Shown: piece by piece, positions 1-52,607 of the stretch
Layout: every line of letters begins with the position of its first letter
Position numbering within the stretch: position 1 is the stretch's first letter
NCBI GenBank assembly: GCA_919903025.1
Contig: CAKKSE010000040.1
Location: 1 to 52,607, forward strand
Length of the DNA: 52,607 nucleotides
From: Nitrospiria bacterium
GTDB taxonomy: Bacteria > Nitrospirota > RBG-16-64-22
Direction: 5' to 3'
Notes under the pieces: generated by a model
The model's database searches: none
What the model saw: the letters and a program-made list of their open reading frames with translations, nothing else
What the model was told of the DNA's origin: nothing
Made by a program: the position numbers and the translations under genes

Positions 1-1314
1 CATCTGGTCGAAGAGGCGCAGGAGCGCAAAGGCAAGGCGCAGCAGTGGATCGAGCGCTTCGGCCGGCGCTACAGCCCGGCGGTGCTGGCGGGCTCGGCTT
101 TACTTCTGGTCGTGCCGTGGGTCTTGGGATGGTCTCTTGCCGAATGGTCACTGCGCGCGGTGGTGCTGCTCGTGGCCGCCGCGCCGTGTGCGCTCATCAT
201 GTCCACGCCGGTCGCCATGGCCGCCGGCATCGGCTCCGGCGGGCGGCGCGGCATCCTCATCAAGGGCGGCGCGCACCTTGAACACTTGGGCGCGATCCGC
301 ACGGTCGCCTTCGACAAGACCGGCACGCTCACTCACGGCGAACCGGTCGTCACCGAGGTAGTCATGCTCGATGGCACGGAGCAGGAACTGCTCGCGATAG
401 CCGCGGCCCTCGAACACTACTCCGAGCATCCCCTGTCGCGGGCGATTGTCGCGCATGCACAGGCGACCGGCGCGCAGGCCGTTGCGGTCGAGGCCTTCGA
501 GGCGCTCGCCGGCGCCGGTGCCAAGGCCCGAATCGGGAATCAGACCTGGTACATCGGCAGCCCCGCGCTCTTCGAGCGACTCGGCGCCGGACGCAAGACT
601 GCCGAGACGCGCATCACCGCGCTCCAGGAACAGGGCAAGACCGTGGTGCTGGTCGGGAACGAAAACGGCGTGCGCGGGCTCATCGCCCTGCAGGACCACG
701 TGCGCGCCGGAGCAAGAGAGACAATCGCGCGGCTGCACGCGCACGGCCTATGCACCGCCATGCTCACCGGTGACAACGCGCGTACCGCCCACGCGGTTGC
801 CCGCGCGCTCGGCATTGACGACGTGTGCGCCGATTTAAAACCCGAAGACAAGGTCGCCGCCGTGCAGCAACTGGAGAAACTCCACGGCGCCGTGCTCATG
901 GTGGGCCACGGCGTCAACGACGCGCCGGCGCTCGCTGCCGCGACCTGCGGTGTGGCCATGGGCGCGGCCGGCACGGATGCCGCCATCGAGGCCGCCTACG
1001 TCGCGCTCATGGCTGACGATATCGGGAAGGTGGAGGAAGCGCTCGCGCTCGGCCGCAAGGCCCGGCGCATCTCCGCACAGAACATCGTGTTCTCGCTTCT
1101 CGTACTGGCCGCCATGATCCCGCTTGCCGTCCTCGGAGTCATTGGAGTGGCAGTGACGGTGCTGGTGCACGAGGCGAGCGAGCTGCTCTCGGTCGTCAAC
1201 GGACTCCGCGCTGGACGTCTTTCAAACCTGACCCGGCCGCGCGCCGGCCCCACCTCGTCGTCTTCCGCTCGCATCCGCGTCGATTCGGAAGCGCGCCGCA
1301 CAAGGATCTCTTGA
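1..1314 (+). CDS. P1B-type heavy-metal ATPase, C-terminal part (5' end outside window)
   Basis: This is a membrane pump that exports a soft metal ion using ATP. The frame is open from base 1, so the ORF-track Met at 82 is not the real start; residues before it (HLVEEAQERKGKAQQ) match the conserved stretch before the ion-pathway helices. Visible motifs are an APC ion-pathway motif (APCALIMSTPVA), DKTGTLT with the phosphorylated Asp, the SEHPLS P1B histidine motif, TGDNARTA, and a GHGVNDAPAL hinge. Two positions are odd: the usual CPC is APC, and the first Asp of the usual GDGxND is His. A Ser/Arg-rich tail of about 35 residues follows the normal end (HEASELLSVVNGLR). It converges on the minus-strand operon that follows. 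The metal cannot be assigned because the N-terminal metal-binding region is missing. Confidence 0.93.
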   Translation, partial: HLVEEAQERKGKAQQWIERFGRRYSPAVLAGSALLLVVPWVLGWSLAEWSLRAVVLLVAAAPCALIMSTPVAMAAGIGSGGRRGILIKGGAHLEHLGAIRTVAFDKTGTLTHGEPVVTEVVMLDGTEQELLAIAAALEHYSEHPLSRAIVAHAQATGAQAVAVEAFEALAGAGAKARIGNQTWYIGSPALFERLGAGRKTAETRITALQEQGKTVVLVGNENGVRGLIALQDHVRAGARETIARLHAHGLCTAMLTGDNARTAHAVARALGIDDVCADLKPEDKVAAVQQLEKLHGAVLMVGHGVNDAPALAAATCGVAMGAAGTDAAIEAAYVALMADDIGKVEEALALGRKARRISAQNIVFSLLVLAAMIPLAVLGVIGVAVTVLVHEASELLSVVNGLRAGRLSNLTRPRAGPTSSSSARIRVDSEARRTRIS

Positions 1315-1416
1315 TTGCACCTCTTCACCTCCGCACTCAAACAGCCCCTTCTTGGCACCGGAGGACAGCTGCTGGATGACCACATATAAAACGACCCCCA
1401 GAGGAGCAAAGCCTGG

Positions 1417-1521
1417 GTGGACACACCGGATGAATCGCCCGCTCGCCTCTTCGAGGAGCAGTACCTTGAGACGCTTGCTCATGTGAACAAACACAAGGAG
1501 CAGTATGCGGCCACGGAGTGA
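1417..1521 (+). CDS. Possible 34-aa ORF or gene remnant
   Basis: A short GTG-started frame has protein-like composition (LFEEQYLETLAHVNKHKEQY) and an AGAGGAG stretch about 11 bases upstream. It ends just before the convergent 169-aa gene. The same frame upstream, beyond a TAA, also reads like protein (FTSALKQPLLGTGGQLLDD), so it may be the decayed end of a longer gene. I recognise no family. It is below the size of the ORF track. Confidence 0.25.
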   Translation: MDTPDESPARLFEEQYLETLAHVNKHKEQYAATE

Positions 1522-1529
1522 GTCTAGAC

Positions 1530-2039
1530 TCAATTCCCTTGTTCCTCCGGTGCGGACTGTCGCGCCGCCCTACGCCAGATCCCCCAGAGGACGAGGCCCA
1601 GGAGAATGGCAAGCGACCCCTGCAGAGAGAGAAAGGCCGCGATCTTCATATACGCAAACCCCGGATGCACGAACCGCACGAGCCATCCCGCTCCCTCGTT
1701 CAACAGGGCCGAGAGGAACGGCACGGCGACCCCCACGGCCTTCCATCCGTTGCGGAGCGGAACAAACAGGAGCAGATGCGTAAGGAGAAGAAGGACCATC
1801 CCCATGATCGGCAGGTGGAAGTGCGTGACCTCCAGCATCCCCTGATACGTCCGGGGCGCCGTGTACTGCGCTTCGGAGCCGAGGTAGTACCCCACGACGG
1901 CTTCGTAGGAAAGCCCCATCTTCAGGAAGAAGAGGAGGAAGTTCGTCACCCACAGTCCCCCGAGAAACACAAAGGCCCAGGAGAGCGTGAGGCGCATCAG
2001 AGGAGCACCCTTCATCTCCCCGTTTGCCAGGTATTTCAT
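1530..2039 (-). CDS. Four-helix membrane protein of unknown function with membrane His residues
   Basis: This 169-aa protein has about four hydrophobic segments (roughly residues 16-40, 72-92, 100-118 and 132-155). The second contains the series THFHLPIMGMVLLLLTH. Its His residues are about 13 positions apart, the spacing at which helix-borne His residues of b-type cytochromes hold hemes near the two membrane faces; a further VHP lies before the last helix. Its start overlaps the stop of the FMN-binding gene by four bases (ATGA), so the two are translationally coupled. Last gene of the porin operon. I do not recognise the family; a heme-carrying redox partner of the flavoprotein is an inference. 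Confidence 0.8.
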   Translation of the reverse strand: MKYLANGEMKGAPLMRLTLSWAFVFLGGLWVTNFLLFFLKMGLSYEAVVGYYLGSEAQYTAPRTYQGMLEVTHFHLPIMGMVLLLLTHLLLFVPLRNGWKAVGVAVPFLSALLNEGAGWLVRFVHPGFAYMKIAAFLSLQGSLAILLGLVLWGIWRRAARQSAPEEQGN

Positions 2040-2575
2040 CGTCGATCCTCCGCAAGCTTCACCCGGTAGATCGCCAGCAGGCGGCGCACGGCATCGGAAA
2101 TGGCCCTTGACGAGAGCGTGGCCCCGCTGATCCCGTGGATTTCCCGCCCAACCCGAAGGTCCGGTGTCAGCCTACACCCTGCAAACTGCCCCAGCCACCG
2201 GGAAGAGGGCAGGTACTCGAGCGGCTCATGGAAGGCCAAGACATGGACGGCCCGCACCCTCCCCTCCGGGGTCAGGACAATGAGGACTGTCTCCGGCATC
2301 GTCCGCACGACGTGTGTTTCAATGAAGGCGTATCCCAGAACGCCCCCTGCTTTCCTGCCGACATAGACCGTCACGAGCCGGGATTCCAGGCGGCTCTGAG
2401 CCAGATCTTCGATCCGTCGAATTTCCCCCGGTGCCAGGAAGATGGTCCGGGCTTCCACGGACTCCGCCTCAGGAAAGGCGAGGCGGAGAGCCGCTTCCTT
2501 GCTGTGGAACACCGCAGCCCCCGCCTCCATCACACTACATACCAGCAGTACTAGTGCCAAAATAGCGCTTCGCAT
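2036..2575 (-). CDS. Secreted FMN-binding domain protein (NqrC/RnfG-like domain)
   Basis: A 179-aa protein with an N-terminal signal peptide (about residues 1-20, ending AGA). Its C-terminal half fits the FMN-binding domain of NqrC and RnfG. The HGISGATLSSRAI stretch near residue 150 matches the SGAT motif where FMN is bound covalently through Thr by ApbE-type transferases. It probably acts in electron transfer on the periplasmic side. The gene starts 20 bases after the porin stop and overlaps the next membrane-protein gene by four bases, so the three form one operon. No apbE is visible in the window. The substrate is unknown. Confidence 0.85.
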   Translation of the reverse strand: MRSAILALVLLVCSVMEAGAAVFHSKEAALRLAFPEAESVEARTIFLAPGEIRRIEDLAQSRLESRLVTVYVGRKAGGVLGYAFIETHVVRTMPETVLIVLTPEGRVRAVHVLAFHEPLEYLPSSRWLGQFAGCRLTPDLRVGREIHGISGATLSSRAISDAVRRLLAIYRVKLAEDRR

Positions 2576-2595
2576 GACGGCTTAATCCCTGACTC

Positions 2596-3876
2596 TTAGA
2601 ACATGTAACTCATTCCCACGTTCCACTGGTTGATTCCGGTCCCCGCCGCGTTCCGCCGGTCCTGGTAGTCGAACTTGACGGCCACGTTCGGGATCGGCTT
2701 GTACGTGAGGCCCATCGTCCAGACCTGGCGATCGTTGGCCGGATCGGCCTGATATCCCGCCGGCACGGCAGCCTGCGTGTTCAATTGCTCGTAGCGGACG
2801 AAGGGGGAGAGGGCGTGCGTCGTCCTCGGCCGAAAGAGGGGCAGCACGTCGTAGGCGCCTTGCAGATACCACCCTTTCATCCGCGAGCCTACTGAGGCCT
2901 TCCCCGTGACCCCTTTCAGGAGGTTCACCCGGTCGGCCTCCCCCACGCATCCCTCGGCATACAGCGCCCGGAGGTCGATCCCCCGCCATCGCCATTGGGC
3001 ATGGAGGTCCCAGAGCGTGACGGGCGCCTCAAGCGTCTGCCCGCCGACCTGATCCCCCTGCCCCGAGTTCCCGGCGAAGAACGAGGCGCCCAACGTGAGT
3101 CCGGGCACTCCTTTGTAGTCCAGGCGGCCGGTGAACGCCAGGTCCTCGGCCAGGCTCCGCGCCCCGCTCTGACGCCCGCCACGCACCCCCTCGGCCGCCG
3201 AGAACCCCGAGGCTTTCAACCCGGCTGTGACGTAGAAGCGGTAGTCCAGACCCGGAAGCGGCTCGCCGAACACCCCGACGCCGTTCTCCCGCCACGTCGT
3301 GGGGAGGATGAACCGCTCCACGTCCGGACGGAGGACGCCGTGGAACGTGACCGGCTCATGCTGCTCGTTCACCCATCCCATGGGGATGAGGACCATCCCC
3401 ATGCGGAGATTGGCGGCCGGGTGCAGGAGGAAATCGAGGTGGGCGAACTCCACCGACGCCTCCCCGCCCTTCCCCGTGCTCGCATGCTCGAACTCCAGCT
3501 CCGAGTTGAAGATCACCCGGTCGGAGAACTTGTATCCTAGGTAGATGACGCTCCGGAGGAAGTCGGCTTGGTCCCGCTTCCCCGAGGGGGTGCCGTCGTC
3601 CTTCGTCCCCTTGAAATTCTCGTACGTCAGCTCGCCGTAGCCGGCCAGCGAAACGCCCCGCGTGATCCCGTAGACCCTGGAGGCCGCCGGCCCCAGGCCG
3701 AAGTAGGGCTTCAATTCTTCCTTCTCCGGCAGCACGAGTTGCGTCTTCAGCTTCTCGATCTCCTCGGCCAGGATGCCGATCCTCCGCTCGACCTCCCGTG
3801 AAGCCGTCTCTTCGGCCGTTGCGGGACTCCCCGCGAGCAGGATGCCCAACGCCAACACCATCCATCGTGTTCCCAT
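2596..3876 (-). CDS. Outer-membrane porin-like beta-barrel protein
   Basis: I place the start at 3876 (MGTRWMVLALG), preceded by AGAGGAGGA, rather than the track start at 3939; this gives 426 aa with a clean signal peptide ending ATA-EE. A short coiled-coil stretch (REVERRIGILAEEIEKLKTQ) follows, and then alternating beta strands as in the phosphate-selective porin OprO/OprP or related carbohydrate-porin groups. The last residue is Phe (GMSYMF), as expected for an outer-membrane barrel handled by the Bam machinery. First gene of the operon with the FMN-binding and four-helix proteins. A Fur-box promoter and a terminator hairpin lie upstream, so iron control is likely. The solute is unknown. 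Confidence 0.85.
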   Translation of the reverse strand: MGTRWMVLALGILLAGSPATAEETASREVERRIGILAEEIEKLKTQLVLPEKEELKPYFGLGPAASRVYGITRGVSLAGYGELTYENFKGTKDDGTPSGKRDQADFLRSVIYLGYKFSDRVIFNSELEFEHASTGKGGEASVEFAHLDFLLHPAANLRMGMVLIPMGWVNEQHEPVTFHGVLRPDVERFILPTTWRENGVGVFGEPLPGLDYRFYVTAGLKASGFSAAEGVRGGRQSGARSLAEDLAFTGRLDYKGVPGLTLGASFFAGNSGQGDQVGGQTLEAPVTLWDLHAQWRWRGIDLRALYAEGCVGEADRVNLLKGVTGKASVGSRMKGWYLQGAYDVLPLFRPRTTHALSPFVRYEQLNTQAAVPAGYQADPANDRQVWTMGLTYKPIPNVAVKFDYQDRRNAAGTGINQWNVGMSYMF

Positions 3877-3900
3877 GACGTGTCCTCCTCTGGTTGCCTG

Positions 3901-3916
3901 CCTGCCAACAGGCAGG
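3901..3916. repeat. Small hairpin CCTGCC-AACA-GGCAGG
   Basis: A perfect 6-bp stem with an AACA loop sits in the leader between the terminator and the porin start codon. Confidence 0.6.
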
Positions 3917-3926
3917 GATGTGAAAC

Positions 3927-3974
3927 AAAAAAAGCCCACAGGGGTCCGGGATCAACCGGACCGCGCCGTGGGCT
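3927..3974 (-). terminator. Intrinsic terminator upstream of the porin gene
   Basis: Read on the minus strand, a two-part stem forms: AGCCCAC pairs with GTGGGCT, then an internal loop, then GGTCCGG pairs with CCGGACC. Seven T residues follow directly. It would end transcripts of the zinc-ribbon gene. Because it lies between the strong 4.2-kb promoter and the porin start, it could also act as an attenuator of the porin operon. Confidence 0.8.
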
Positions 3975-4031
3975 CTGGGCTCAAACATCCTCGGGCCTCT
4001 TACATCTGATTACTGACTCGCGTCTACCATC

Positions 4032-4085
4032 AAGGCTAAGGTTGAGGTTCAGAAAATCCTAGACCTCGACCTCAGCCTCAACCTC
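4032..4085. repeat. Short-period tandem repeat, 6-bp period, inverted arms
   Basis: The left arm has units AAGGCT, AAGGTT, GAGGTT. After about six bases the right arm has CTCGAC, CTCAGC, CTCAAC, which is roughly its reverse complement. The right arm runs into the last codons of the zinc-ribbon gene. Confidence 0.75.
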
Positions 4086-4269
4086 GTGCCTTCTGACTCC
4101 CGACTTCTGTTCCCAGCGGGATCCGCCACACCCGCTTGCACCGGCGGCACTTCAGCTCGACGGCGCCGTCCACCAGCCGGGCGATGAGCGAACCGCAGGG
4201 GCAGCGGAACTCGTCGCATTTTGTATGATTATGACATTCATTTTCAATCATGTCAAGCAAAAATCTCAC
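4078..4269 (-). CDS. Small zinc-ribbon protein, Com-like
   Basis: A 63-aa protein with two cysteine pairs (FRCPCGSLIARL and LKCRRCKR), the layout of the phage Mu Com family and related zinc ribbons; it probably binds nucleic acid. The track start at 4269 is GTG with GGAGG close upstream; ATG at 4251 gives 57 aa. Both lie upstream of or inside a strong -35/-10 promoter, so transcripts from that promoter could not carry these starts. Either the gene is read from a promoter further up, or its true start was missed. Its 3' end runs into a 6-bp tandem repeat. Function is not established. Confidence 0.55.
   Translation of the reverse strand: MRFLLDMIENECHNHTKCDEFRCPCGSLIARLVDGAVELKCRRCKRVWRIPLGTEVGSQKARG
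4227..4245. promoter_or_regulatory. Fur box overlapping the -10 region
   Basis: GATTATGACATTCATTTTC matches 15 of 19 positions of the classical Fur box GATAATGATAATCATTATC. It covers the -10 and most of the spacer, a position where bound Fur would block transcription. A fur gene lies 4 kb away, which supports iron control. Confidence 0.72.
4228..4256 (-). promoter_or_regulatory. Sigma-70 type promoter upstream of the porin operon
   Basis: On the minus strand a perfect TTGACA (4256-4251) lies 17 bases from CATAAT (4233-4228), giving a transcript start near 4221. The block is strikingly AT-rich against its surroundings. Only the zinc-ribbon gene and the porin operon lie downstream. Confidence 0.75.
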
Positions 4270-4474
4270 CCCCTCCGCTCGAAGACCACCGTATGGAGCA
4301 CGTCGGCCCAGACCCGGCTGCCGACCTCCAGCACCGTCGTGGAAGACTGCGTGCTGTGGACGACCTGGCCGGAGGGGAGCGCGACAGCGTAGAGGTTCTC
4401 CGACCCGTTCTCGGCGGCCACCCGCTAGCGGGAGCCGTCTATCAAACCGCGCCCAGGCACGTGCCTTGCGCGCC

Positions 4475-5167
4475 TCACCCTCCCACCCGCTTTACGAATA
4501 TCTCCTTCGCGATCTCCTCGTCCACGGCGAGGGTCGTCTCGCCGATCTCGAGGACGATCGAAGGCTGTTTCTGGACGAGCCGGACCGTGCTCCCTGGCAC
4601 GAGCCCCATCGCGCCCAGCTTCGGCAGGCGAGACGTGAACCCCGGCGTCATGAAGGCGACGCGCCCCGCCTCTCCCGGCGAGAGGTCCGACAGGCGGGAG
4701 ACGAGAGGCTTCAGGTCGCGCCGGTACTTGGCGCAACAGTCCCCTCGCGGGATCGGCTTGCCGTCCGGCGTCGTCGTGGGATGGCCGAGGAAGGCGCAGA
4801 CGGAGTCGGTCACCTGGGGCGAGAGGATGTGCTCGAACTCGCACGCGTGCCGAGTCGCCTCCTGGTCCCCCAGGTCGAAGACGTCCACGAGAAGGCGGCG
4901 GGAGAGCCTGAACCGCCGCACGATCCCCCGGGCCCATTCGTCGCCCGTCTGGGTCAGGGCGATCTCCTCTCCGGCGATCTTCAAGTGTCCTTCGCGGACA
5001 AGATGGTCGAGGAGCGAGCGCGGATCCGGCTCCAGCGTGACCGCCAGCGCGTCGGCGAGACGCGTCTTTCCCTCTTCCCGGAGAGTCCAGATCTGCTCCA
5101 GAATCTCCTCCAGCTTCTGCTTCTTGACCTGTTCTTCTTCGCCGTGCGGGGGGCAAAGCTCAACCAT
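4475..5167 (-). CDS. DtxR-family metal-dependent regulator with FeoA-like C-terminal domain
   Basis: A 230-aa protein. An N-terminal winged-helix region (about residues 15-75) is followed by the DtxR metal-binding and dimer domain, with HACEFEHILS carrying the Cys, Glu and His of the primary metal site. The typical LGHPTTTPDGKPIPRG follows, then a FeoA/SH3-like domain (about 155-228). The helix-turn-helix part is divergent (LADALAVTLEPDPRSLLDHL), so DNA-binding strength is uncertain. It directly follows feoB, which has no separate feoA here; the C-terminal domain may therefore serve FeoB or only the regulator. Start by GGAGGAAC upstream of the ATG. Confidence 0.88.
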   Translation of the reverse strand: MVELCPPHGEEEQVKKQKLEEILEQIWTLREEGKTRLADALAVTLEPDPRSLLDHLVREGHLKIAGEEIALTQTGDEWARGIVRRFRLSRRLLVDVFDLGDQEATRHACEFEHILSPQVTDSVCAFLGHPTTTPDGKPIPRGDCCAKYRRDLKPLVSRLSDLSPGEAGRVAFMTPGFTSRLPKLGAMGLVPGSTVRLVQKQPSIVLEIGETTLAVDEEIAKEIFVKRVGG

Positions 5168-5190
5168 GACGTTCCTCCTTCAAACAAGGC

Positions 5191-5284
5191 TTCACCGCAG
5201 AGAACGCGGAGCACGCCGAGAAAATCGTTCTTTGATCTCAAGTGTAGCCCTTTTTCTCTGCGCCCTCCGCGTTCTCCGCGGTCC
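5191..5284. repeat. Short-period tandem repeat, 9-bp period, inverted arms
   Basis: The left arm (5191-5224) has units ACCGCAGAG, AACGCGGAG, CACGCCGAG. The right arm (5251-5284) has TCTCTGCGC, CCTCCGCGT, TCTCCGCGG. The arms are near reverse complements around an AT-rich spacer. The element fills the gap between feoB and the DtxR-type gene. Confidence 0.8.
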
Positions 5285-5297
5285 AGGATGTTTCGTA

Positions 5298-7271
5298 CTA
5301 CAAGACCGGAACTAGGTTCAGAATCCAGTGCACTATTCCTCCAACAACGAACGCGAAGGGAAAGATGAACGCCGCCATTCCCAGGGCGGGCCTCAGGCCC
5401 CTCTCCTTGATCATCATGAAGAAATTCGCGATGCACGGAACGAACAGCGTGATCGTGACGAGCGACACGACGACCTGGTGCGCGTCCATCTGACCGGCCT
5501 TCTGGAGGGCGAACAAGCCCGCCGCGCCGTAGTCCCGCCGGAGGAACCCGACGAGAAACGCCTCGGTCGCGCGGGCCGGAAGCCCCAGGAAACCCTCCAC
5601 CAAGGGGGAAGTCACGCCGGTGAGCCACGCGAGGACGCTCATCCGGTCGAGGACGAACAGGACCAGCGTCCCCAGGATGAAGAGGGGAACGGCCTCCCGA
5701 AGGTACCACTCCACCCGTCCGGCGGTCTTGACGAGGATGTTGGAGAGGAGGGGACGGCGGATCGGGGGGATCTCCAGCATGAACTCCGTGTCGTCCCCTT
5801 TGAAGATGCGCGCGGAGAGAAAACCGACGAGAAAGATCACGCCGACGAGCGTCCCCACCCAGACCGCGATGCCAGCCCAGGGAAGCGTGGCGGCCATGCC
5901 CGTTACGACGCCAAGCTGGGCCGAGCAGGGAACGCCGAGGGCGAGGAGAAGCGTCACGATCATCCGCTCCTTCCGCGTCTCCAGGATCCGCGTCGTCATC
6001 GTCGCCATCGTGTCGCACCCGAGGCCGAGGATCATTGGAAGGACCGCTTTCCCGTTGAGCCCCATCGCCTTGAAGATCTTGTTGAGCATGACGGCCAGGC
6101 GGGGGAGGTATCCGGTGTCTTCGAGAACGGCGAACGCGATGAAGAACGTCGTCGTGATTGGAAGAACGATTGCGATGGCGTAGGTTAACGCCATCGTGAC
6201 GATCCCGTATTCCCCCACGAACAGATCCTGGAGGGGCTTCCAGGGAACGAGAAGAGTAATGAGGCGCGTCGCCCACGGGTTCAGGAACTGGCCGAAGACC
6301 GTTTCCTCGAAAAAATCGACCAGGACGCCCGCCCCGAGCTGGCCGACGAAATAGTAGATCAGAACAAGGACAAGGAGAAGGATCGGCACGCCCCAGACCG
6401 GGTGCATGGACCACTCCCCGAAGGCCCGGACCCACTGCGAACCGGCCGGGGGGAGCCGCGTCATCACGGATTGGAGGAGCGTATCCACGGTCCGCAGGCG
6501 CTGTTCGCCGATCACGTAGGCGAGCGGGAAGCCGTACCTGCGCTGGACCTCTTCCCGGACCTCTTCGAGGCGTTGGACCGCCGCCGCGTCAAGGCGGGCG
6601 TTCAGCCACTGTTTGAGGGAGGCGTCCCCGGCGAGGACCATCAGGGCGATCGACTCACGGGAAATGGGGGCGTCCGGGAGAAGCGCGGCGATCCGATCTA
6701 TCCCGTCCCGGATGGGCGCGTCGTAAACCGCCCGGAACGACGACGGCCGGGCGCCGCCGACCGCTTCCCTGAGCGCGTCGATCCCCTGCCGCTGAACGGC
6801 GACCGTCGTCACGACCGGAATTCCCAGTCTCCCGGCGAGGAGTCCCGCGTCCACGAAGACTCCCCGCGAACGGGCCTCGTCGTCCATGTTGAGGTCGAGA
6901 GCGACGGGCAGTCCCATCTCGATGAGTTGGATCGTCAGGAGGAGGCTGCGGCGGATGTTCTTCGCGTCCGCGACCTGGATGACGGCCCTCGGCGTCTCGG
7001 CTAGCAGGATGTCGCGCGTCACGAGCTCGTCCTCGGACGTCGGAACGAGCGAGTTGACGCCCGGCGTGTCGATGACGACGGCCCGGCGTCTGCCGAAGAC
7101 GGCGTTGCCCGTGCTCACTTCGACCGTCGTCCCGGGGTAGTTGGAGACGGTCACGTACTTCCCGGTCAGGAGACCGAAGATCGAACTTTTGCCGACGTTC
7201 GGATTGCCGAGGAGAATGACGCGGTCAACTCCCTCGTGGACAGCGGACGCGGAGACACCATGCTCGTGCAA
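5298..7271 (-). CDS. feoB: Ferrous iron transporter FeoB
   Basis: A 657-aa inner-membrane Fe(II) importer. The N-terminal G domain shows GNPNVGKSS (22-30), DTPG (68-71) and NMDD (128-131). A helical spacer and two Gate-type membrane regions follow, with LGLGCDTMATMTTRI and VPCSAQLGV matching the conserved Cys-containing gate motifs. It is somewhat shorter than E. coli FeoB (about 770 aa) and has no FeoC-like tail. The start is TTG, chosen because GGAGG lies six bases upstream. It sits between the FTR1 permease and the DtxR-type regulator, all on one strand. The gap before it holds two strong hairpins. Confidence 0.95.
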   Translation of the reverse strand: MHEHGVSASAVHEGVDRVILLGNPNVGKSSIFGLLTGKYVTVSNYPGTTVEVSTGNAVFGRRRAVVIDTPGVNSLVPTSEDELVTRDILLAETPRAVIQVADAKNIRRSLLLTIQLIEMGLPVALDLNMDDEARSRGVFVDAGLLAGRLGIPVVTTVAVQRQGIDALREAVGGARPSSFRAVYDAPIRDGIDRIAALLPDAPISRESIALMVLAGDASLKQWLNARLDAAAVQRLEEVREEVQRRYGFPLAYVIGEQRLRTVDTLLQSVMTRLPPAGSQWVRAFGEWSMHPVWGVPILLLVLVLIYYFVGQLGAGVLVDFFEETVFGQFLNPWATRLITLLVPWKPLQDLFVGEYGIVTMALTYAIAIVLPITTTFFIAFAVLEDTGYLPRLAVMLNKIFKAMGLNGKAVLPMILGLGCDTMATMTTRILETRKERMIVTLLLALGVPCSAQLGVVTGMAATLPWAGIAVWVGTLVGVIFLVGFLSARIFKGDDTEFMLEIPPIRRPLLSNILVKTAGRVEWYLREAVPLFILGTLVLFVLDRMSVLAWLTGVTSPLVEGFLGLPARATEAFLVGFLRRDYGAAGLFALQKAGQMDAHQVVVSLVTITLFVPCIANFFMMIKERGLRPALGMAAFIFPFAFVVGGIVHWILNLVPVL

Positions 7272-7314
7272 GAGGAACCTCCGGCCGGCGCGCGGGCCTG
7301 TGGCGCCGCACCGG

Positions 7315-7359
7315 GAAGAATTCGTTGAAGAACCCCGCCTTGAAAGGCGGGAATTCTTC
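7315..7359. repeat. Hairpin with bulge between FTR1 and feoB
   Basis: CCCGCCT-TGAA-AGGCGGG forms a core stem. An outer stem of GAAGAATT and AATTCTTC surrounds it with an 11-base bulge. Confidence 0.6.
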
Positions 7360-7394
7360 GACCTCCAAGGTGCTTTTCGATATTTGCATTCGTT

Positions 7395-7432
7395 CGCCGT
7401 AATCCCCGCCCCAAGGGGCGGGGATTACGGCG
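7395..7432. terminator. Perfect 18-bp inverted repeat downstream of the FTR1 gene
   Basis: CGCCGTAATCCCCGCCCC and its exact reverse complement are separated only by AA. It lies 12 bases after the FTR1 stop and would form a very stable hairpin in the mRNA. No T-run follows, so it is more likely an mRNA-stabilising or processing hairpin than a classic terminator. Confidence 0.65.
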
Positions 7433-7443
7433 CACTGCGCGGT

Positions 7444-8268
7444 TCAGTTGTGCGCGGATGATTTTCCGGCCCTGTGCACCAGGAGACTCGCCACCGTGAG
7501 CGCCGCGGCGTAGGCCAGAACTTCCGTCAATGCCGGGTTGGCCCGGTAGCCCGTGAGCGTCCGGACGGCCGTCCCGGCTAGGCTCTTGTGGTCGAGAAGC
7601 CATGAAGTGTTCCAGAGCGGCTTGACGATCGCCGGGACAAGACCGAGTTCGACCGCCTCGTGAACGGCGCTTGAGGCAAGCCCCGCAATCAACATAACGA
7701 GCAGGACCGTCGAGACCCGGAAAAACCAAGCGACAGGCAGGCGGGAAATCCCGGCGAAGAAGAGCCACGCAAGCCCCGCCGCAAGAACGATCCCGCCGGC
7801 GCCCGCCGCGAGCATGGACGCGTGGCTCACTGTCTCCGTCTGTTGAAGAACGATGCTCCAGAGGAACAAAACCGTCTCGGCCCCCTCGCGGAGTACTCCC
7901 AGGAAGGCGATCGCCGCCACGCCGCCCCAGGCCCCCCGCGTCAGGACCTCCTCCGCCCGCCGCTCGATCTCTCCCCGAAGAACGCGCTTGTTTCTCTGCA
8001 TCCAGACGAGCATCTGCGTGAGCAGGACCGCCGCCACGGAGAAGACGCCCAGTTCCATCCACTTCTCGGCCGGCCCTTCCCATGCGAATCCGTACGCCTT
8101 CACGATGCCGCCCAACGCCAGGCTCGCGATCACCCCCAAGCCCGCCCCCGCCCAGACGCCGGCGACGGCCCTCGGCTCCCCCAGCCTCCTGACCGCCGTC
8201 AGGAGTATCCCAATAATGATCGCCGCCTCCAGCGACTCACGCCATGTCACGAGCATTACGCTTGCCAT
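7444..8268 (-). CDS. FTR1-family iron permease (EfeU-like)
   Basis: A 274-aa protein with about seven transmembrane helices. It carries the two RExxE iron-binding motifs that define the family: RESLE at 10-14 and REGAE at 127-131. EfeU-type proteins import iron together with periplasmic or multicopper partners, but no EfeO or EfeB gene is present here. The start is supported by CTGGAGGATGCA just upstream of ATG. It lies downstream of fur and upstream of feoB on the same strand, separated by repeat or hairpin elements, which suggests one iron-regulated unit. Confidence 0.93.
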   Translation of the reverse strand: MASVMLVTWRESLEAAIIIGILLTAVRRLGEPRAVAGVWAGAGLGVIASLALGGIVKAYGFAWEGPAEKWMELGVFSVAAVLLTQMLVWMQRNKRVLRGEIERRAEEVLTRGAWGGVAAIAFLGVLREGAETVLFLWSIVLQQTETVSHASMLAAGAGGIVLAAGLAWLFFAGISRLPVAWFFRVSTVLLVMLIAGLASSAVHEAVELGLVPAIVKPLWNTSWLLDHKSLAGTAVRTLTGYRANPALTEVLAYAAALTVASLLVHRAGKSSAHN

Positions 8269-8296
8269 TGCATCCTCCAGGCAAATGCAGTGCGTA

Positions 8297-8373
8297 GTTC
8301 AGAGTTCAGAGTTGGGAGTCGAGGCAGTGGAAAGAACGCTCCGAACTCCACACCCCGAACTCCGAACCGACTC
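8297..8373. repeat. Short-period tandem repeat, 7-bp period, inverted arms
   Basis: The left arm has GTTCAGA twice, then GTTGGGA. The right arm has TCCGAAC, TCCACAC, CCCGAAC, TCCGAAC, near the reverse complement. It abuts the fur stop codon and fills the fur-FTR1 gap. Confidence 0.75.
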
Positions 8374-8374
8374 T

Positions 8375-8830
8375 TCATTTCCTCCGCCGTGCCCCCGGCT
8401 TCACTTTCCGACAGCCCCGGCAGACCCCGTACAGTTCCAGCTTATGGTCCTGGATCAGGAATCCGTGCTCCGCCGCCACACGGTCCTGGAGGCCTTCGAT
8501 TTTCACGTTCTCGAACTCGAAAATCTTCCCGCAGATCTTGCAAATCATGTGATCGTGGTGCCCGCCCGCCGCCGCCGGCTCATAGCACGACTCGTTCGCC
8601 CCGAACCGCCGCTCCTTCGCCACGCCCGCTTGGGCCAAGAGCTTGAGCGTCCGATAGACCGTGACCAGCCCAATCGCCGGGTTCTTCCGAGAGACGGACC
8701 GGTGAAGGCCCTCGGCGGTAATATGCCTGTGGGACGAGAGGAACTCCCGCGCGATCGCCGTCCGCTGACGGGTCGTCTTGAGCCCCTGACGCCTCAGATA
8801 CGCCTGGAATGTCTCTTCCCCGCTCGCCAC
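8375..8830 (-). CDS. fur: Ferric uptake regulator Fur
   Basis: A 151-aa metal-sensing repressor. The N-terminal winged helix (about residues 1-85) contains the recognition region IGLVTVYRTLKLLAQAGV. The dimer domain has GGHHDHMICKICG (His 91, 92, 94; Cys 97, 100) and a second CRGC pair (137, 140) for structural zinc. The GTG start is chosen for the GGGGGG stretch seven bases upstream. A palindromic Fur box lies about 25 bases before the start, pointing to autoregulation. Zur or PerR specificity cannot be wholly excluded, but the iron-uptake genes downstream favour Fur. Confidence 0.93.
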   Translation of the reverse strand: MASGEETFQAYLRRQGLKTTRQRTAIAREFLSSHRHITAEGLHRSVSRKNPAIGLVTVYRTLKLLAQAGVAKERRFGANESCYEPAAAGGHHDHMICKICGKIFEFENVKIEGLQDRVAAEHGFLIQDHKLELYGVCRGCRKVKPGARRRK

Positions 8831-8852
8831 CGGGCATCCCCCCAGCGATATT

Positions 8853-8871
8853 ATTATTGAAAACGATTTTC
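8853..8871. promoter_or_regulatory. Fur box at the fur promoter
   Basis: ATTATTGAAAACGATTTTC matches 12 of 19 Fur-box positions and centres on the perfect palindrome TGAAAA-CGA-TTTTCA. It lies in an AT-rich block directly upstream of fur. Confidence 0.7.
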
Positions 8872-8997
8872 ATGTTCTTTTATACGCCTCCCCTGGTCCC
8901 GTGTCAAGAGCAATGTCGGGACTTGCGGCAGTCCGGACAAGACCCGGAAACGCCGCTCTGGGAATCGATCTTCCTACCCCGGCAGAGGCCGCTCCCA

Positions 8998-10197
8998 TCA
9001 GACGGCCCGTTTTCCTTCCCTGACAACGACGAAGAACGCAGCGGACGAAAGGACGAGAACGACGGCGAGGGCGAGGAAGGCCGTCCGGTAGCCGGCTGAC
9101 GCGACGAGAAGGCCGGCCGCGATCGGTCCCGATGCGTGGCCCACGTCCATGACCGTCCCGAAGACGCCCATGGCCGAACCGTAGTGCCGCTCCCGGCAGA
9201 AGTCGGCCACGAGCGCCGGCACGGATGACGTGACGGCCGCCACGCCGATCCCGAAGACGGCGAGAACGGCCAGAAGAAGCTCGATTGACGAGAACCACGG
9301 AATCGCCGCGAGCGAAGAAGCCGTCACGAGGAGGCCGCCAGCGATGAAGGGCCGGCGCCCCATGCGGTCGGAGAATCGTCCGAGGATCGGTTTGGAGAGG
9401 ACGGTGACGGCGAGTTGTACGCCGAACAGAACCCCCACGTGGGCGCTGTTGAGCCCCACCGAAAGGGCGTAGAGAGGGAGAAACGCCTGGATCGCGCCCG
9501 TCGCCAGGAACTGCGCGGCTTGCGCCGCAGACGTCACGAGAACGTTCCGATCTCCCGCGACTTCCCGCAGGCCGGCGACAAGCTTGGGCCACAGAGGGTC
9601 CCCGGCCGCCGAAGGGGAAGCAGGCCTCGGCGGAAGATCCAGCCGAAGGACCACGAGGACCAGGGCCAGGGATCCGGCCGCCCCCGCGCAGAGAAAAGCC
9701 GGGGAGAAACCGGCGCTGTAGACGATCGCCCCGCCGATCACGGGGCCGAGCAGGCCGCCCGTCATCTGGATCGAGGAGTACCACGACATCGCTTCCGCCC
9801 GCTTTTCGCGGAACATGTCCGCGATCACGGCCAGGACAACGGGGGACGTGACCGCCGTCGCCAGACCATGGAAGAAGCGGACTACGGTCAGTACAATCTC
9901 GTTCGCCGCCAGGAGGTAGACGAAGGGCGTGAATCCGAAGACCGCCATTCCGAACAGAAGGATGCGCTTCCGAGGCAGATGGTCGGAGAGGGCGCCGGCG
10001 GGGAACTTGACGAAGATCCCGGTGATCGTCGAGGCGGCGACGATGAATCCGATTTCGGCGGGCCCCACGCCGAGCGACCCCGCGTAGAGCGCGAGGACGG
10101 GGCTCCGGATCATCTCGTACGACATCCAGGCGAGGAATCCGGCGGAGGAGAGGAGACCCAGCGTCCGGAGGGGTGAAAAATCTCCTTGTGTCGCCAT
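8998..10197 (-). CDS. Major facilitator superfamily transporter
   Basis: A 399-aa protein with about twelve membrane helices. It has the MFS loop motif between helices 2 and 3 (GALSDHLPRKRILLFG) and its counterpart in the second half (GRFSDRMGRRPFIAGG). It belongs to the drug-exporter-like group, but no substrate is evident. I prefer the ATG at 10197 (MATQGDFS) over the TTG at 10233 in the track because the extra residues are hydrophilic and unlike an MFS start. It ends about 125 bases before the fur promoter region and is divergent from the 50-aa gene. Confidence 0.88.
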   Translation of the reverse strand: MATQGDFSPLRTLGLLSSAGFLAWMSYEMIRSPVLALYAGSLGVGPAEIGFIVAASTITGIFVKFPAGALSDHLPRKRILLFGMAVFGFTPFVYLLAANEIVLTVVRFFHGLATAVTSPVVLAVIADMFREKRAEAMSWYSSIQMTGGLLGPVIGGAIVYSAGFSPAFLCAGAAGSLALVLVVLRLDLPPRPASPSAAGDPLWPKLVAGLREVAGDRNVLVTSAAQAAQFLATGAIQAFLPLYALSVGLNSAHVGVLFGVQLAVTVLSKPILGRFSDRMGRRPFIAGGLLVTASSLAAIPWFSSIELLLAVLAVFGIGVAAVTSSVPALVADFCRERHYGSAMGVFGTVMDVGHASGPIAAGLLVASAGYRTAFLALAVVLVLSSAAFFVVVREGKRAV

Positions 10198-10250
10198 CGC
10201 CTGGCCTGCTATCAAGACCTCACCTCGGGGCAAAGCGGATGGAGGTTGCC

Positions 10251-10403
10251 GTGACGATTGGAAAGATTCGGACTCTCCTTTACGGGGCGGCGAAGATTCT
10301 GGGCGACATCAGCGCCGTCCAGAGGGGAAAGGCAAAGGAGCGGATCGCCCGCCGCCTCGCCGGCAAGGTCACGGGCCGCCTCCTGGGCCGGATCTTCAAA
10401 TGA
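10251..10403 (+). CDS. Small basic protein of unknown function (50 aa)
   Basis: A GTG start with GGAGG six bases upstream gives a 50-aa, strongly basic protein (ILGDISAVQRGKAKERIARR). Its pattern of LGD, AV, RGK and RIARR followed by GK and GR resembles small basic hypothetical proteins in other bacteria. The track start at 10173 adds an implausible N-terminus. It is divergent from the MFS gene, and its stop overlaps the chrA stop by a few bases. Nucleic-acid or membrane binding would fit the charge but is a guess. Confidence 0.6.
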   Translation: MTIGKIRTLLYGAAKILGDISAVQRGKAKERIARRLAGKVTGRLLGRIFK

Positions 10404-11598
10404 GCGCAAGGGCCAACCCCGCGGCGGCCGCGGCTGTTGCTCCGACCACATAGACGGGCGGCGCCTTCCAGAGAACCAGCGCTCCGAATCCCCCGATCGC
10501 CAGAATGAAATCGGAATGAGAGCGGATCGTCGTCGTCCAGATGGGATCGTAGAGCGCCGCGAGCAGGATCCCGACGACGGCCGCGTTCACCCCGCCCAGC
10601 GCCGCGGCTGCGGCCTTGCGCCGCCGCAGTTCCTCCCAGAACGGGAGCGCGCCGACCACGAGGAGAAACGCGGGAAGGAAGATGGCCGCCAGTCCGATGA
10701 GTCCGCCGGCCCATCCCCGCAGGTCCCCGTTCATGACCGCGCCGAGATAGGCGCCGAAAGTGAAGAGAGGACCGGGCACGGCTTGGGCCGCCCCGTACCC
10801 CGCGAGAAAATCCACGTCGCTCACCCACCCCGGGGGCACGACCTCGGCCCGGAGAAGCGGAAGAACCACGTGCCCCCCGCCGAAGACGAGTGAGCCGGCG
10901 CGGTAGAACGCATCGAAGAGCTTGAGCGCCCGGCTTCCGTCGGCCGCCGCGAGTCCCGGAAGGAAAACGAGCAGTCCGAAGAACAAAGCCAGGAACGCCA
11001 GGCCCGCTCTTTTCGAGACCGGAACCTCCAGCGGCTCATGCGCTCCGTCGCTCGGAGTCGGAACCACCCGCCACCCGACGAGCCCGCCGCCCGCAATGAC
11101 GAGGACCTGCACGAGCGCGCCGGGCCACGCCAGCGTGAAAATCGCCGCCGCGATCGCAAGCGTCGCCCGGGGGCGGTCCGGGCAGAGCGCGTTTCCCATC
11201 CCCCAAACTGCCTGCGCTACCACAGCCACGGCCACGACCTTGAGACCGTGGACCCAACCCGACGCCGCGGCATCCGGATAGTGCGCCATGCCGTAGGCGA
11301 ACGCGATCAGAACGAGCGCCGAGGGCATGGTAAAGCCGGTCCAGGCCGCCAAGGCGCCCGGAAGCCCCGCGCGCCTTATGCCGAGAGCGATCCCCACCTG
11401 ACTGCTGGCCGGCCCCGGCAGGAACTGGCACAGGGCCACAAGCTCGGCGTACGCCTTCTCTCCCAGCCACTGGCGCCGCTTCACGAACTCCTCGCGGAAA
11501 TATCCGAGGTGGGCAATCGGCCCGCCGAATGACGTCAGTCCCAGCTTGAGAAAGACGAGAAACACTTCCAGAGCGCTTCGGGCTTGAGTCACAGCCAA
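10396..11598 (-). CDS. chrA: Chromate transporter ChrA, long two-domain form
   Basis: A 400-aa inner-membrane protein made of two homologous halves. The N-terminal half has TSFGGPIAHLGYFREEF and LPGPASSQ; the C-terminal half has FGGGHVVLPLL and AVPGPLFTFGAYLG. These are the conserved ChrA motifs. Family members expel chromate or related oxyanions. Its 3' end overlaps the convergent 50-aa gene by eight bases. No chrB regulator is nearby. Confidence 0.93.
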   Translation of the reverse strand: MAVTQARSALEVFLVFLKLGLTSFGGPIAHLGYFREEFVKRRQWLGEKAYAELVALCQFLPGPASSQVGIALGIRRAGLPGALAAWTGFTMPSALVLIAFAYGMAHYPDAAASGWVHGLKVVAVAVVAQAVWGMGNALCPDRPRATLAIAAAIFTLAWPGALVQVLVIAGGGLVGWRVVPTPSDGAHEPLEVPVSKRAGLAFLALFFGLLVFLPGLAAADGSRALKLFDAFYRAGSLVFGGGHVVLPLLRAEVVPPGWVSDVDFLAGYGAAQAVPGPLFTFGAYLGAVMNGDLRGWAGGLIGLAAIFLPAFLLVVGALPFWEELRRRKAAAAALGGVNAAVVGILLAALYDPIWTTTIRSHSDFILAIGGFGALVLWKAPPVYVVGATAAAAAGLALALI

Positions 11599-11620
11599 CC
11601 CCCAAAATTGTCCTTATGAA

Positions 11621-12643
11621 TCACGGCCGCCGGGCTTCCATCGCCTTGCCCGGCATGTCCTGGTACGCGAACTTCCTCTCTACTTCGGCGTGCGCCTTTC
11701 CGTCCACCTCGACGTACGGATAGATGAAGTAGTTCAGGCGCTCCCCCTGCTGGGCTGGAGAGAGAAGGATGTCGCGCCCCGTCGTGAACTCGATGCGGTT
11801 GGGGTCCAGAGTCCCGAAGAAGTAGGTCTTCTTCGACTTGTCCTTCGCGGCCTCCGAAGTGTCGACAGGGACCCATCCGAATCCGTCCAGGTGGAACTCG
11901 GCCCAGCAATGGTACCCGGCGACAGTCCCCTTCCCCTTCTCGGGAGGAATCGGGAAACCGATCACGAACTTGGCCGGGATGCCGGCCGCCCGCGAGAGGC
12001 CGATGAAGAGGGCGTGGAAGTCGGTGCAGTTGCCCCTGCGGATGTCGCAGGCGTAATACAGATCGCCGTTCCCCCAACCCGTTCCGCTCTTGTCGTACTT
12101 CATCGTTTCGACGGTGTAGTCGTAGATCGCCGCCGCCCTATCGAGCGGCGTGCTCTTCCCCCGGACCACCTCGTCCGCGATCGACTTGACGAAGTCGTCG
12201 ATCGGGACCAGCCGGTCTCCTTGCAGGAATCTATCCAGCGCGGAGGATTGTCCCGCCCGGCGGACGCCCCCCTCCCCCGGGGAGCGTCGGTCTTCTTTTC
12301 GCCGGACCGTATAGGAGACGCGGACTCGAAGGTTTTCCGCCCCCTTTGGATCGAGAACCATGTTGAGGATCTTGTTGCCGTATTCGGAGTCGCGGTGGAA
12401 GGACACGCCCGATGGCGCCTCGACTCTCAGATCCGCGATCCGCTGGACATCTGTCTCGGGGGCGACTGGAAGCCAGACTTCGACCCGCCGCGCCGAAGAA
12501 GGGATCTTCGACACGACGGCTTCGTATGAGAAGCGGAACGATCGTTCGTTCAAAAACGGGGACGACGCCACGGCCGCCGGGCCGTCGACAAACGGGACCG
12601 CAAGGAAAGCAAACGCAAGAAAGAACGCGGATGCGCGCGTCAT
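11621..12643 (-). CDS. Secreted transglutaminase-like cysteine protease fold protein
   Basis: A 340-aa protein with an N-terminal signal peptide (about 1-27). The transglutaminase-like core has a complete triad: Cys206 in RGNCTDFHALF, His245 in AGYHCWAEF and Asp261 in VPVDTSEA. Bacterial members of this core usually act as peptidases or amidases rather than cross-linkers. Residues 33-115 form a beta-rich N-terminal domain. It lies between chrA and a secreted His-rich protein, all on the minus strand. The substrate is unknown. Confidence 0.88.
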   Translation of the reverse strand: MTRASAFFLAFAFLAVPFVDGPAAVASSPFLNERSFRFSYEAVVSKIPSSARRVEVWLPVAPETDVQRIADLRVEAPSGVSFHRDSEYGNKILNMVLDPKGAENLRVRVSYTVRRKEDRRSPGEGGVRRAGQSSALDRFLQGDRLVPIDDFVKSIADEVVRGKSTPLDRAAAIYDYTVETMKYDKSGTGWGNGDLYYACDIRRGNCTDFHALFIGLSRAAGIPAKFVIGFPIPPEKGKGTVAGYHCWAEFHLDGFGWVPVDTSEAAKDKSKKTYFFGTLDPNRIEFTTGRDILLSPAQQGERLNYFIYPYVEVDGKAHAEVERKFAYQDMPGKAMEARRP

Positions 12644-12652
12644 GTGCGATTC

Positions 12653-12680
12653 CCCCGCCCCTCGGCACTGAGGGGCGGGG
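12653..12680. terminator. Strong GC hairpin between two secreted-protein genes
   Basis: CCCCGCCCCTC and GAGGGGCGGGG form a perfect 11-bp stem with a GGCACT loop. On the minus strand it follows the 162-aa gene and precedes the transglutaminase gene. No clear T-run follows, so partial termination or mRNA protection is the likelier role. Confidence 0.55.
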
Positions 12681-12701
12681 CCTCCGTGGACGGTTGGGGA
12701 A

Positions 12702-13190
12702 TCAGTTCACGACGACAGGCTTGTCGCCGTCGAAGTTGTAGCGCTCCTTCTTGGCCCACTTGCCTCCGTTCTTGACCGGAACCTTGTGGACCTTTGTCTC
12801 GGTCACGACGAGCTTCCCGTCCTTCGGCGCGAGCCAGAAGTCGATGTCGTAGAGCTGGTCCATCGCGCCGCCGGCGGCCTGGAAGTCGATGCAGGCGAAG
12901 TATCCCTTCCCAGCGATGTTGCGGACGGGATCGTGGATCTGGACGAACTTGAGCGAAAGCTCCTTGCCGCCGTCGTCGGCGTCCTTGAGCTTGAACGCGC
13001 CTCCGCCGGCTTTGGTCCCCTTGTTGATGTGGTCCATCATCGCCTTCTTGATCTCCGAGGCGGTGAACTCCTTCGCCTTGGCGCCCGGATGCTCACCCGG
13101 GTGCTCGTCGGCGATGCCGGAAGCGAATGTGCCTCCGACCACGAGGAAGAGAGCGGCCACCAGAACCGCGGCATTGCGAAACCGATCCAT
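12702..13190 (-). CDS. Secreted protein of unknown function with His-rich N-terminus
   Basis: A 162-aa protein with a clear signal peptide (MDRFRNAAVLVAALFLVVGG), then HPGEHPG, which could bind metal. A compact globular domain follows (SEIKKAMMDHI, ELSLKFVQIHDPVRNI, YFACIDFQ, LYDIDFWL). AAGGAGG lies just upstream of the ATG. I recognise no named family; the even sequence suggests a conserved periplasmic protein. It precedes the transglutaminase gene on the same strand. Confidence 0.75.
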   Translation of the reverse strand: MDRFRNAAVLVAALFLVVGGTFASGIADEHPGEHPGAKAKEFTASEIKKAMMDHINKGTKAGGGAFKLKDADDGGKELSLKFVQIHDPVRNIAGKGYFACIDFQAAGGAMDQLYDIDFWLAPKDGKLVVTETKVHKVPVKNGGKWAKKERYNFDGDKPVVVN

Positions 13191-13311
13191 GACGCCTCCT
13201 TCTGCCGGCCCCCGGAACAGTTTTGAGATACTCTCCGGGACCGCCGGGGGACTACGGTCCGGAGTTCGGATTTAGAGGATTAACAACTTGTCGACGGCCC
13301 TTATTCCCTCA

Positions 13312-13340
13312 TTGACACGCCCCGCGCCGTCCCCTACGCT
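13312..13340 (+). promoter_or_regulatory. Sigma-70 type promoter for the KhtTU-like pair
   Basis: TTGACA (13312-13317) lies 17 bases from TACGCT (13335-13340). The predicted transcript start is about 70 bases before the GTG of the first gene. Confidence 0.55.
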
Positions 13341-13418
13341 GGGGAAAAATCGGGCAGAGGATACCCCATCCTCTTCGCGACCCGCCAGAGTTCTTTTCGT
13401 CCTCGAGGAGGTCCCGCC

Positions 13419-13898
13419 GTGAAGATGCATGAAGCCGAACTCCCCGGCGTGGGGAGGAAGTTCTGGATCCACACGGACGTGGGCGAGAAGCTCACGGTCA
13501 TCCGCCACTCCGCCGGAAAGCGCGAAGTCTACCGCTTCCAGAAGGGCGAGGAGTTCCCATCGTCGGTCATCGAATTGTCCGAGGAGGAGGCCAGGGAGGT
13601 CGGCGCGGTGCTCTCCGGGGAGTTCCGCCTCCGCACGGTCGAGCGGATGGACGTGATCGTCAAGGAGATGTCGCTCGAGTGGGTCAAGGTCGAGCCGGGC
13701 TCGCGCGCGGACAGCCGGACGATCCGCGAGCTGGCGATCCGCACGAAGACGGGCGTCTCCATCATCGCGATCCTCAGGGAAGACCTCTGCGTCCCGGGTC
13801 CCGAATCGTCCGAGGTCCTCAAGGGTGACGACGTCCTCCTCGTGATCGGCCGCCCCGAGCACCACAAGCGGTTCCGCAAGGTCCTGGCCGGGGAGTAG
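13419..13898 (+). CDS. TrkA-C domain regulatory subunit of a K+/H+ antiporter (KhtT-like)
   Basis: A 159-aa soluble protein. The N-terminal half is a KhtT-like domain. Residues about 75-155 form a TrkA-C/RCK-C domain (ELAIRTKTGVSIIAILRED, then LKGDDVLLVIGRPE). In Bacillus, KhtT binds and gates the KhtU antiporter. The GTG start at 13419 is fixed by GAGGAGG seven bases upstream. The next gene begins eight bases after its stop and is a KhtU-like antiporter, so the two should form one complex. Confidence 0.88.
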   Translation: MKMHEAELPGVGRKFWIHTDVGEKLTVIRHSAGKREVYRFQKGEEFPSSVIELSEEEAREVGAVLSGEFRLRTVERMDVIVKEMSLEWVKVEPGSRADSRTIRELAIRTKTGVSIIAILREDLCVPGPESSEVLKGDDVLLVIGRPEHHKRFRKVLAGE

Positions 13899-13906
13899 CG
13901 GTCCCC

Positions 13907-15061
13907 GTGTCCCAATCCCTTCTCGAACTGGGCGTCATCCTGGCCGTCCTCTTCGCGGGCGGGCTCATCGCCTCCCGCCTCCGGCAGTCGGTCATCCCCG
14001 CCTACATCCTCGGCGGCATCCTCCTCCACAACTTCGTCACGAACGTGGAACTGATCCATCTTCTGTCCACGATCGGTCTGATGCTCCTCCTCTTCTTCAT
14101 CGGCCTGGAGTTCTCCACCTCGTATCTCCGCCATCACGTCCGCCCCATCACGCGCGCGGGGGCCATCGACCTCGCGGTCAACTTCCCGCTCGGGCTGTTC
14201 ATCGGGCGGGCGATGGGATGGGACTGGCTTGCCTCGGCGTACCTCGGGGCGATCGTCTACATTTCTTCCTCCGCCGTCGTCACCAAGGCCATGATCGACA
14301 ACCGCCAGGTCGCCAACCCCGAAGCCGACACGATCGTCGGCATCCTCGTCTTCGAGGACCTCGCCATCGTCCTGATCCTCGCCCTTCTCACCGGCTTTCA
14401 GTCCGGCAGCGTAGAGGCCGCGAGTCTCTCCTGGACGCTTCTCAAGATCGCTCTCTTCATCACGCCTTTCCTGCTCCTCCCGCCATCCGTTATTCCCCGC
14501 CTCAACCGGCTCCTGCACGTGGAGTCCACGGAGCTTTTCCTCCTGATGGCGCTCGCCGTCGTGCTGTTGGCCTCCGCTCTCTCGACGCGCCTCGGCTTTT
14601 CGGAGGCGGTCGGGGCGTTCCTCGTCGGGCTCCTCTTCTCGGAGACGGCCCACCGCCAGAGGATCATCGACCGTCTCGCCCCCTTCCGGGACCTCTTCGC
14701 GGCGATCTTCTTCCTCTCCTTCGGCCTGATGATCCCGTGGGAAGGCTGGAGCGGCACGTCTCTCCCGATCGCAGGGCTGGTCCTCCTGGGCGTCGCGGGC
14801 AAGATGGCAACGGGCTATCTGGTCTGCCAATCCTCGCGCCTGTCCGGACGGGCGTGCGCGAGCACAGGGATCGCCCTGATCCCGCGCGGCGAATTCTCCA
14901 TCATTCTGGCCGTAGCCGCGGCTGGGGGGCTCCCGGACGGCCCAATCAAGGAGACAATCCTCCCTATTTCAGCCGGATTCGTTCTGGCCACGGGCGGGAT
15001 CGGCGTGATTGGAATGCGGGAGTTCCCGGCGTATTGGATCAGAAGGAAGAAGAAGGGGTAG
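13907..15061 (+). CDS. CPA2-family monovalent cation/H+ antiporter (KhtU/KefB-like)
   Basis: A 384-aa membrane protein with about 11-12 helices and no TrkA-N domain of its own. Features of the CPA2 exchanger are visible: FFIGLEFS in an early helix, the helix after VVTKAMIDN, VFEDLAIVLILALLTG (acidic residues of the transport site) and AVGAFLVGLLFSE. It starts with GTG after GGGGAG, eight bases after the KhtT-like gene. Together they probably export K+ (or Na+) in exchange for protons. Converges on the 114-aa gene four bases later. Confidence 0.92.
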   Translation: MSQSLLELGVILAVLFAGGLIASRLRQSVIPAYILGGILLHNFVTNVELIHLLSTIGLMLLLFFIGLEFSTSYLRHHVRPITRAGAIDLAVNFPLGLFIGRAMGWDWLASAYLGAIVYISSSAVVTKAMIDNRQVANPEADTIVGILVFEDLAIVLILALLTGFQSGSVEAASLSWTLLKIALFITPFLLLPPSVIPRLNRLLHVESTELFLLMALAVVLLASALSTRLGFSEAVGAFLVGLLFSETAHRQRIIDRLAPFRDLFAAIFFLSFGLMIPWEGWSGTSLPIAGLVLLGVAGKMATGYLVCQSSRLSGRACASTGIALIPRGEFSIILAVAAAGGLPDGPIKETILPISAGFVLATGGIGVIGMREFPAYWIRRKKKG

Positions 15062-15064
15062 GGG

Positions 15065-15409
15065 CTACCTCGGCGAGACGTCCCCCGCCTCGTGTAGAAG
15101 GTCCAGGAACTCGTTGAACTCGTCCGGCGTATGGTCGATCGCCTCGCCGCTCTCCTTGAACCTCAGGAACGCCTCGATAAAAGAGAAGAGCCGCTCGACC
15201 GCCTTGCAATCCTCGTCGGGAAGCTGTTTCCGGACGTTATAAAGCGCCTTGTAAGGGAACCGGCCGTTCCCCTTGTACCGCTCCATGGCCTGCATGAGAT
15301 CGAGAGGATACCCCGCGATCTTTCCGTAGTCGATCGAGCCGTAAAGGAGCTTGCGGCGAAGCTGTGCGTAGTCTTCCCAAATCCGGGTGATTCGTTCGGA
15401 CCGGAACAT
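15065..15409 (-). CDS. Conserved-looking hypothetical protein, 114 aa
   Basis: I choose ATG 15409 (MFRSERITRIWED) over the track start at 15457 because GGAGGGGCAGG precedes it. The protein is soluble, mostly helical and rich in charged and aromatic residues (LLYGSIDYGKIAGYPLD, KALYNVRKQLP, TPDEFNEFLDLLHEAGD). No motif links it to a known enzyme. It converges tail to tail with the antiporter gene. Confidence 0.65.
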   Translation of the reverse strand: MFRSERITRIWEDYAQLRRKLLYGSIDYGKIAGYPLDLMQAMERYKGNGRFPYKALYNVRKQLPDEDCKAVERLFSFIEAFLRFKESGEAIDHTPDEFNEFLDLLHEAGDVSPR

Positions 15410-15786
15410 GACCTGCCCCTCCCTGGAATCCCTAGGCTGTCTCAACGTTACCCGCATCGCGCGGATGCGTCAAGCCTTGCAGCGAACAGATCCTAGACGG
15501 CCAGGGATGAGATGTGACGCTCGGCGAGAATGCGGTGGAGCGGAACGTGAAGTGCGGTCCGGCAGACTGCCGCATGGCCTCTGAGGCCATCGCTGAACCA
15601 ACACGGCGCCTATCGTTCCTTGAACCTCGGGGTCCGATATGGTAGGTTCCAACCCGCTGGAGTTCGAACTTGTGCGTCCGAAGCATCGGCCCAAAAACCC
15701 GGAGGCGACGTCACAGAGGCTTCAACCAGCCGCGAGCCGTCATCCGTTGGATTCCGGACCCTGCACTGCACACACAGGAGACCTTT
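15410..15786. other. 377-base gap with hairpins and a weak promoter-like site
   Basis: No convincing gene on either strand. Two adjacent hairpins are visible: CGGCAG-A-CTGCCG and ATGGCCT-CTG-AGGCCAT (15574-15590). TTGAAC at 15620 with TAGGTT 17 bases later is a weak candidate promoter for der. The region looked tRNA-like because of GAGTTCGAAC near 15660, but no cloverleaf can be drawn. Confidence 0.4.
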
Positions 15787-17229
15787 GTGCCTGCACCGCT
15801 GGTCGCTCTCGTCGGCCTTCCAAACGCCGGCAAATCGACGCTCTTCAACCGGCTAGCGCGCAAGTCGCTCGCGACCGTCGATGCCACGCCCGGCGTAACG
15901 CGGGACCGGCGCGTCGCGCTCGCCCAGTGGGACGAACACCGGTTCCTCGTGGCCGACACGGGAGGGCTCACCTTCGCCGCCGAGGATGACCTCGCGCGCC
16001 AGATCCAGGCCCAGGCCGGGATGGCGATCTCCGAGGCGGACGTCATCATCCTAGTCGTCGACGCCGCCGCGGGGCTGACGCCCTTTGACCGGGAGATCGC
16101 CCTGCGCCTCCGGCGAACGGACAAACCGGTCCTTGTTGCCGCCAACAAGATCGACGGACCGAGCATGGAGAACGCGGCGGCCGAATTCCACGCCCTGGCT
16201 CTCGGCGTCCCCATTCCCCTTTCCGCCCGGAACGGGTACGGATTCGACGAGTTTCTGGAAGCCGTGCTCGCCGCCGTTCCGGGACAGGCCCAGCCGGCCG
16301 GTGAAACGCTTCTTCCCGAAGTCCCGCGCGTCTCAGTCGTCGGCCGTCCCAACGTCGGGAAGTCGTCTCTCCTCAACGCTCTCCTCGGACGGGACCGGTT
16401 CGTCACGAGCCCCTTGCCCGGGACGACGCGCGACGCCGTCTCCGAAGAAGCTGTTCTGGACGGCCGGACCTATCTTTTCGTCGACACGGCCGGCGTCCGA
16501 AGACGGGGACGGATCGAGCGGGGGATCGAAAAGTTCTCGATCGTTCAGACGATGCGGGCGATCGAGGAATCCGACGTCGTCCTCCTCCTCGTGGACGTGT
16601 CGGAAGGGCTGACGGAACAGGACCTCAACCTCGCGGGCGCCGTGGCGGAAGCGGGCCGGGGCGTGATCGTCCTGCTCAACAAGTGGGACCTTCTTCCCAA
16701 GGAAAAGCGCGAAGACCCCCGGTTCCTCGAACCCATCCGGTACCGCCTGCGCTTCCTCTCCTACGCGCCGCTCCGGACGATCTCGGCGACGCGGCGCCAC
16801 GGCCTCAGGCAGATTCCCGCCGAGATCCTCAAGGTCATGAACTCTTACTCCCAGCGCGTTCCCACGCCGAAGATCAACCGCGTCATCTTGGCGGCGGCCG
16901 AACGCCATCCGCCGCCCCGGTCCGCCCGGGGCGCCGTCAAAATCAAGTACGTCGTCCAGACCCGCGTGCGCCCCCCCTCTTTCGCCCTGTTCACGAACCG
17001 GCCCGGCGAGGTCCCGGTCTCGTACCGGCGCTTCCTGGAGCACGCCCTCCGCGAGGCGTTCGGTTTCGAGGGAACTCCGCTCCGCCTGACATTCAGGGCC
17101 TCGCAAAGGGAGAAGCCCGGAAGAAGGACCTCTTCCCGAGGACGCCGCCCGCATCCGGCCCCGGGAGAGACGGCGGAAAAGTCCGCGCCCGTGATCCCGT
17201 CCGGCGGCGGAAAGGAACGACGGCGTTGA
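15787..17229 (+). CDS. der: GTPase Der (EngA), ribosome assembly
   Basis: A 480-aa protein with two tandem GTPase domains and a KH-like C-terminal domain, needed for large ribosomal subunit assembly. Domain 1 has GLPNAGKS, DTGG and NKID; domain 2 has GRPNVGKSS, DTAG and NKWD. The KH-like part starts near residue 350, and a basic tail (about 440-480) extends beyond the usual end. The GTG at 15787 is chosen for AGGAGA six bases upstream; the longer track start at 15670 is unsupported. Its stop overlaps the TTG start of yihY. Confidence 0.95.
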   Translation: MPAPLVALVGLPNAGKSTLFNRLARKSLATVDATPGVTRDRRVALAQWDEHRFLVADTGGLTFAAEDDLARQIQAQAGMAISEADVIILVVDAAAGLTPFDREIALRLRRTDKPVLVAANKIDGPSMENAAAEFHALALGVPIPLSARNGYGFDEFLEAVLAAVPGQAQPAGETLLPEVPRVSVVGRPNVGKSSLLNALLGRDRFVTSPLPGTTRDAVSEEAVLDGRTYLFVDTAGVRRRGRIERGIEKFSIVQTMRAIEESDVVLLLVDVSEGLTEQDLNLAGAVAEAGRGVIVLLNKWDLLPKEKREDPRFLEPIRYRLRFLSYAPLRTISATRRHGLRQIPAEILKVMNSYSQRVPTPKINRVILAAAERHPPPRSARGAVKIKYVVQTRVRPPSFALFTNRPGEVPVSYRRFLEHALREAFGFEGTPLRLTFRASQREKPGRRTSSRGRRPHPAPGETAEKSAPVIPSGGGKERRR

Positions 17230-18098
17230 GCCGCGGAAGGCGGGACGGGACCGCCCGGGCCCTGCGCCTGGTTCCACGGATCTTCGTCAGCCTGTACGAT
17301 AACCACGGCGTCTACCACGCCGCCGCGATCGCGTTCTATATCATCCTCTCGACCCCGGCGCTCCTCCTCGTCCTGATGACGTCGCTCGGCTACTTCCTGG
17401 GAGACCGCCGGACGTTCTACGACGTCACTCTCCACTACCTCCTCTCGATCTACCCCCAGATGGACGACAAGATCATCCGAGAGCTCGAATCGATCATCGC
17501 CCACCGCCACATGACGCTCCTGACGTTCGGGGTCTTCCTCTGGACCGCCACGCTTGCCTTCACCTCGATCGAGTTCGCGGTAAACAGCATCTTCCGGACT
17601 CAGCGGCGGCGCCATTTTCTCGTCACGACGCTCATCTCGATCCTCTTCATCACGATCCTCGCGGCCCTGATCCTGGCGACGACGTTCGTCATGTCCGCCG
17701 CGAGGTTCCTGATGGCCCATCCGCTCGTCGTCTCTTCCACGAACCTGACGGCTCTCCTCATCGACAACCCGTTCGTCGGGGGCGTCATCCCGGTCGTCCT
17801 GAGCATCGGCGCGCTCACGTGGCTCTACGCCGTCCTGCCGAACCGGCCGATCCGCCTGGGGCACGCCCTTCTGGGCGCTCTCCTGGCCACGAGCGGGTGG
17901 AAGGGAGCGCAGTACGGATTCGCGTGGTACGCCCGCGAGGTCGTCGACTTCGGAAGCATCTACGGGTCTCTGACGGCCCTTATCCTGCTCCCGTTCTGGG
18001 TCTTCTACCTCGCCCTGACGCTCGTGGCCGGAGCGGAGTATGTGTCGCTTCTCAGCGGAAACGGGCGGAAAGGAGAGAGCGCTGACCGCCCATCCTGA
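17226..18098 (+). CDS. yihY: YihY/BrkB family membrane protein
   Basis: A 290-aa inner-membrane protein with about six helices and the family features YDNHGVYHAAAIAFYIILS near the start and GSIYGSLTALILLPFWVFY near the end. Function of the family remains uncertain (formerly misassigned as RNase BN). The frame has no ATG before the first helix; TTG 17226 overlaps the der stop (TTGA) and has AAGGA nine bases upstream, so translation coupled to der is likely. The 471-aa track version starts inside der and is wrong. Confidence 0.88.
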   Translation: MSRGRRDGTARALRLVPRIFVSLYDNHGVYHAAAIAFYIILSTPALLLVLMTSLGYFLGDRRTFYDVTLHYLLSIYPQMDDKIIRELESIIAHRHMTLLTFGVFLWTATLAFTSIEFAVNSIFRTQRRRHFLVTTLISILFITILAALILATTFVMSAARFLMAHPLVVSSTNLTALLIDNPFVGGVIPVVLSIGALTWLYAVLPNRPIRLGHALLGALLATSGWKGAQYGFAWYAREVVDFGSIYGSLTALILLPFWVFYLALTLVAGAEYVSLLSGNGRKGESADRPS

Positions 18099-18156
18099 CC
18101 CCGATGGACGGTCTTAACGAGGGTTTTCTCGATCGTCGAACGGGAATGGGAACGGC

Positions 18157-19680
18157 TCAGGAAGTGACCCGCTCCGAGAGGTCCCCCTCTTTCCGGGACA
18201 GGACCTTCTCGAACGCCGCGACAACCCTGGGATCGAACTGCCTCCCCGACTGGCGGCGCATCTCGGCAAGGGCCGTGCTGATTGGAAGGGCCTTCCGGTA
18301 GGGACGGTCCGTCGTCATGGCGTCGAACGTGTCGAGGACGGCGACGATCCTGGCCCCGAGCGGAATGGCGTCCCCCAGGAGGCCGTCCGGATAACCGCTT
18401 CCGTCGAACCACTCCTGGTGGTGGTAGATGAGGGGAATGACCGGCGAGAGGAACTTGACCTGGGAGAGGATCTCGGCCCCCTTCCGAACGTGATTCTTCA
18501 TCACCTCGTATTCCGCGGGGGTGAGACGCGCCGGCTTATTGAGAATCGTCTCGCTGATCCCGATCTTGCCGATGTCGTGCAGGGCCGCCGCGTATTTGAG
18601 ATGATCCGTCTCGTCGGTCTTGAGGCCAAGCTCCAGGGCCATATCGAGCGCGAAGTCGATCAAGCGGTCGCAATGGCCGCCGGTGTAATCGTCCTTGGCC
18701 TCGATCGCCTGGGCCAGCGATTTGATGGAATCGAACTGCGATTCCTCCAGCTCCCGGCTCTTCTCGACGATGGCGCTGTAGAGACGCGTATTGGCGATCG
18801 CGGCCGCCAGCTGGGCGCAGACGATCCCCAGCATCTCGACGTCGCTCCTGGCAAAACCGGGCCCGCCCCTGAGCCGCCCGACGTTCAGAACCCCCCGCAT
18901 CGCCGAGATGGGCAGGACAAAGGGAAGGCAGATCGCCGAGCCGAGCTGGCCGTCGCGCATGAGCCTCCGGAGCTCGGGAGGCGTATCGTCCTCCCCGTTC
19001 AAGAGGACGCCGCCTGGGCCGAGCGCCACCCGGCCCGAGATTCCATCTCCGAGCTTCATGCGCGTCGACCGGGCGATCGTGTCCGGAAGGCCGACGGACG
19101 CGCGGATCAGCAGGACGTCTTCTCCCGGCTCCTCCAGCATGATCGAGACGCGATCGGCGGCGGCTTCGTCCCGTGCGATCCGGACGGCCCTCTCGAGGAT
19201 CGTCTCCTCGCGCGTCTCCGAGAGCAGAGACCGGCCGATTTCGATCAGGGGAAGGAGGGATTTGAGGCGGATGTTCTCGCGGATGAGAGCTTGCTTCTTG
19301 AACGCTTCCTGAATGACGAGGAGGAGCTCCTGCCGGGTGAACGGCTTGAGGACGAACCCGCTAGCGCCGCTTCGAATCGCGTCGATGACGAGGTCCATCG
19401 AGCCGTGGCCGGTCATCACGACGGCGGCCATGCCCCTCTGCAGGAGGGATGCCTCGCGGAGGAAGGAGAGACCGTCCATGGCCGGCATCTTCACGTCCGT
19501 CAGGATCAGGTCGAACCGGTGACCCGAGAGCTTCTCCAGGGCCTCCGCGCCGCTCGATGCGGCCGAGGTCTCGTATTTCTCTTCCCCGAGAATCTCCTGA
19601 GTCAGCTCCCGGACGACGGCTTCGTCATCGACAACGAGAATGCGCTCTCCGGACACGCTCCGCCTTTCGCCGTCGGCCAA
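18157..19680 (-). CDS. Response regulator with REC, GAF and HD-GYP domains (c-di-GMP phosphodiesterase)
   Basis: A 507-aa regulator. The receiver domain (about 10-130) has the phospho-accepting Asp62 in TDVKMPAMDG and Lys in VLKPF. A GAF domain spans about 145-305. An HD-GYP domain (about 318-495) has His368-Asp369 in ALHDIGKIG and HHQEWFDGSGYPDG, the signature of c-di-GMP-degrading enzymes. The track start is TTG without a good ribosome site; GTG nine codons later (19656) with AAAGGCGGAG is equally likely. No partner kinase is adjacent. It converges on yihY. The PilZ protein of this window may respond to the same messenger. Confidence 0.93.
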   Translation of the reverse strand: MADGERRSVSGERILVVDDEAVVRELTQEILGEEKYETSAASSGAEALEKLSGHRFDLILTDVKMPAMDGLSFLREASLLQRGMAAVVMTGHGSMDLVIDAIRSGASGFVLKPFTRQELLLVIQEAFKKQALIRENIRLKSLLPLIEIGRSLLSETREETILERAVRIARDEAAADRVSIMLEEPGEDVLLIRASVGLPDTIARSTRMKLGDGISGRVALGPGGVLLNGEDDTPPELRRLMRDGQLGSAICLPFVLPISAMRGVLNVGRLRGGPGFARSDVEMLGIVCAQLAAAIANTRLYSAIVEKSRELEESQFDSIKSLAQAIEAKDDYTGGHCDRLIDFALDMALELGLKTDETDHLKYAAALHDIGKIGISETILNKPARLTPAEYEVMKNHVRKGAEILSQVKFLSPVIPLIYHHQEWFDGSGYPDGLLGDAIPLGARIVAVLDTFDAMTTDRPYRKALPISTALAEMRRQSGRQFDPRVVAAFEKVLSRKEGDLSERVTS

Positions 19681-19753
19681 GGAGGTTTGGCCTCAATGAC
19701 TGAAGAGCATATCAAGAAAACGCCGAAAAAACCACTCATCAAGCGGATGATCG

Positions 19754-20485
19754 TTACAAAAGATCGCCGAACCGGCTCTGAAGGAGGGCCAGAAAGACCA
19801 CGGCGGCTGTTTCGACGCGGAGCGTCCGGGGCCCGGCTCGAACGATCCTGAACCCGTTTCCGCGCGCAAGAGCGAGCTCCGAGTCCGTCCATCCCCCTTC
19901 CGGGCCCACCGCGAGGAGGAAGGCCGCGCCCCGGCCCGCGCCGAGGTCCCGCCAGGCCTCTTCTCCCCGGGGATCCAGCCAGAGACGCAAGGCCGCCGAC
20001 TCGCCGGAGAGAACGAGCGCTTCGACGGTCATTGGCGTACCGATCTCAGGCACGCGGACTCGTCCCGACTGCTCGGCCGCCTCCCGCGCCACCGCCTCCC
20101 ATCGCTTGAGTCGGCGGGTCTGCCGTTCGGCCGGCAGGCGCACCTCGGACAGCGCGGAGAGGACGGGAACGATGCGCGCAACGCCCAATTCGGTCCCCTT
20201 TTGAACGATCCATTCCATCTTGTCCCCTCGCGGAATCGCCACGGCGAGCGTTATGGAAAGGGGGGACTCGACGCTGGGCGTCCGGGGCTCGACGAGCTGG
20301 ACCAGGAGCGACTTTCCCCGGAACCGGAGGGTCCCTTCCCATTCCCGGCCGGAGCCGTCGAATACAAAGAGGGTATCCCCCGGGCGGCCCCTGAGAACGT
20401 TCGTGATGTAGTGGGATTGTTCGGAATCGAGAACGGCTTCGCCGTCGCGAATGCGCTCAGGGAAAACGAAGAGGCGCGGGGTCAC
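19754..20485 (-). CDS. rsmE: 16S rRNA m3U1498 methyltransferase RsmE
   Basis: A 243-aa SPOUT-class RNA methyltransferase that modifies U1498 of 16S rRNA. An N-terminal PUA-like part (RLFVFPERI, SHYITNVLR) is followed by the knot region with LAVGPEGGWTDSE and RAGPRTLRVETAA, which bind S-adenosylmethionine. The GTG at 20485 lies seven bases after the dnaJ stop; the track start at 20539 runs inside dnaJ. The dnaJ-rsmE order is common in bacteria. Confidence 0.95.
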   Translation of the reverse strand: MTPRLFVFPERIRDGEAVLDSEQSHYITNVLRGRPGDTLFVFDGSGREWEGTLRFRGKSLLVQLVEPRTPSVESPLSITLAVAIPRGDKMEWIVQKGTELGVARIVPVLSALSEVRLPAERQTRRLKRWEAVAREAAEQSGRVRVPEIGTPMTVEALVLSGESAALRLWLDPRGEEAWRDLGAGRGAAFLLAVGPEGGWTDSELALARGNGFRIVRAGPRTLRVETAAVVFLALLQSRFGDLL

Positions 20486-20492
20486 AGCGGTT

Positions 20493-21605
20493 TTACTCGA
20501 ACAGGTCCCGCACCCGCGACAGGAAGTTCTTCTCCACACCGCCGTCTTCCCCGGCCAGCGCGGCGAATTCTTCCAACAGCTCGCGCTGGCGCGGGGCGAG
20601 CTTCTGGGGCGTCACAACGACGATGCGCACCTGCTGGTCGCCCACGCCCCGGCCGCGAACGTCCGCGATCCCTTTCCCCTTGAGCCGGAAAACTCTTCCG
20701 GTCTGTGTCCCGGGCGGAATCTTGAGCGGGGCCGCGCCGGCGAGCGTAGGAACGTCGATCGTCCCTCCCAGGGCGACCCTCGCAAAACTGACGGGGACAT
20801 CGCAGACCACGTCGTTTCCCTCCCGCCGAAAGAGGGGATGAGGGGTTACGTGAACTTCGATATAGAGGTCGCCCGGCGGCCCTCCCCGCCGGCCGTGTTC
20901 CCCTTCCCCCATCAGGCGGAGACGCCCGCCGTCGTCGATGCCGGGCGGGATCTTCACGGAGATCGTCTTTTCGGACGGGACCCGTCCGTGTCCCCGGCAT
21001 GTCTCGCACGGATGGGAAATGATCCGCCCCTCGCCGTTGCAATGGGAACACGTCCGGCGGATCGTGAAGAAGCCCTGCTGGTAGCGGACTTCTCCCATCC
21101 CGCGGCACGTCGGACATTCCGCGGGTCCGCTCCCCGCACGGCCGCCGGACCCGCGGCACGTGCCGCAGGTCTCGGAGCGGTTGAGGCGGATGGTCGTCTC
21201 CCTGCCGAACGCCGCGTCTTCGAACGAGACTTCGACGGACTGGAGGATATCGGCCCCGCGCTCCGCCCGCTGCCGTTGCCGCCGCCGGCCGCCGCCTCCG
21301 AAGAAGTCCGAGAAAACCTCTTCGAAAATGTCCCCGACGCCCCCGAATCCGCCGCCCCCCCCGAACCCCTCGAAACCGCCCGCTCCCGGAGCTTGTCCGT
21401 ATCGGTCGTAGAACTCGCGCTTCTCCTGGTTGGACAGGATCTCGTACGCCTCGTTCGCTTCCTTGAACTTTTCTTCCGCCGACTTGTCGCCGGGGTTCTT
21501 GTCCGGATGATGCTTGACGGCCATGCGCCGGTAGGCTTTCTTGATCTCGGCCTCGCCGGCGTTCCGGGGAACGCCCAGGACTTCGTAGTAGTCGCGCTTA
21601 GACAT
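20493..21605 (-). CDS. dnaJ: Chaperone DnaJ (Hsp40)
   Basis: A 370-aa full-length class A J-protein that delivers clients to DnaK and stimulates its ATPase. J domain (1-70) with HPD in [11 protein letters not shown] Gly/Phe-rich linker (about 75-105). Zinc-binding repeats [24 protein letters not shown] and CETCRGHG. C-terminal client domains. The bases directly before the ATG are the tandem repeat TTCACCSA rather than a Shine-Dalgarno site, which may lower its translation relative to dnaK. Confidence 0.97.
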
Positions 21606-21606
21606 C

Positions 21607-21654
21607 GGTGAGACGGTGAATGGGTGAATCGGTGAATGGGTGAACGGGTGAAAG
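21607..21654. repeat. Short-period tandem repeat, six 8-bp units
   Basis: The plus strand reads GGTGAGAC, GGTGAATG, GGTGAATC, GGTGAATG, GGTGAACG, GGTGAAAG. It ends two bases before the dnaJ start codon and takes the place of its ribosome-binding site. Confidence 0.85.
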
Positions 21655-21696
21655 ATTCATTGTGCCATGGCCGCCGCAATTTGCCGATATGCCGAA

Positions 21697-21732
21697 GAAA
21701 AGGGGGCAGAAAGCGGTCCGCTTCCTGCCCCC
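21697..21732 (-). terminator. Intrinsic terminator after dnaK
   Basis: On the minus strand GGGGGCAG...CTGCCCCC encloses a GAAGCGG/CCGCTTTC stem and is followed by TTTTC. It lies between dnaK and dnaJ and would make dnaJ transcripts rarer than dnaK transcripts. Confidence 0.7.
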
Positions 21733-21769
21733 ACCGTCCCGCGCCCCCGATCCGCGTCTCGGCACGCGC

Positions 21770-23674
21770 CTACTTCTTCTCCTTGTCGACTTCTTCGAAC
21801 TGCGCGTCAACGACGCCCTCGTCTGTCGGCCGGGATCCCGCGGAGCCGCCCGCCTCGGCCCCCTTCCCGGCCATCTGCCCGTAGATCTCTTCGGCGAGCT
21901 TGTGCGACGCGCGGGAGAGCTCGGTGGTGGCCGCCCGGATCTTTTCGATATCGTTCTCGTCCATCGCCTTCCGCGCGGACTCGATGGCCTTTTCGATCTC
22001 CGCCTTCTCGCCGCCGGAAAGCTTGTCACCGTAGTCCTTTATCGATTTCTCGACGCTGTAGATCAGGTTGTCGGCCTCGTTCCGCGCCTCGGCGAGCTGT
22101 TTCTTGCGGCGGTCTTCGTCGGCGTGCGAAGACGCCTCGGAAACCATCTTCTTGATCTCCTCCTCGGTGAGGCCGGAGGAGGCGGTGATCTTGATCGACT
22201 GCTCCTTCCCCGTCCCCAGGTCCTTAGCCGAAACGTGGACGATCCCGTTTGCGTCGATGTCGAACGCCACCTCGACCTGCGGCACGCCGCGCGGCGCGGG
22301 CGGAATCCCGACCAGCTCGAACCGGCCCAGCGTCTTGTTGTCGGAGGCCATCTCCCGCTCGCCCTGGAGGACGTGGATCGACACCGCCGGCTGGTTGTCG
22401 GACGCGGTCGAGAAGATCTGGCTCTTCTTCGTCGGGATGGTCGTGTTCCGCTCGATGAGCTTCGTGAAGACGCCGCCCAGCGTCTCGATCCCGAGGGACA
22501 GCGGCGTCACGTCGAGGAGCAGGACGTCCTTGACCTCTCCCTTGAGGACGCCCGCCTGAATCGCGGCCCCGATCGCCACGACCTCGTCCGGGTTGACGCC
22601 CTTGTGCGGCTCCTTCCCGAAGAACTCCTTGACGACCTGCTGGACCTTGGGCATCCGCGTCATCCCGCCGACCAGGACCACCTCGTTCACGTCCTTGGCC
22701 GAGATGCCCGCGTCGGCCAGCGCCTGCCGGCAGGGCCCGATCGTTTGCTGGACCAGGTCGTCGACGAGCTGTTCGAGCTTCGACCGGGAGAGCTTCAGCG
22801 TCAGGTGCTTGGGTCCGGTGGCGTCCGCCGTGATGAACGGCAGGTTGACGTCCGTCTCCATCACCGTGGAGAGCTCGTGCTTGGCCTTCTCGGCGGCTTC
22901 CTTGAGGCGCTGGAGGGCCATCTTGTCGTTGCGGAGGTCGATCCCCTGGTCCTTCTTGAACTCGTCGGCGATCCAGTTGATGATCCGCTGGTCGAAGTCG
23001 TCTCCGCCGAGGTACGTGTCGCCGTTGGTGGATTTGACCTCGAAGACGCCGTCGCCCAGCTCCAGGATCGAGATGTCGAACGTCCCGCCGCCCAGGTCGT
23101 ACACGGCGATGGTCTCGTCCTTCTTCTTATCCAGGCCGTAGGCGAGCGACGCGGCGGTCGGCTCGTTGATGATTCGCAGGACTTCGAGTCCCGCGATCCG
23201 CCCCGCGTCCTTCGTCGCCTGCCGCTGGGAGTCGTTGAAGTACGCCGGCACTGTGATCACGGCCTCGGTCACCTTTTCCCCCAAGTAGTCCTCGGCAGTC
23301 TGCTTCATCTTCTGGAGGACCATGGCGGAGACCTCGGCGGGCGTGTAGCGCTTCCCGCGGATCTCGACCGCGGCGTCCCCGTTCGGAGACAAGCTGATCT
23401 TATACGGCAGGACCTTCTTCGCCCGCTCGGCCTCCGACGACTCGTACTTCCGGCCGATCAATCTCTTGATGGAAAAGATCGTGTTGTCCGGGTTCGTGAT
23501 CGCCTGGCGCTTCGCGATCTGCCCCACGAGACGCTCCCCGCTCTCCGAAATGGCCACCACCGACGGGGTTGTCCGGCTCCCTTCGGCGTTGGCGATGACG
23601 ACCGGATCTCCCCCTTCCATGATGGCGACGCACGAGTTCGTCGTCCCCAGGTCGATCCCGATGACCTTTGCCAT
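21770..23674 (-). CDS. dnaK: Chaperone DnaK (Hsp70)
   Basis: A 634-aa ATP-driven chaperone. The nucleotide-binding domain begins [16 protein letters not shown], with [15 protein letters not shown] and [15 protein letters not shown]. The substrate domain carries [15 protein letters not shown] helical lid is followed by a tail ending KEKK. GCAGGAGG precedes the ATG. Full length with no anomalies. It follows grpE after an inverted 8-bp tandem repeat and is followed by a terminator before dnaJ. No hrcA gene or CIRCE operator is visible. Confidence 0.98.
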
Positions 23675-23695
23675 GATTTCCTCCTGCTCAAAGAC

Positions 23696-23785
23696 GGTGG
23701 ATGGGTGAATCGGTGAGTCGGTGAATCGGCGGGATCCCGTTCATCCATTCACCCATTGACCCATTCACCCATTCACCTGTTCACC
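23696..23785. repeat. Short-period tandem repeat, 8-bp period, inverted arms (grpE-dnaK gap)
   Basis: The left arm has GGTGGATG, GGTGAATC, GGTGAGTC, GGTGAATC. The centre is the palindrome CGGGATCCCG. The right arm has CCATTCAC, CCATTGAC, CCATTCAC, CCATTCAC, CTGTTCAC. The right arm encodes the last residues and the stop of grpE (GEQVNG-stop). Confidence 0.88.
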
Positions 23786-24400
23786 ATCGCCCGAGATCTC
23801 TCTCCCCGTGGACTCGGGGGTCTCCCCCGTCTCCGGGGAGAGAGACGGCCTCTTCGACACGATCACCAACGCGGGCCGAAGAAGGCGGTCATTATACTTG
23901 TATCCTTTCTGGATCTCCTGCACGACGGTGTTCTCAGGGGCGTCGGCGGCTGTGATCTGGCTCATCGCCTGCTGGCAGGCTGGATCGAACGGTTTTCCGA
24001 GAGACTCGACCGGCGTGACGCCGAAACGGGCGAGCGTGTCCAGAAGGTGCTTGTAGGTCAGATCGACTCCCTGAACGAGCCCGCCGGGGGAGTCTCCCCC
24101 GCCTTGCCCCGCGTGAGAGAGGGCGAAGCCCAGGTTGTCGGCGACCGAAAGGATCTCCCGCAGGATCGACTCGTTCCCGTAGCGGATCGCCTCGGCCTGT
24201 TCGCGCGCGATCCGCTTCTTCGTGTTATCGAAGTCGGCCGCCGCTCGGAGGAGTCTGTCTCGCGCCTCCGCGGCTTGGGCCTCCGCCTGCGCCAGCGCCT
24301 CCCGGAGAGCGTCCAGTTCTTCCTCGGGGGAAAGCTCCGCGGGAGGCTGACCGGTCGCCCCGGCCGCTTCGGCGATTCCCTTCTCGTCAGACGTGTCCAT
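23765..24400 (-). CDS. grpE: GrpE, nucleotide exchange factor of DnaK
   Basis: A 211-aa homodimeric exchange factor. A long N-terminal coiled coil (ELDALREALAQAEAQAAEARDRLL, then DFDNTKKRI) leads to the C-terminal beta domain (GVTPVESLGKPFDP, VVQEIQKGYKYNDRLLRPA). I use ATG 24400 rather than the TTG at 24439, because the extra residues are encoded across a promoter-like TTGACA...CATTAC. The final residues QVNG and the stop arise from the 8-bp tandem repeat, so the original C-terminus may have been altered. Confidence 0.95.
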   Translation of the reverse strand: MDTSDEKGIAEAAGATGQPPAELSPEEELDALREALAQAEAQAAEARDRLLRAAADFDNTKKRIAREQAEAIRYGNESILREILSVADNLGFALSHAGQGGGDSPGGLVQGVDLTYKHLLDTLARFGVTPVESLGKPFDPACQQAMSQITAADAPENTVVQEIQKGYKYNDRLLRPALVIVSKRPSLSPETGETPESTGREISGDGEQVNG

Positions 24401-24410
24401 AGGCCCCTTT

Positions 24411-24439
24411 GTAATGGGTTCGTGCTCCTCGGTTGTCAA
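24411..24439 (-). promoter_or_regulatory. Promoter upstream of grpE, possibly heat-shock type
   Basis: On the minus strand CTCTTGACA is followed by CCCATTAC. This can be read as sigma-70 (TTGACA-17-CATTAC) or as sigma-32-like (CTTGA...CCCATTA). The transcript start would fall within a few bases of the ATG at 24400, so the mRNA may be almost leaderless. Confidence 0.45.
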
Positions 24440-24545
24440 GAGGGTGCCGCCATTTTTTCCTGGAATCGCCTGACCTTACCAGCCGCTTCGAAAAAGCGTC
24501 AAGGAAAAACCATCCCTTCCCCCCGGCCGGAATGGGGTCCGCGGG

Positions 24546-25343
24546 TCAGGTCCGTCTTTGCGCCACGAGCCGCTTGGCCCCGGCCCGGACCGCTTCGGAC
24601 ACGTTCTTGTTCTTCTCGAGGTTCTCAAGATCCTTTTTCTTCATCTGATTGAGGAGCGGCAATGCGACCCCCGGCGGCGTCTTGGGGTTCCCCGTCAGGG
24701 CGGCGACGATTCCGTAGCTTCGGCACCACTCTCTGTTCTTGGCGATCTCCCTCAAAACGTCCTCCCCGACCTGCTTGGACTTGGCGAACTGCTCGATTTC
24801 TCCTTCGCTGAGCCGCGGGTTATCGAGAACGTTCATGGCGACGGTCCGAGCGCCGTCGCGGATGAGGATCGACCGGACTTCCTTGTTCCCCCGCAGAGCG
24901 AGTCTCAGCCGCTCCCCGACGGACAGGCGCTGAACGAGCTGGAGCGCGGAGCGGCCATGCTCCCCGCCCGCCTCATCGGCGGCACCCTCTTCCTCCGCCC
25001 CATCCCCGCCCACGAGGGCCATCTCTCCCCGCACCGCCAGGCCCAGTCGGGCGGAGAGAAGCGAGAGCACTTCCTGCTCCCCGACGCTCGACAGGAACCG
25101 GACGGTCTCCGGCGGAAGCGCCGGATGGGAAAGAATGAGGTCGAGGAGGTCCGGATCGTCGAGGGCCGAGACCGCCATCCGGTCCAGGATCCAGCCGGGA
25201 GTGGCCGGAGAGCGCGCAAGGTCGCGCGCGACGTGCGGCTGAAGGTTGGGAACGTCGAGGGGAAGAAGCGGCGGAACGGCCCGGAGGATTTCCCGCCAGA
25301 GGCGGAGTGCCCGGATGAGAACGCCGGTCGGCGCAGTCGTCAT
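24546..25343 (-). CDS. Helical-repeat protein of unknown function
   Basis: A 265-aa soluble, mostly helical protein. Short repeats of a leucine-rich-variant/HEAT-like kind recur: RLRLALRGNKEVRSILIRD, then TVAMNVLDNPRLSEGEIEQF, then QVGEDVLREIAKNREW, then GIVAALTGNPKTPPGVALPL. This pattern of an NP or N-R turn every 20-30 residues is seen in uncharacterised proteins of several Gram-negative phyla. An acidic stretch (EEEGAADEAGGE) separates the two parts. It follows tlyA by three bases in the same operon. The role is unknown. Confidence 0.75.
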   Translation of the reverse strand: MTTAPTGVLIRALRLWREILRAVPPLLPLDVPNLQPHVARDLARSPATPGWILDRMAVSALDDPDLLDLILSHPALPPETVRFLSSVGEQEVLSLLSARLGLAVRGEMALVGGDGAEEEGAADEAGGEHGRSALQLVQRLSVGERLRLALRGNKEVRSILIRDGARTVAMNVLDNPRLSEGEIEQFAKSKQVGEDVLREIAKNREWCRSYGIVAALTGNPKTPPGVALPLLNQMKKKDLENLEKNKNVSEAVRAGAKRLVAQRRT

Positions 25344-25346
25344 TCC

Positions 25347-26153
25347 CTATGCATCCTTGCGGAGAACGAGAAATATCTCCCGGTTTCCGGCCGGTCCCGG
25401 AATGGGAGATGGAATCTCCCCGACGATCCCAAACCCCAGGTCCCGCGCCTTCACGGCGACCTTGTCGACCGCCTCGCGGATCGCCGCGGGGTCCCGGACG
25501 ACGCCTCCCTTCTCCACGAACTTCCGCCCCGCCTCGAACTGGGGCTTGACGAGCGCGAGGACCCATCCCCCCGGCTTCAGGAAGCCGTGGACCGCCGTCA
25601 GCACGAGCGTCAGAGAAATGAAAGATACGTCCACCGTCACCAGGTCGACTGGCGGGCCGTCCGGCCCCACGAGATCATCCAGGCGCATGTACCGGACGTT
25701 CGTCCGTTCCCGCAAGACCACGCGGGGATCGGACCTGAGCCGGGCGTGAAGCTGGCCGTACCCGACATCGACCGCGTAGACCCGTGCCGCTCCGTGCTGA
25801 AGAAGACAATCCGTGAACCCGCCCGTCGACGCTCCGACATCCACGGCGACGCACCCCTCGACGGGGATCGGAAAGGCCGCAAGGACCGCCGCGAGCTTGA
25901 CTCCCCCGCGGCTCACGTACGGGTGATCGGGGGATTCGATCGAGACCGGCGCGTCCCCGGCGACGGACGTCCCGGGCTTCTCGACGCGCCTCCCGTCGAC
26001 CAGCACCTTGCCCGCCAGGATCAGGGCGCGGGCCCGCTCGCGGCTCTCGACCAGACCCCGATCGAAAAGGAGCTGATCGAGCCGGCGGCCGGACGCGCCT
26101 GACCCTCTTCCGCCCCTGGCGCTTTTCTCCGCCCCGCTACGGAACGGCCTCAT
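25347..26153 (-). CDS. tlyA: TlyA-type rRNA 2'-O-methyltransferase/hemolysin family protein
   Basis: A 268-aa protein. An S4 RNA-binding domain (about 24-85, RRLDQLLFDRGLVESRERA) is followed by an FtsJ-like methyltransferase fold with VAVDVGASTGGFTDCLLQ for S-adenosylmethionine and LALVKPQFEAG. Members methylate rRNA cytidines, and loss confers capreomycin resistance in mycobacteria. The ATG at 26153 lies inside the end of dxs (17-base overlap); the track start 23 codons earlier is less likely. The dxs-tlyA order is common. Confidence 0.92.
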   Translation of the reverse strand: MRPFRSGAEKSARGGRGSGASGRRLDQLLFDRGLVESRERARALILAGKVLVDGRRVEKPGTSVAGDAPVSIESPDHPYVSRGGVKLAAVLAAFPIPVEGCVAVDVGASTGGFTDCLLQHGAARVYAVDVGYGQLHARLRSDPRVVLRERTNVRYMRLDDLVGPDGPPVDLVTVDVSFISLTLVLTAVHGFLKPGGWVLALVKPQFEAGRKFVEKGGVVRDPAAIREAVDKVAVKARDLGFGIVGEIPSPIPGPAGNREIFLVLRKDA

Positions 26154-28035
26154 GCCACTGGATCGTCCGAACGGAGAGCATCGACCGGACAGCGGCGGCG
26201 ATCCCCTCCGCGTCGAGGCCATACGCCCGCCGGAGAAGATCGATCTCGCCGTGCTCCGAGAACCGGTCGGGAAGGCCCACGCGCTTGACGCGGACGCCGG
26301 AGATCCCGGCGGTCTCTAGGAACTCGAGGACAGCCGAACCAAAGCCGCCGGCCAGTTGATGGTCCTCCACTGTCAGCCAGAACGTCCCTTCCCTCGCCAT
26401 CTCCTTCAGGAGATTCTCGTCCAGCGGCTTGACGAACCGGGCGTTCACGACGCCCACGGCGTGTCCCTCCGCGGCCAGCGTCTCCGACGCCTCCATCGCG
26501 GCCTGGACGGCCGGACCGACGGCCAGGATCGTCCCTTCCCGACCCTCCCGGAGGACCTCCCACGAGCCCACGGGGAGCGGCTGGATCGTGGGATCGAGCG
26601 GAACGCCCGCCGCCGCCCCGCGGGGATACCGAACCGCAGCCGGACCGGGGTGATCGACCGCGGTCTTGAGAAGTCGGCGAAACTCGTTTTCGTCCTTCGG
26701 CGACATGACGATCATGTTCGGAAGGACGCGGAGATAGGCCAGATCGAACGCGCCGTGATGCGTCGGGCCGTCCTCCCCCACGAGGCCGGCTCGGTCCAGG
26801 GCGAAGACCACCGGAAGGTTCTGGAGACAGACGTCGTGGACGATCTGGTCGTAAGCCCGCTGGAGAAAAGTGGAATAGACGGCCACGACAGGCTTCAGTC
26901 CGCCCGCGGCGAGACCCGCGGCGAACGTCACCCCGTGCTGTTCGGCGATCCCCACGTCGAAGAACCTCTCCGGAAACTCGCGGGCGAACGGGGCGAGCCC
27001 CGTGCCGTCGGCCATGGCCGCAGTAATCGCGACAATCGACTGGTCCTGCCGGGCCAGGTCGACCATGGCCTGACCGAAGACTCCCGTGTATGTCGGCCCC
27101 GAAGACGAGGCCCTCTTGCCCGTGGCGATCTCGAAGGGGGGAGTCCCGTGGAACGGTCCGGGAGCGTCCTCGGCCGGCTTGTATCCCTTTCCCTTCTTCG
27201 TCACGACATGGACGAGCGTCGGTCCCGACAGGCGCTTCACGTTTTCCATCGTCGCGAAAAGAACGTCCATGTCGTTGCCGTCGAGTGGGCCCACGTACTG
27301 GAATCCCATTTCTTCGAAGAGAATCCCCGGTCCGACCATTCCCTTGACGCCTTCCTCCATCGTCTTCGCCATCCGGATCATGGGGAGGCCCAAGCGGGGA
27401 ATCGCCTTGAGGAAGTGCTCCGTCTCTTTCCGGACGGTCGTGTAGAAGGGTCCGGTCATGAGGCGGGAGAGGTAGGCCGAGAAGGCGCCGACATTGGGCG
27501 AGATCGACATCTCGTTGTCGTTCAGGACGACGATCAGGTCCTTCTTCAGGTGGCCGGCGTTATTGAGCGCCTCGAACGCCATCCCCGCCGTCATCGCCCC
27601 GTCTCCGATCACGGCGACGATCCGCCGCGCTTCTTTCTTCAGGTCCCGGGCGCAGGCGAGTCCGAGGGCCGCGGAAATCGACGTGGACGAGTGCCCCGCC
27701 CCGAACACGTCGAACGGGGACTCGTCGCGGCGGAGAAACCCGGAGATCCCCCCCCATTGGCGGATCGTCTCGAAGGCCGCCCGGCGCCCCGTGAGGATCT
27801 TGTGGGCGTACGCCTGGTGGCCGATGTCCCAGACGATCAAGTCTTCGGGCGTATCGAAAATGGCGTGGAGGACGATGGAAAGCTCGACGACGCCGAGGGA
27901 CGGGGCCAAGTGCCCGCCCTGGCGCGCGCAGACGCGGATCATCTCGGCCCGGATCTCCTCCGCCAGCGCGGGAAGGTCCTTCCGGGGGATCTTGCGGAGA
28001 TCGGCCGGAGAGTTGACGGAATCAAGAAGTGGCAT
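26137..28035 (-). CDS. dxs: 1-deoxy-D-xylulose-5-phosphate synthase
   Basis: A 632-aa thiamine-diphosphate enzyme that joins pyruvate and glyceraldehyde 3-phosphate, the first step of the MEP isoprenoid pathway. Visible are GAGHSSTSISAALG, the cofactor motif VIGDGAMTAGMAFEALNNAG, the transketolase-like middle domain with DRAGLVGEDGPTHHG, and the C-terminal domain. ATG 28035 has GAGGAG just upstream; a GTG precedes it in frame. It follows ispA after a gap that holds repeats, and it overlaps tlyA. Confidence 0.97.
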   Translation of the reverse strand: MPLLDSVNSPADLRKIPRKDLPALAEEIRAEMIRVCARQGGHLAPSLGVVELSIVLHAIFDTPEDLIVWDIGHQAYAHKILTGRRAAFETIRQWGGISGFLRRDESPFDVFGAGHSSTSISAALGLACARDLKKEARRIVAVIGDGAMTAGMAFEALNNAGHLKKDLIVVLNDNEMSISPNVGAFSAYLSRLMTGPFYTTVRKETEHFLKAIPRLGLPMIRMAKTMEEGVKGMVGPGILFEEMGFQYVGPLDGNDMDVLFATMENVKRLSGPTLVHVVTKKGKGYKPAEDAPGPFHGTPPFEIATGKRASSSGPTYTGVFGQAMVDLARQDQSIVAITAAMADGTGLAPFAREFPERFFDVGIAEQHGVTFAAGLAAGGLKPVVAVYSTFLQRAYDQIVHDVCLQNLPVVFALDRAGLVGEDGPTHHGAFDLAYLRVLPNMIVMSPKDENEFRRLLKTAVDHPGPAAVRYPRGAAAGVPLDPTIQPLPVGSWEVLREGREGTILAVGPAVQAAMEASETLAAEGHAVGVVNARFVKPLDENLLKEMAREGTFWLTVEDHQLAGGFGSAVLEFLETAGISGVRVKRVGLPDRFSEHGEIDLLRRAYGLDAEGIAAAVRSMLSVRTIQWHEAVP

Positions 28036-28047
28036 CACCGCTCCTCA

Positions 28048-28090
28048 GCGATTGCGGATTGAAATACACCATTGCATTCCACATTTCTAG
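28048..28090. repeat. Probable 7-bp short-period repeat, inverted
   Basis: GCGATTG and CGGATTG are followed by CCATTGC, ATTCCAC, ATTTC in the opposite sense. It is weaker than the other members of the family. It lies just upstream of dxs. Confidence 0.4.
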
Positions 28091-28128
28091 TGTAGTGTCC
28101 CTAACGCTTCTTTACATAGAAAGAGAGA

Positions 28129-28219
28129 TGTCATTCCCGCGGAAGCGGGAATCCAGAGCAAGAAGACTGGATTCCCACGCATCAAGTGCGGGGCAGGCTC
28201 CGTCAAGCCCGGAATGACA
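28129..28219. mobile_element. MITE-like dispersed repeat with terminal inverted repeats
   Basis: A 91-bp element begins TGTCATTCC and ends GGAATGACA, with inner hairpin arms (CCGC-GGAA-GCGG; ATCCAG...CTGGAT). TCATTCCCGC-type elements of this shape are spread through many bacterial genomes. It has no coding capacity and sits in the ispA-dxs gap. Confidence 0.7.
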
Positions 28220-28250
28220 AACAAAGTAAATGGACTTATGGGACACCACG

Positions 28251-29150
28251 CTAGCGCTTTCGCTCAACGATGAACCGGGCCATCGACCTGAGCGGCCCGG
28301 CCCGTCCGCCGAACCGATCGATGTCCTCGATGGCCTTCTCGACGAGCTCCTTCGCGAGTCCCCGAGACTCGACCAGGCCGAGGAGGCGCGGGTAAGTCTG
28401 CTTCTGCTTCCGGTTGTCGCCGCCGACGCTCTTTCCCATGACCGCCGGATCTCCTTCGACGTCCAGCAGATCGTCGGCGATCTGAAAGGCAAGGCCGACC
28501 TTCTCGCCGAAGCCGGAGAAGGCCTCGAAATCGGTCTCCCCCGCTCCGCCCACGATCGCGCCCGCCCGAACGGCGGCCCGGATCAGGGCCCCCGTCTTGT
28601 GCGTGTGGATGTACTCGAGGACGGCCATGTCCGCGTGGAGCCCTTCCGACGCGACGTCGACGGCCTGCCCTCCGACGAGGCCGCCGTGGCCCGCCGCCCG
28701 CCCGATCTCCTGGATCACCCGGATCCGGTCGGGAGCGCCCAAGTTCGGGTTGAGGCCGTCGTCGGCCAGCACGTGAAACGCGAGGGTGAGAAGCGCGTCC
28801 CCCGCGAGGATCGCCATGGCCTCGCCGAAAACCTTGTGGTTCGTCGGCCGGCCCCGGCGTATATCATCGTCGTCCATCGCCGGCAGATCGTCGTGGATGA
28901 GCGAGTAGGCGTGGATCAGCTCGAGGGCCGCCGCTGCCGGGAGAACGGCGTCATCGTCCCGCCCGCACGCTTCGGCCGAAGCGATCGCCAGGGCGGCCCG
29001 CACCCGCTTTCCGCCGGCCAGGGTGGAATACCGCATCGCTCGATGCAGGACGTCCGGGAACGCTCCCTCGGGGGGAAGGACACGGTCGAGCTGACGGTCG
29101 ACGCGGCGCCGGCAGGTCTCCAGATACGGGGCGAGGTCGACAGCCGTCAA
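28251..29150 (-). CDS. ispA: Farnesyl/geranylgeranyl diphosphate synthase
   Basis: A 299-aa all-helical prenyl transferase that condenses isopentenyl diphosphate onto allylic diphosphates. The first Asp-rich motif is IHDDLPAMDDDDIRRG and the second FQIADDLLDVEGD; GGKRVRAAL binds the diphosphate. The TTG start at 29150 overlaps the xseB stop (TTGA) and has GGAGAAGGAGA upstream, so the track extension of 43 residues is rejected. Order xseB-ispA-dxs-tlyA links it to the MEP pathway. Product chain length cannot be read with confidence. Confidence 0.95.
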   Translation of the reverse strand: MTAVDLAPYLETCRRRVDRQLDRVLPPEGAFPDVLHRAMRYSTLAGGKRVRAALAIASAEACGRDDDAVLPAAAALELIHAYSLIHDDLPAMDDDDIRRGRPTNHKVFGEAMAILAGDALLTLAFHVLADDGLNPNLGAPDRIRVIQEIGRAAGHGGLVGGQAVDVASEGLHADMAVLEYIHTHKTGALIRAAVRAGAIVGGAGETDFEAFSGFGEKVGLAFQIADDLLDVEGDPAVMGKSVGGDNRKQKQTYPRLLGLVESRGLAKELVEKAIEDIDRFGGRAGPLRSMARFIVERKR

Positions 29151-29407
29151 ATCTCCTTCTCCTCTTCGGACCCCTCTCCGCCCACCGTTTCGCCAAACGG
29201 CTGAACAGTCTTCTTCCCCGCGGCGTCGGTCGTGAGGATCTCCACCTTGCGCTCCGCTTCCTCCAGTCTCTTCGTGCACAGGCGCGCAAGTTTGACCCCC
29301 TCTTCGAAGACCTTGAGCGACTCCTCGAGGGACAGCGTTCCTCCCTCAAGCGAGTCTACGATCTGTTCGAGCCGCTTGAGCGCTTGTTCAAACTTCGGTT
29401 CGGCCAT
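29147..29407 (-). CDS. xseB: Exodeoxyribonuclease VII small subunit
   Basis: An 86-aa helical protein with the family signature FEQALKRLEQIVDSLEGGTLSLEESLKVFEEGVKL. It binds XseA to form exonuclease VII, which degrades single-stranded DNA. The C-terminal part is longer and acidic (GGEGSEEEKEI). It overlaps the TTG start of ispA by three bases and follows xseA after a gap with a short-period repeat. Confidence 0.95.
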   Translation of the reverse strand: MAEPKFEQALKRLEQIVDSLEGGTLSLEESLKVFEEGVKLARLCTKRLEEAERKVEILTTDAAGKKTVQPFGETVGGEGSEEEKEI

Positions 29408-29472
29408 GCTCCGGTTCCGGGGATTCGGGATCGTTATTATACTCCGCCGCCCCAGGGATTAAAACCTTCTTA

Positions 29473-29512
29473 CTTGGGTGGCTGGGAACTTCCTATCAAC
29501 CATCAACCTTTC
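29473..29512. repeat. Short-period tandem repeat, 8-bp period, xseA-xseB gap
   Basis: On the plus strand TGGGTGGC and TGGGAACT lead to TCCTATCA and ACCATCAA. Its units match the element upstream of the che operon (GGGTGGCTGGG and GGAACTTCC). It encodes the last residues and stop of xseA (KVDG-stop). Confidence 0.7.
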
Positions 29513-30839
29513 GGTCCACGGTGGCGTCGACGGACCCCTCCCCGAGCCGGACGCGGATCCGGTCCCCCGGGGAGAGAGCGGCGGCGGAACGGACGACCGC
29601 CATTTCGGGCAAAGCAAACGTCAGGCTGTATCCCCGGGAAAGAACGCCCAGGGGAGACAGAGCCGCGAGGCGCTCGGACAGCCGCCGGAGGGTCTGCCGG
29701 CGAACCCCCAGGCCGGTCCGCATGGCCGGCGCGAGGATTCGACGCGCCGTCTCGAGCCGTCCCCGCTGACGCGCAAGCCCGGCCTCCGGATGGCGCCGCA
29801 TGAGCCGGCGAACGACAGCCTCCAGCTCCCGCCGCCGTTCGTTCCCTCTCTCGCGCCAGGCGCCGCGGAGACGTCCGGCCAGATCGTCCACCCGCTGGGC
29901 GAACCGTTCCAGCAGGACGGTCAGATCGCCCAGATCGCGCGAAGCATGGCGCAGGCGGGACCGCTGTTCCCGGAAAACGGCGCGCGCCCCCATTGCCAGG
30001 CGCCGGGCCAGGAGGTCGATCTTCTCGTGGAGCTCGATCTTCGATCGAACGATCATGGACGCGGCCGCCGTAGGCGTGGGCGCCCGCACGTCCGAGGCGA
30101 AGTCGGCCAGCGTGAAGTCCGTCTCGTGCCCGATCCCCGTGACTACGGGGACGCGCGACCGGACGATCGCCCGGACCACTTCTTCCTCGTTGAAAGCCCA
30201 GAGGTCTTCCAGCGAGCCGCCGCCCCTCACGAGGAGGAGCACGTCCGGGGAATGGCGGTTCATCTCGTCGATCGCCCGGGAAACGGCCCGCGCGGCGGCG
30301 GGGCCCTGGACCGGCACTGGATGGATGAGGATCTGAAGGTCGGCGAAGCGGTCGCGGAGGACGCGCAGGACGTCGCGGATCGCGGCGCCAGTGGGAGACG
30401 TGATCACGCCCACCCGGATCGGAAGGAACGGGAGCGGTCTCTTCCGTCCCTCGTCGAAGAGCCCCTCGGCGGCCAGCCGCTTCTTAATCTGCTCGAACGC
30501 GAGCTGGAGCGCGCCCCGCCCGCACGGGTCCATCGTCTCGACGACGATCTGATACGTCCCCCGCGGCTCGTAGACGGTGAGCCTGCCCCGGCAGATGACC
30601 TTGAGTCCGTCGGCGGGACGGAACTTGAGGAACCCGACGGCGGCGCGGAAAAGAACGGCTGAGATCTGGGCCGACTCGTCCTTGAGCGTGAAGTAAACGT
30701 GGCCCGAGGAGGGAATCTTGAGGTTCGCGATCTCCCCCTCGACGATGACGCGCGAGAACTCGATTTCGAGCGATTCCCGCACGCGGCGGGTCAGTTCAGA
30801 TACTGTCAGCGGAGTCTCTTCTCCGATTCTCCTATTCAC
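29496..30839 (-). CDS. xseA: Exodeoxyribonuclease VII large subunit
   Basis: A 447-aa catalytic subunit. An N-terminal OB-fold (FSRVIVEGEIANLKIPSSGHVYFTLKD) precedes the nuclease core with VGVITSPTGAAIRDV, VRGGGSLEDLWAFNEE and GIGHETDFTLADFASD. A long coiled-coil region and a short C-terminal domain follow. The GTG start lies inside an 8-bp tandem repeat (GTGAATAG) with no clear ribosome site, and the stop also lies in a repeat. The N-terminal residues NRRIGEE are therefore likely repeat-derived. Confidence 0.95.
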   Translation of the reverse strand: MNRRIGEETPLTVSELTRRVRESLEIEFSRVIVEGEIANLKIPSSGHVYFTLKDESAQISAVLFRAAVGFLKFRPADGLKVICRGRLTVYEPRGTYQIVVETMDPCGRGALQLAFEQIKKRLAAEGLFDEGRKRPLPFLPIRVGVITSPTGAAIRDVLRVLRDRFADLQILIHPVPVQGPAAARAVSRAIDEMNRHSPDVLLLVRGGGSLEDLWAFNEEEVVRAIVRSRVPVVTGIGHETDFTLADFASDVRAPTPTAAASMIVRSKIELHEKIDLLARRLAMGARAVFREQRSRLRHASRDLGDLTVLLERFAQRVDDLAGRLRGAWRERGNERRRELEAVVRRLMRRHPEAGLARQRGRLETARRILAPAMRTGLGVRRQTLRRLSERLAALSPLGVLSRGYSLTFALPEMAVVRSAAALSPGDRIRVRLGEGSVDATVDRKVDG

Positions 30840-30856
30840 CTATTCACCTATTCACC
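30823..30856. repeat. Short-period tandem repeat, 8-bp units, ymdB-xseA gap
   Basis: CCGATTCT is followed by CCTATTCA three times. On the minus strand this reads TGAATAGG repeated, and the GTG start of xseA falls inside it. Confidence 0.85.
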
Positions 30857-30861
30857 GGCTT

Positions 30862-31650
30862 CTATGGATGGTCGCTGTGAACCTGGATCCGCGTAATGGA
30901 GCGCGCGAGGCCGGATCCTTCGTCGACGTCGAGCAGGACCGCCGCCAGCTGGGTGGGACCCGTCGCGGGATCGAACTTCTGCGGCATCTGTTTGAGAAAA
31001 CGGTTGATCGCCTGCTCCGGCTTGACGCCGATCACGGAATGTGTCGGTCCCGTCATTCCGACGTCCGTGATGAAGGCCGTCCCTTTCGGAAGAATTCTCT
31101 CGTCGGCCGTCTGGACGTGCGTATGCGTCCCGACGACGGCCGCCACATCCCCGTCCAGGTACCACCCCATGGCGTTCTTCTCGGAGGTCGCCTCCGCGTG
31201 CATGTCGATGATGACGACGCGAGCCTCCCTCTTCAGGCGGGCGACCTCCGTCTTGGCCGCGCGGAAGGGGCAGTCGATGGCCGGCATGAAGGCCCGCCCC
31301 TGCAGGTTGAGGACGCCCACCGTCTCCCCCGACCGGGACTCCACGACGGCGCTCCCGCGGCCGGGAACGTCCGGCGGATAGTTCGCCGGCCGGAGGACCC
31401 GGCTCTGAACGTCCAGATAGTCGAGCGCCTCTTTCTTGTCCCAGATATGGTTTCCGGACGTGAGGAGGTGGATCCCCGTCTCGAAGAGGGACTCGGCCAC
31501 CTTCGGCGTGATTCCGAAGCCGCCCGCCGCGTTCTCGCAGTTGCCGATGACGAGGTCCACGTCGTGACGCTCGGTCAGCCCTTTCAGATGATGGACCACC
31601 GCCGCCCGGCCCGGCTCCCCCACGATGTCGCCGATGAAGAGAATTCGCAT
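30862..31650 (-). CDS. ymdB: YmdB-type metallophosphoesterase
   Basis: A 262-aa dimetal phosphoesterase. Metal-binding motifs are FIGDIVGEPGR at the start, VIGNCENAAGGFG, LLTSGNHIWD, DMHAEATSEKNAMG and VVGTHTHVQTAD. In Bacillus the enzyme hydrolyses 2',3'-cyclic nucleotides and works with RNase Y. Here it directly follows rny with a seven-base gap, which supports the same partnership. It is followed by xseA. Confidence 0.95.
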   Translation of the reverse strand: MRILFIGDIVGEPGRAAVVHHLKGLTERHDVDLVIGNCENAAGGFGITPKVAESLFETGIHLLTSGNHIWDKKEALDYLDVQSRVLRPANYPPDVPGRGSAVVESRSGETVGVLNLQGRAFMPAIDCPFRAAKTEVARLKREARVVIIDMHAEATSEKNAMGWYLDGDVAAVVGTHTHVQTADERILPKGTAFITDVGMTGPTHSVIGVKPEQAINRFLKQMPQKFDPATGPTQLAAVLLDVDEGSGLARSITRIQVHSDHP

Positions 31651-31657
31651 CCGCCGG

Positions 31658-33226
31658 CTACCGCGCGTACTCGACGTGCCGCATCTCGCGGATCACTGTC
31701 ACCTTGATCTGGCCCGGATAACTCATCTCCTTCTCGATCTTCTTCGCGATGTCTCGGGAGATCTGCGCGGAGAAGATGTCGGAGACCTCATCCGGCCTGA
31801 CGATGATCCGGATCTCCCGGCCGGCCTGGATGGCGTAGGCCTTCTCGACGCCCTTGAACGACTGGGCCACCTCTTCGAGCTTCTCCAGCCGCTTCACATA
31901 AGTCTCCAGGATGTCTCGCCGCGCCCCCGGACGCGCCGCCGAGATGGCGTCGGCCGCCGAGACAAGGACCGCCTCCACGCAGCGGGCTTCTTCCCCCTCG
32001 TGGTGCGCGCCGATACAGTTGATGACGGCATCGGACTCGCCGTACTTCCTGGCCACCTCGGCGCCGATGGCGTCGTGTCCCCCCTCCACCTCGTGGGAGA
32101 TCGACTTGCCCAGGTCGTGCAGGAGCCCGACCCGGCGGGCGAGTTTCTCGTTCGCTCCCAGCTCGGCGGCCATCATCCCGCAGAGATAGGCGACCTGCTT
32201 CGAGTGGTCGAGCACGTTCTGGCCGTAGGAGGTGCGGTACTTGAGCCGCCCCAGGATCTTGATGACCTCCGGGTGCAGGTCGTGAATCCCGAGGTCGAAG
32301 GCGGCCTTCTCCCCCTCCTCGCGGATCGTCTGGTCGACCTCGCGCCGGACCTTCTCCACCACTTCCTCGATCCGGGCCGGGTGGATCCGCCCGTCGGCCA
32401 CAAGACGGCCGAGCGAGACCCGGGCGATCTCGCGCCGGACCGGGTCGAAGCAGGAGATGAGGACGGCCTCGGGCGTGTCGTCGATCACAAGATCGACGCC
32501 CGCCGCGGTCTCGAACGCGCGGATGTTTCTCCCCTCGCGCCCGATGATCCGCCCCTTCATCTCGTCGGACGGGAGGCTCACCGCCGAGACCGAAATCTCG
32601 GCCGCGTGCTCGCCGGCGACCCGCTCGAGCACGATCGTCACGATGTGGCGGGCCTTCTTCTCGGCTGTCTCGCGGGCCTCATCCTCGATCCGCTTGACGA
32701 GGAGCGCGGCGTCGTGGCGCGCCTCCTCCTCGAGGGAGGCGATCAGGTGCCGCTTGGCCTCCTCGGCCGTCATGCCCGCCGTCTCCTCCAGGCGCCCGCG
32801 GGCCTCGGCGAGAAGCTTCTCGGCCATCCGGTCCTGTTCCCGGACGTGGGCTTCGAGCCCGGTGACCGCCTGCTCGCGCCGCGCTAGCTCGCTTTCCTTC
32901 TGCTCCATCTGCGTCGAGCGCCGTTCGAGGTGCTCTTCCTTCGCTCCGAGACGCTTCTCGGCGTTCGCGATCTCCGCCCGCTGGGCCTTCATCTCCGACT
33001 CGAAGTCGGCGCGCCCCCGCAGAAGCGTGTCCTTGGCCTCGAGCTCGGCCTCCTTGCGCCGAGCGTCGGCGTCGCGCTGGGCCGATTGCAGAATCCGTTC
33101 GGCCGACTCCCGGGCCTCCTTGACCGCCTGCGTCCCGGCGGCCCCCCGCAGCAGGAATCCGGCAACCAAGCCGGCGGCTAGGCCGCCGACCAACAGACCG
33201 ATGGTGATGAGCATGCTCGTTTCCAT
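31658..33226 (-). CDS. rny: Ribonuclease Y
   Basis: A 522-aa membrane-anchored endoribonuclease that starts mRNA decay. One N-terminal transmembrane helix (MLITIGLLVGGLAAGLVAGF), a long coiled coil (about 30-200), a KH domain (GREGRNIRAFETAAGVDLVIDDTPE) and an HD domain (VGLLHDLGKSISHEVEGGHD) appear in that order. GAGGAGGG precedes the ATG, which directly follows the rarA stop. It forms an operon with ymdB. Confidence 0.97.
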   Translation of the reverse strand: METSMLITIGLLVGGLAAGLVAGFLLRGAAGTQAVKEARESAERILQSAQRDADARRKEAELEAKDTLLRGRADFESEMKAQRAEIANAEKRLGAKEEHLERRSTQMEQKESELARREQAVTGLEAHVREQDRMAEKLLAEARGRLEETAGMTAEEAKRHLIASLEEEARHDAALLVKRIEDEARETAEKKARHIVTIVLERVAGEHAAEISVSAVSLPSDEMKGRIIGREGRNIRAFETAAGVDLVIDDTPEAVLISCFDPVRREIARVSLGRLVADGRIHPARIEEVVEKVRREVDQTIREEGEKAAFDLGIHDLHPEVIKILGRLKYRTSYGQNVLDHSKQVAYLCGMMAAELGANEKLARRVGLLHDLGKSISHEVEGGHDAIGAEVARKYGESDAVINCIGAHHEGEEARCVEAVLVSAADAISAARPGARRDILETYVKRLEKLEEVAQSFKGVEKAYAIQAGREIRIIVRPDEVSDIFSAQISRDIAKKIEKEMSYPGQIKVTVIREMRHVEYAR

Positions 33227-34696
33227 TCAACCCTCCTCGCCGCCCGGATCCCGCGGGGGCTCGCCCCGAACGATCCGGCGGAGGTGCTTGAGACGTTTCC
33301 CGATCTCCTCTTCCTCTCCCTGGTCCGACGGAAAGTAGTAGAACCGGCTCTCCGGCAGGTAGTCCTGCCGGGCCGCGTGGCCGGGCGCGTCGTGGGGATA
33401 GATGTACCCCTTTCCGGCGCCGAGGCGCGCCGCGCTTCGGTAGCTCGCGTCCCGGAGATGAGGCGGCACCGCCAGCACCCGGCCCGACTCGATCTCCGAG
33501 AGCGCGGCGTCGATCGCCAGATAGGCCGCGTTGCTCTTGGGCGCGCACGCGATGTACACGGCCGCCTGCGCCAGCGGGATCCGGCCCTCCGGCATCCCGA
33601 TCTCCCTCACGGCGTGAAACGCCGCGACCGCCACCTGGAGCGCCCGCGGATCGGCGTTCCCCACGTCCTCCGCCGCCGAGATCACGAGGCGGCGGGCGAC
33701 AAAGAGCGGGTCCTCGCCCCCCACAATCATCTTCGCCATCCAGTAGATCGCGGCGTCGGGATCGGACCCGCGCAGGCTCTTGATGAACGCGGACGCGGTG
33801 TCGTAGTGCGGATCTCCCGAATCGTAGACCAGCGCCTTCTTCTGGAAAATCTCCTCCAAGACGGCCCGGTCGATGACGAGCGTCCCTTCCGAATCGGGCG
33901 AAGCGACGGCCGTCGCCATCTCCAGGGCGTTGAGCGCCCGCCGCGCGTCCCCGCCGGAGGAGCGCACGACGAATCCGCGGGCCTCCGGCGTCAGGCGCAC
34001 CGGGATCGACCCCAGGCCGCGTTCGCGGTCCGCGAGGGCGCGGTCCACGATCGTCTCGATCTCCTCGTCCCCCAGCGGCCTAAGCTCGTAGATGAGAGAC
34101 CGGGAGGCGAGGGCCGGGATGACGGCGAAGAACGGGTTCTGCGTGGAAGCGCCGATCAGGATCACCGTTCCGCGCTCCACGTCCGGAAGGAGCGCGTCCT
34201 GCTGTGCCCTGTTGAACCGGTGGATCTCGTCGATAAAGAGGATCGTCCTCCGGCCGCCCGTCCGCCATCTGAGACTCGCGTCCCGGATCGCGGCGCGCAG
34301 ATCGGCGACGCCCGACGTGACGGCGTTCAGCGGAACGAAGGCCGCCCCCACGGCGCTCGCGATCACGCCCGCCAGAGCCGTCTTCCCCGACCCCGGCGGC
34401 CCGTAGAAGATGAGCGAAGAGAACCGCTCCGTCTCGACGGCGCGGCGAAGGAGCGCGGCCGGACCGATCAGATGCTCCTGGCCGACGAACTCTTCGAACG
34501 AGCGAGGACGCATCCGCCACGCCAGGGGCGCGGGCGGAGCGTTTTCCGGTTCGGCAAGATCTTCCGGCTTGTTCAGAAGGGGCGATTCGGCGGGTTCCGC
34601 CTCGGAGGATGGAGCGAAAAGATCACCCGTCGCCTCCGCTTGCGGCCGATGAACCGCCCGTTTCTCCTCCGAACGACGGCGTGGAACGGCCGTCAT
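33227..34696 (-). CDS. rarA: Replication-associated recombination ATPase RarA (MgsA)
   Basis: A 489-aa AAA+ ATPase related to clamp loaders that acts at stalled replication forks. Walker A is GPPGSGKTA, Walker B ILFIDEIHRFN and sensor 1 GASTQNP. The C-terminal tetramerisation part has PDAAIYWMAKMIVGGEDPLFVARRL. The first 55 residues are a low-complexity extension containing EATGDLFAP, which resembles a short clamp-binding tail. GAGGAGG lies seven bases before the ATG. First gene of the rarA-rny-ymdB-xseA series. Confidence 0.95.
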   Translation of the reverse strand: MTAVPRRRSEEKRAVHRPQAEATGDLFAPSSEAEPAESPLLNKPEDLAEPENAPPAPLAWRMRPRSFEEFVGQEHLIGPAALLRRAVETERFSSLIFYGPPGSGKTALAGVIASAVGAAFVPLNAVTSGVADLRAAIRDASLRWRTGGRRTILFIDEIHRFNRAQQDALLPDVERGTVILIGASTQNPFFAVIPALASRSLIYELRPLGDEEIETIVDRALADRERGLGSIPVRLTPEARGFVVRSSGGDARRALNALEMATAVASPDSEGTLVIDRAVLEEIFQKKALVYDSGDPHYDTASAFIKSLRGSDPDAAIYWMAKMIVGGEDPLFVARRLVISAAEDVGNADPRALQVAVAAFHAVREIGMPEGRIPLAQAAVYIACAPKSNAAYLAIDAALSEIESGRVLAVPPHLRDASYRSAARLGAGKGYIYPHDAPGHAARQDYLPESRFYYFPSDQGEEEEIGKRLKHLRRIVRGEPPRDPGGEEG

Positions 34697-35037
34697 GAGA
34701 GACCTCCTCGCATCTTTGACATAGGGCGGAGGAAAGCGGCGAAGGAAAGGAGAAGACCGCGGAACGTCGGATCAGGGAATGACGGACGAGCTCACCGCCC
34801 AAGCGAGGAGACGCACCGGTGCAAATCGCCCGGACTCGGGGCCGCCGGGAACCGAGGCCCCCGCATCTCCCCGCCCGGCATCGTCCGGCACAACGTCCCA
34901 AAGAAATCAAAGGCGGCAGCGCCCATCTGTTCCATCTCCCTCGATCGACTCATTCTCCGCGTACTTCTCTCGCGTCTTCGTCCGAATCTCCGGTCACGAC
35001 AGGCCGCATCGTTCCGCGGCCTCATCCTCGTTCCGCG
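34697..35037. other. Gap between rarA and the 6S RNA, no clear gene
   Basis: About 340 bases. Two minus-strand frames read partly like protein (TREKYAENESIEGDG; EMEQMGAAAFDFFGTLC) but are broken by stops and frame changes, so at most a gene remnant is present. Confidence 0.4.
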
Positions 35038-35262
35038 CCACGTCCGGGAACCGGGACCCCCGCCTCGGTCGTGTCGACGGAAAATTGAGCCTGGCATTGA
35101 CCAGGTGGGCGCCGTGATAAGAGGATCAGGCTTTCCATCCCGCCCGAGGCGGGACGGACGTGCACACACCCCTTAGGTCACCGCTCCCCTTGCTTGACGC
35201 ACTAGGATCAATTTTTTCAGCCGATCACGCGCCAGGCAGGGGACCCCGTTCCCGGCGCAGTT
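35038..35262 (-). ncRNA. ssrS: 6S RNA (ssrS), RNA polymerase regulator
   Basis: The location directly downstream of zapA on the same strand is the classical 6S position. On the minus strand the ends pair over more than 20 bases: GCGCCGGGAACGGGGTCCCC near the 5' end against its near complement GGGGGTCCCGGTTCCCGGAC near the 3' end. The interior holds elements like those of E. coli 6S RNA: GTCCGTCC followed by AAGCCT, and then a CACCTGG-loop-CCAGG hairpin. The length (about 225) is a little above the usual 180-200. Ends are approximate. Function by family: it mimics an open promoter and holds the housekeeping RNA polymerase. Confidence 0.65.
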
Positions 35263-35272
35263 GTCGATCTCC

Positions 35273-35314
35273 AATTTACAATTTGAAATTTTCAATTTTC
35301 AATTTACAATTTTG
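35273..35314. repeat. Short-period tandem repeat, six AT-rich 7-bp units
   Basis: The plus strand reads AATTTAC, AATTTGA, AATTTTC, AATTTTC, AATTTAC, AATTTTG with no gaps. It lies between zapA and the 6S RNA and could provide the 6S promoter (TTGAAA...TAAATT on the minus strand). Confidence 0.85.
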
Positions 35315-35325
35315 TATCTTCCGTT

Positions 35326-35604
35326 CTACGAGCCGTCGAGGAGCGCGGCGATCTCCGCCGCTTTCCGCTCGCTCCAGCGGTCTTTCTCCTCCGCCGCCTT
35401 CCTCGCTTGGAACAACTCATCCGCGATGTTGAACGCCGCGAGGACAGCGACACGGACCGGGCTGCCACCGCCCCCCCCGTCGTTCACTTCCCTCATCTTG
35501 CCGTCGACGTACCGGGCCACGTCCTTGACGTAGGCGTCGTCGGCCTCGCCCTTCACCCGGTAGGTCTGGCCCAGAATGCTGACATCGACCGCTTTCGGAC
35601 TCAT
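35326..35604 (-). CDS. zapA: Cell division protein ZapA
   Basis: A 92-aa protein that bundles FtsZ filaments at the division site. The N-terminal head has VDVSILGQTYRVKGEADDAYVKDVARYVD and the C-terminal helix DELFQARKAAEEKDRW. An insertion of five Gly residues sits between head and helix. A ribosome site (CAGGAG) lies inside the stop of the preceding coiled-coil gene, which ends one base earlier. Position next to 6S RNA supports the assignment. Confidence 0.92.
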   Translation of the reverse strand: MSPKAVDVSILGQTYRVKGEADDAYVKDVARYVDGKMREVNDGGGGGSPVRVAVLAAFNIADELFQARKAAEEKDRWSERKAAEIAALLDGS

Positions 35605-35931
35605 CTACTCCTGCTCCACGCTCTCAAGGTCGCGAAGGAGGTTTTCGATCTTGTCCCGCATCTCCAATCTCTCGGACTCGAAGCGGCCCGCTTCCTCGCG
35701 GCCGCGGCGGAGCATGATCAACTCGTGCTCAAGGCGGTTGATCTCGTCGCTCCGCTGGGTAACCTCCCGCTCCAGCATCCGGACCACCGATTCCAGGTGG
35801 GTTTTTTCCGATCGTGCCTTCTTGTGGGCGCCCATCAGGCGATTGATCTGGTCCTCCAGAGATTGCCGATGAGCGTCGATCATCGAGTCTCCATTTCCAC
35901 CATCAAGCGGCAAGGGCATCTGCGCGGTCAT
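35605..35931 (-). CDS. ZapB-like coiled-coil protein
   Basis: A 108-aa protein that is almost wholly coiled coil from residue 22 (RQSLEDQINRLMGAHKKARSE) to the end. Its size, coiled coil and position directly before zapA suggest the division factor ZapB or a functional equivalent, which links ZapA-FtsZ to the chromosome terminus. Coiled coils are poor for family assignment, so this rests mainly on context. It has its own promoter just upstream. Confidence 0.7.
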   Translation of the reverse strand: MTAQMPLPLDGGNGDSMIDAHRQSLEDQINRLMGAHKKARSEKTHLESVVRMLEREVTQRSDEINRLEHELIMLRRGREEAGRFESERLEMRDKIENLLRDLESVEQE

Positions 35932-35952
35932 CGGAAACCTTCTTGTGCTGGT

Positions 35953-35981
35953 ATCTTATCCAGGCTCCCCTTGCGTGTCAA
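35953..35981 (-). promoter_or_regulatory. Sigma-70 type promoter for the ZapB-like/zapA unit
   Basis: On the minus strand TTGACA (35981-35976) is 17 bases from TAAGAT (35958-35953), about 20-30 bases before the start codon. Confidence 0.65.
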
Positions 35982-35995
35982 GAAGAGCAACCGGT

Positions 35996-36076
35996 GAAGA
36001 ACGGGATCAGGGATTGCGATTCCGCCGGACGGATGAATCATCCTCCCCATAACCCTTGCCCCCTGATCCCTAATCC
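35996..36076. repeat. Short-period tandem repeat, 7-bp period, inverted arms
   Basis: The left arm has GGGATCA and GGGATTG. The right arm has CCCATAA, CCCTTGC, CCCCTGA, TCCCTAA. The right arm supplies the stop of slt (IVD-stop). It fills the gap between slt and the ZapB-like promoter. Confidence 0.75.
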
Positions 36077-38259
36077 ACGATACGTCGTATCGGCCGAAAC
36101 GCCGTCGCCGAGAACATGTTCCCCGGCTGCCTTCCGTCCGCGTACGTCGATTGATACCAGGCGTACGACGTCAGGACGCGCTTCACGTATTCGCGCGTCT
36201 CGCGGTACGGAATTCTCTCGACGAACTCGTCGCGCTCCACGGTCCCGAATCGCCGGACCCATCGATCCACGGCGCCCGGTCCAGCGTTGTAGCCCGCGAG
36301 AGAAAGAACGACGTCGCCCGCGTACCGCTGTCTCAGCCTCGCGAGGTACCATGTCCCCAGATCGAGGTTCCTTTCGGGCCGCCGCAAGGACCCCGATACA
36401 TCGGGGCGCTGCTTCATGATCTGGCGCCCGGTTTGCGGCATGATCTGCATGAGGCCCAGCGCCCCGGCCCGCGATACGGCCTCGGGATCGAACCGGGACT
36501 CTTCCCGAACGACGGCCAGAACGAGGTAGGGGTCGATCTCTTCCCGATCCGCGAACCGCTTAAGGTCCTCCCAATAGGCTCTCGGAAAGAACTGCCGCCG
36601 GGCGGACTCCGGAAGGGAGCCGGGGTCGTTCCGCCCTTCGAACGCGAGCACAGCCGATCGGAAGTCTCCGGCTTCGATGAGAAGATCGTTCACCGCCACC
36701 ACGCACCGGATCTCGCCGCCGCATCCCCGGTTCGCGCGGGCCAGCTCGCGCCGGGCTGCGCCCTGAAGTCCCAGCTTCAGAAGGATCTGCGCCCGGCGGA
36801 TGGAATCGTTCCCGCGAAGCCTCTCGGGGATCTGCGCGTTCGCCCGGTCCTCGCCCGACCCGGCATCCCGGACCGGCGTCGTTCGCCCCCGCTCGGCCGG
36901 AATCGGGTCAGTCGAGATCCGGCGCTTCATGCGCTCTTCGGCCAGAAACCCGTAATACGACGGACCCATCCGCACGACGCGGCGATAGTCGCCCTGCGCC
37001 CCGTCGATGTCTCCCCGACGCTCCGCCGCCCGGCCGCTCCAGTAAGCGGCCCGCGGAGCCAGCGCGGATCGGGGAAACTCCGCCGTGAGCTTCTTCCAGG
37101 CGCGGCGGGAGGCGTCCATCGCCCCCGCCTCATACTCCGCCCATCCCCAGAACCAGAGCGCTTCCTCGATCATTTCGTCCTCGGGAAACTCCTCGGTCGC
37201 GCGGCGGAACGAGGACTTGGCTGTCTCCCGGTTCCCTTCGTCCAGGTGGAGCTTCCCGCGAAGGATCAGCGCCCGTCCGTACCAGACCGTTTCCTTCTCC
37301 TCGTCGGCGAACGCGGCCAGAACCCGGTCGACCTTGTCGAGCCGGTCGAGCCTCCCATATGCGCGCATCACCCACCAGCGCCCTTCGGCCCGTGCCTCCG
37401 GCGTTGCGGCGCGCTTCACCCACCGATCGAACAGGCCAGCCGCCTCAGAGTACCTTCCTCGGGCGAATTGCGCCCTGGCCGCGAATCTCAGCGCCGTGTC
37501 GGACGGGATATCCTTGAGCAGGGAAAGAAACTCCTCCGCGGCCGCCGGATATCGCTTCTGGTCGAACAGCCGGCGCGCCCGCGCCAGCCGGTCCGATCCT
37601 CCCAAGGCCGGATCGATTCCCGAGGCCGACAGATTGCGGACGAGGATTTCGGCCTCACGCTCCTCGGGCGAGAGCGGGAACATCACGCGTATCTTCCTCG
37701 CGCGCTCGCCAGCGACGGCGAACTGGCCGCTCTCCGCGGCGATCCGGGCGGAGGAAAGGAGCGCCTTCGCGGCGTGTGGATGATTGGGGTGGCGGTCCAA
37801 GAAGGCGTCGTAGGCGTCCCTCGCGTCCCGCGGCCGGCCCGCCCGCGCCAGCGATTCGGCGGCACGGTATCGCGCGTCGGCCGAGAGGATTCCGTCCGGA
37901 CGAGCCTGGACAGCCCGGCCGAACGCATCCGCCGCCGCTGGCCATGCTTCTCTCTTGGCCGCGCTCTCGCCGATCCAGAAGAAGGCGTAGTCGGCCATCA
38001 GGGGAAGGTCGTCCGCCGCCTCGCGGAAGAGCCTCTCCGCCTCTTCCCAGCGGAGTGCCTCGAGCAACTGCCTCCCAAGAAGGAGACGCGCCGTTCCGCG
38101 TTCCTCCGGCGAGAGCGTCCGTCCGGAGCCCTCTACCGGAAGATGGGAGGTTCCCGCTTGCCCGGCCGAACCAGCGAACAGGAGAAGGAACGCCCCCAGG
38201 CCGAATGCCGCCCCGACGAGTCCGCCGAAAGCGGACCGCCGGGAGGACCTACCGGACAT
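36070..38259 (-). CDS. slt: Soluble-type lytic murein transglycosylase with TPR-like region
   Basis: A 729-aa periplasmic enzyme that cleaves peptidoglycan glycan strands with formation of 1,6-anhydro ends. A signal peptide or anchor (about 10-35) is followed by a long superhelix of TPR-like repeats (about 45-520). The C-terminal SLT domain has the catalytic Glu in VVREESRFDPEAVSRAGALGLMQIMP and AGYNAGPGAVDRWV. The SLT domain is interrupted by a segment encoded by a DNA palindrome (CCCCGAT-AC-ATCGGGG). Its start lies within the end of the tonB-like gene, and its stop falls in a tandem repeat. Confidence 0.92.
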   Translation of the reverse strand: MSGRSSRRSAFGGLVGAAFGLGAFLLLFAGSAGQAGTSHLPVEGSGRTLSPEERGTARLLLGRQLLEALRWEEAERLFREAADDLPLMADYAFFWIGESAAKREAWPAAADAFGRAVQARPDGILSADARYRAAESLARAGRPRDARDAYDAFLDRHPNHPHAAKALLSSARIAAESGQFAVAGERARKIRVMFPLSPEEREAEILVRNLSASGIDPALGGSDRLARARRLFDQKRYPAAAEEFLSLLKDIPSDTALRFAARAQFARGRYSEAAGLFDRWVKRAATPEARAEGRWWVMRAYGRLDRLDKVDRVLAAFADEEKETVWYGRALILRGKLHLDEGNRETAKSSFRRATEEFPEDEMIEEALWFWGWAEYEAGAMDASRRAWKKLTAEFPRSALAPRAAYWSGRAAERRGDIDGAQGDYRRVVRMGPSYYGFLAEERMKRRISTDPIPAERGRTTPVRDAGSGEDRANAQIPERLRGNDSIRRAQILLKLGLQGAARRELARANRGCGGEIRCVVAVNDLLIEAGDFRSAVLAFEGRNDPGSLPESARRQFFPRAYWEDLKRFADREEIDPYLVLAVVREESRFDPEAVSRAGALGLMQIMPQTGRQIMKQRPDVSGSLRRPERNLDLGTWYLARLRQRYAGDVVLSLAGYNAGPGAVDRWVRRFGTVERDEFVERIPYRETREYVKRVLTSYAWYQSTYADGRQPGNMFSATAFRPIRRIVD

Positions 38260-39151
38260 GCCACACCCCCATCGAGTAGATGAAATTCCCGGTGATCGTC
38301 AGGTCCGGCTCCTCCCACGCCTGCGGAAACTGGCCGAACGGAATCGCATCTCGAAGGGCCGCCAGCGCCGCGTCGTCGAGGACGCGGTAGCCGGATGACC
38401 GGAGGAGCGTCACGGGACCGAGCCGGCCGTCGCGCCTGATCGTGAACCGGATGTAGAGGTTCCCCTGCCACCCCTCGTGACGCGCGAGCCTCGGATACTC
38501 CCACGCCGACTCCACCTTCTCCCGGACTCGCGCGAGGTACGTGAGGTACTTGAGCTCCTGCGTGTCCATCGTGATCGACCGGCTCGCCTCGCTTCGCTCT
38601 TCTGGAACGGCTCGGGTAAACTTCTCCAGCGACTGGGCCGACAAGAGGGGAAGAGGCCGCCGTGAGTCGCCGGGAGACGCCGGAGAAGATGCCGGCGGAG
38701 CGGAGGAACGCACGCCCGGCTCCTGCCCGCTGGGAACGGGCGGCGATGGACGGACCGCAACGGGGCCGCGCGCCCGATCGACGGACGGACGGGTTGAAGG
38801 TCCCAGCGGGGCGGGTCTGCCCAAGCCGGGCGCAGAGGGGACCGATCTCGCTTCCGGGGCCGGAATGCGCGGGAGTTCCCACGCTGGCATCTCCACGACC
38901 TCCGCCGTGATCGGTTCGAGGAGCGGCTTGGCCCCCTGTCCCCAAAGTCTGGACAAGACGGCAAGAAAGACGAAGAGGTGGAGCAGGACCGAGAGAGCAA
39001 TGAACCAGCGCAGGGAGAGACCGGACCGCCCCGAAGCGCTTGAAGCGATCGAGGCGGATTCGAGCAGGACCCGCGCCGAAGCGCCCGGAAAGGCGGGGAT
39101 CTCTCCGGCGAAAATGGAGGGCTGAACGTCCGACCGGCCGCGCGACATCAC
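38249..39151 (-). CDS. TonB-like energy transducer
   Basis: A 300-aa protein. A cytoplasmic N-terminus of about 45 residues, one transmembrane helix (WFIALSVLLHLFVFLAVL), a Pro-rich periplasmic linker and a C-terminal TonB domain (YLTYLARVREKVESAWEYP, GNLYIRFTIRRDGRL, LLRSSGYRVLDDAALAALRDAIPFGQFP) are visible. Classical TonB needs ExbB and ExbD to harness the proton gradient; neither is present in the window. It overlaps slt by 11 bases, which ties it to envelope remodelling as much as to transport. Confidence 0.88.
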   Translation of the reverse strand: MMSRGRSDVQPSIFAGEIPAFPGASARVLLESASIASSASGRSGLSLRWFIALSVLLHLFVFLAVLSRLWGQGAKPLLEPITAEVVEMPAWELPRIPAPEARSVPSAPGLGRPAPLGPSTRPSVDRARGPVAVRPSPPVPSGQEPGVRSSAPPASSPASPGDSRRPLPLLSAQSLEKFTRAVPEERSEASRSITMDTQELKYLTYLARVREKVESAWEYPRLARHEGWQGNLYIRFTIRRDGRLGPVTLLRSSGYRVLDDAALAALRDAIPFGQFPQAWEEPDLTITGNFIYSMGVWHVR

Positions 39152-39199
39152 CTCAATAATATACCACTTCGGCCCCAGCCGGTGAAAACCGGATTCTGG

Positions 39200-39229
39200 T
39201 TGTCACGAAAGCGGGGGTTGTGATTAAAT
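39200..39229 (+). promoter_or_regulatory. Promoter for the roadblock-domain gene
   Basis: TTGTCA (39200-39205) lies 18 bases from TTAAAT (39224-39229), about 65 bases before the ATG at 39301. The small hairpin CCGGT-GAAA-ACCGG lies just upstream. Confidence 0.5.
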
Positions 39230-39300
39230 CGGGTCGTAATCGCGAAAAGATCGCCCTCTTTCATCCGGCGCGAATGCGTCCCTCCGCAGGCACACGGACA

Positions 39301-40611
39301 ATGGCAACTCTCTTTCCAGGCGGCTCGCTCCTCTTCGAAACCCTGATCGACTCGCACGCGGTCATCGAGAATCTCCTCGGCGAAGTCAAGAAGACGAACC
39401 TCTCGGGGTTCTGCGAAGTAAGGTTCCCGCAGACGATCGGACTCGTCTTCTTCTACTCCGGCGAGCCCACCAGCGTCATCTTCAAGTCTCCGGGAAAGGT
39501 CTCTTCGGGCAAGGAAGGCCTTACGGACCTCGAGGAGTTCTGCCACCAGCACAAGGGGGGGAAACTGAGCGTCTACGAGCTCCCGAACGACGTGGCCTTC
39601 ATGCTCCGCGGACTCACGAACCGCAAGCAGATCACGGCGGAGGCCGACTGGTCCGGGAGGCTCCGGATGCTCATCGACGAACTGGCCGAGCAGAAGTACA
39701 CGGGGGCCCTCGACGTGATCACGAGCGCCGGCAAGGGATTGATCCTCCTGGTCGGCGGGAAGATCTCGACGACCAGCTTCGAGATCGAGAGCGGAATCGC
39801 TTTCTCGGGAAAAGACGGCCTGGAGAAGATCTACCAGGTCATGGACAAGCCGGGCGTCGCGTGCAAGATCTACAAGTCCGACTTCTCGGCGGAGACGTGG
39901 AAGGAACGCCAGATTCTGGGCATCCCGCGCGAAAGCCGGATATATCAGGTCATGGAAGAGCGGATCCGGGACATCACGCAAGGAGGCGACGCCGCTCCCG
40001 AAGCGCCCGCCCCGCCGGCGGAGCCGGTCTCGAAACAGGCCCCGGAACCCGCGCCCTCACTGCCAGCCCAGGCGCCTCCCCCGCCCCGCGAGGAAGAGAG
40101 ACTTCCGCCCGCCGCTCCCCCGCCCGCTCCCGAAGCCGTCCGGAAAGCGCAGCCGCCCACGCCCCCGCCGGAGGCGAAAGCGCCCCTCGCTCCAACGCCT
40201 CCCTCCGCAGGACCCGCCCGAAGGATCCTGGTCGAGTTCTCCCGTCAGGTGAATCATCTGTCCCTGACGGCGCTCCTCGCCGCCGACGGAACCGCTGTCG
40301 CCAGCGTCGTGAATCAGAACCGATTCCAGGGCCCGCAGACGACCAACCTCCTGTCCATGCTCGCCGACGCCGCCGTGAAAGCGGTGGACCTCATGACGGC
40401 CGGATCGCTGGAAGACGTCCTGGTCATCACGGACACCGACTACATCGCCATCAAGAGGATCGCCGACGGGCGGTACTTCCACACCCTTATCCTGAGACGC
40501 GAGGGGAACCTGACGCAGGCCCGCCTTCTGATGGGGAACTTCGAACCGAAGATCGCGGAGGCGCTCATCGCCGCGCAGGATGCGGCCGTCGCCTCCCGCT
40601 CAGCCGGATAG
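39301..40611 (+). CDS. Chemosensory-locus protein with duplicated N-terminal domain and roadblock-like C-terminus
   Basis: A 436-aa cytoplasmic protein. Two similar N-terminal units (about 10-100 and 110-210) share a pattern like that of DUF4388-type modules (SGFCEVRFPQTIGLVFFYSGEP versus GALDVITSAGKGLILLVGGK). A Pro/Ala-rich linker (about 220-315) leads to a C-terminal domain resembling roadblock/LC7 (LTALLAADGTAVASVVN, ADAAVKAVDLM, DYIAIKRIADGRYFHTLIL). Roadblock proteins such as MglB regulate small Ras-like GTPases; none is visible here. It faces the che operon tail to tail. I choose ATG 39301; the 27-residue extension in the track overlaps the promoter. Confidence 0.7.
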   Translation: MATLFPGGSLLFETLIDSHAVIENLLGEVKKTNLSGFCEVRFPQTIGLVFFYSGEPTSVIFKSPGKVSSGKEGLTDLEEFCHQHKGGKLSVYELPNDVAFMLRGLTNRKQITAEADWSGRLRMLIDELAEQKYTGALDVITSAGKGLILLVGGKISTTSFEIESGIAFSGKDGLEKIYQVMDKPGVACKIYKSDFSAETWKERQILGIPRESRIYQVMEERIRDITQGGDAAPEAPAPPAEPVSKQAPEPAPSLPAQAPPPPREEERLPPAAPPPAPEAVRKAQPPTPPPEAKAPLAPTPPSAGPARRILVEFSRQVNHLSLTALLAADGTAVASVVNQNRFQGPQTTNLLSMLADAAVKAVDLMTAGSLEDVLVITDTDYIAIKRIADGRYFHTLILRREGNLTQARLLMGNFEPKIAEALIAAQDAAVASRSAG

Positions 40612-40634
40612 GCGTCAGTCACCCCATCCGGCCG

Positions 40635-41021
40635 CTAGCCTGCTTGCGGAGCGATCCCCTCAAGGAGGTCGGTGGCGAGCTTGACGAGGCTCGAGGTCTG
40701 GATCGGCTTGGTGAGGTAGGCGTTGGCTCCGACGGCGAGACCCCTCTTGCGGTCTTCGTCCGCGCCTTCGGTCGTGATGATGATGATCGGAAGATCGCGG
40801 TGATTCGGGTCCTTCCGGACGAGCGAGATCAACTTGATCCCGTCCATGACCGGCATGTTCACGTCGGTGATGAGGAGGTCGAACCGCCCGCCGGAGATCT
40901 TCTTGAGGGCGTCCACGCCGTCCGACGCCTCCGTCACCTGCGTCCCGGGGACGCGCTTGAGGGCGAAAGAGATGAGCTGCCGCATGGTCGGCGAGTCTTC
41001 CACCACGAGGACGTTCGACAT
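40635..41021 (-). CDS. cheY: CheY-like single-domain response regulator
   Basis: A 128-aa receiver domain only. Acidic pocket VVEDSP, phospho-acceptor Asp53 in TDVNMPVMDG, Thr in ITTEGA and Lys in YLTKPIQ are all present. As the last gene of the chemosensory operon it is the probable output, but the sequence alone does not show whether it acts on a flagellar motor, pili or something else. The gap to the GAF gene is 39 bases. Confidence 0.93.
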   Translation of the reverse strand: MSNVLVVEDSPTMRQLISFALKRVPGTQVTEASDGVDALKKISGGRFDLLITDVNMPVMDGIKLISLVRKDPNHRDLPIIIITTEGADEDRKRGLAVGANAYLTKPIQTSSLVKLATDLLEGIAPQAG

Positions 41022-41060
41022 TCTCCCCCTCCGCTTTCCCCCCGCCGCCGGCGGGGCGGA

Positions 41061-41897
41061 TCACTCCCCCGGGCGTTCCCGCAGGAGATCGAGGAATCCC
41101 CGGATCGTTGAGAGCTTCCGAGCCGACTGCGAATAGAGCTTCGAGCTGAATATCGCCGTCGCCGCGTGGCCGGCCAGCATCGAGAAAAGCTCGTAGTCGA
41201 TCGGCGAAAACCCCGGCTTCTGCACCAGGAGCTTGTAGACCGCCAGGACACCGATGACGAGGTCGTTGATCTTGAGCGGGATGGCCGTGAGCGGCTTGTC
41301 GAAGTCGATCCCCTGGAAGACCGGGATAGATTCCTGGTAGAAGCTCTCGCCCGTCTCGCCGACCCGCCCCACGATTCCGCTCCCCACCAGGACGGGCGAC
41401 ACGTCCGCCATGTTCAGTCCCTCCGCCGCGGCGGGGGCCAGCTCGTCCGTCCGTTCGTTCCGAAGGTAGAGGACGAACTTCTCCGCGCCGACCAGGTTGA
41501 TCACGATCTCCTGGACAACTCTGAGGACCTCCTCGAAATCGAGCGTGGAGTGAAGCTGGTACGAGGCCACGTAGAGGTTCGCCAGGTTGTTGTTCTCCAG
41601 CTCCACCTCCAGATACTTGCTGGCGAAGACCTTGTTCTCCTCCTCCACCTCCTTGAACCGGGCCAACAGCCTGTCGCGCTCTTCCTCGAGGAGCGCGAGC
41701 CGCTCCCTGAGGTTCTTGAACGCCAGCTCGTCCGTCCGGCGGCTCGCGACTTCCGCTTCCTCGAGTTGGGCGACGCGGAACCGCAGGCGCTCGTTCTCCC
41801 TGAGAAGCTCCTGGGTGAATTCCTCTCCCTTTCGAAAGATCTGCAGGAACTCCTCCGCCTTCCGTTGAAGGATATTGACTTCGCGCGGCTCCACCAC
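41061..41897 (-). CDS. Coiled-coil GAF-domain protein
   Basis: A 278-aa soluble protein. A long coiled coil (about 8-110) leads to a GAF domain (about 112-260; STLDFEEVLRVVQEIVINLVGAEKFVLYL, VGSGIVGRVGETGES, PLTAIPLKINDLVIGVLAVYK). There is no attached kinase or cyclase, so it is probably a sensor or adaptor that acts through another protein. The operon position between cheB and cheY suggests input into the chemosensory pathway. Its ligand is unknown. Confidence 0.85.
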   Translation of the reverse strand: MVEPREVNILQRKAEEFLQIFRKGEEFTQELLRENERLRFRVAQLEEAEVASRRTDELAFKNLRERLALLEEERDRLLARFKEVEEENKVFASKYLEVELENNNLANLYVASYQLHSTLDFEEVLRVVQEIVINLVGAEKFVLYLRNERTDELAPAAAEGLNMADVSPVLVGSGIVGRVGETGESFYQESIPVFQGIDFDKPLTAIPLKINDLVIGVLAVYKLLVQKPGFSPIDYELFSMLAGHAATAIFSSKLYSQSARKLSTIRGFLDLLRERPGE

Positions 41898-42019
41898 GGC
41901 AAACTCCTTATGGGACCCTTATGGAACGATAAACAATGCAAATCTACCACACGGCCGCCGGCAAATCAACGCACAGAGGTAGAACCCGATCCGCCATCCG
42001 CGCCTTCTACCCCTCCCTG

Positions 42020-42049
42020 CCTCCCCTTACAAAGGGGAGGAGGATTTTT
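42020..42049 (+). terminator. Terminator-like hairpin in the GAF-cheB gap
   Basis: CCTCCCCTT and AAGGGGAGG pair around ACA, and five T residues follow on the plus strand. No plus-strand gene ends here, so it may be a dispersed hairpin or may stop antisense transcripts. Confidence 0.45.
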
Positions 42050-42050
42050 G

Positions 42051-42096
42051 CCGATTCACCGATTCACCGATTCACCGATTCACTGATTCCCCGATC
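42051..42096. repeat. Short-period tandem repeat, 8-bp units, GAF-cheB gap
   Basis: CCGATTCA occurs four times in a row, then CTGATTCC. On the minus strand this is TGAATCGG repeated, and it encodes the end and stop of cheB (SVNR-stop). Confidence 0.88.
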
Positions 42097-43160
42097 AAAC
42101 CGATCTGTTCCACGATCTCGGGAAGATCGAGGACGTGCATCGCCGCGCCGACGCGCGCCGCCTCCCGCGGCATCCCGTAGATCACGGCCGTCGCCTCGGA
42201 CTCGGCGATCGTCACCCCGCCGGCCGCGCGGATCGCCGAAAGACCCGCCGCGCCGTCGTTTCCCATCCCGGTCAGCACCACCCCCGCGGAACGGGGACCG
42301 CAAGCCTCGGCCGCCGATCTCATCAGGTGATCGACCGACGGAACGTAGTGGGCATCCTTCCCTTGTTCGGTCAGCCGCGTCCGGAGGCCGCCCCGGATGC
42401 GCTCGATCCCGAGGTGTTTCCCGCCGGGAGCCACGTAGACCGTTCGCGGATTGATCTTCTCCCCCTCCACGGCCTCCCGCACGGAAACGCGGGAAAGAGA
42501 AGCGAGCCGGTCCGCGAACTGCCGCGTGAACCCGGCAGGCATGTGCTGGGCCACGATCAGGGCCGCCGGAAACGACGGCTTGAGGCGCGTTACGATCGCC
42601 TGGACGGCCGGCGGGCCTCCCGTCGACGCTCCGAGGGCAACGACCTCTAGATCGCGGGGGAACGAGACCGCTCCGGAAGCCTGGGAAGGCGGCGGCCCCG
42701 GCTCGAGCCGCCGGCTCACCTTAGCGGCGTCCAGACCGGCGACCGCGTAGATCTTCTCGAGAAGGTCGTCCGAGATCGCCGCGATCTCCTCCGAGGCCCG
42801 GGCCGTCGGCTTCCCGATGAAGTCGACCGCTCCCAGGTCGAACGCCTTGAGGATCGACGGATCGTCGTCGCGGGCAGAGACCACGATTACGGGCGTGGGA
42901 CGCGTTGCCATCAGCCAGCGGAGAAAGGCAAATCCGTCCATCACGGGCATCTCGATGTCGAGGGTGATGACGTCGGGCTTGTCCCGCAGGACGATCCGCA
43001 TCGCCTCTTCGCCGTTGGCGGCCGTCGCGATCACGTCAAGGTCCGGCGACCGCTCGATCATCCTCCGGAGCGCTCTCCGGCTGAACGCCGAATCATCGAC
43101 GACGAGGACGCGCTTGCGGGTCCGGACCCCGGGGACGGTCAAAGGCGGGGACGGATTCAC
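42072..43160 (-). CDS. cheB: Chemotaxis glutamate methylesterase CheB
   Basis: A 362-aa enzyme. The receiver domain (about 15-135) has VVDDSAFSRR, Asp in ITLDIEMPVMDG and GKPTA. The C-terminal methylesterase has the active Ser in VALGASTGGPPAVQ, His in VAQHMPAGFT and Asp in LTGMGNDGAAGL. It removes methyl groups from receptor Glu residues. The GTG start overlaps the cheR stop (GTGA) and has GGAGGGA upstream. Its last residues and stop are encoded by an 8-bp tandem repeat. Confidence 0.96.
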   Translation of the reverse strand: MNPSPPLTVPGVRTRKRVLVVDDSAFSRRALRRMIERSPDLDVIATAANGEEAMRIVLRDKPDVITLDIEMPVMDGFAFLRWLMATRPTPVIVVSARDDDPSILKAFDLGAVDFIGKPTARASEEIAAISDDLLEKIYAVAGLDAAKVSRRLEPGPPPSQASGAVSFPRDLEVVALGASTGGPPAVQAIVTRLKPSFPAALIVAQHMPAGFTRQFADRLASLSRVSVREAVEGEKINPRTVYVAPGGKHLGIERIRGGLRTRLTEQGKDAHYVPSVDHLMRSAAEACGPRSAGVVLTGMGNDGAAGLSAIRAAGGVTIAESEATAVIYGMPREAARVGAAMHVLDLPEIVEQIGLIGESVNR

Positions 43161-44029
43161 GGTTCCCTCCGCGCCGCGCCCGCGGGGACCGGCTTCTGAT
43201 AGACCATGTCGTGGCGGAAGTGCCTCAGCGTAAACGCCGTGGAGAGATTGATCAGCGATTCCGAGTGCCCCAGGAGGAGGAACCCGCCGTCCGCCAGCTT
43301 TTCAAGGAACATTCCGATCACCGACTTCTTCGCCGTCTGGTCGAAGTAGATGATGACGTTCCGGCACAAGATGATGTCCATCGTCCCCACGAGCGCGGTC
43401 TTGCCGGGATCGAGGAGGTTGATGCTGGCGAAGCTCACCAAGCTCCGGACCCGGTCGGCGATCCGGGACCCGTCCCCCTCGGGCGTGAAATAACGGTCCT
43501 TGAGGGCCTCGGGCACGGCGCGGAAGGCGTTCCCCCGGTAGACGCCTTTCCGCGCGGAGGCCAGGACCCGCTGGCTGATGTCGCTGCCCAGGATGTCCAC
43601 CTTCCAGTCCGACCAGATCCCCTGCTCGAGCAGCAGCATCGCGATCGTGTACGGCTCTTCTCCGGTGGAGCATCCCGCGCTCCAGATCGAGAGGGTCCGC
43701 TTGGCCTTGTTGCGCTCCCGGACCTCCGGCAGGATCTCTTCGGTGAGCGCCTTGAGCTGATACTCCTCACGGAAGAAGTACGTCTCGTTCGTCGTGAGAA
43801 CGTCGACGACGGCGGCGAGCTCCTCCTCCCGCTGTTTGTCGTACTTGAGGAAGTGATAGTATTCCGTGAACCGCGAGAACCCGTGCTGTTTCAGCCGCCG
43901 GGCGAGCCGGTGTTCGAGGAGAAAGCGGGACGTCTGGTCGAAGTAGATGCCGCAGTACCCGTGGACGAAATCGCGGAGAAGGCGGAATTCCTCGTCGCTC
44001 ATCGGGGGGGAGGATTCCGGGACGATCAC
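43157..44029 (-). CDS. cheR: Chemotaxis methyltransferase CheR
   Basis: A 290-aa protein that methylates receptor Glu residues. The N-terminal helical domain (RLLRDFVHGYCGIYFDQ) precedes the methyltransferase domain with IWSAGCSTGEEPYTIAML for S-adenosylmethionine, ILGSDISQ and ILCRNVIIYFDQ. There is no C-terminal TPR extension. GTG 44029 overlaps the stop of the HEAT gene (GTGA), suggesting coupling; ATG 44002 is the alternative (281 aa). The 362-aa track version reads into the HEAT gene. Confidence 0.95.
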   Translation of the reverse strand: MIVPESSPPMSDEEFRLLRDFVHGYCGIYFDQTSRFLLEHRLARRLKQHGFSRFTEYYHFLKYDKQREEELAAVVDVLTTNETYFFREEYQLKALTEEILPEVRERNKAKRTLSIWSAGCSTGEEPYTIAMLLLEQGIWSDWKVDILGSDISQRVLASARKGVYRGNAFRAVPEALKDRYFTPEGDGSRIADRVRSLVSFASINLLDPGKTALVGTMDIILCRNVIIYFDQTAKKSVIGMFLEKLADGGFLLLGHSESLINLSTAFTLRHFRHDMVYQKPVPAGAARREP

Positions 44030-46071
44030 GGCGCCGGCTCGCGCGTTCCTCCTGCCTCCGCGAGAACCCGCCGGGCCTCTTCGCGGACGAGGTCGTCCGG
44101 ATCGCCCTGGGCGATCGGCGCGAGGCGGCGGCGCACCTCCGCGCCCGGCAGACCGCTCCCCGCCACCAGCCCGACGGCTGTCCGGCGGACGGACCACGAA
44201 GGATCGGCCAGCGCGGCGTAGACGGCCTCGCCCACCTCCTCCCAAGGGAAGGGGGAAAGGGCTGATAAGGCGGCCTTTCGTACCTCGGGATCAGGCGTCG
44301 ACAGAAGAGGAATCGCAAGCGACGGAAGACGCGCGTCCGCCCTTTCCCCGAACGCCTCGATCGCGGCCATGATGACAGGCTCCTCGGTCCCGCCGCGCCG
44401 GAACAGGCCCGCCAGGGCGTCCAGCGCTTCCGGCGTTCCGACCCACCCCAGGCTCCGCGCCGCCGCGGCCCGGACCCAGATGTCCTCGTCGGTCAGGAGG
44501 TTCTGAAGACCCGCCTCTGCCGACCGCCGGTCTTCGTCCTTCTCGACGCCCCGGCCGATGGCCCGGGCCGCGAGAAGCCGGACCTCTCCATCCTCGTCCG
44601 TGAGGGCCCGGAGGAGGCTCGAAATCTTGTCCTGGAAATCGCCGCCGGAAAGCAGGGCGAGAGACTCCACGGCGGCCCGGCGGACGTCGCGTTTCTCGTC
44701 CTTGAGCGCGAACACGATTCGCGGTCCCGCGCCCGGGCCGCCGACCCGCCCGAGAATCTCAACGGCGTTCCGGCGGCGGATGGGTGAGGGCGAGGAAAGC
44801 TCGGGATCCAGAACGGAGACGTCCTCCGGAGAAAGCAGGGCCGACAGCGCCTCGACGGCCGCGTCCTGAACGTCCGGGAACGGGTCTCCCAACAGCGGCA
44901 TGATGCCCGGAACCGTCGAAACGTCCCCGATCCGGCCGAGAGCGCGGGCCGCCTGCTGGCGGACATGACCGTTCTCGTCATTGATTCTTTCCATGAGCGG
45001 CGGAACGGCTGACCGGTCCCCTCCGGCCCCCAGCGCGCGCGCGGCGGCCCGCCGCACTTGCTCGTTGTCGTCGGTCAGGGAGCGGAGGAGGGGAGGGACG
45101 GCGGCCGGACCGAACGCCGCCAGGGCGGAGACCAGGTCATCTTCGACCGATGCATCTGAAAGAAGGGAGACCAGGGAATCGACCGCCCGGGGCTCCCGCA
45201 GGACGATCAGCATTCGAAGAGCCGGCTGTCTCGCCTCCGAGTCCTCCCCGAGGACCCGGATGAGAGCTTCGCCCGCCCGGCCCCGGACTTCCGCGGAAAG
45301 GGAGTAGATTTCCTTTTCCAGATCGACCCGGTCCGCGAGACCGGAAAGCGCCTTCAAGGCGGCGTCCCGGATCGAAGCGTTCCCGTCCCACAGTCCCGCA
45401 ATCAGGGAGGGGACCGCGCGCGCGTCCCCCAGCCGGCCCAAGGCCCGGAAGGCCGACTCGCGCAGGACCCTCTCGCCCAGTGCGGCGATGAGGGGATCGA
45501 CCGCCCGGGCGTCCCCAAGATGCCCCAGCGCCTCGGCCGCCGGGTACGCGAGCCATAGGTTCCCCGAACCGAGGATCTCGATCAACGCGGGGACGACGGT
45601 TGTGTCCCCGAGCCTCCCCAGCGCCTCGATCGCGGAAGACCGGACGTTCTCGTCCGGGTCCTTGAGGAGGAGCGCAACCAACCCGTCCGCCGCCCGGCGG
45701 TCTCCGATCTCGCCGAGAATGTCGACGATGAACTTTCGGACGTCTCCCCCGGATCGGGGGAGACGGTCGAGAAGGAAAGGAACCGACGCGGAACCGATGC
45801 GAACGAGCCCCTCCACGGCCGAATTCCGCGCGCCGGCGTTCTCCTCCGACTCAAGGACGGCCGCGAGCCCCTCGATGACTTCCTTCTCCGGTCTCTGAGA
45901 CAGGACCTCGACGGCCGTCTTGCGCACGCGCCATTCGGGGTCGTGGAGCCCGCGGAGAAGGATCCCCATCCCCGATCGGTCCGAAATGCCGGCCGCCCTC
46001 AGCACCGCGTCGCGCCGGACGTCGGGATTTGCGTCGAGCAGATCGCGCTGGAGATCGTCGAGCATGGACAT
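44026..46071 (-). CDS. Large HEAT-repeat protein of the chemosensory operon
   Basis: A 681-aa solenoid made almost wholly of PBS-lyase-type HEAT repeats of about 31 residues, some twenty in all (for example GDRRAADGLVALLLKDPDENVR; GDTTVVPALIEILGSGN; GDARAVDPLIAALGERVLR). No catalytic motif is seen. Such solenoids bind other proteins. It lies between cheW and cheR with overlapping start and stop codons on both sides, so it is made together with the core signalling proteins. A scaffold or array-adaptor role is an inference. Confidence 0.9.
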   Translation of the reverse strand: MSMLDDLQRDLLDANPDVRRDAVLRAAGISDRSGMGILLRGLHDPEWRVRKTAVEVLSQRPEKEVIEGLAAVLESEENAGARNSAVEGLVRIGSASVPFLLDRLPRSGGDVRKFIVDILGEIGDRRAADGLVALLLKDPDENVRSSAIEALGRLGDTTVVPALIEILGSGNLWLAYPAAEALGHLGDARAVDPLIAALGERVLRESAFRALGRLGDARAVPSLIAGLWDGNASIRDAALKALSGLADRVDLEKEIYSLSAEVRGRAGEALIRVLGEDSEARQPALRMLIVLREPRAVDSLVSLLSDASVEDDLVSALAAFGPAAVPPLLRSLTDDNEQVRRAAARALGAGGDRSAVPPLMERINDENGHVRQQAARALGRIGDVSTVPGIMPLLGDPFPDVQDAAVEALSALLSPEDVSVLDPELSSPSPIRRRNAVEILGRVGGPGAGPRIVFALKDEKRDVRRAAVESLALLSGGDFQDKISSLLRALTDEDGEVRLLAARAIGRGVEKDEDRRSAEAGLQNLLTDEDIWVRAAAARSLGWVGTPEALDALAGLFRRGGTEEPVIMAAIEAFGERADARLPSLAIPLLSTPDPEVRKAALSALSPFPWEEVGEAVYAALADPSWSVRRTAVGLVAGSGLPGAEVRRRLAPIAQGDPDDLVREEARRVLAEAGGTREPAP

Positions 46072-46646
46072 CAGGCCGCGTCCCCCCCGGGCGGACCGCC
46101 GGTCCGGGGCGGGTTCCAGGACGCCCCCTTCAGGTCGGCCTCTTCCTCGGCCGAGAGAAGAAGATCGACGTCGAGAACGACGACCAGCCGCTCGCCCAAA
46201 CGGGCCACGCGGGCGAGGAACAAAGCATCTCTTCCCTTGATCGCCCGCGGAGCGGGGTCAATCCGTGAGATCGGAATGCGAAGCACCTCGCGGACGCCGT
46301 CCACGATGAATCCCACGATCTGCCCGCGCGTCCGGGCGATGATGATCCGGCGCTCTTCGGCCCGTGCCGGGTCGGGCTCCGCCCCCAGCCGCCGGGACAG
46401 ATCGACGACCGGAAGAACGCGCTCGCGGAGGTTGACGATCCCCTCGATCCAGCGGGGCGCGCGACGCACGGGCGTCACCTTGAGGGGGCGCGTGATCTCG
46501 AGGACCTTCAGAATGTCGATCGCGTACTCTTCGCCGCCGACGCGGAAGGCCACGCACGAGAAGACTTCCTCCCGGCTCTCCGCGAGGTCCGGCCGACGGA
46601 CCCCCGGGCCCCGCCGCCAGGCCCCCCCGGCGACCTGGGGCGTCAT
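46071..46646 (-). CDS. cheW: Chemotaxis adaptor CheW
   Basis: A 191-aa SH3-like adaptor that links receptors to the kinase CheA. The family pattern is visible: [21 protein letters not shown], then [23 protein letters not shown], then [13 protein letters not shown]. Extensions of about 25 residues occur at both ends. It shares ATGA with the receptor gene upstream and overlaps the HEAT gene downstream. Confidence 0.94.
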
Positions 46647-49447
46647 GCGCCGCCGCCCGCGTACGTGATGCCGTACAGCTCCCGGACGCTCGTCCGGACC
46701 CCGTCGTAGTCGGCGTCCGCCCCGGCTGCGAAGCCCGTGTAGTCGGACGAGATGCTCTTGAGAATTCGCGCTTCCTCCGGACGCGACGCCGAGATAGCCG
46801 TCAACAGATCCCTGACGCGGTCCGCGAGCGGGGCGGGGGTCGCGGCGGCCGCTACGACGCAGAACTCGGGAATGTCGGGTGACACGGCCAGGATCGCGAG
46901 TCCCCTTTCCACGAACCGCCGGGCGGTGGCCTCCATCATCCCGCCGGCATCGGCCTCGCCGCCGAGGACCGCTTCCGCCACCCGGTCATGGTGGCCGAAG
47001 AAGGAATATTCATCCAGGTCGATCAGGCGGACGCCCGCCCGGGCGAGCATCAGCCGGGGCATCAGGTAGCTGGACGTCGAGCGCTCGTCGCCGAACGCAA
47101 CCCGCTTCCCGGCGATCTGCTCCAGGCGGGAGATCCTGCTGGCCGGCGGGACGACGATCGCCGCGTGATTGAAAGGCAGGCCGTTCCGGAGGGCTTTGGC
47201 GACGAGGCTCACGCCGAACTTGTGGCGGGCCTCGATGTAGGTGGTGGGCGTCAGGTAGGCGAAGTCGGCCTCTTCTTCCCAGATGTCCCTCAGGCACGCT
47301 TCGTAGTGGTCGGGAACCTTGAGGTCCACCGGCCGGCCCAATCCCCGGGAGAGGTACTCCGCCAGCGGCTTGAACTTTTCTCTCATGACGTCCGCCCTGT
47401 CGAGGGGAATCACACAGAACACGAGAGCCGTCCCGCCGGTCCGCCGCTCCGCGGTCCGGTAGGCGCGGACGGTCTCGCGGAACCGGCCGGCCTCCCCAAC
47501 CAGATCGCGGGCCGCCCCGGCCATGACCTTGGCAACGCCGGCGGTCTGGCGGGGGATGCGGGAGATCCGCTCGATGGAGTCCACGATCCGATGGCTTCCC
47601 TGCTCCTGCTCCTTCGTCGCTTCCACGATGACCAACACCTGGTCGGTCGTGGACTCCACGGCCTGGATGATCTGGCGGCTCCCCTGGGCCAGGTCGGACG
47701 TGGCCCGGCCGACCTGATGGGTCAGGTCGCGCATCCGTTCCGCCGTCCTCATGATCGACTCGCTCCCCGACCGCTGTTCCTGCGTCGCCCGGAGGATCTG
47801 GTCGATCATCTCGCGGACGTGCTCCATGGCCACGCCCACTTGCCGGACGCCACGCGCCTGCTCCGCGGTCGCCCGCTCGATCCCCCGCGCCCGCTCGACC
47901 GACTGCCGGGCCCGGTTCACGATCGTCTCCAAGGCCCGCCCGGCCGCGAGCGACAGCCGAACGCCGCCTTCGGTTTTCTTGACCCCTTCTTTCATCGCGC
48001 TCACGGCGTCCGAAGCCTCCCGGCGGACGGCTTCGACGACGTCCTCGATCTCCCGCGTGGAATTGGCCGTCCGCTCGGCCAGCTCCTTGATCTCGTCGGC
48101 CACGACGGCGAACCCCTTGCCGTACTCGCCCGCCTGGGCCGCGAGGATCGCCGCGTTCAGGGCGAGAAGCGACGTCTGGTCCGTCACTTCCGTGATCACC
48201 GTGAGGATCTTGCCGATCTCCTCCGACCGGGCGCCGAGCCGGTTGATCACATCGGCGCCCCGCGTCACCGTCTCCCGGATCGCGGTCATTCCCTCGCGCG
48301 CGGCCTCGACCGCCTGCATGCCGGTCTCCGACGCTTCCTTCATCACCCCTTCGGCCAAGTCGGCCGATTCCTGGGCGGCGGATTCGACCTCGCGGATCGT
48401 CGCGCCGATCTCGTTGACGGCCGCCGCGGTTTCGTGCACGGCCGAGGCCAGTTGATCGACCGACTTTCCGACCTGGCTGATCGACGCCGTCACCTCGACG
48501 ATCGCCGAAGATGTCTCCTCGACGGCCTGGGAGAGCGTGCCCGCGCTCTCCGCCGCGCTCTCGATCGAGGCGGCCATCTCGTGGATCGACGACGCGGTCT
48601 CCTCCGCCGAGGTCGACAGGTTGTCCGCGCTCGCCGCGACATTCTTGATGGAGGCCCCCATCTCGTTGATCGAGGAAGAGGTGCTCTCCATCGCCTCCCG
48701 CTGAACGCTCGTTCCTTCCTCCAACAGCTTGGTGTCCATGGCGACGCGGTCGCTCGTCACCTCGGTCTGGTAGAGCGCCCGTTTCACGTCTCCGAGAAGG
48801 GTCCGGACCGTCCCGATGAGCCCGTTGACGCCCCGCGCCAGCTCTCCGAACTCGCCCCGGTAGCGGGTCTCGTCCAGGCGAACCGTGAAGTCTCCGCCCT
48901 CGGCCACCCGCGTGATCGTCCCGACCGTCTCCGTGAGCGGCCGGACCACGAGGCGGGAGAGGATCATGATCAGGACAACGGAGATCGCGACGACGACGCC
49001 GGCGTCGATCGCCATGTTCTTCAGAACGACGGCCCCGAATCCCTCGCGCGCTTCGCGCGGAACGTAGAGGAGACGCACGGACCCGATCTCCATGCCCTCG
49101 TGCCGGATCGGAACCTCGGGGTTGATCCGGAAGGCGAGATTGTCTGGAGCCGGCTTCTCGACGACCGAGAACCCGTCGCCGGACGGGTCCAGGACCTCCA
49201 GGGTGTAAATGTCGCGGCCGCGCAGGAACGAGATGATGAGGGCGTCCACGTCCCGGATCTGTCCGCGGGACATGAGCGGCCCCACGAGATCGGCCACGAT
49301 CTCGGCCATCTCCCGTCCGCGCGCCTCGGCGGTCTCCAGACGCTCGCGCTTCTCCGACTGGACGCGCCAGAGGCCCACGAGCGACATGCTGACGACCATG
49401 ACGATCGCCACGGTCAGCGTCAGCCGCTGACGGAGCCCCCAGTTCAC
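46643..49447 (-). CDS. Methyl-accepting chemotaxis protein with C-terminal PhnD-like binding domain
   Basis: A 934-aa receptor. TM1 (about 9-27), a small periplasmic sensor (28-142), TM2 (143-165), HAMP (166-220) and a long coiled-coil signalling region with tip [34 protein letters not shown] (tip near 431-441) come first. After about residue 670 a complete extra domain follows: [75 protein letters not shown]. This is the pattern of PhnD/phosphonate-type periplasmic binding proteins, but no membrane segment separates it from the cytoplasmic signalling part. The ATGA overlaps tie it to the neighbouring MCP and cheW. Confidence 0.9.
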
Positions 49448-51120
49448 GTTCCGCCCTCTTTCCCGGCGCCCTCTTCAGGCGCAGTCAGGATCGATCGAAG
49501 ACCCGCGAACTCCTTCTGGAGCGTCTCGATGCTCAGGTCGAGGGAGACGGCCCCGTCGACGCCCTCCTGGGTGGCCTCGCGGATCGATTCGATCGAGTCA
49601 AGGACCTCCCGGCTCCCCATCTCCTGCTCGTGCGTCGCCGTGTTGATCCGCTGGACCTGCTCGGTGATCGTCTCCACGGCGCGCGAAATCTGGTGGCTCC
49701 CCTTCGACTGTTCGGCCATCGCCCGCTTGACGTGGCTCGTGATGTCCCGGACCTGCTCGGCCGAGCGAACGACGGCTTCCGTCCCGGCCCGCTGTTCCTG
49801 GATCGCCCGCGCGATCTGCCCGACCATCTCCCCCACCTGCGTCATCGAATGGAAGACGTCCTGGGCCCCGCGCGCCTGCTCCCCCGCGGCCCGCTCGATC
49901 CAGCCGGCCAGCTCGGACGACTCCTTCGCCGTCTCCATGATCTTCTTGAGCGCGCCGCCGGTCTCCATGGCGAACTTCATCCCTTCCTCGGCCGTCGCCT
50001 GCCCCTCCCCGGCCGCCGAAACCGCCTCGGCCGCCTCGGCCTGGACAGCCTTGATGATCGTCTCTATCTCCTTCGTGGAGGAGGCCGTCCGCTCCGCGAG
50101 CTCCTTGATCTCGTCGGCCACGACGGAGAACCCTTTGCCGTGCTCGCCCGCCTGGGCCGCGAGGATCGCCGCGTTCAGGGCAAGAAGAGACGTCCGGTCA
50201 GTCACCTCCTTGATGACCGTCAGGATCTTGCCCACCTCGCGGGATCGCTCCGAAAGCCGCGCGATGATCTGGGACGACCTGGCGACCGTTTCCTGGATCT
50301 TCTCCATCCCCGCGATCGTGTCGGCGATCGTCATCATTCCCTCCTCGATCGCCGCCGTCTTCACCCGCTCCGCGAGCCCCGCCGATGACTTGGCGCTTCC
50401 TTCCACCTCGCGGATGGACGCATCGATCTCCGTCATCGCCGAGACGGTCCTCTCGGCCGCGCCCGAGAGGCGTTCGACGCTCGCCGCGATTTCCCGGATC
50501 GACGCCCCCATCTGGTCGATCGCCGAGACGGACTGCTCCACGGCCCCGGACAGCGTCTCCGTCGCCTCCGCCACCTGGTCGGCCGACGCCGTCATCTCGA
50601 GGACGGAGGACGACGTCTCGACGGCAGACGACGCGAGAGACCCTGTCGACTCGGCGATATTGCGAATCGCCGAGGCCATCTCGGCGATCGAAGCGCCCGC
50701 CGTCTCGATCCCCTGGAGCTGGATCATCGCCTGTCTGCTGATCTGGGAGGAAACCTGCCTGAGATCGCGCGTCATCCCATCCACCCGCCCGAGGCCGCCC
50801 GCCATCTCCCGGCGGACCCTCTCGACGTCCTGGGCGAGGCGGGTGATGGACTGGACGATCGGCGCGGCCGGCCCCTTCAGCAGGTCCTCAGCCGGCGCCG
50901 GCGTCAGCGTGCCCGATCCGGAGCGAAGGGCCGTCGTCACTCTGTCGAAAGGGCTGGTCATGCGGGCGGCAATCGGCCACGCGGCGGCCCAGACGACCGC
51001 CAGAACAAGGAGGCTCCCCAAGGCGCCCAGTCTTCCGCCGCCGGCCAGCGCGAGAACGATCCAGGCGAGAAGAAGAGATATCCCAAGGAGCGTGACGAAC
51101 CTGGACTGGAGTGTCTTCAT
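49444..51120 (-). CDS. Methyl-accepting chemotaxis protein without periplasmic sensor
   Basis: A 558-aa receptor from ATG 51120 (GGAG upstream; the TTG at 51141 is an alternative). Two adjacent N-terminal transmembrane helices (about 8-55) are joined by only a few residues, so there is no periplasmic ligand domain. A short linker without a clear HAMP leads to a signalling coiled coil very like that of the next receptor, with the same tip ([17 protein letters not shown]). It may sense a membrane or cytoplasmic cue, or act as a helper in arrays with its partner. First gene of the operon, with a strong promoter upstream. Confidence 0.92.
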
Positions 51121-51170
51121 CGCGCGTCTCCGTCTCGGCAAATAGCCCCAGTGACTCTGGGGCCGGGCAA

Positions 51171-51248
51171 CTGGGTGGCTGTGTGATTGGGTGGCTGGGT
51201 AGTTAGGAACTTCCCATCAACCCATCGACCCATCAATCTGTCAACCCG
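51171..51248. repeat. Short-period tandem repeat, 8-bp period, inverted arms, in che leader
   Basis: The left arm has CTGGGTGG, CTGTGTGA, TTGGGTGG, CTGGGTAG. The centre is GGAACTTCC. The right arm has CATCAACC, CATCGACC, CATCAATC. It lies between the che promoter and the first receptor gene, so it is transcribed as leader RNA. Confidence 0.82.
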
Positions 51249-51304
51249 ATCTCTGGGATAGTTCTCTTGAGATCATCGGCCAAAACCTTTTGAATAATGA
51301 GGAA

Positions 51305-51332
51305 ATTGTACCGGGCGGCATCGAAATGTCAA
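51305..51332 (-). promoter_or_regulatory. Sigma-70 type promoter of the chemosensory operon
   Basis: On the minus strand TTGACA (51332-51327) is 16 bases from TACAAT (51310-51305). It predicts a leader of about 180 bases before the first MCP that contains a repeat hairpin. No sigma-28 or sigma-54 motif was noticed. Confidence 0.72.
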
Positions 51333-51378
51333 GGAAACAACCGCCGGCCGTCTTACCGTTCGGAGGGTGGGCGACAGT

Positions 51379-51717
51379 CTAACGGGATCCGCCGCGAAGC
51401 TTGACAAGCCTTTGAATCTCTCGCAGGTCGGATGGATCGATCTGGCGGAAGCACACGCCGACCTGCGAGTCGAGCCCTTCTTTCTCGAACGGATACTGCC
51501 AGGAGATCTCGCCCCGGCAGGTTATCCGCCGCGCTCCCGGGAGATAGAGAGTGACATCGATCGTTCCGCGCGGAATGCGCCGGCCGATCTTGATCCGACA
51601 GCCGCGCCAGCCGATGTCCTTGACAACGCCCGTATCGACAACGCCGCTTTCCCCCTGGACAAGAAAATCCGCCGGGGCGCTGATGGGAACACGGGGAGAA
51701 AGACGCCGGTCTCGCAA
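51379..51717 (-). CDS. PilZ-domain protein, probable c-di-GMP receptor
   Basis: A 112-aa protein that is a single PilZ domain. The RxxxR motif is present at residues 5-9 (RRLSPR). The second motif, usually D/N-x-S-x-x-G, reads DIGWRG with Gly in place of Ser, so binding may be weaker. The TTG start is fixed by GGAGG four bases upstream. It lies upstream of the che operon but is separated from it by the che promoter. The HD-GYP protein elsewhere in the window could lower the c-di-GMP it senses. Confidence 0.85.
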   Translation of the reverse strand: MRDRRLSPRVPISAPADFLVQGESGVVDTGVVKDIGWRGCRIKIGRRIPRGTIDVTLYLPGARRITCRGEISWQYPFEKEGLDSQVGVCFRQIDPSDLREIQRLVKLRGGSR

Positions 51718-51810
51718 GGGGCCTCCGTTTCGCCTCCAGCCGCTCCTGCGCTCGATCAGCGCTCGCGGAGAGAGACGCGGACATGCACCCTCTTTTCGGC
51801 AGCCCGGCCA

Positions 51811-51863
51811 TCCCGATCTTGTCGGGACCCGTTTTCGGCATTCCGGCCCCAGCTTGCGCTGGG
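51811..51863. repeat. Pair of hairpins in the PilZ leader
   Basis: TCCCGA-TCTTG-TCGGGA and CCCAGC-TTGC-GCTGGG are perfect stems. TTTTCGGC occurs twice around the first one (51793 and 51832), as in dispersed palindromic repeats. Confidence 0.6.
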
Positions 51864-51899
51864 TGTGGCTTTTCGGGGTTGGGTGTCTACAGGGGAGTT

Positions 51900-51928
51900 A
51901 ATATCGCAAATTGCGGCAGGAACGTCAA
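51900..51928 (-). promoter_or_regulatory. Promoter for the PilZ gene
   Basis: On the minus strand TTGACG (51928-51923) lies 17 bases from GATATT (51905-51900). The leader to PilZ would be about 175 bases and contain the two hairpins. Confidence 0.55.
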
Positions 51929-51971
51929 GGCTCGATCGGATGAATCAATCCGGGCGTATTGCCATACGCCC

Positions 51972-52172
51972 CTACTTCGTGGAAAGGCGCCCCGCCTCCG
52001 TCACGATACGGCCGATGAAGGGACAACTCGACGGATCGGAGTGGCCCGGAAGAACGCGGCATCCCTTCTCGCCGCAGAACTCCCGGAGCATGTTCTCGCT
52101 CTCTTCGGGCGGCAGGGCCCGGAACACCGGACTCTCGATCAATATATCCCAGCACGGGGACCGGGATGTCAT
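51972..52172 (-). CDS. Small Cys-containing protein of unknown function (66 aa)
   Basis: The 120-aa track frame hides this gene. From ATG 52172, preceded by GGAGG at five bases, the protein reads as a compact 66-aa sequence with five Cys residues (SPCWDILIESPVFRALPPEE, then FCGEKGCRVLPGHSDPSSCPF). The residues before this start are low-complexity and probably untranslated. It starts 13 bases after the stop of the 71-aa gene. Metal or disulfide binding by the cysteines is possible. I recognise no family. Confidence 0.65.
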   Translation of the reverse strand: MTSRSPCWDILIESPVFRALPPEESENMLREFCGEKGCRVLPGHSDPSSCPFIGRIVTEAGRLSTK

Positions 52173-52185
52173 GCCGCCTCCGTCC

Positions 52186-52401
52186 CTACGCCCTCTTGTC
52201 CAATACGTAGTTCCGCTTCTCCGCCGACACGGGACGCGTCTGCCGCCTCCGCTCGCCGAACCGGCGGTCGACGATGACCTGCGAGCCGGGCAACTGGTAC
52301 AGAACATCCTTGACGTCGCTGTATAAACCCGCATACCGCCGAGGGATGATCACCTGAAACCGCGCGTACGAAAGCTCCTGCGTCATCGAGATCTGCTCCA
52401 T
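52186..52401 (-). CDS. Small protein of unknown function (71 aa)
   Basis: I choose ATG 52401, preceded by GGAGGGAAG, over the track start at 52452. The 71-aa protein reads LSYARFQVIIPRRYAGLYSDV, then SQVIVDRRFGERRRQ. VDRRxGERR motifs occur in many short uncharacterised bacterial proteins. It is part of a run of three small genes on one strand. The basic C-terminal half could bind nucleic acid or a nucleotide, but nothing proves it. Confidence 0.7.
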   Translation of the reverse strand: MEQISMTQELSYARFQVIIPRRYAGLYSDVKDVLYQLPGSQVIVDRRFGERRRQTRPVSAEKRNYVLDKRA

Positions 52402-52455
52402 CTTTTCTTCCCTCCGCCCTTCTCCCTGATGTGCGCCGCCCGACGCCGGCATCTC

Positions 52456-52607
52456 TTACCCCTTCATCATCGCTCCTCGGCCCTCCATCAGATCGAGAAA
52501 CGATCCCGCCGGTCGGCAAACGCGGCCCGGAAACGGCAGTACTCTACGAAAATGGTCCTTCCGGCTTTCCTGTGGGCATCCCCCGCATGTTGTGGTCTCG
52601 GGATGTC
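52456..52607 (-). CDS. C-terminal part of a CxxC protein, truncated by the window edge
   Basis: A minus-strand frame open from the window end for 49 codons before TAA, absent from the ORF track because it has no start inside the window. It reads ETTTCGGCPQESRKDHFRRV, then RVCRPAGSFLDLMEGRG. The CxxC pair and the balanced composition look like real protein. It ends 55 bases before the 71-aa gene, so it probably belongs to the same small-gene run. Function unknown. Confidence 0.5.
   Translation of the reverse strand, partial: HPETTTCGGCPQESRKDHFRRVLPFPGRVCRPAGSFLDLMEGRGAMMKG

Follow-up and report, generated by a model that had tools for sequence, protein, structure and literature searches.

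What do three adjacent genes for a porin, a secreted flavoprotein and a small membrane protein do beside genes of iron transport? The question is raised by contig CAKKSE010000040.1 of a Nitrospiria bacterium (52,607 nt, hereafter the window), an organism of a small class within the same phylum as Nitrospira. By sequence and profile searches all three ORFs were confirmed on the minus strand, i.e. the porin (2596-3876, 426 amino acids, with ATG at 3876 after AGGAGG), the FMN_bind protein (2036-2575, 179 amino acids, secreted, predicted acceptor of covalent FMN), and the membrane protein (1530-2039, 169 amino acids, four transmembrane helices), for which, together with its family, the working name MEM is used. 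The gap between the porin and FMN_bind genes is 20 bp, and the FMN_bind stop and MEM start overlap by 4 bp. The description in the earlier note of a porin adjacent to an SGAT-bearing FMN_bind protein and a four-helix membrane protein was borne out in its ORFs, motif and helices.

At higher coordinates, also on the minus strand, are located a DtxR/MntR-type regulator with a C-terminal FeoA domain (4475-5167; PF02742, E 1.7e-20; PF04023, E 7.7e-15), the ferrous iron transporter FeoB (5298-7271; TIGR00437 over cut-off), an FTR1/EfeU-family iron permease (7444-8268; PF03239, E 1.1e-40, with NF041756 below its cut-off), and a Fur-family regulator (8375-8830; PF01475, E 1.5e-34). Thus, FeoB and FTR1, named previously as neighbours, were identified by their profiles, with the DtxR-FeoA and Fur genes present too.

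MEM relatives were found in 69 of the 198 Nitrospirota genomes sampled, a minority being long-form or otherwise distant, and of the 64 genomes in the set for the phylum of the Gemmatimonadota locus, 12 contained a close and 2 a distant relative. The named contigs with MEM belong to Nitrospira, Manganitrophus, Troglogloeales, Methylomirabilota, Gemmatimonadota, Latescibacterota and an Oligoflexia bacterium (Bdellovibrionota). MEM is absent from two genomes of the window's own genus (92% and 89% complete), and may therefore be a variable trait in that genus. A related porin and an FMN_bind gene almost always come immediately before MEM: at 101 MEM loci, an FMN_bind hit was present in the same stretch in 95 (the hits at L040, L048 and L051 being spurious or without the motif), a related porin in 85, and ApbE in 70. 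None of the four was found in 20 random regions of 20 kb drawn from these genomes. A search of a plasmid collection returned FMN_bind matches of only 29-41% identity in unrelated contexts, and zero MEM.

Porin, FMN protein and MEM occur together in 83 loci of several phyla. This co-occurrence, together with the rearranged order of the genes at locus L176, makes it highly unlikely that a single transcript serves two functions, one of a Fur-regulated iron porin and the other of an unrelated respiratory flavoprotein pair, even if Fur-box porins, one of which is followed by feoAB, have been predicted in Geobacter and Desulfuromonas with no such partners mentioned (PMC545781).

While the trio stays, the iron importer at its side is exchanged. 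In Nitrospira, the gene order is FbpABC-type ABC transporter, ExbB, ExbD, TonB, divergent apbE, zinc-ribbon gene, porin, lipoprotein, FMN protein and MEM. The Manganitrophus-type order is solute-binding protein, permease, ATPase, Fur, porin, ApbE-FMN fusion and MEM, and the nearest solved relatives of this solute-binding protein are the Fe(3+)-binding proteins 7li0, 6g7n and 2pt1 (FutA/FbpA kind). Loci L033 and L055 read Fur, cupredoxin, FTR1, porin, ApbE-FMN fusion, MEM, and L062 reads Fur, FTR1, porin, FMN protein, ApbE, MEM. In the Gemmatimonadota group, FeoA-FeoB is divergent from the porin in all nine genomes with enough flank. The commonest importer at the trio is the ferric-type ABC system (FbpABC/FutABC-type). 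FeoB was accordingly rejected as a constant partner, and its proposed part in taking up Fe(II) fits the window and the Gemmatimonadota, whereas most relatives carry FbpABC/FutABC-type or FTR1 importers.

An importer or Fur was present at 51 of the 61 loci whose upstream flank reached 8 kb or more, and in 2 of 20 random regions of 20 kb (Fisher p 4e-9), although such p-values overstate independence, with phylogeny uncorrected and many Nitrospira loci being near relatives, and the number of distinct lineages gives firmer ground. By the profiles used, the other 10 long-flank loci had neither importer nor Fur. Because the set is conserved across phyla, exchanges its importer and is accompanied by Fur-like boxes (described below), its involvement in iron uptake is very likely, and the core of the earlier proposal, a Fur-linked iron-uptake module, is strongly supported. 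Plain co-regulation does not require a trio to adjoin three unrelated importer families across phyla, which argues against a redox pair that reduces some other target in iron shortage (siderophore or chelate ligand, copper, protein thiols) and is linked to iron by regulation only. We consider this reading improbable, even though no iron-binding site was recognised in the porin, the FMN protein or MEM and FMN_bind partners serve many acceptors (PMC8238504).

The Fur-like box of the window (4227-4245) agrees with GATAATGATAATCATTATC in 15 of 19 positions and is the best match of the 52.6 kb window as well as, with a looser pattern (reversed control 0 matches), of the 2.86 Mb genome, the runner-up in both being a second box ahead of fur (8859-8877, 14/19). 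The first box overlaps a sigma-70-like promoter, TTGACA-17-CATAAT (4228-4256, minus strand), with 11 of 12 consensus positions, such sites occurring at a mean of 0.8 per 7.6 kb in shuffled sequences. The window locus thus has a predicted box in the promoter region, as is looked for in members of a Fur regulon. Across the survey, boxes of at least 14/19 were found ahead of the porin at 51 of 74 loci as compared to 3 of 244 control genes, including loci of Nitrospira, the L052/L032 group, L065, L044, the Oligoflexia locus L098 and the window. The survey of conservation and Fur-box linkage suggested in the earlier note extended the set to several phyla and the boxes to the lineages just listed, and the boxes point to Fur control of the module.

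The same note had placed a Fur-box promoter ahead of a three-gene operon. The box and the promoter-like pair are present, but an ORF overlooked at the time and a hairpin intervene. The ORF (4078-4251, minus strand, 57 amino acids) encodes a zinc ribbon of four cysteines (C4, CxCG...CRRC), and its start carries the box at 4227-4245. The leader 3877-4085 folds at -96 kcal/mol (z -5.8 relative to shuffled sequences), and at its end a hairpin with a T7 tail (3927-3974, minus strand) resembles a terminator or attenuator. This hairpin is single-copy in the genome and falls after the zinc-ribbon ORF and ahead of the porin. Since the hairpin separates the promoter from the porin, it is not proven that the promoter drives all three genes, and the hairpin may be either an attenuator or a separator of two transcripts. 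A conserved attenuator ahead of the porin was rejected, as a good hairpin was found there only in L033 and L055 among the loci checked. An Rfam scan of positions 1300-9000 returned one weak match only, far below the gathering score.

The zinc-ribbon gene is present in 64 of the 83 trio loci, in 60 of these upstream of the porin on the same strand, whereas 20 background regions were all without it. The micro-protein follows the pattern CxCGxLxA...ELKCRRCKR without a Pfam family over cut-off, its likeness to the Mu Com zinc ribbon being weak and below the Pfam cut-off, and a natural guess is that it regulates the operon. Together with ApbE it is the other constant partner of the trio. The earlier note had held that its proposal would fall if the set stood apart from iron genes and had some other constant partner; this condition was examined and did not refute the proposal. 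As a separate observation, a palindrome such as GTTTGGTATACCAAAC is found in the divergent feoA/porin gap of L168, L170, L173 and L174 (Gemmatimonadota group), and appears to be of the kind used by DtxR-family repressors. In this gap, DtxR-type palindromes are present in about half of the Gemmatimonadota loci, mostly on the feoA side, and were given no weight in the argument.

The FMN_bind protein of the window was recognised by PF04205 (E 3.7e-6, 27.9 bits against a cut-off of 22) and weakly matched RnfG 9eri_G (E 0.0017). A Sec-type signal, MRSAILALVLLVCSVMEAGA, was judged by eye at its beginning, and the flavinylation motif SGAT (2117-2128, minus strand; residues 150-153) is situated in the C-terminal part in the context HGISGATLS, with FMN predicted on Thr153. 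The motif [ST]GA[ST] is present in 89 of the 95 FMN hits at MEM loci, and four of the remaining six read AGAT or GGAT, which is consistent with covalent FMN on the secreted partner. A search for apbE, likewise proposed in the earlier note, identified a single ApbE gene in the genome (E 1.2e-91), on contig C27 and away from the module. The likely N-terminus of this ApbE, MRKAGVVLVIVFLMAAGC, is of the lipoprotein-signal or lipobox type, so that the periplasm would be the place where ApbE encounters its secreted substrate.

In most MEM clusters ApbE is encoded within the cluster or fused inside it. The ApbE-FMN_bind fusions (L032:6943-8466, L033:7395-8906, L036:9229-10755 and relatives) are without an N-terminal signal and contain an internal twin-arginine motif (SRRRFL) between the ApbE and FMN domains, directly ahead of the latter, implying a single chain whose ApbE half presumably stays in the cytoplasm while its FMN half is exported by Tat. 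In Methylomirabilota, the twin-arginine signal (SRRRFL) is at the N-terminus of the FMN protein. As a rule, an FMN domain with a twin-arginine signal is accompanied by ApbE without a signal, and an FMN protein with a Sec signal by ApbE with a lipobox or signal. Because where ApbE resides varies with the export signal of its FMN substrate, the pattern suggests that flavinylation precedes Tat export in the one group and follows Sec export in the other.

The AlphaFold model of MEM consists of four transmembrane helices (pLDDT 84). Searches with MEM gave no Pfam or NCBIfam family at E up to 1, zero relatives by sequence in PDB, and in Foldseek a best E of 1.0, with nothing above chance four-helix bundles. 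When compared with the known membrane partners of flavinylation (NapH, MsrQ, PepSY, DsbD, NQR/RNF-like, DUF4405), it matched none at the level of a family. Eight residues are invariant in all 52 FMN-linked homologues (Y52, G54, E70, H73, H75, H88, K100, W119), and they include the pattern E70-x-x-H73-x-H75-(12)-H88. By the positive-inside rule, H73 and H75 would face the periplasm and H88 would lie toward the cytoplasmic side.

Two axial-histidine pairs, typically about 13 residues apart in a helix, are the mark of di-heme b-type membrane cytochromes. H75 and H88, invariant in 52 of 52 homologues, are 13 residues apart in the same helix and fit this spacing, but the monomer has no second conserved pair, and heme would thus need a homodimer. 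H125 was rejected as a heme ligand since the residue is not conserved in the family. Of the heme-like histidine spacing put forward earlier, H73, H75 and H88 therefore stand by their invariance and the H75-H88 distance, whereas H125 is variable and second axial ligands are not evident, and MEM is a possible heme protein. A homodimer has been modelled for FezC (PMC11334425).

H88 marks the FMN-linked branch of MEM and is absent from its sister branch, in which a CXXCH (c-heme site) insert is found in the loop just ahead of HxH. In the tree, MEM of the window forms a long branch of unsure placement. One longer homologue with the CXXCH insert (L047:7073-9724) adjoins Rieske and cytochrome b/c genes, and may be a monoheme subunit of a bc-type complex that has gone unrecognised. 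The CXXCH branch and this neighbourhood are the main reason for placing the MEM superfamily in quinol or electron-transfer chains. An exchange of flavin for cytochrome has been described for other systems (Meheust et al. 2021, PMC8238504), and the FMN-linked and CXXCH branches of MEM present the same kind of exchange.

The porin of the window comprises a signal peptide, an N-terminal coiled-coil helix and a 16-stranded barrel (AlphaFold model, pLDDT 82), in which a helix (185-190) between strands 5 and 6 takes the position of the constriction loop of 16-stranded trimeric porins. The model resembles the trimeric porins OmpT, Omp32 and OprP (Foldseek E about 1e-13). No Pfam family was over cut-off, and Porin_O_P (PF07396) gave no match at E up to 1; the relative at L052 reached 18.1 bits with PF07396, below the cut-off of 20.9.

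Taken together, these features probably represent an iron-starvation module for reductive iron uptake, in which quinol-fed MEM would pass electrons through flavin to Fe(III) in the periplasm. The porin would admit small Fe(III) species or chelates to the periplasm. MEM, in the inner membrane, might receive electrons from the quinol pool directly or via a chain, and its periplasmic face (E70, H73, H75) would hand them to the ApbE-attached FMN of the secreted partner. The reduced flavoprotein would then reduce periplasmic Fe(III), releasing or mobilising iron, which would enter by the importer of each species, FeoB, FTR1 or the FbpABC/FutABC type. The localisation of the proteins and iron as the substrate are deduced from predictions and gene neighbourhood, and quinol as the donor and the direction of electron flow are put forward more cautiously still. 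The proposal of the earlier note, reduction of periplasmic Fe(III) through heme and flavin, is thus supported in part, for the iron-uptake module; MEM has no recognised cofactor site. Flavin-mediated reduction of periplasmic Fe(III) is nevertheless the reading to which we incline.

The FbpABC/FutABC systems count as ferric importers, and in FTR1 systems iron is oxidised again, so that reduction is not obviously needed in such neighbourhoods, which speaks against this explanation. The module could instead oxidise periplasmic Fe(II) and deliver the electrons to the quinone pool, loading Fe(III) importers or yielding energy, with the porin admitting Fe(II). Such a direction would accord with the ferric-type ABC system being the commonest neighbouring importer and with the cupredoxin carried by the FTR1 neighbours, and E. 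coli porins do admit Fe(II) together with Feo (PMC7315122). It is nevertheless an unlikely direction, because the trio is partnered by FeoB, which takes Fe(II), both in the window and in every Gemmatimonadota-group genome with sufficient flank, and the Fur-like boxes and TonB-ExbBD genes indicate assimilation. Bound flavins are usually low-potential reductants, which also speaks against oxidation.

Returning to the reductive reading, parts of it are already described, namely the tie of flavinylation to iron uptake (PMC8238504) and Fur-regulated porins in the feoAB regulon (PMC545781). Flavinylated proteins near iron transporters are known from MsrQ-like, PepSY-like and P19-FTR1 clusters (Meheust et al. 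2021, PMC8238504), which share with the present loci an FMN_bind substrate with [ST]GA[ST], ApbE, a membrane partner, a nearby iron transporter and, in some, Fur control. The present set differs from them as MEM is outside the five membrane-partner classes, the porin is constant, the zinc-ribbon gene is frequent, and the importer varies. The flavinylation- and ferrosome-associated DUF4405/FezC cytochromes (Huang et al. 2024, PMC11334425) are likewise small multi-helix membrane proteins with conserved histidines beside a flavinylated partner or iron transporter, but MEM has no DUF4405 match, and has four transmembrane helices with HxH-12-H in one helix. The Fur-regulated porins of delta-proteobacteria (psp and others; Rodionov et al. 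2004, PMC545781) resemble ours, by description only, in a porin with weak likeness to the phosphate-selective porins (PF07396), a Fur box and feoAB in the regulon, and neither flavoprotein nor MEM is described there. Cyanobacterial reductive uptake (PMC7676907) similarly combines outer-membrane entry (porin/TonB), a plasma-membrane reductase and alternative importers (FutABC, FeoB, Ftr1), but the reductase is a terminal oxidase (ARTO), not a flavoprotein with a four-helix partner.

In the literature searchable, MEM as a membrane partner, the joined set, the zinc-ribbon partner and the Tat/ApbE pattern were not found described. Neither Nitrospira joined with ApbE/FMN-binding iron uptake nor a porin-flavoprotein-MEM set with exchangeable importers was encountered, an absence that is weak evidence as subscription papers and preprints were not covered. 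The feeding of electrons to periplasmic iron before uptake seems to be a step so far unassigned in these bacteria. We tentatively suggest, with rather more doubt than for the reduction itself, that MEM and the flavinylated protein form an undescribed quinol-fed periplasmic ferric reductase, which with its own porin would constitute a full siderophore-independent route with interchangeable importers, and that Nitrospira-type nitrifiers and their relatives reduce and take up iron mainly by this route. If true, an unnamed family of membrane proteins, found in roughly one third of the sampled Nitrospirota, would gain a function; its holders include Nitrospira nitrifiers and Manganitrophus-type lineages, the iron physiology of which is little known. 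Moreover, flavinylated proteins would gain a new membrane partner, a porin would be tied to flavin chemistry, and a testable answer would be offered to how periplasmic iron is reduced ahead of non-siderophore uptake.

Some loci depart from the common arrangement. At L176 (5497-9106), the rearranged order is MEM, porin, ApbE, FMN, and this MEM has HxY for HxH in the alignment and is without H88. At L048 (7856-9247), an FMN_bind-like gene without SGAT adjoins a MEM relative that also is without H88. In the window itself, a heavy-metal P-type ATPase (82-1314) adjoins the module, its N-terminal part being cut off by the contig start.

Follow-up and report, generated by a model that had tools for sequence, protein, structure and literature searches.

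The window analysed here, a 52,607-nt stretch of a Nitrospiria bacterium genome, carries on its minus strand a 6S RNA preceded by two genes. The 6S RNA (RF00013, 35053..35245) was recovered by cmscan with 80.6 bits, against a gathering score of 46.4 (E 2e-14). Upstream of it lies a zapA-like gene (ORF 35326..35604, stop at 35326), which we take to be zapA from its sequence and from the zapA-ssrS neighbourhood, preceded in turn by a coiled-coil ORF (35605..35931), called zapB-like by position. A promoter-like element, TTGACA-17-TAAGAT (35953..35981; 10/12 matches), stands before the zapB-like ORF. ZapA-like ORFs, about 35-48% identical, precede 6S in many other Nitrospirota. The window also harbors a c-di-GMP-I riboswitch at 51795-51879 (minus strand, 47.4 bits).

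The gap between zapA and 6S is occupied by six uninterrupted AATTTNN units (35273..35314, plus strand), namely AATTTAC, AATTTGA, AATTTTC, AATTTTC, AATTTAC and AATTTTG, which read (NNAAATT)x6 on the strand coding for 6S and zapA. TRF reported the tract as 35272-35312/3, with periods of 7, 14 and 21. All 4 three-unit matches of the window fell within 35273-35314, with 0 expected from 100 dinucleotide shuffles of the window, and the local GC content was 0.43, compared to about 0.65 around. Counted from the Rfam 5' end of 6S, the tract occupies the stretch 28-69 nt upstream. Sequence, TRF and cmscan all agreed with the original prediction of six perfect AT heptamers directly upstream of 6S; equally, these heptamers stand about 13 nt past the zapA stop codon.

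The terminal stem of 6S was extendable in RNA folding by at least 8 pairs beyond the Rfam model, positions 35255-35248 pairing with 35051-35044 through a 5' arm CCGGGAAC (35248..35255, minus strand) and a 3' arm GTTCCCGG (35044..35051, minus strand). Both sides of this extended stem were altered together in the congener G002 (CCGGGGAC / GTCCCCGG). The extension and the paired change together indicate that the RNA probably starts at 35255 or further upstream, which would bring the tract within about 18 nt of the start.

Within the genus there is a whole family of short tandem arrays in intergenic DNA, with the unit AAATTGN, and the tract is an unexceptional member of it. Three-unit heptad matches, counted with overlaps, numbered 195 across the 2.86 Mb genome (0 for the reversed-pattern control), and 305 and 179 in the congeners G001 and G002, respectively. 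A loose four-unit pattern was present in 45 of the 246 genomes sampled from the phylum, the three genomes of the genus far exceeding all others in number of matches; those in G066, G115, G204 and similar genomes were mostly the self-complementary AAATTTC/AAATTTG and were excluded from the family. The strict pattern (CAATTTN)x4 had 0 matches in 50 genomes reached via ZapA hits, mostly from other phyla, and no match in G157. Given the 195 three-unit matches of its genome, the tract cannot be regarded as special to 6S, being one of dozens of arrays located next to unrelated genes. A literature search for the repeat sequence returned nothing relevant.

Arrays were concentrated between genes and oriented relative to gene ends. 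Within 831 kb sampled from the three species and chosen for containing arrays, period-7 arrays reached 41 per 100 kb in intergenic DNA vs 3.3 within genes, about a twelvefold difference (genes were predicted with a simple in-house caller whose start positions are uncertain). Once orthologous sites had been merged, the coding strand read AAATTGN at 34 of the 39 independent sites located at most 60 nt from a stop codon (binomial p 2e-6), and the 6S tract follows this orientation relative to zapA. The same after-stop orientation was obeyed in the genus by octads with the unit GGTGAATN (16 of 17 independent sites), and in G040, which represents a different family of Nitrospirota, the AAATT-sense orientation was shared by 10 of the 11 heptad arrays that follow stops. 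Near start codons, orientations were split 23 vs 21 in the genus, with no bias seen at these crudely called starts, and most near-start arrays of G040 fitted an upstream non-coding-strand orientation when judged by eye.

Octad arrays (unit GGTGAATN / NATTCACC) were found in intergenic DNA of the window at 21604-21652, 23695-23785, 30826-30856 and 42051-42095, the array at 23695-23785 being an inverted pair missing from both congeners. Inverted heptad pairs about 40-50 nt apart and capable of forming hairpins were observed at L150 13577-13683 and L161 18562-18652. That arrays might always form inverted pairs was considered and rejected, since several do but most are single.

The strong after-stop strand bias, displayed in two families of the phylum, and the existence of several inverted pairs would suit arrays acting at gene ends, for instance at the RNA level, in 3' untranslated regions, or as hairpins where two of them face each other. 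Against such a role, many arrays are single and unable to pair, and both array presence and unit number turn over between species, so that it appears decidedly unlikely.

Unit number and surroundings of the arrays differed between species. The window is syntenic with contig C59 of G001 and contig C20 of G002 (about 85-93% identity), and repeat-bearing intergenic stretches were among the most divergent places between it and the congeners. The 6S site holds 6 perfect units in the window species and 5 in each congener (one genome per species), the congeners having additional degenerate heptads on the 6S side. At other orthologous sites, unit numbers were 6/4 for heptads, and 3/3/7 and 13/3 for octads. 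Ten heptad sites were shared by at least two of the sampled species, several of them with different unit numbers, and heptads present in both congeners opposite window positions 29446-29511 were absent from the window. Copy number thus varies as had been proposed, in so far as it differs between species; slippage as the accompanying mechanism is probable.

Insertions of other kinds were also seen along these contigs. One at 28093-28251 of the window, with inverted ATTCCCGCGGAAGCGGGAATCC-type repeats, is missing from both congeners and resembles a small non-autonomous mobile element. Others, located on contig C59 of G001 (L061, L166, L167) and likewise bearing inverted repeats (GCTGAAAAA... and GCAAGGCTGAAGCCTTGCCCTAC), lie opposite window positions 38246 and 51938 and are absent from the window.

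The tract does lie at the position expected of a 6S promoter, and it contains the best sigma-70-like pair of the zapA-6S gap, TTGAAA-18-TAAATT (35273..35302, minus strand; 9/12 matches), with a PWM score of 12.4 that was reached in 0 of 300 shuffles. This part of the original prediction stood, whereas pair and spacing proved variable in the congeners: the best gap pairs there scored 8.3 and 6.3, were placed differently and had a -10 hexamer lacking its first T, and the distance from tract to 6S was 28 nt in the window species, 49 nt in G001 and 35 nt in G002. The tract might nonetheless serve as 6S's own promoter, the array providing the hexamers and an AT-rich upstream element, with no regulation by unit number. 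A clear sigma-70-like promoter (TTGAAT-17-TATTAT or TTGCCA...TATATA) occupies this gap in most other Nitrospirota in which zapA precedes 6S, so an own 6S promoter might be expected here too. However, beyond the differences between congeners, among 85 arrays with 4 or more units, 24 (28%) had a promoter-like pair on the same strand, vs 1.9% of other intergenic stretches. Since 28% of arrays carry such a pair, its occurrence is unsurprising given the unit, and the pair of the tract is probably a by-product of the repeat. An own promoter within the tract is therefore unlikely, although its location would be correct.

A stronger claim had been that slippage changes unit number and with it promoter spacing, which would tune 6S. 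Perfect repeats can slip, and unit number does differ between species. When units were deleted or duplicated in silico, however, hexamer spacing stayed at 18 nt after loss of any of units 1-5 or duplication of any one, because the tract is periodic and the next unit along provides a similar hexamer. The first hexamer became slightly weaker (TTGTAA) when unit 3, 4 or 5 was lost, and only loss of the 6S-proximal unit removed the promoter-like pair. Nearly all single-unit changes thus leave the spacing intact, contrary to what was claimed, and the placement of the tract obeys a genome-wide after-stop rule; tuning of 6S by unit number is extremely unlikely. The arrays may also be pictured as a genome-wide supply of AT-rich promoter parts, of which the one at 6S would have been co-opted as a promoter, its periodicity holding hexamer spacing despite unit turnover; we regard this as very unlikely.

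Transcription of 6S could instead start further upstream. The element before the zapB-like ORF scored 13.2 (shuffle fraction 0.003), and its hexamers are identical in the window species, G001 and G002. In G003, the nearest relative outside the genus within the same class, the zapA-6S gap is about 22 nt long, holds no array and reached a best promoter score of 2.8. The conserved element and this short gap without a promoter suggest that 6S is transcribed by read-through. Read-through followed by processing would be the most economical and most likely source of 6S.

We consider it quite likely, as a joint reading, that the tract belongs to the genus-wide array family, that 6S is produced at least partly by read-through and that no 6S-specific role attaches to the tract. 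Replication slippage, or unequal exchange of units, would most likely create the arrays and alter them wherever the DNA tolerates such changes, and one array would already have occupied the zapA-6S gap by the time the three species diverged. Transcription from the promoter-like element before the zapB-like ORF would run at least partly through to 6S, which would then be processed. At most, the tract would contribute AT-rich DNA, which could serve as a promoter or upstream element, weak and not conserved. The promoter-like pair of the tract lacks conservation among the genomes compared, and a function of the tract specific to 6S is probably absent as well. As a counterpoint to this joint reading, each of the three species retains an array at the 6S site, that of the window species including a fair sigma-70-like pair. 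The locus-specific account of 6S is thereby corrected: the tract comes from a genome-wide repeat family positioned by gene ends.

Among known systems, the promoter repeats of contingency loci, involved in phase variation, resemble the tract as tandem repeats near a possible promoter; unlike them, the tract keeps its hexamer spacing on unit change and has dozens of counterparts next to unrelated genes. Direct TAACTGA repeats of Beggiatoaceae form 169 intergenic sets in one genome and are patchy among relatives (PMC4679880). They share with the Nitrospirota heptads the numerous short intergenic heptamer arrays and the patchy distribution, but are mostly located within several nucleotides upstream of starts and have a fixed unit (PMC4679880), while the Nitrospirota heptads favour positions after stops and vary at 2 of 7 positions. 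The heptanucleotide STRR repeats of cyanobacteria, with three heptanucleotides in Calothrix as cited in PMC4692102, are also tandem heptamers; unit and lineage set them apart.

The heptamer arrays of Xanthomonas (GGGAATC) and Nostoc (GGGGA(C/T)T) are strongly intergenic and lie 0-50 bp from stop codons on the coding strand or, upstream of ORFs, near the start codon on the non-coding strand (PMC4692102). In related species they mostly occupy corresponding intergenic positions, where they vary in length and sequence; they stand next to many unrelated genes, and their G-rich units form quadruplexes (PMC4692102). The Nitrospirota arrays resemble them in their many intergenic sites, their fixed strand after stops and their shared sites of varying length, but the unit AAATTGN contains no GGG and coexists with an octad family of the same placement. 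In form and placement AAATTGN arrays therefore match this kind, while constituting a different repeat family, and the oriented intergenic heptamers of Xanthomonas and Nostoc are their closest known kind (PMC4692102). Because the same after-stop placement is found with units devoid of GGG, ordinary quadruplex formation probably does not explain in general the placement rule, which extends from quadruplex-forming heptamers to the AT-rich heptads and GGTGAATN octads of Nitrospirota.
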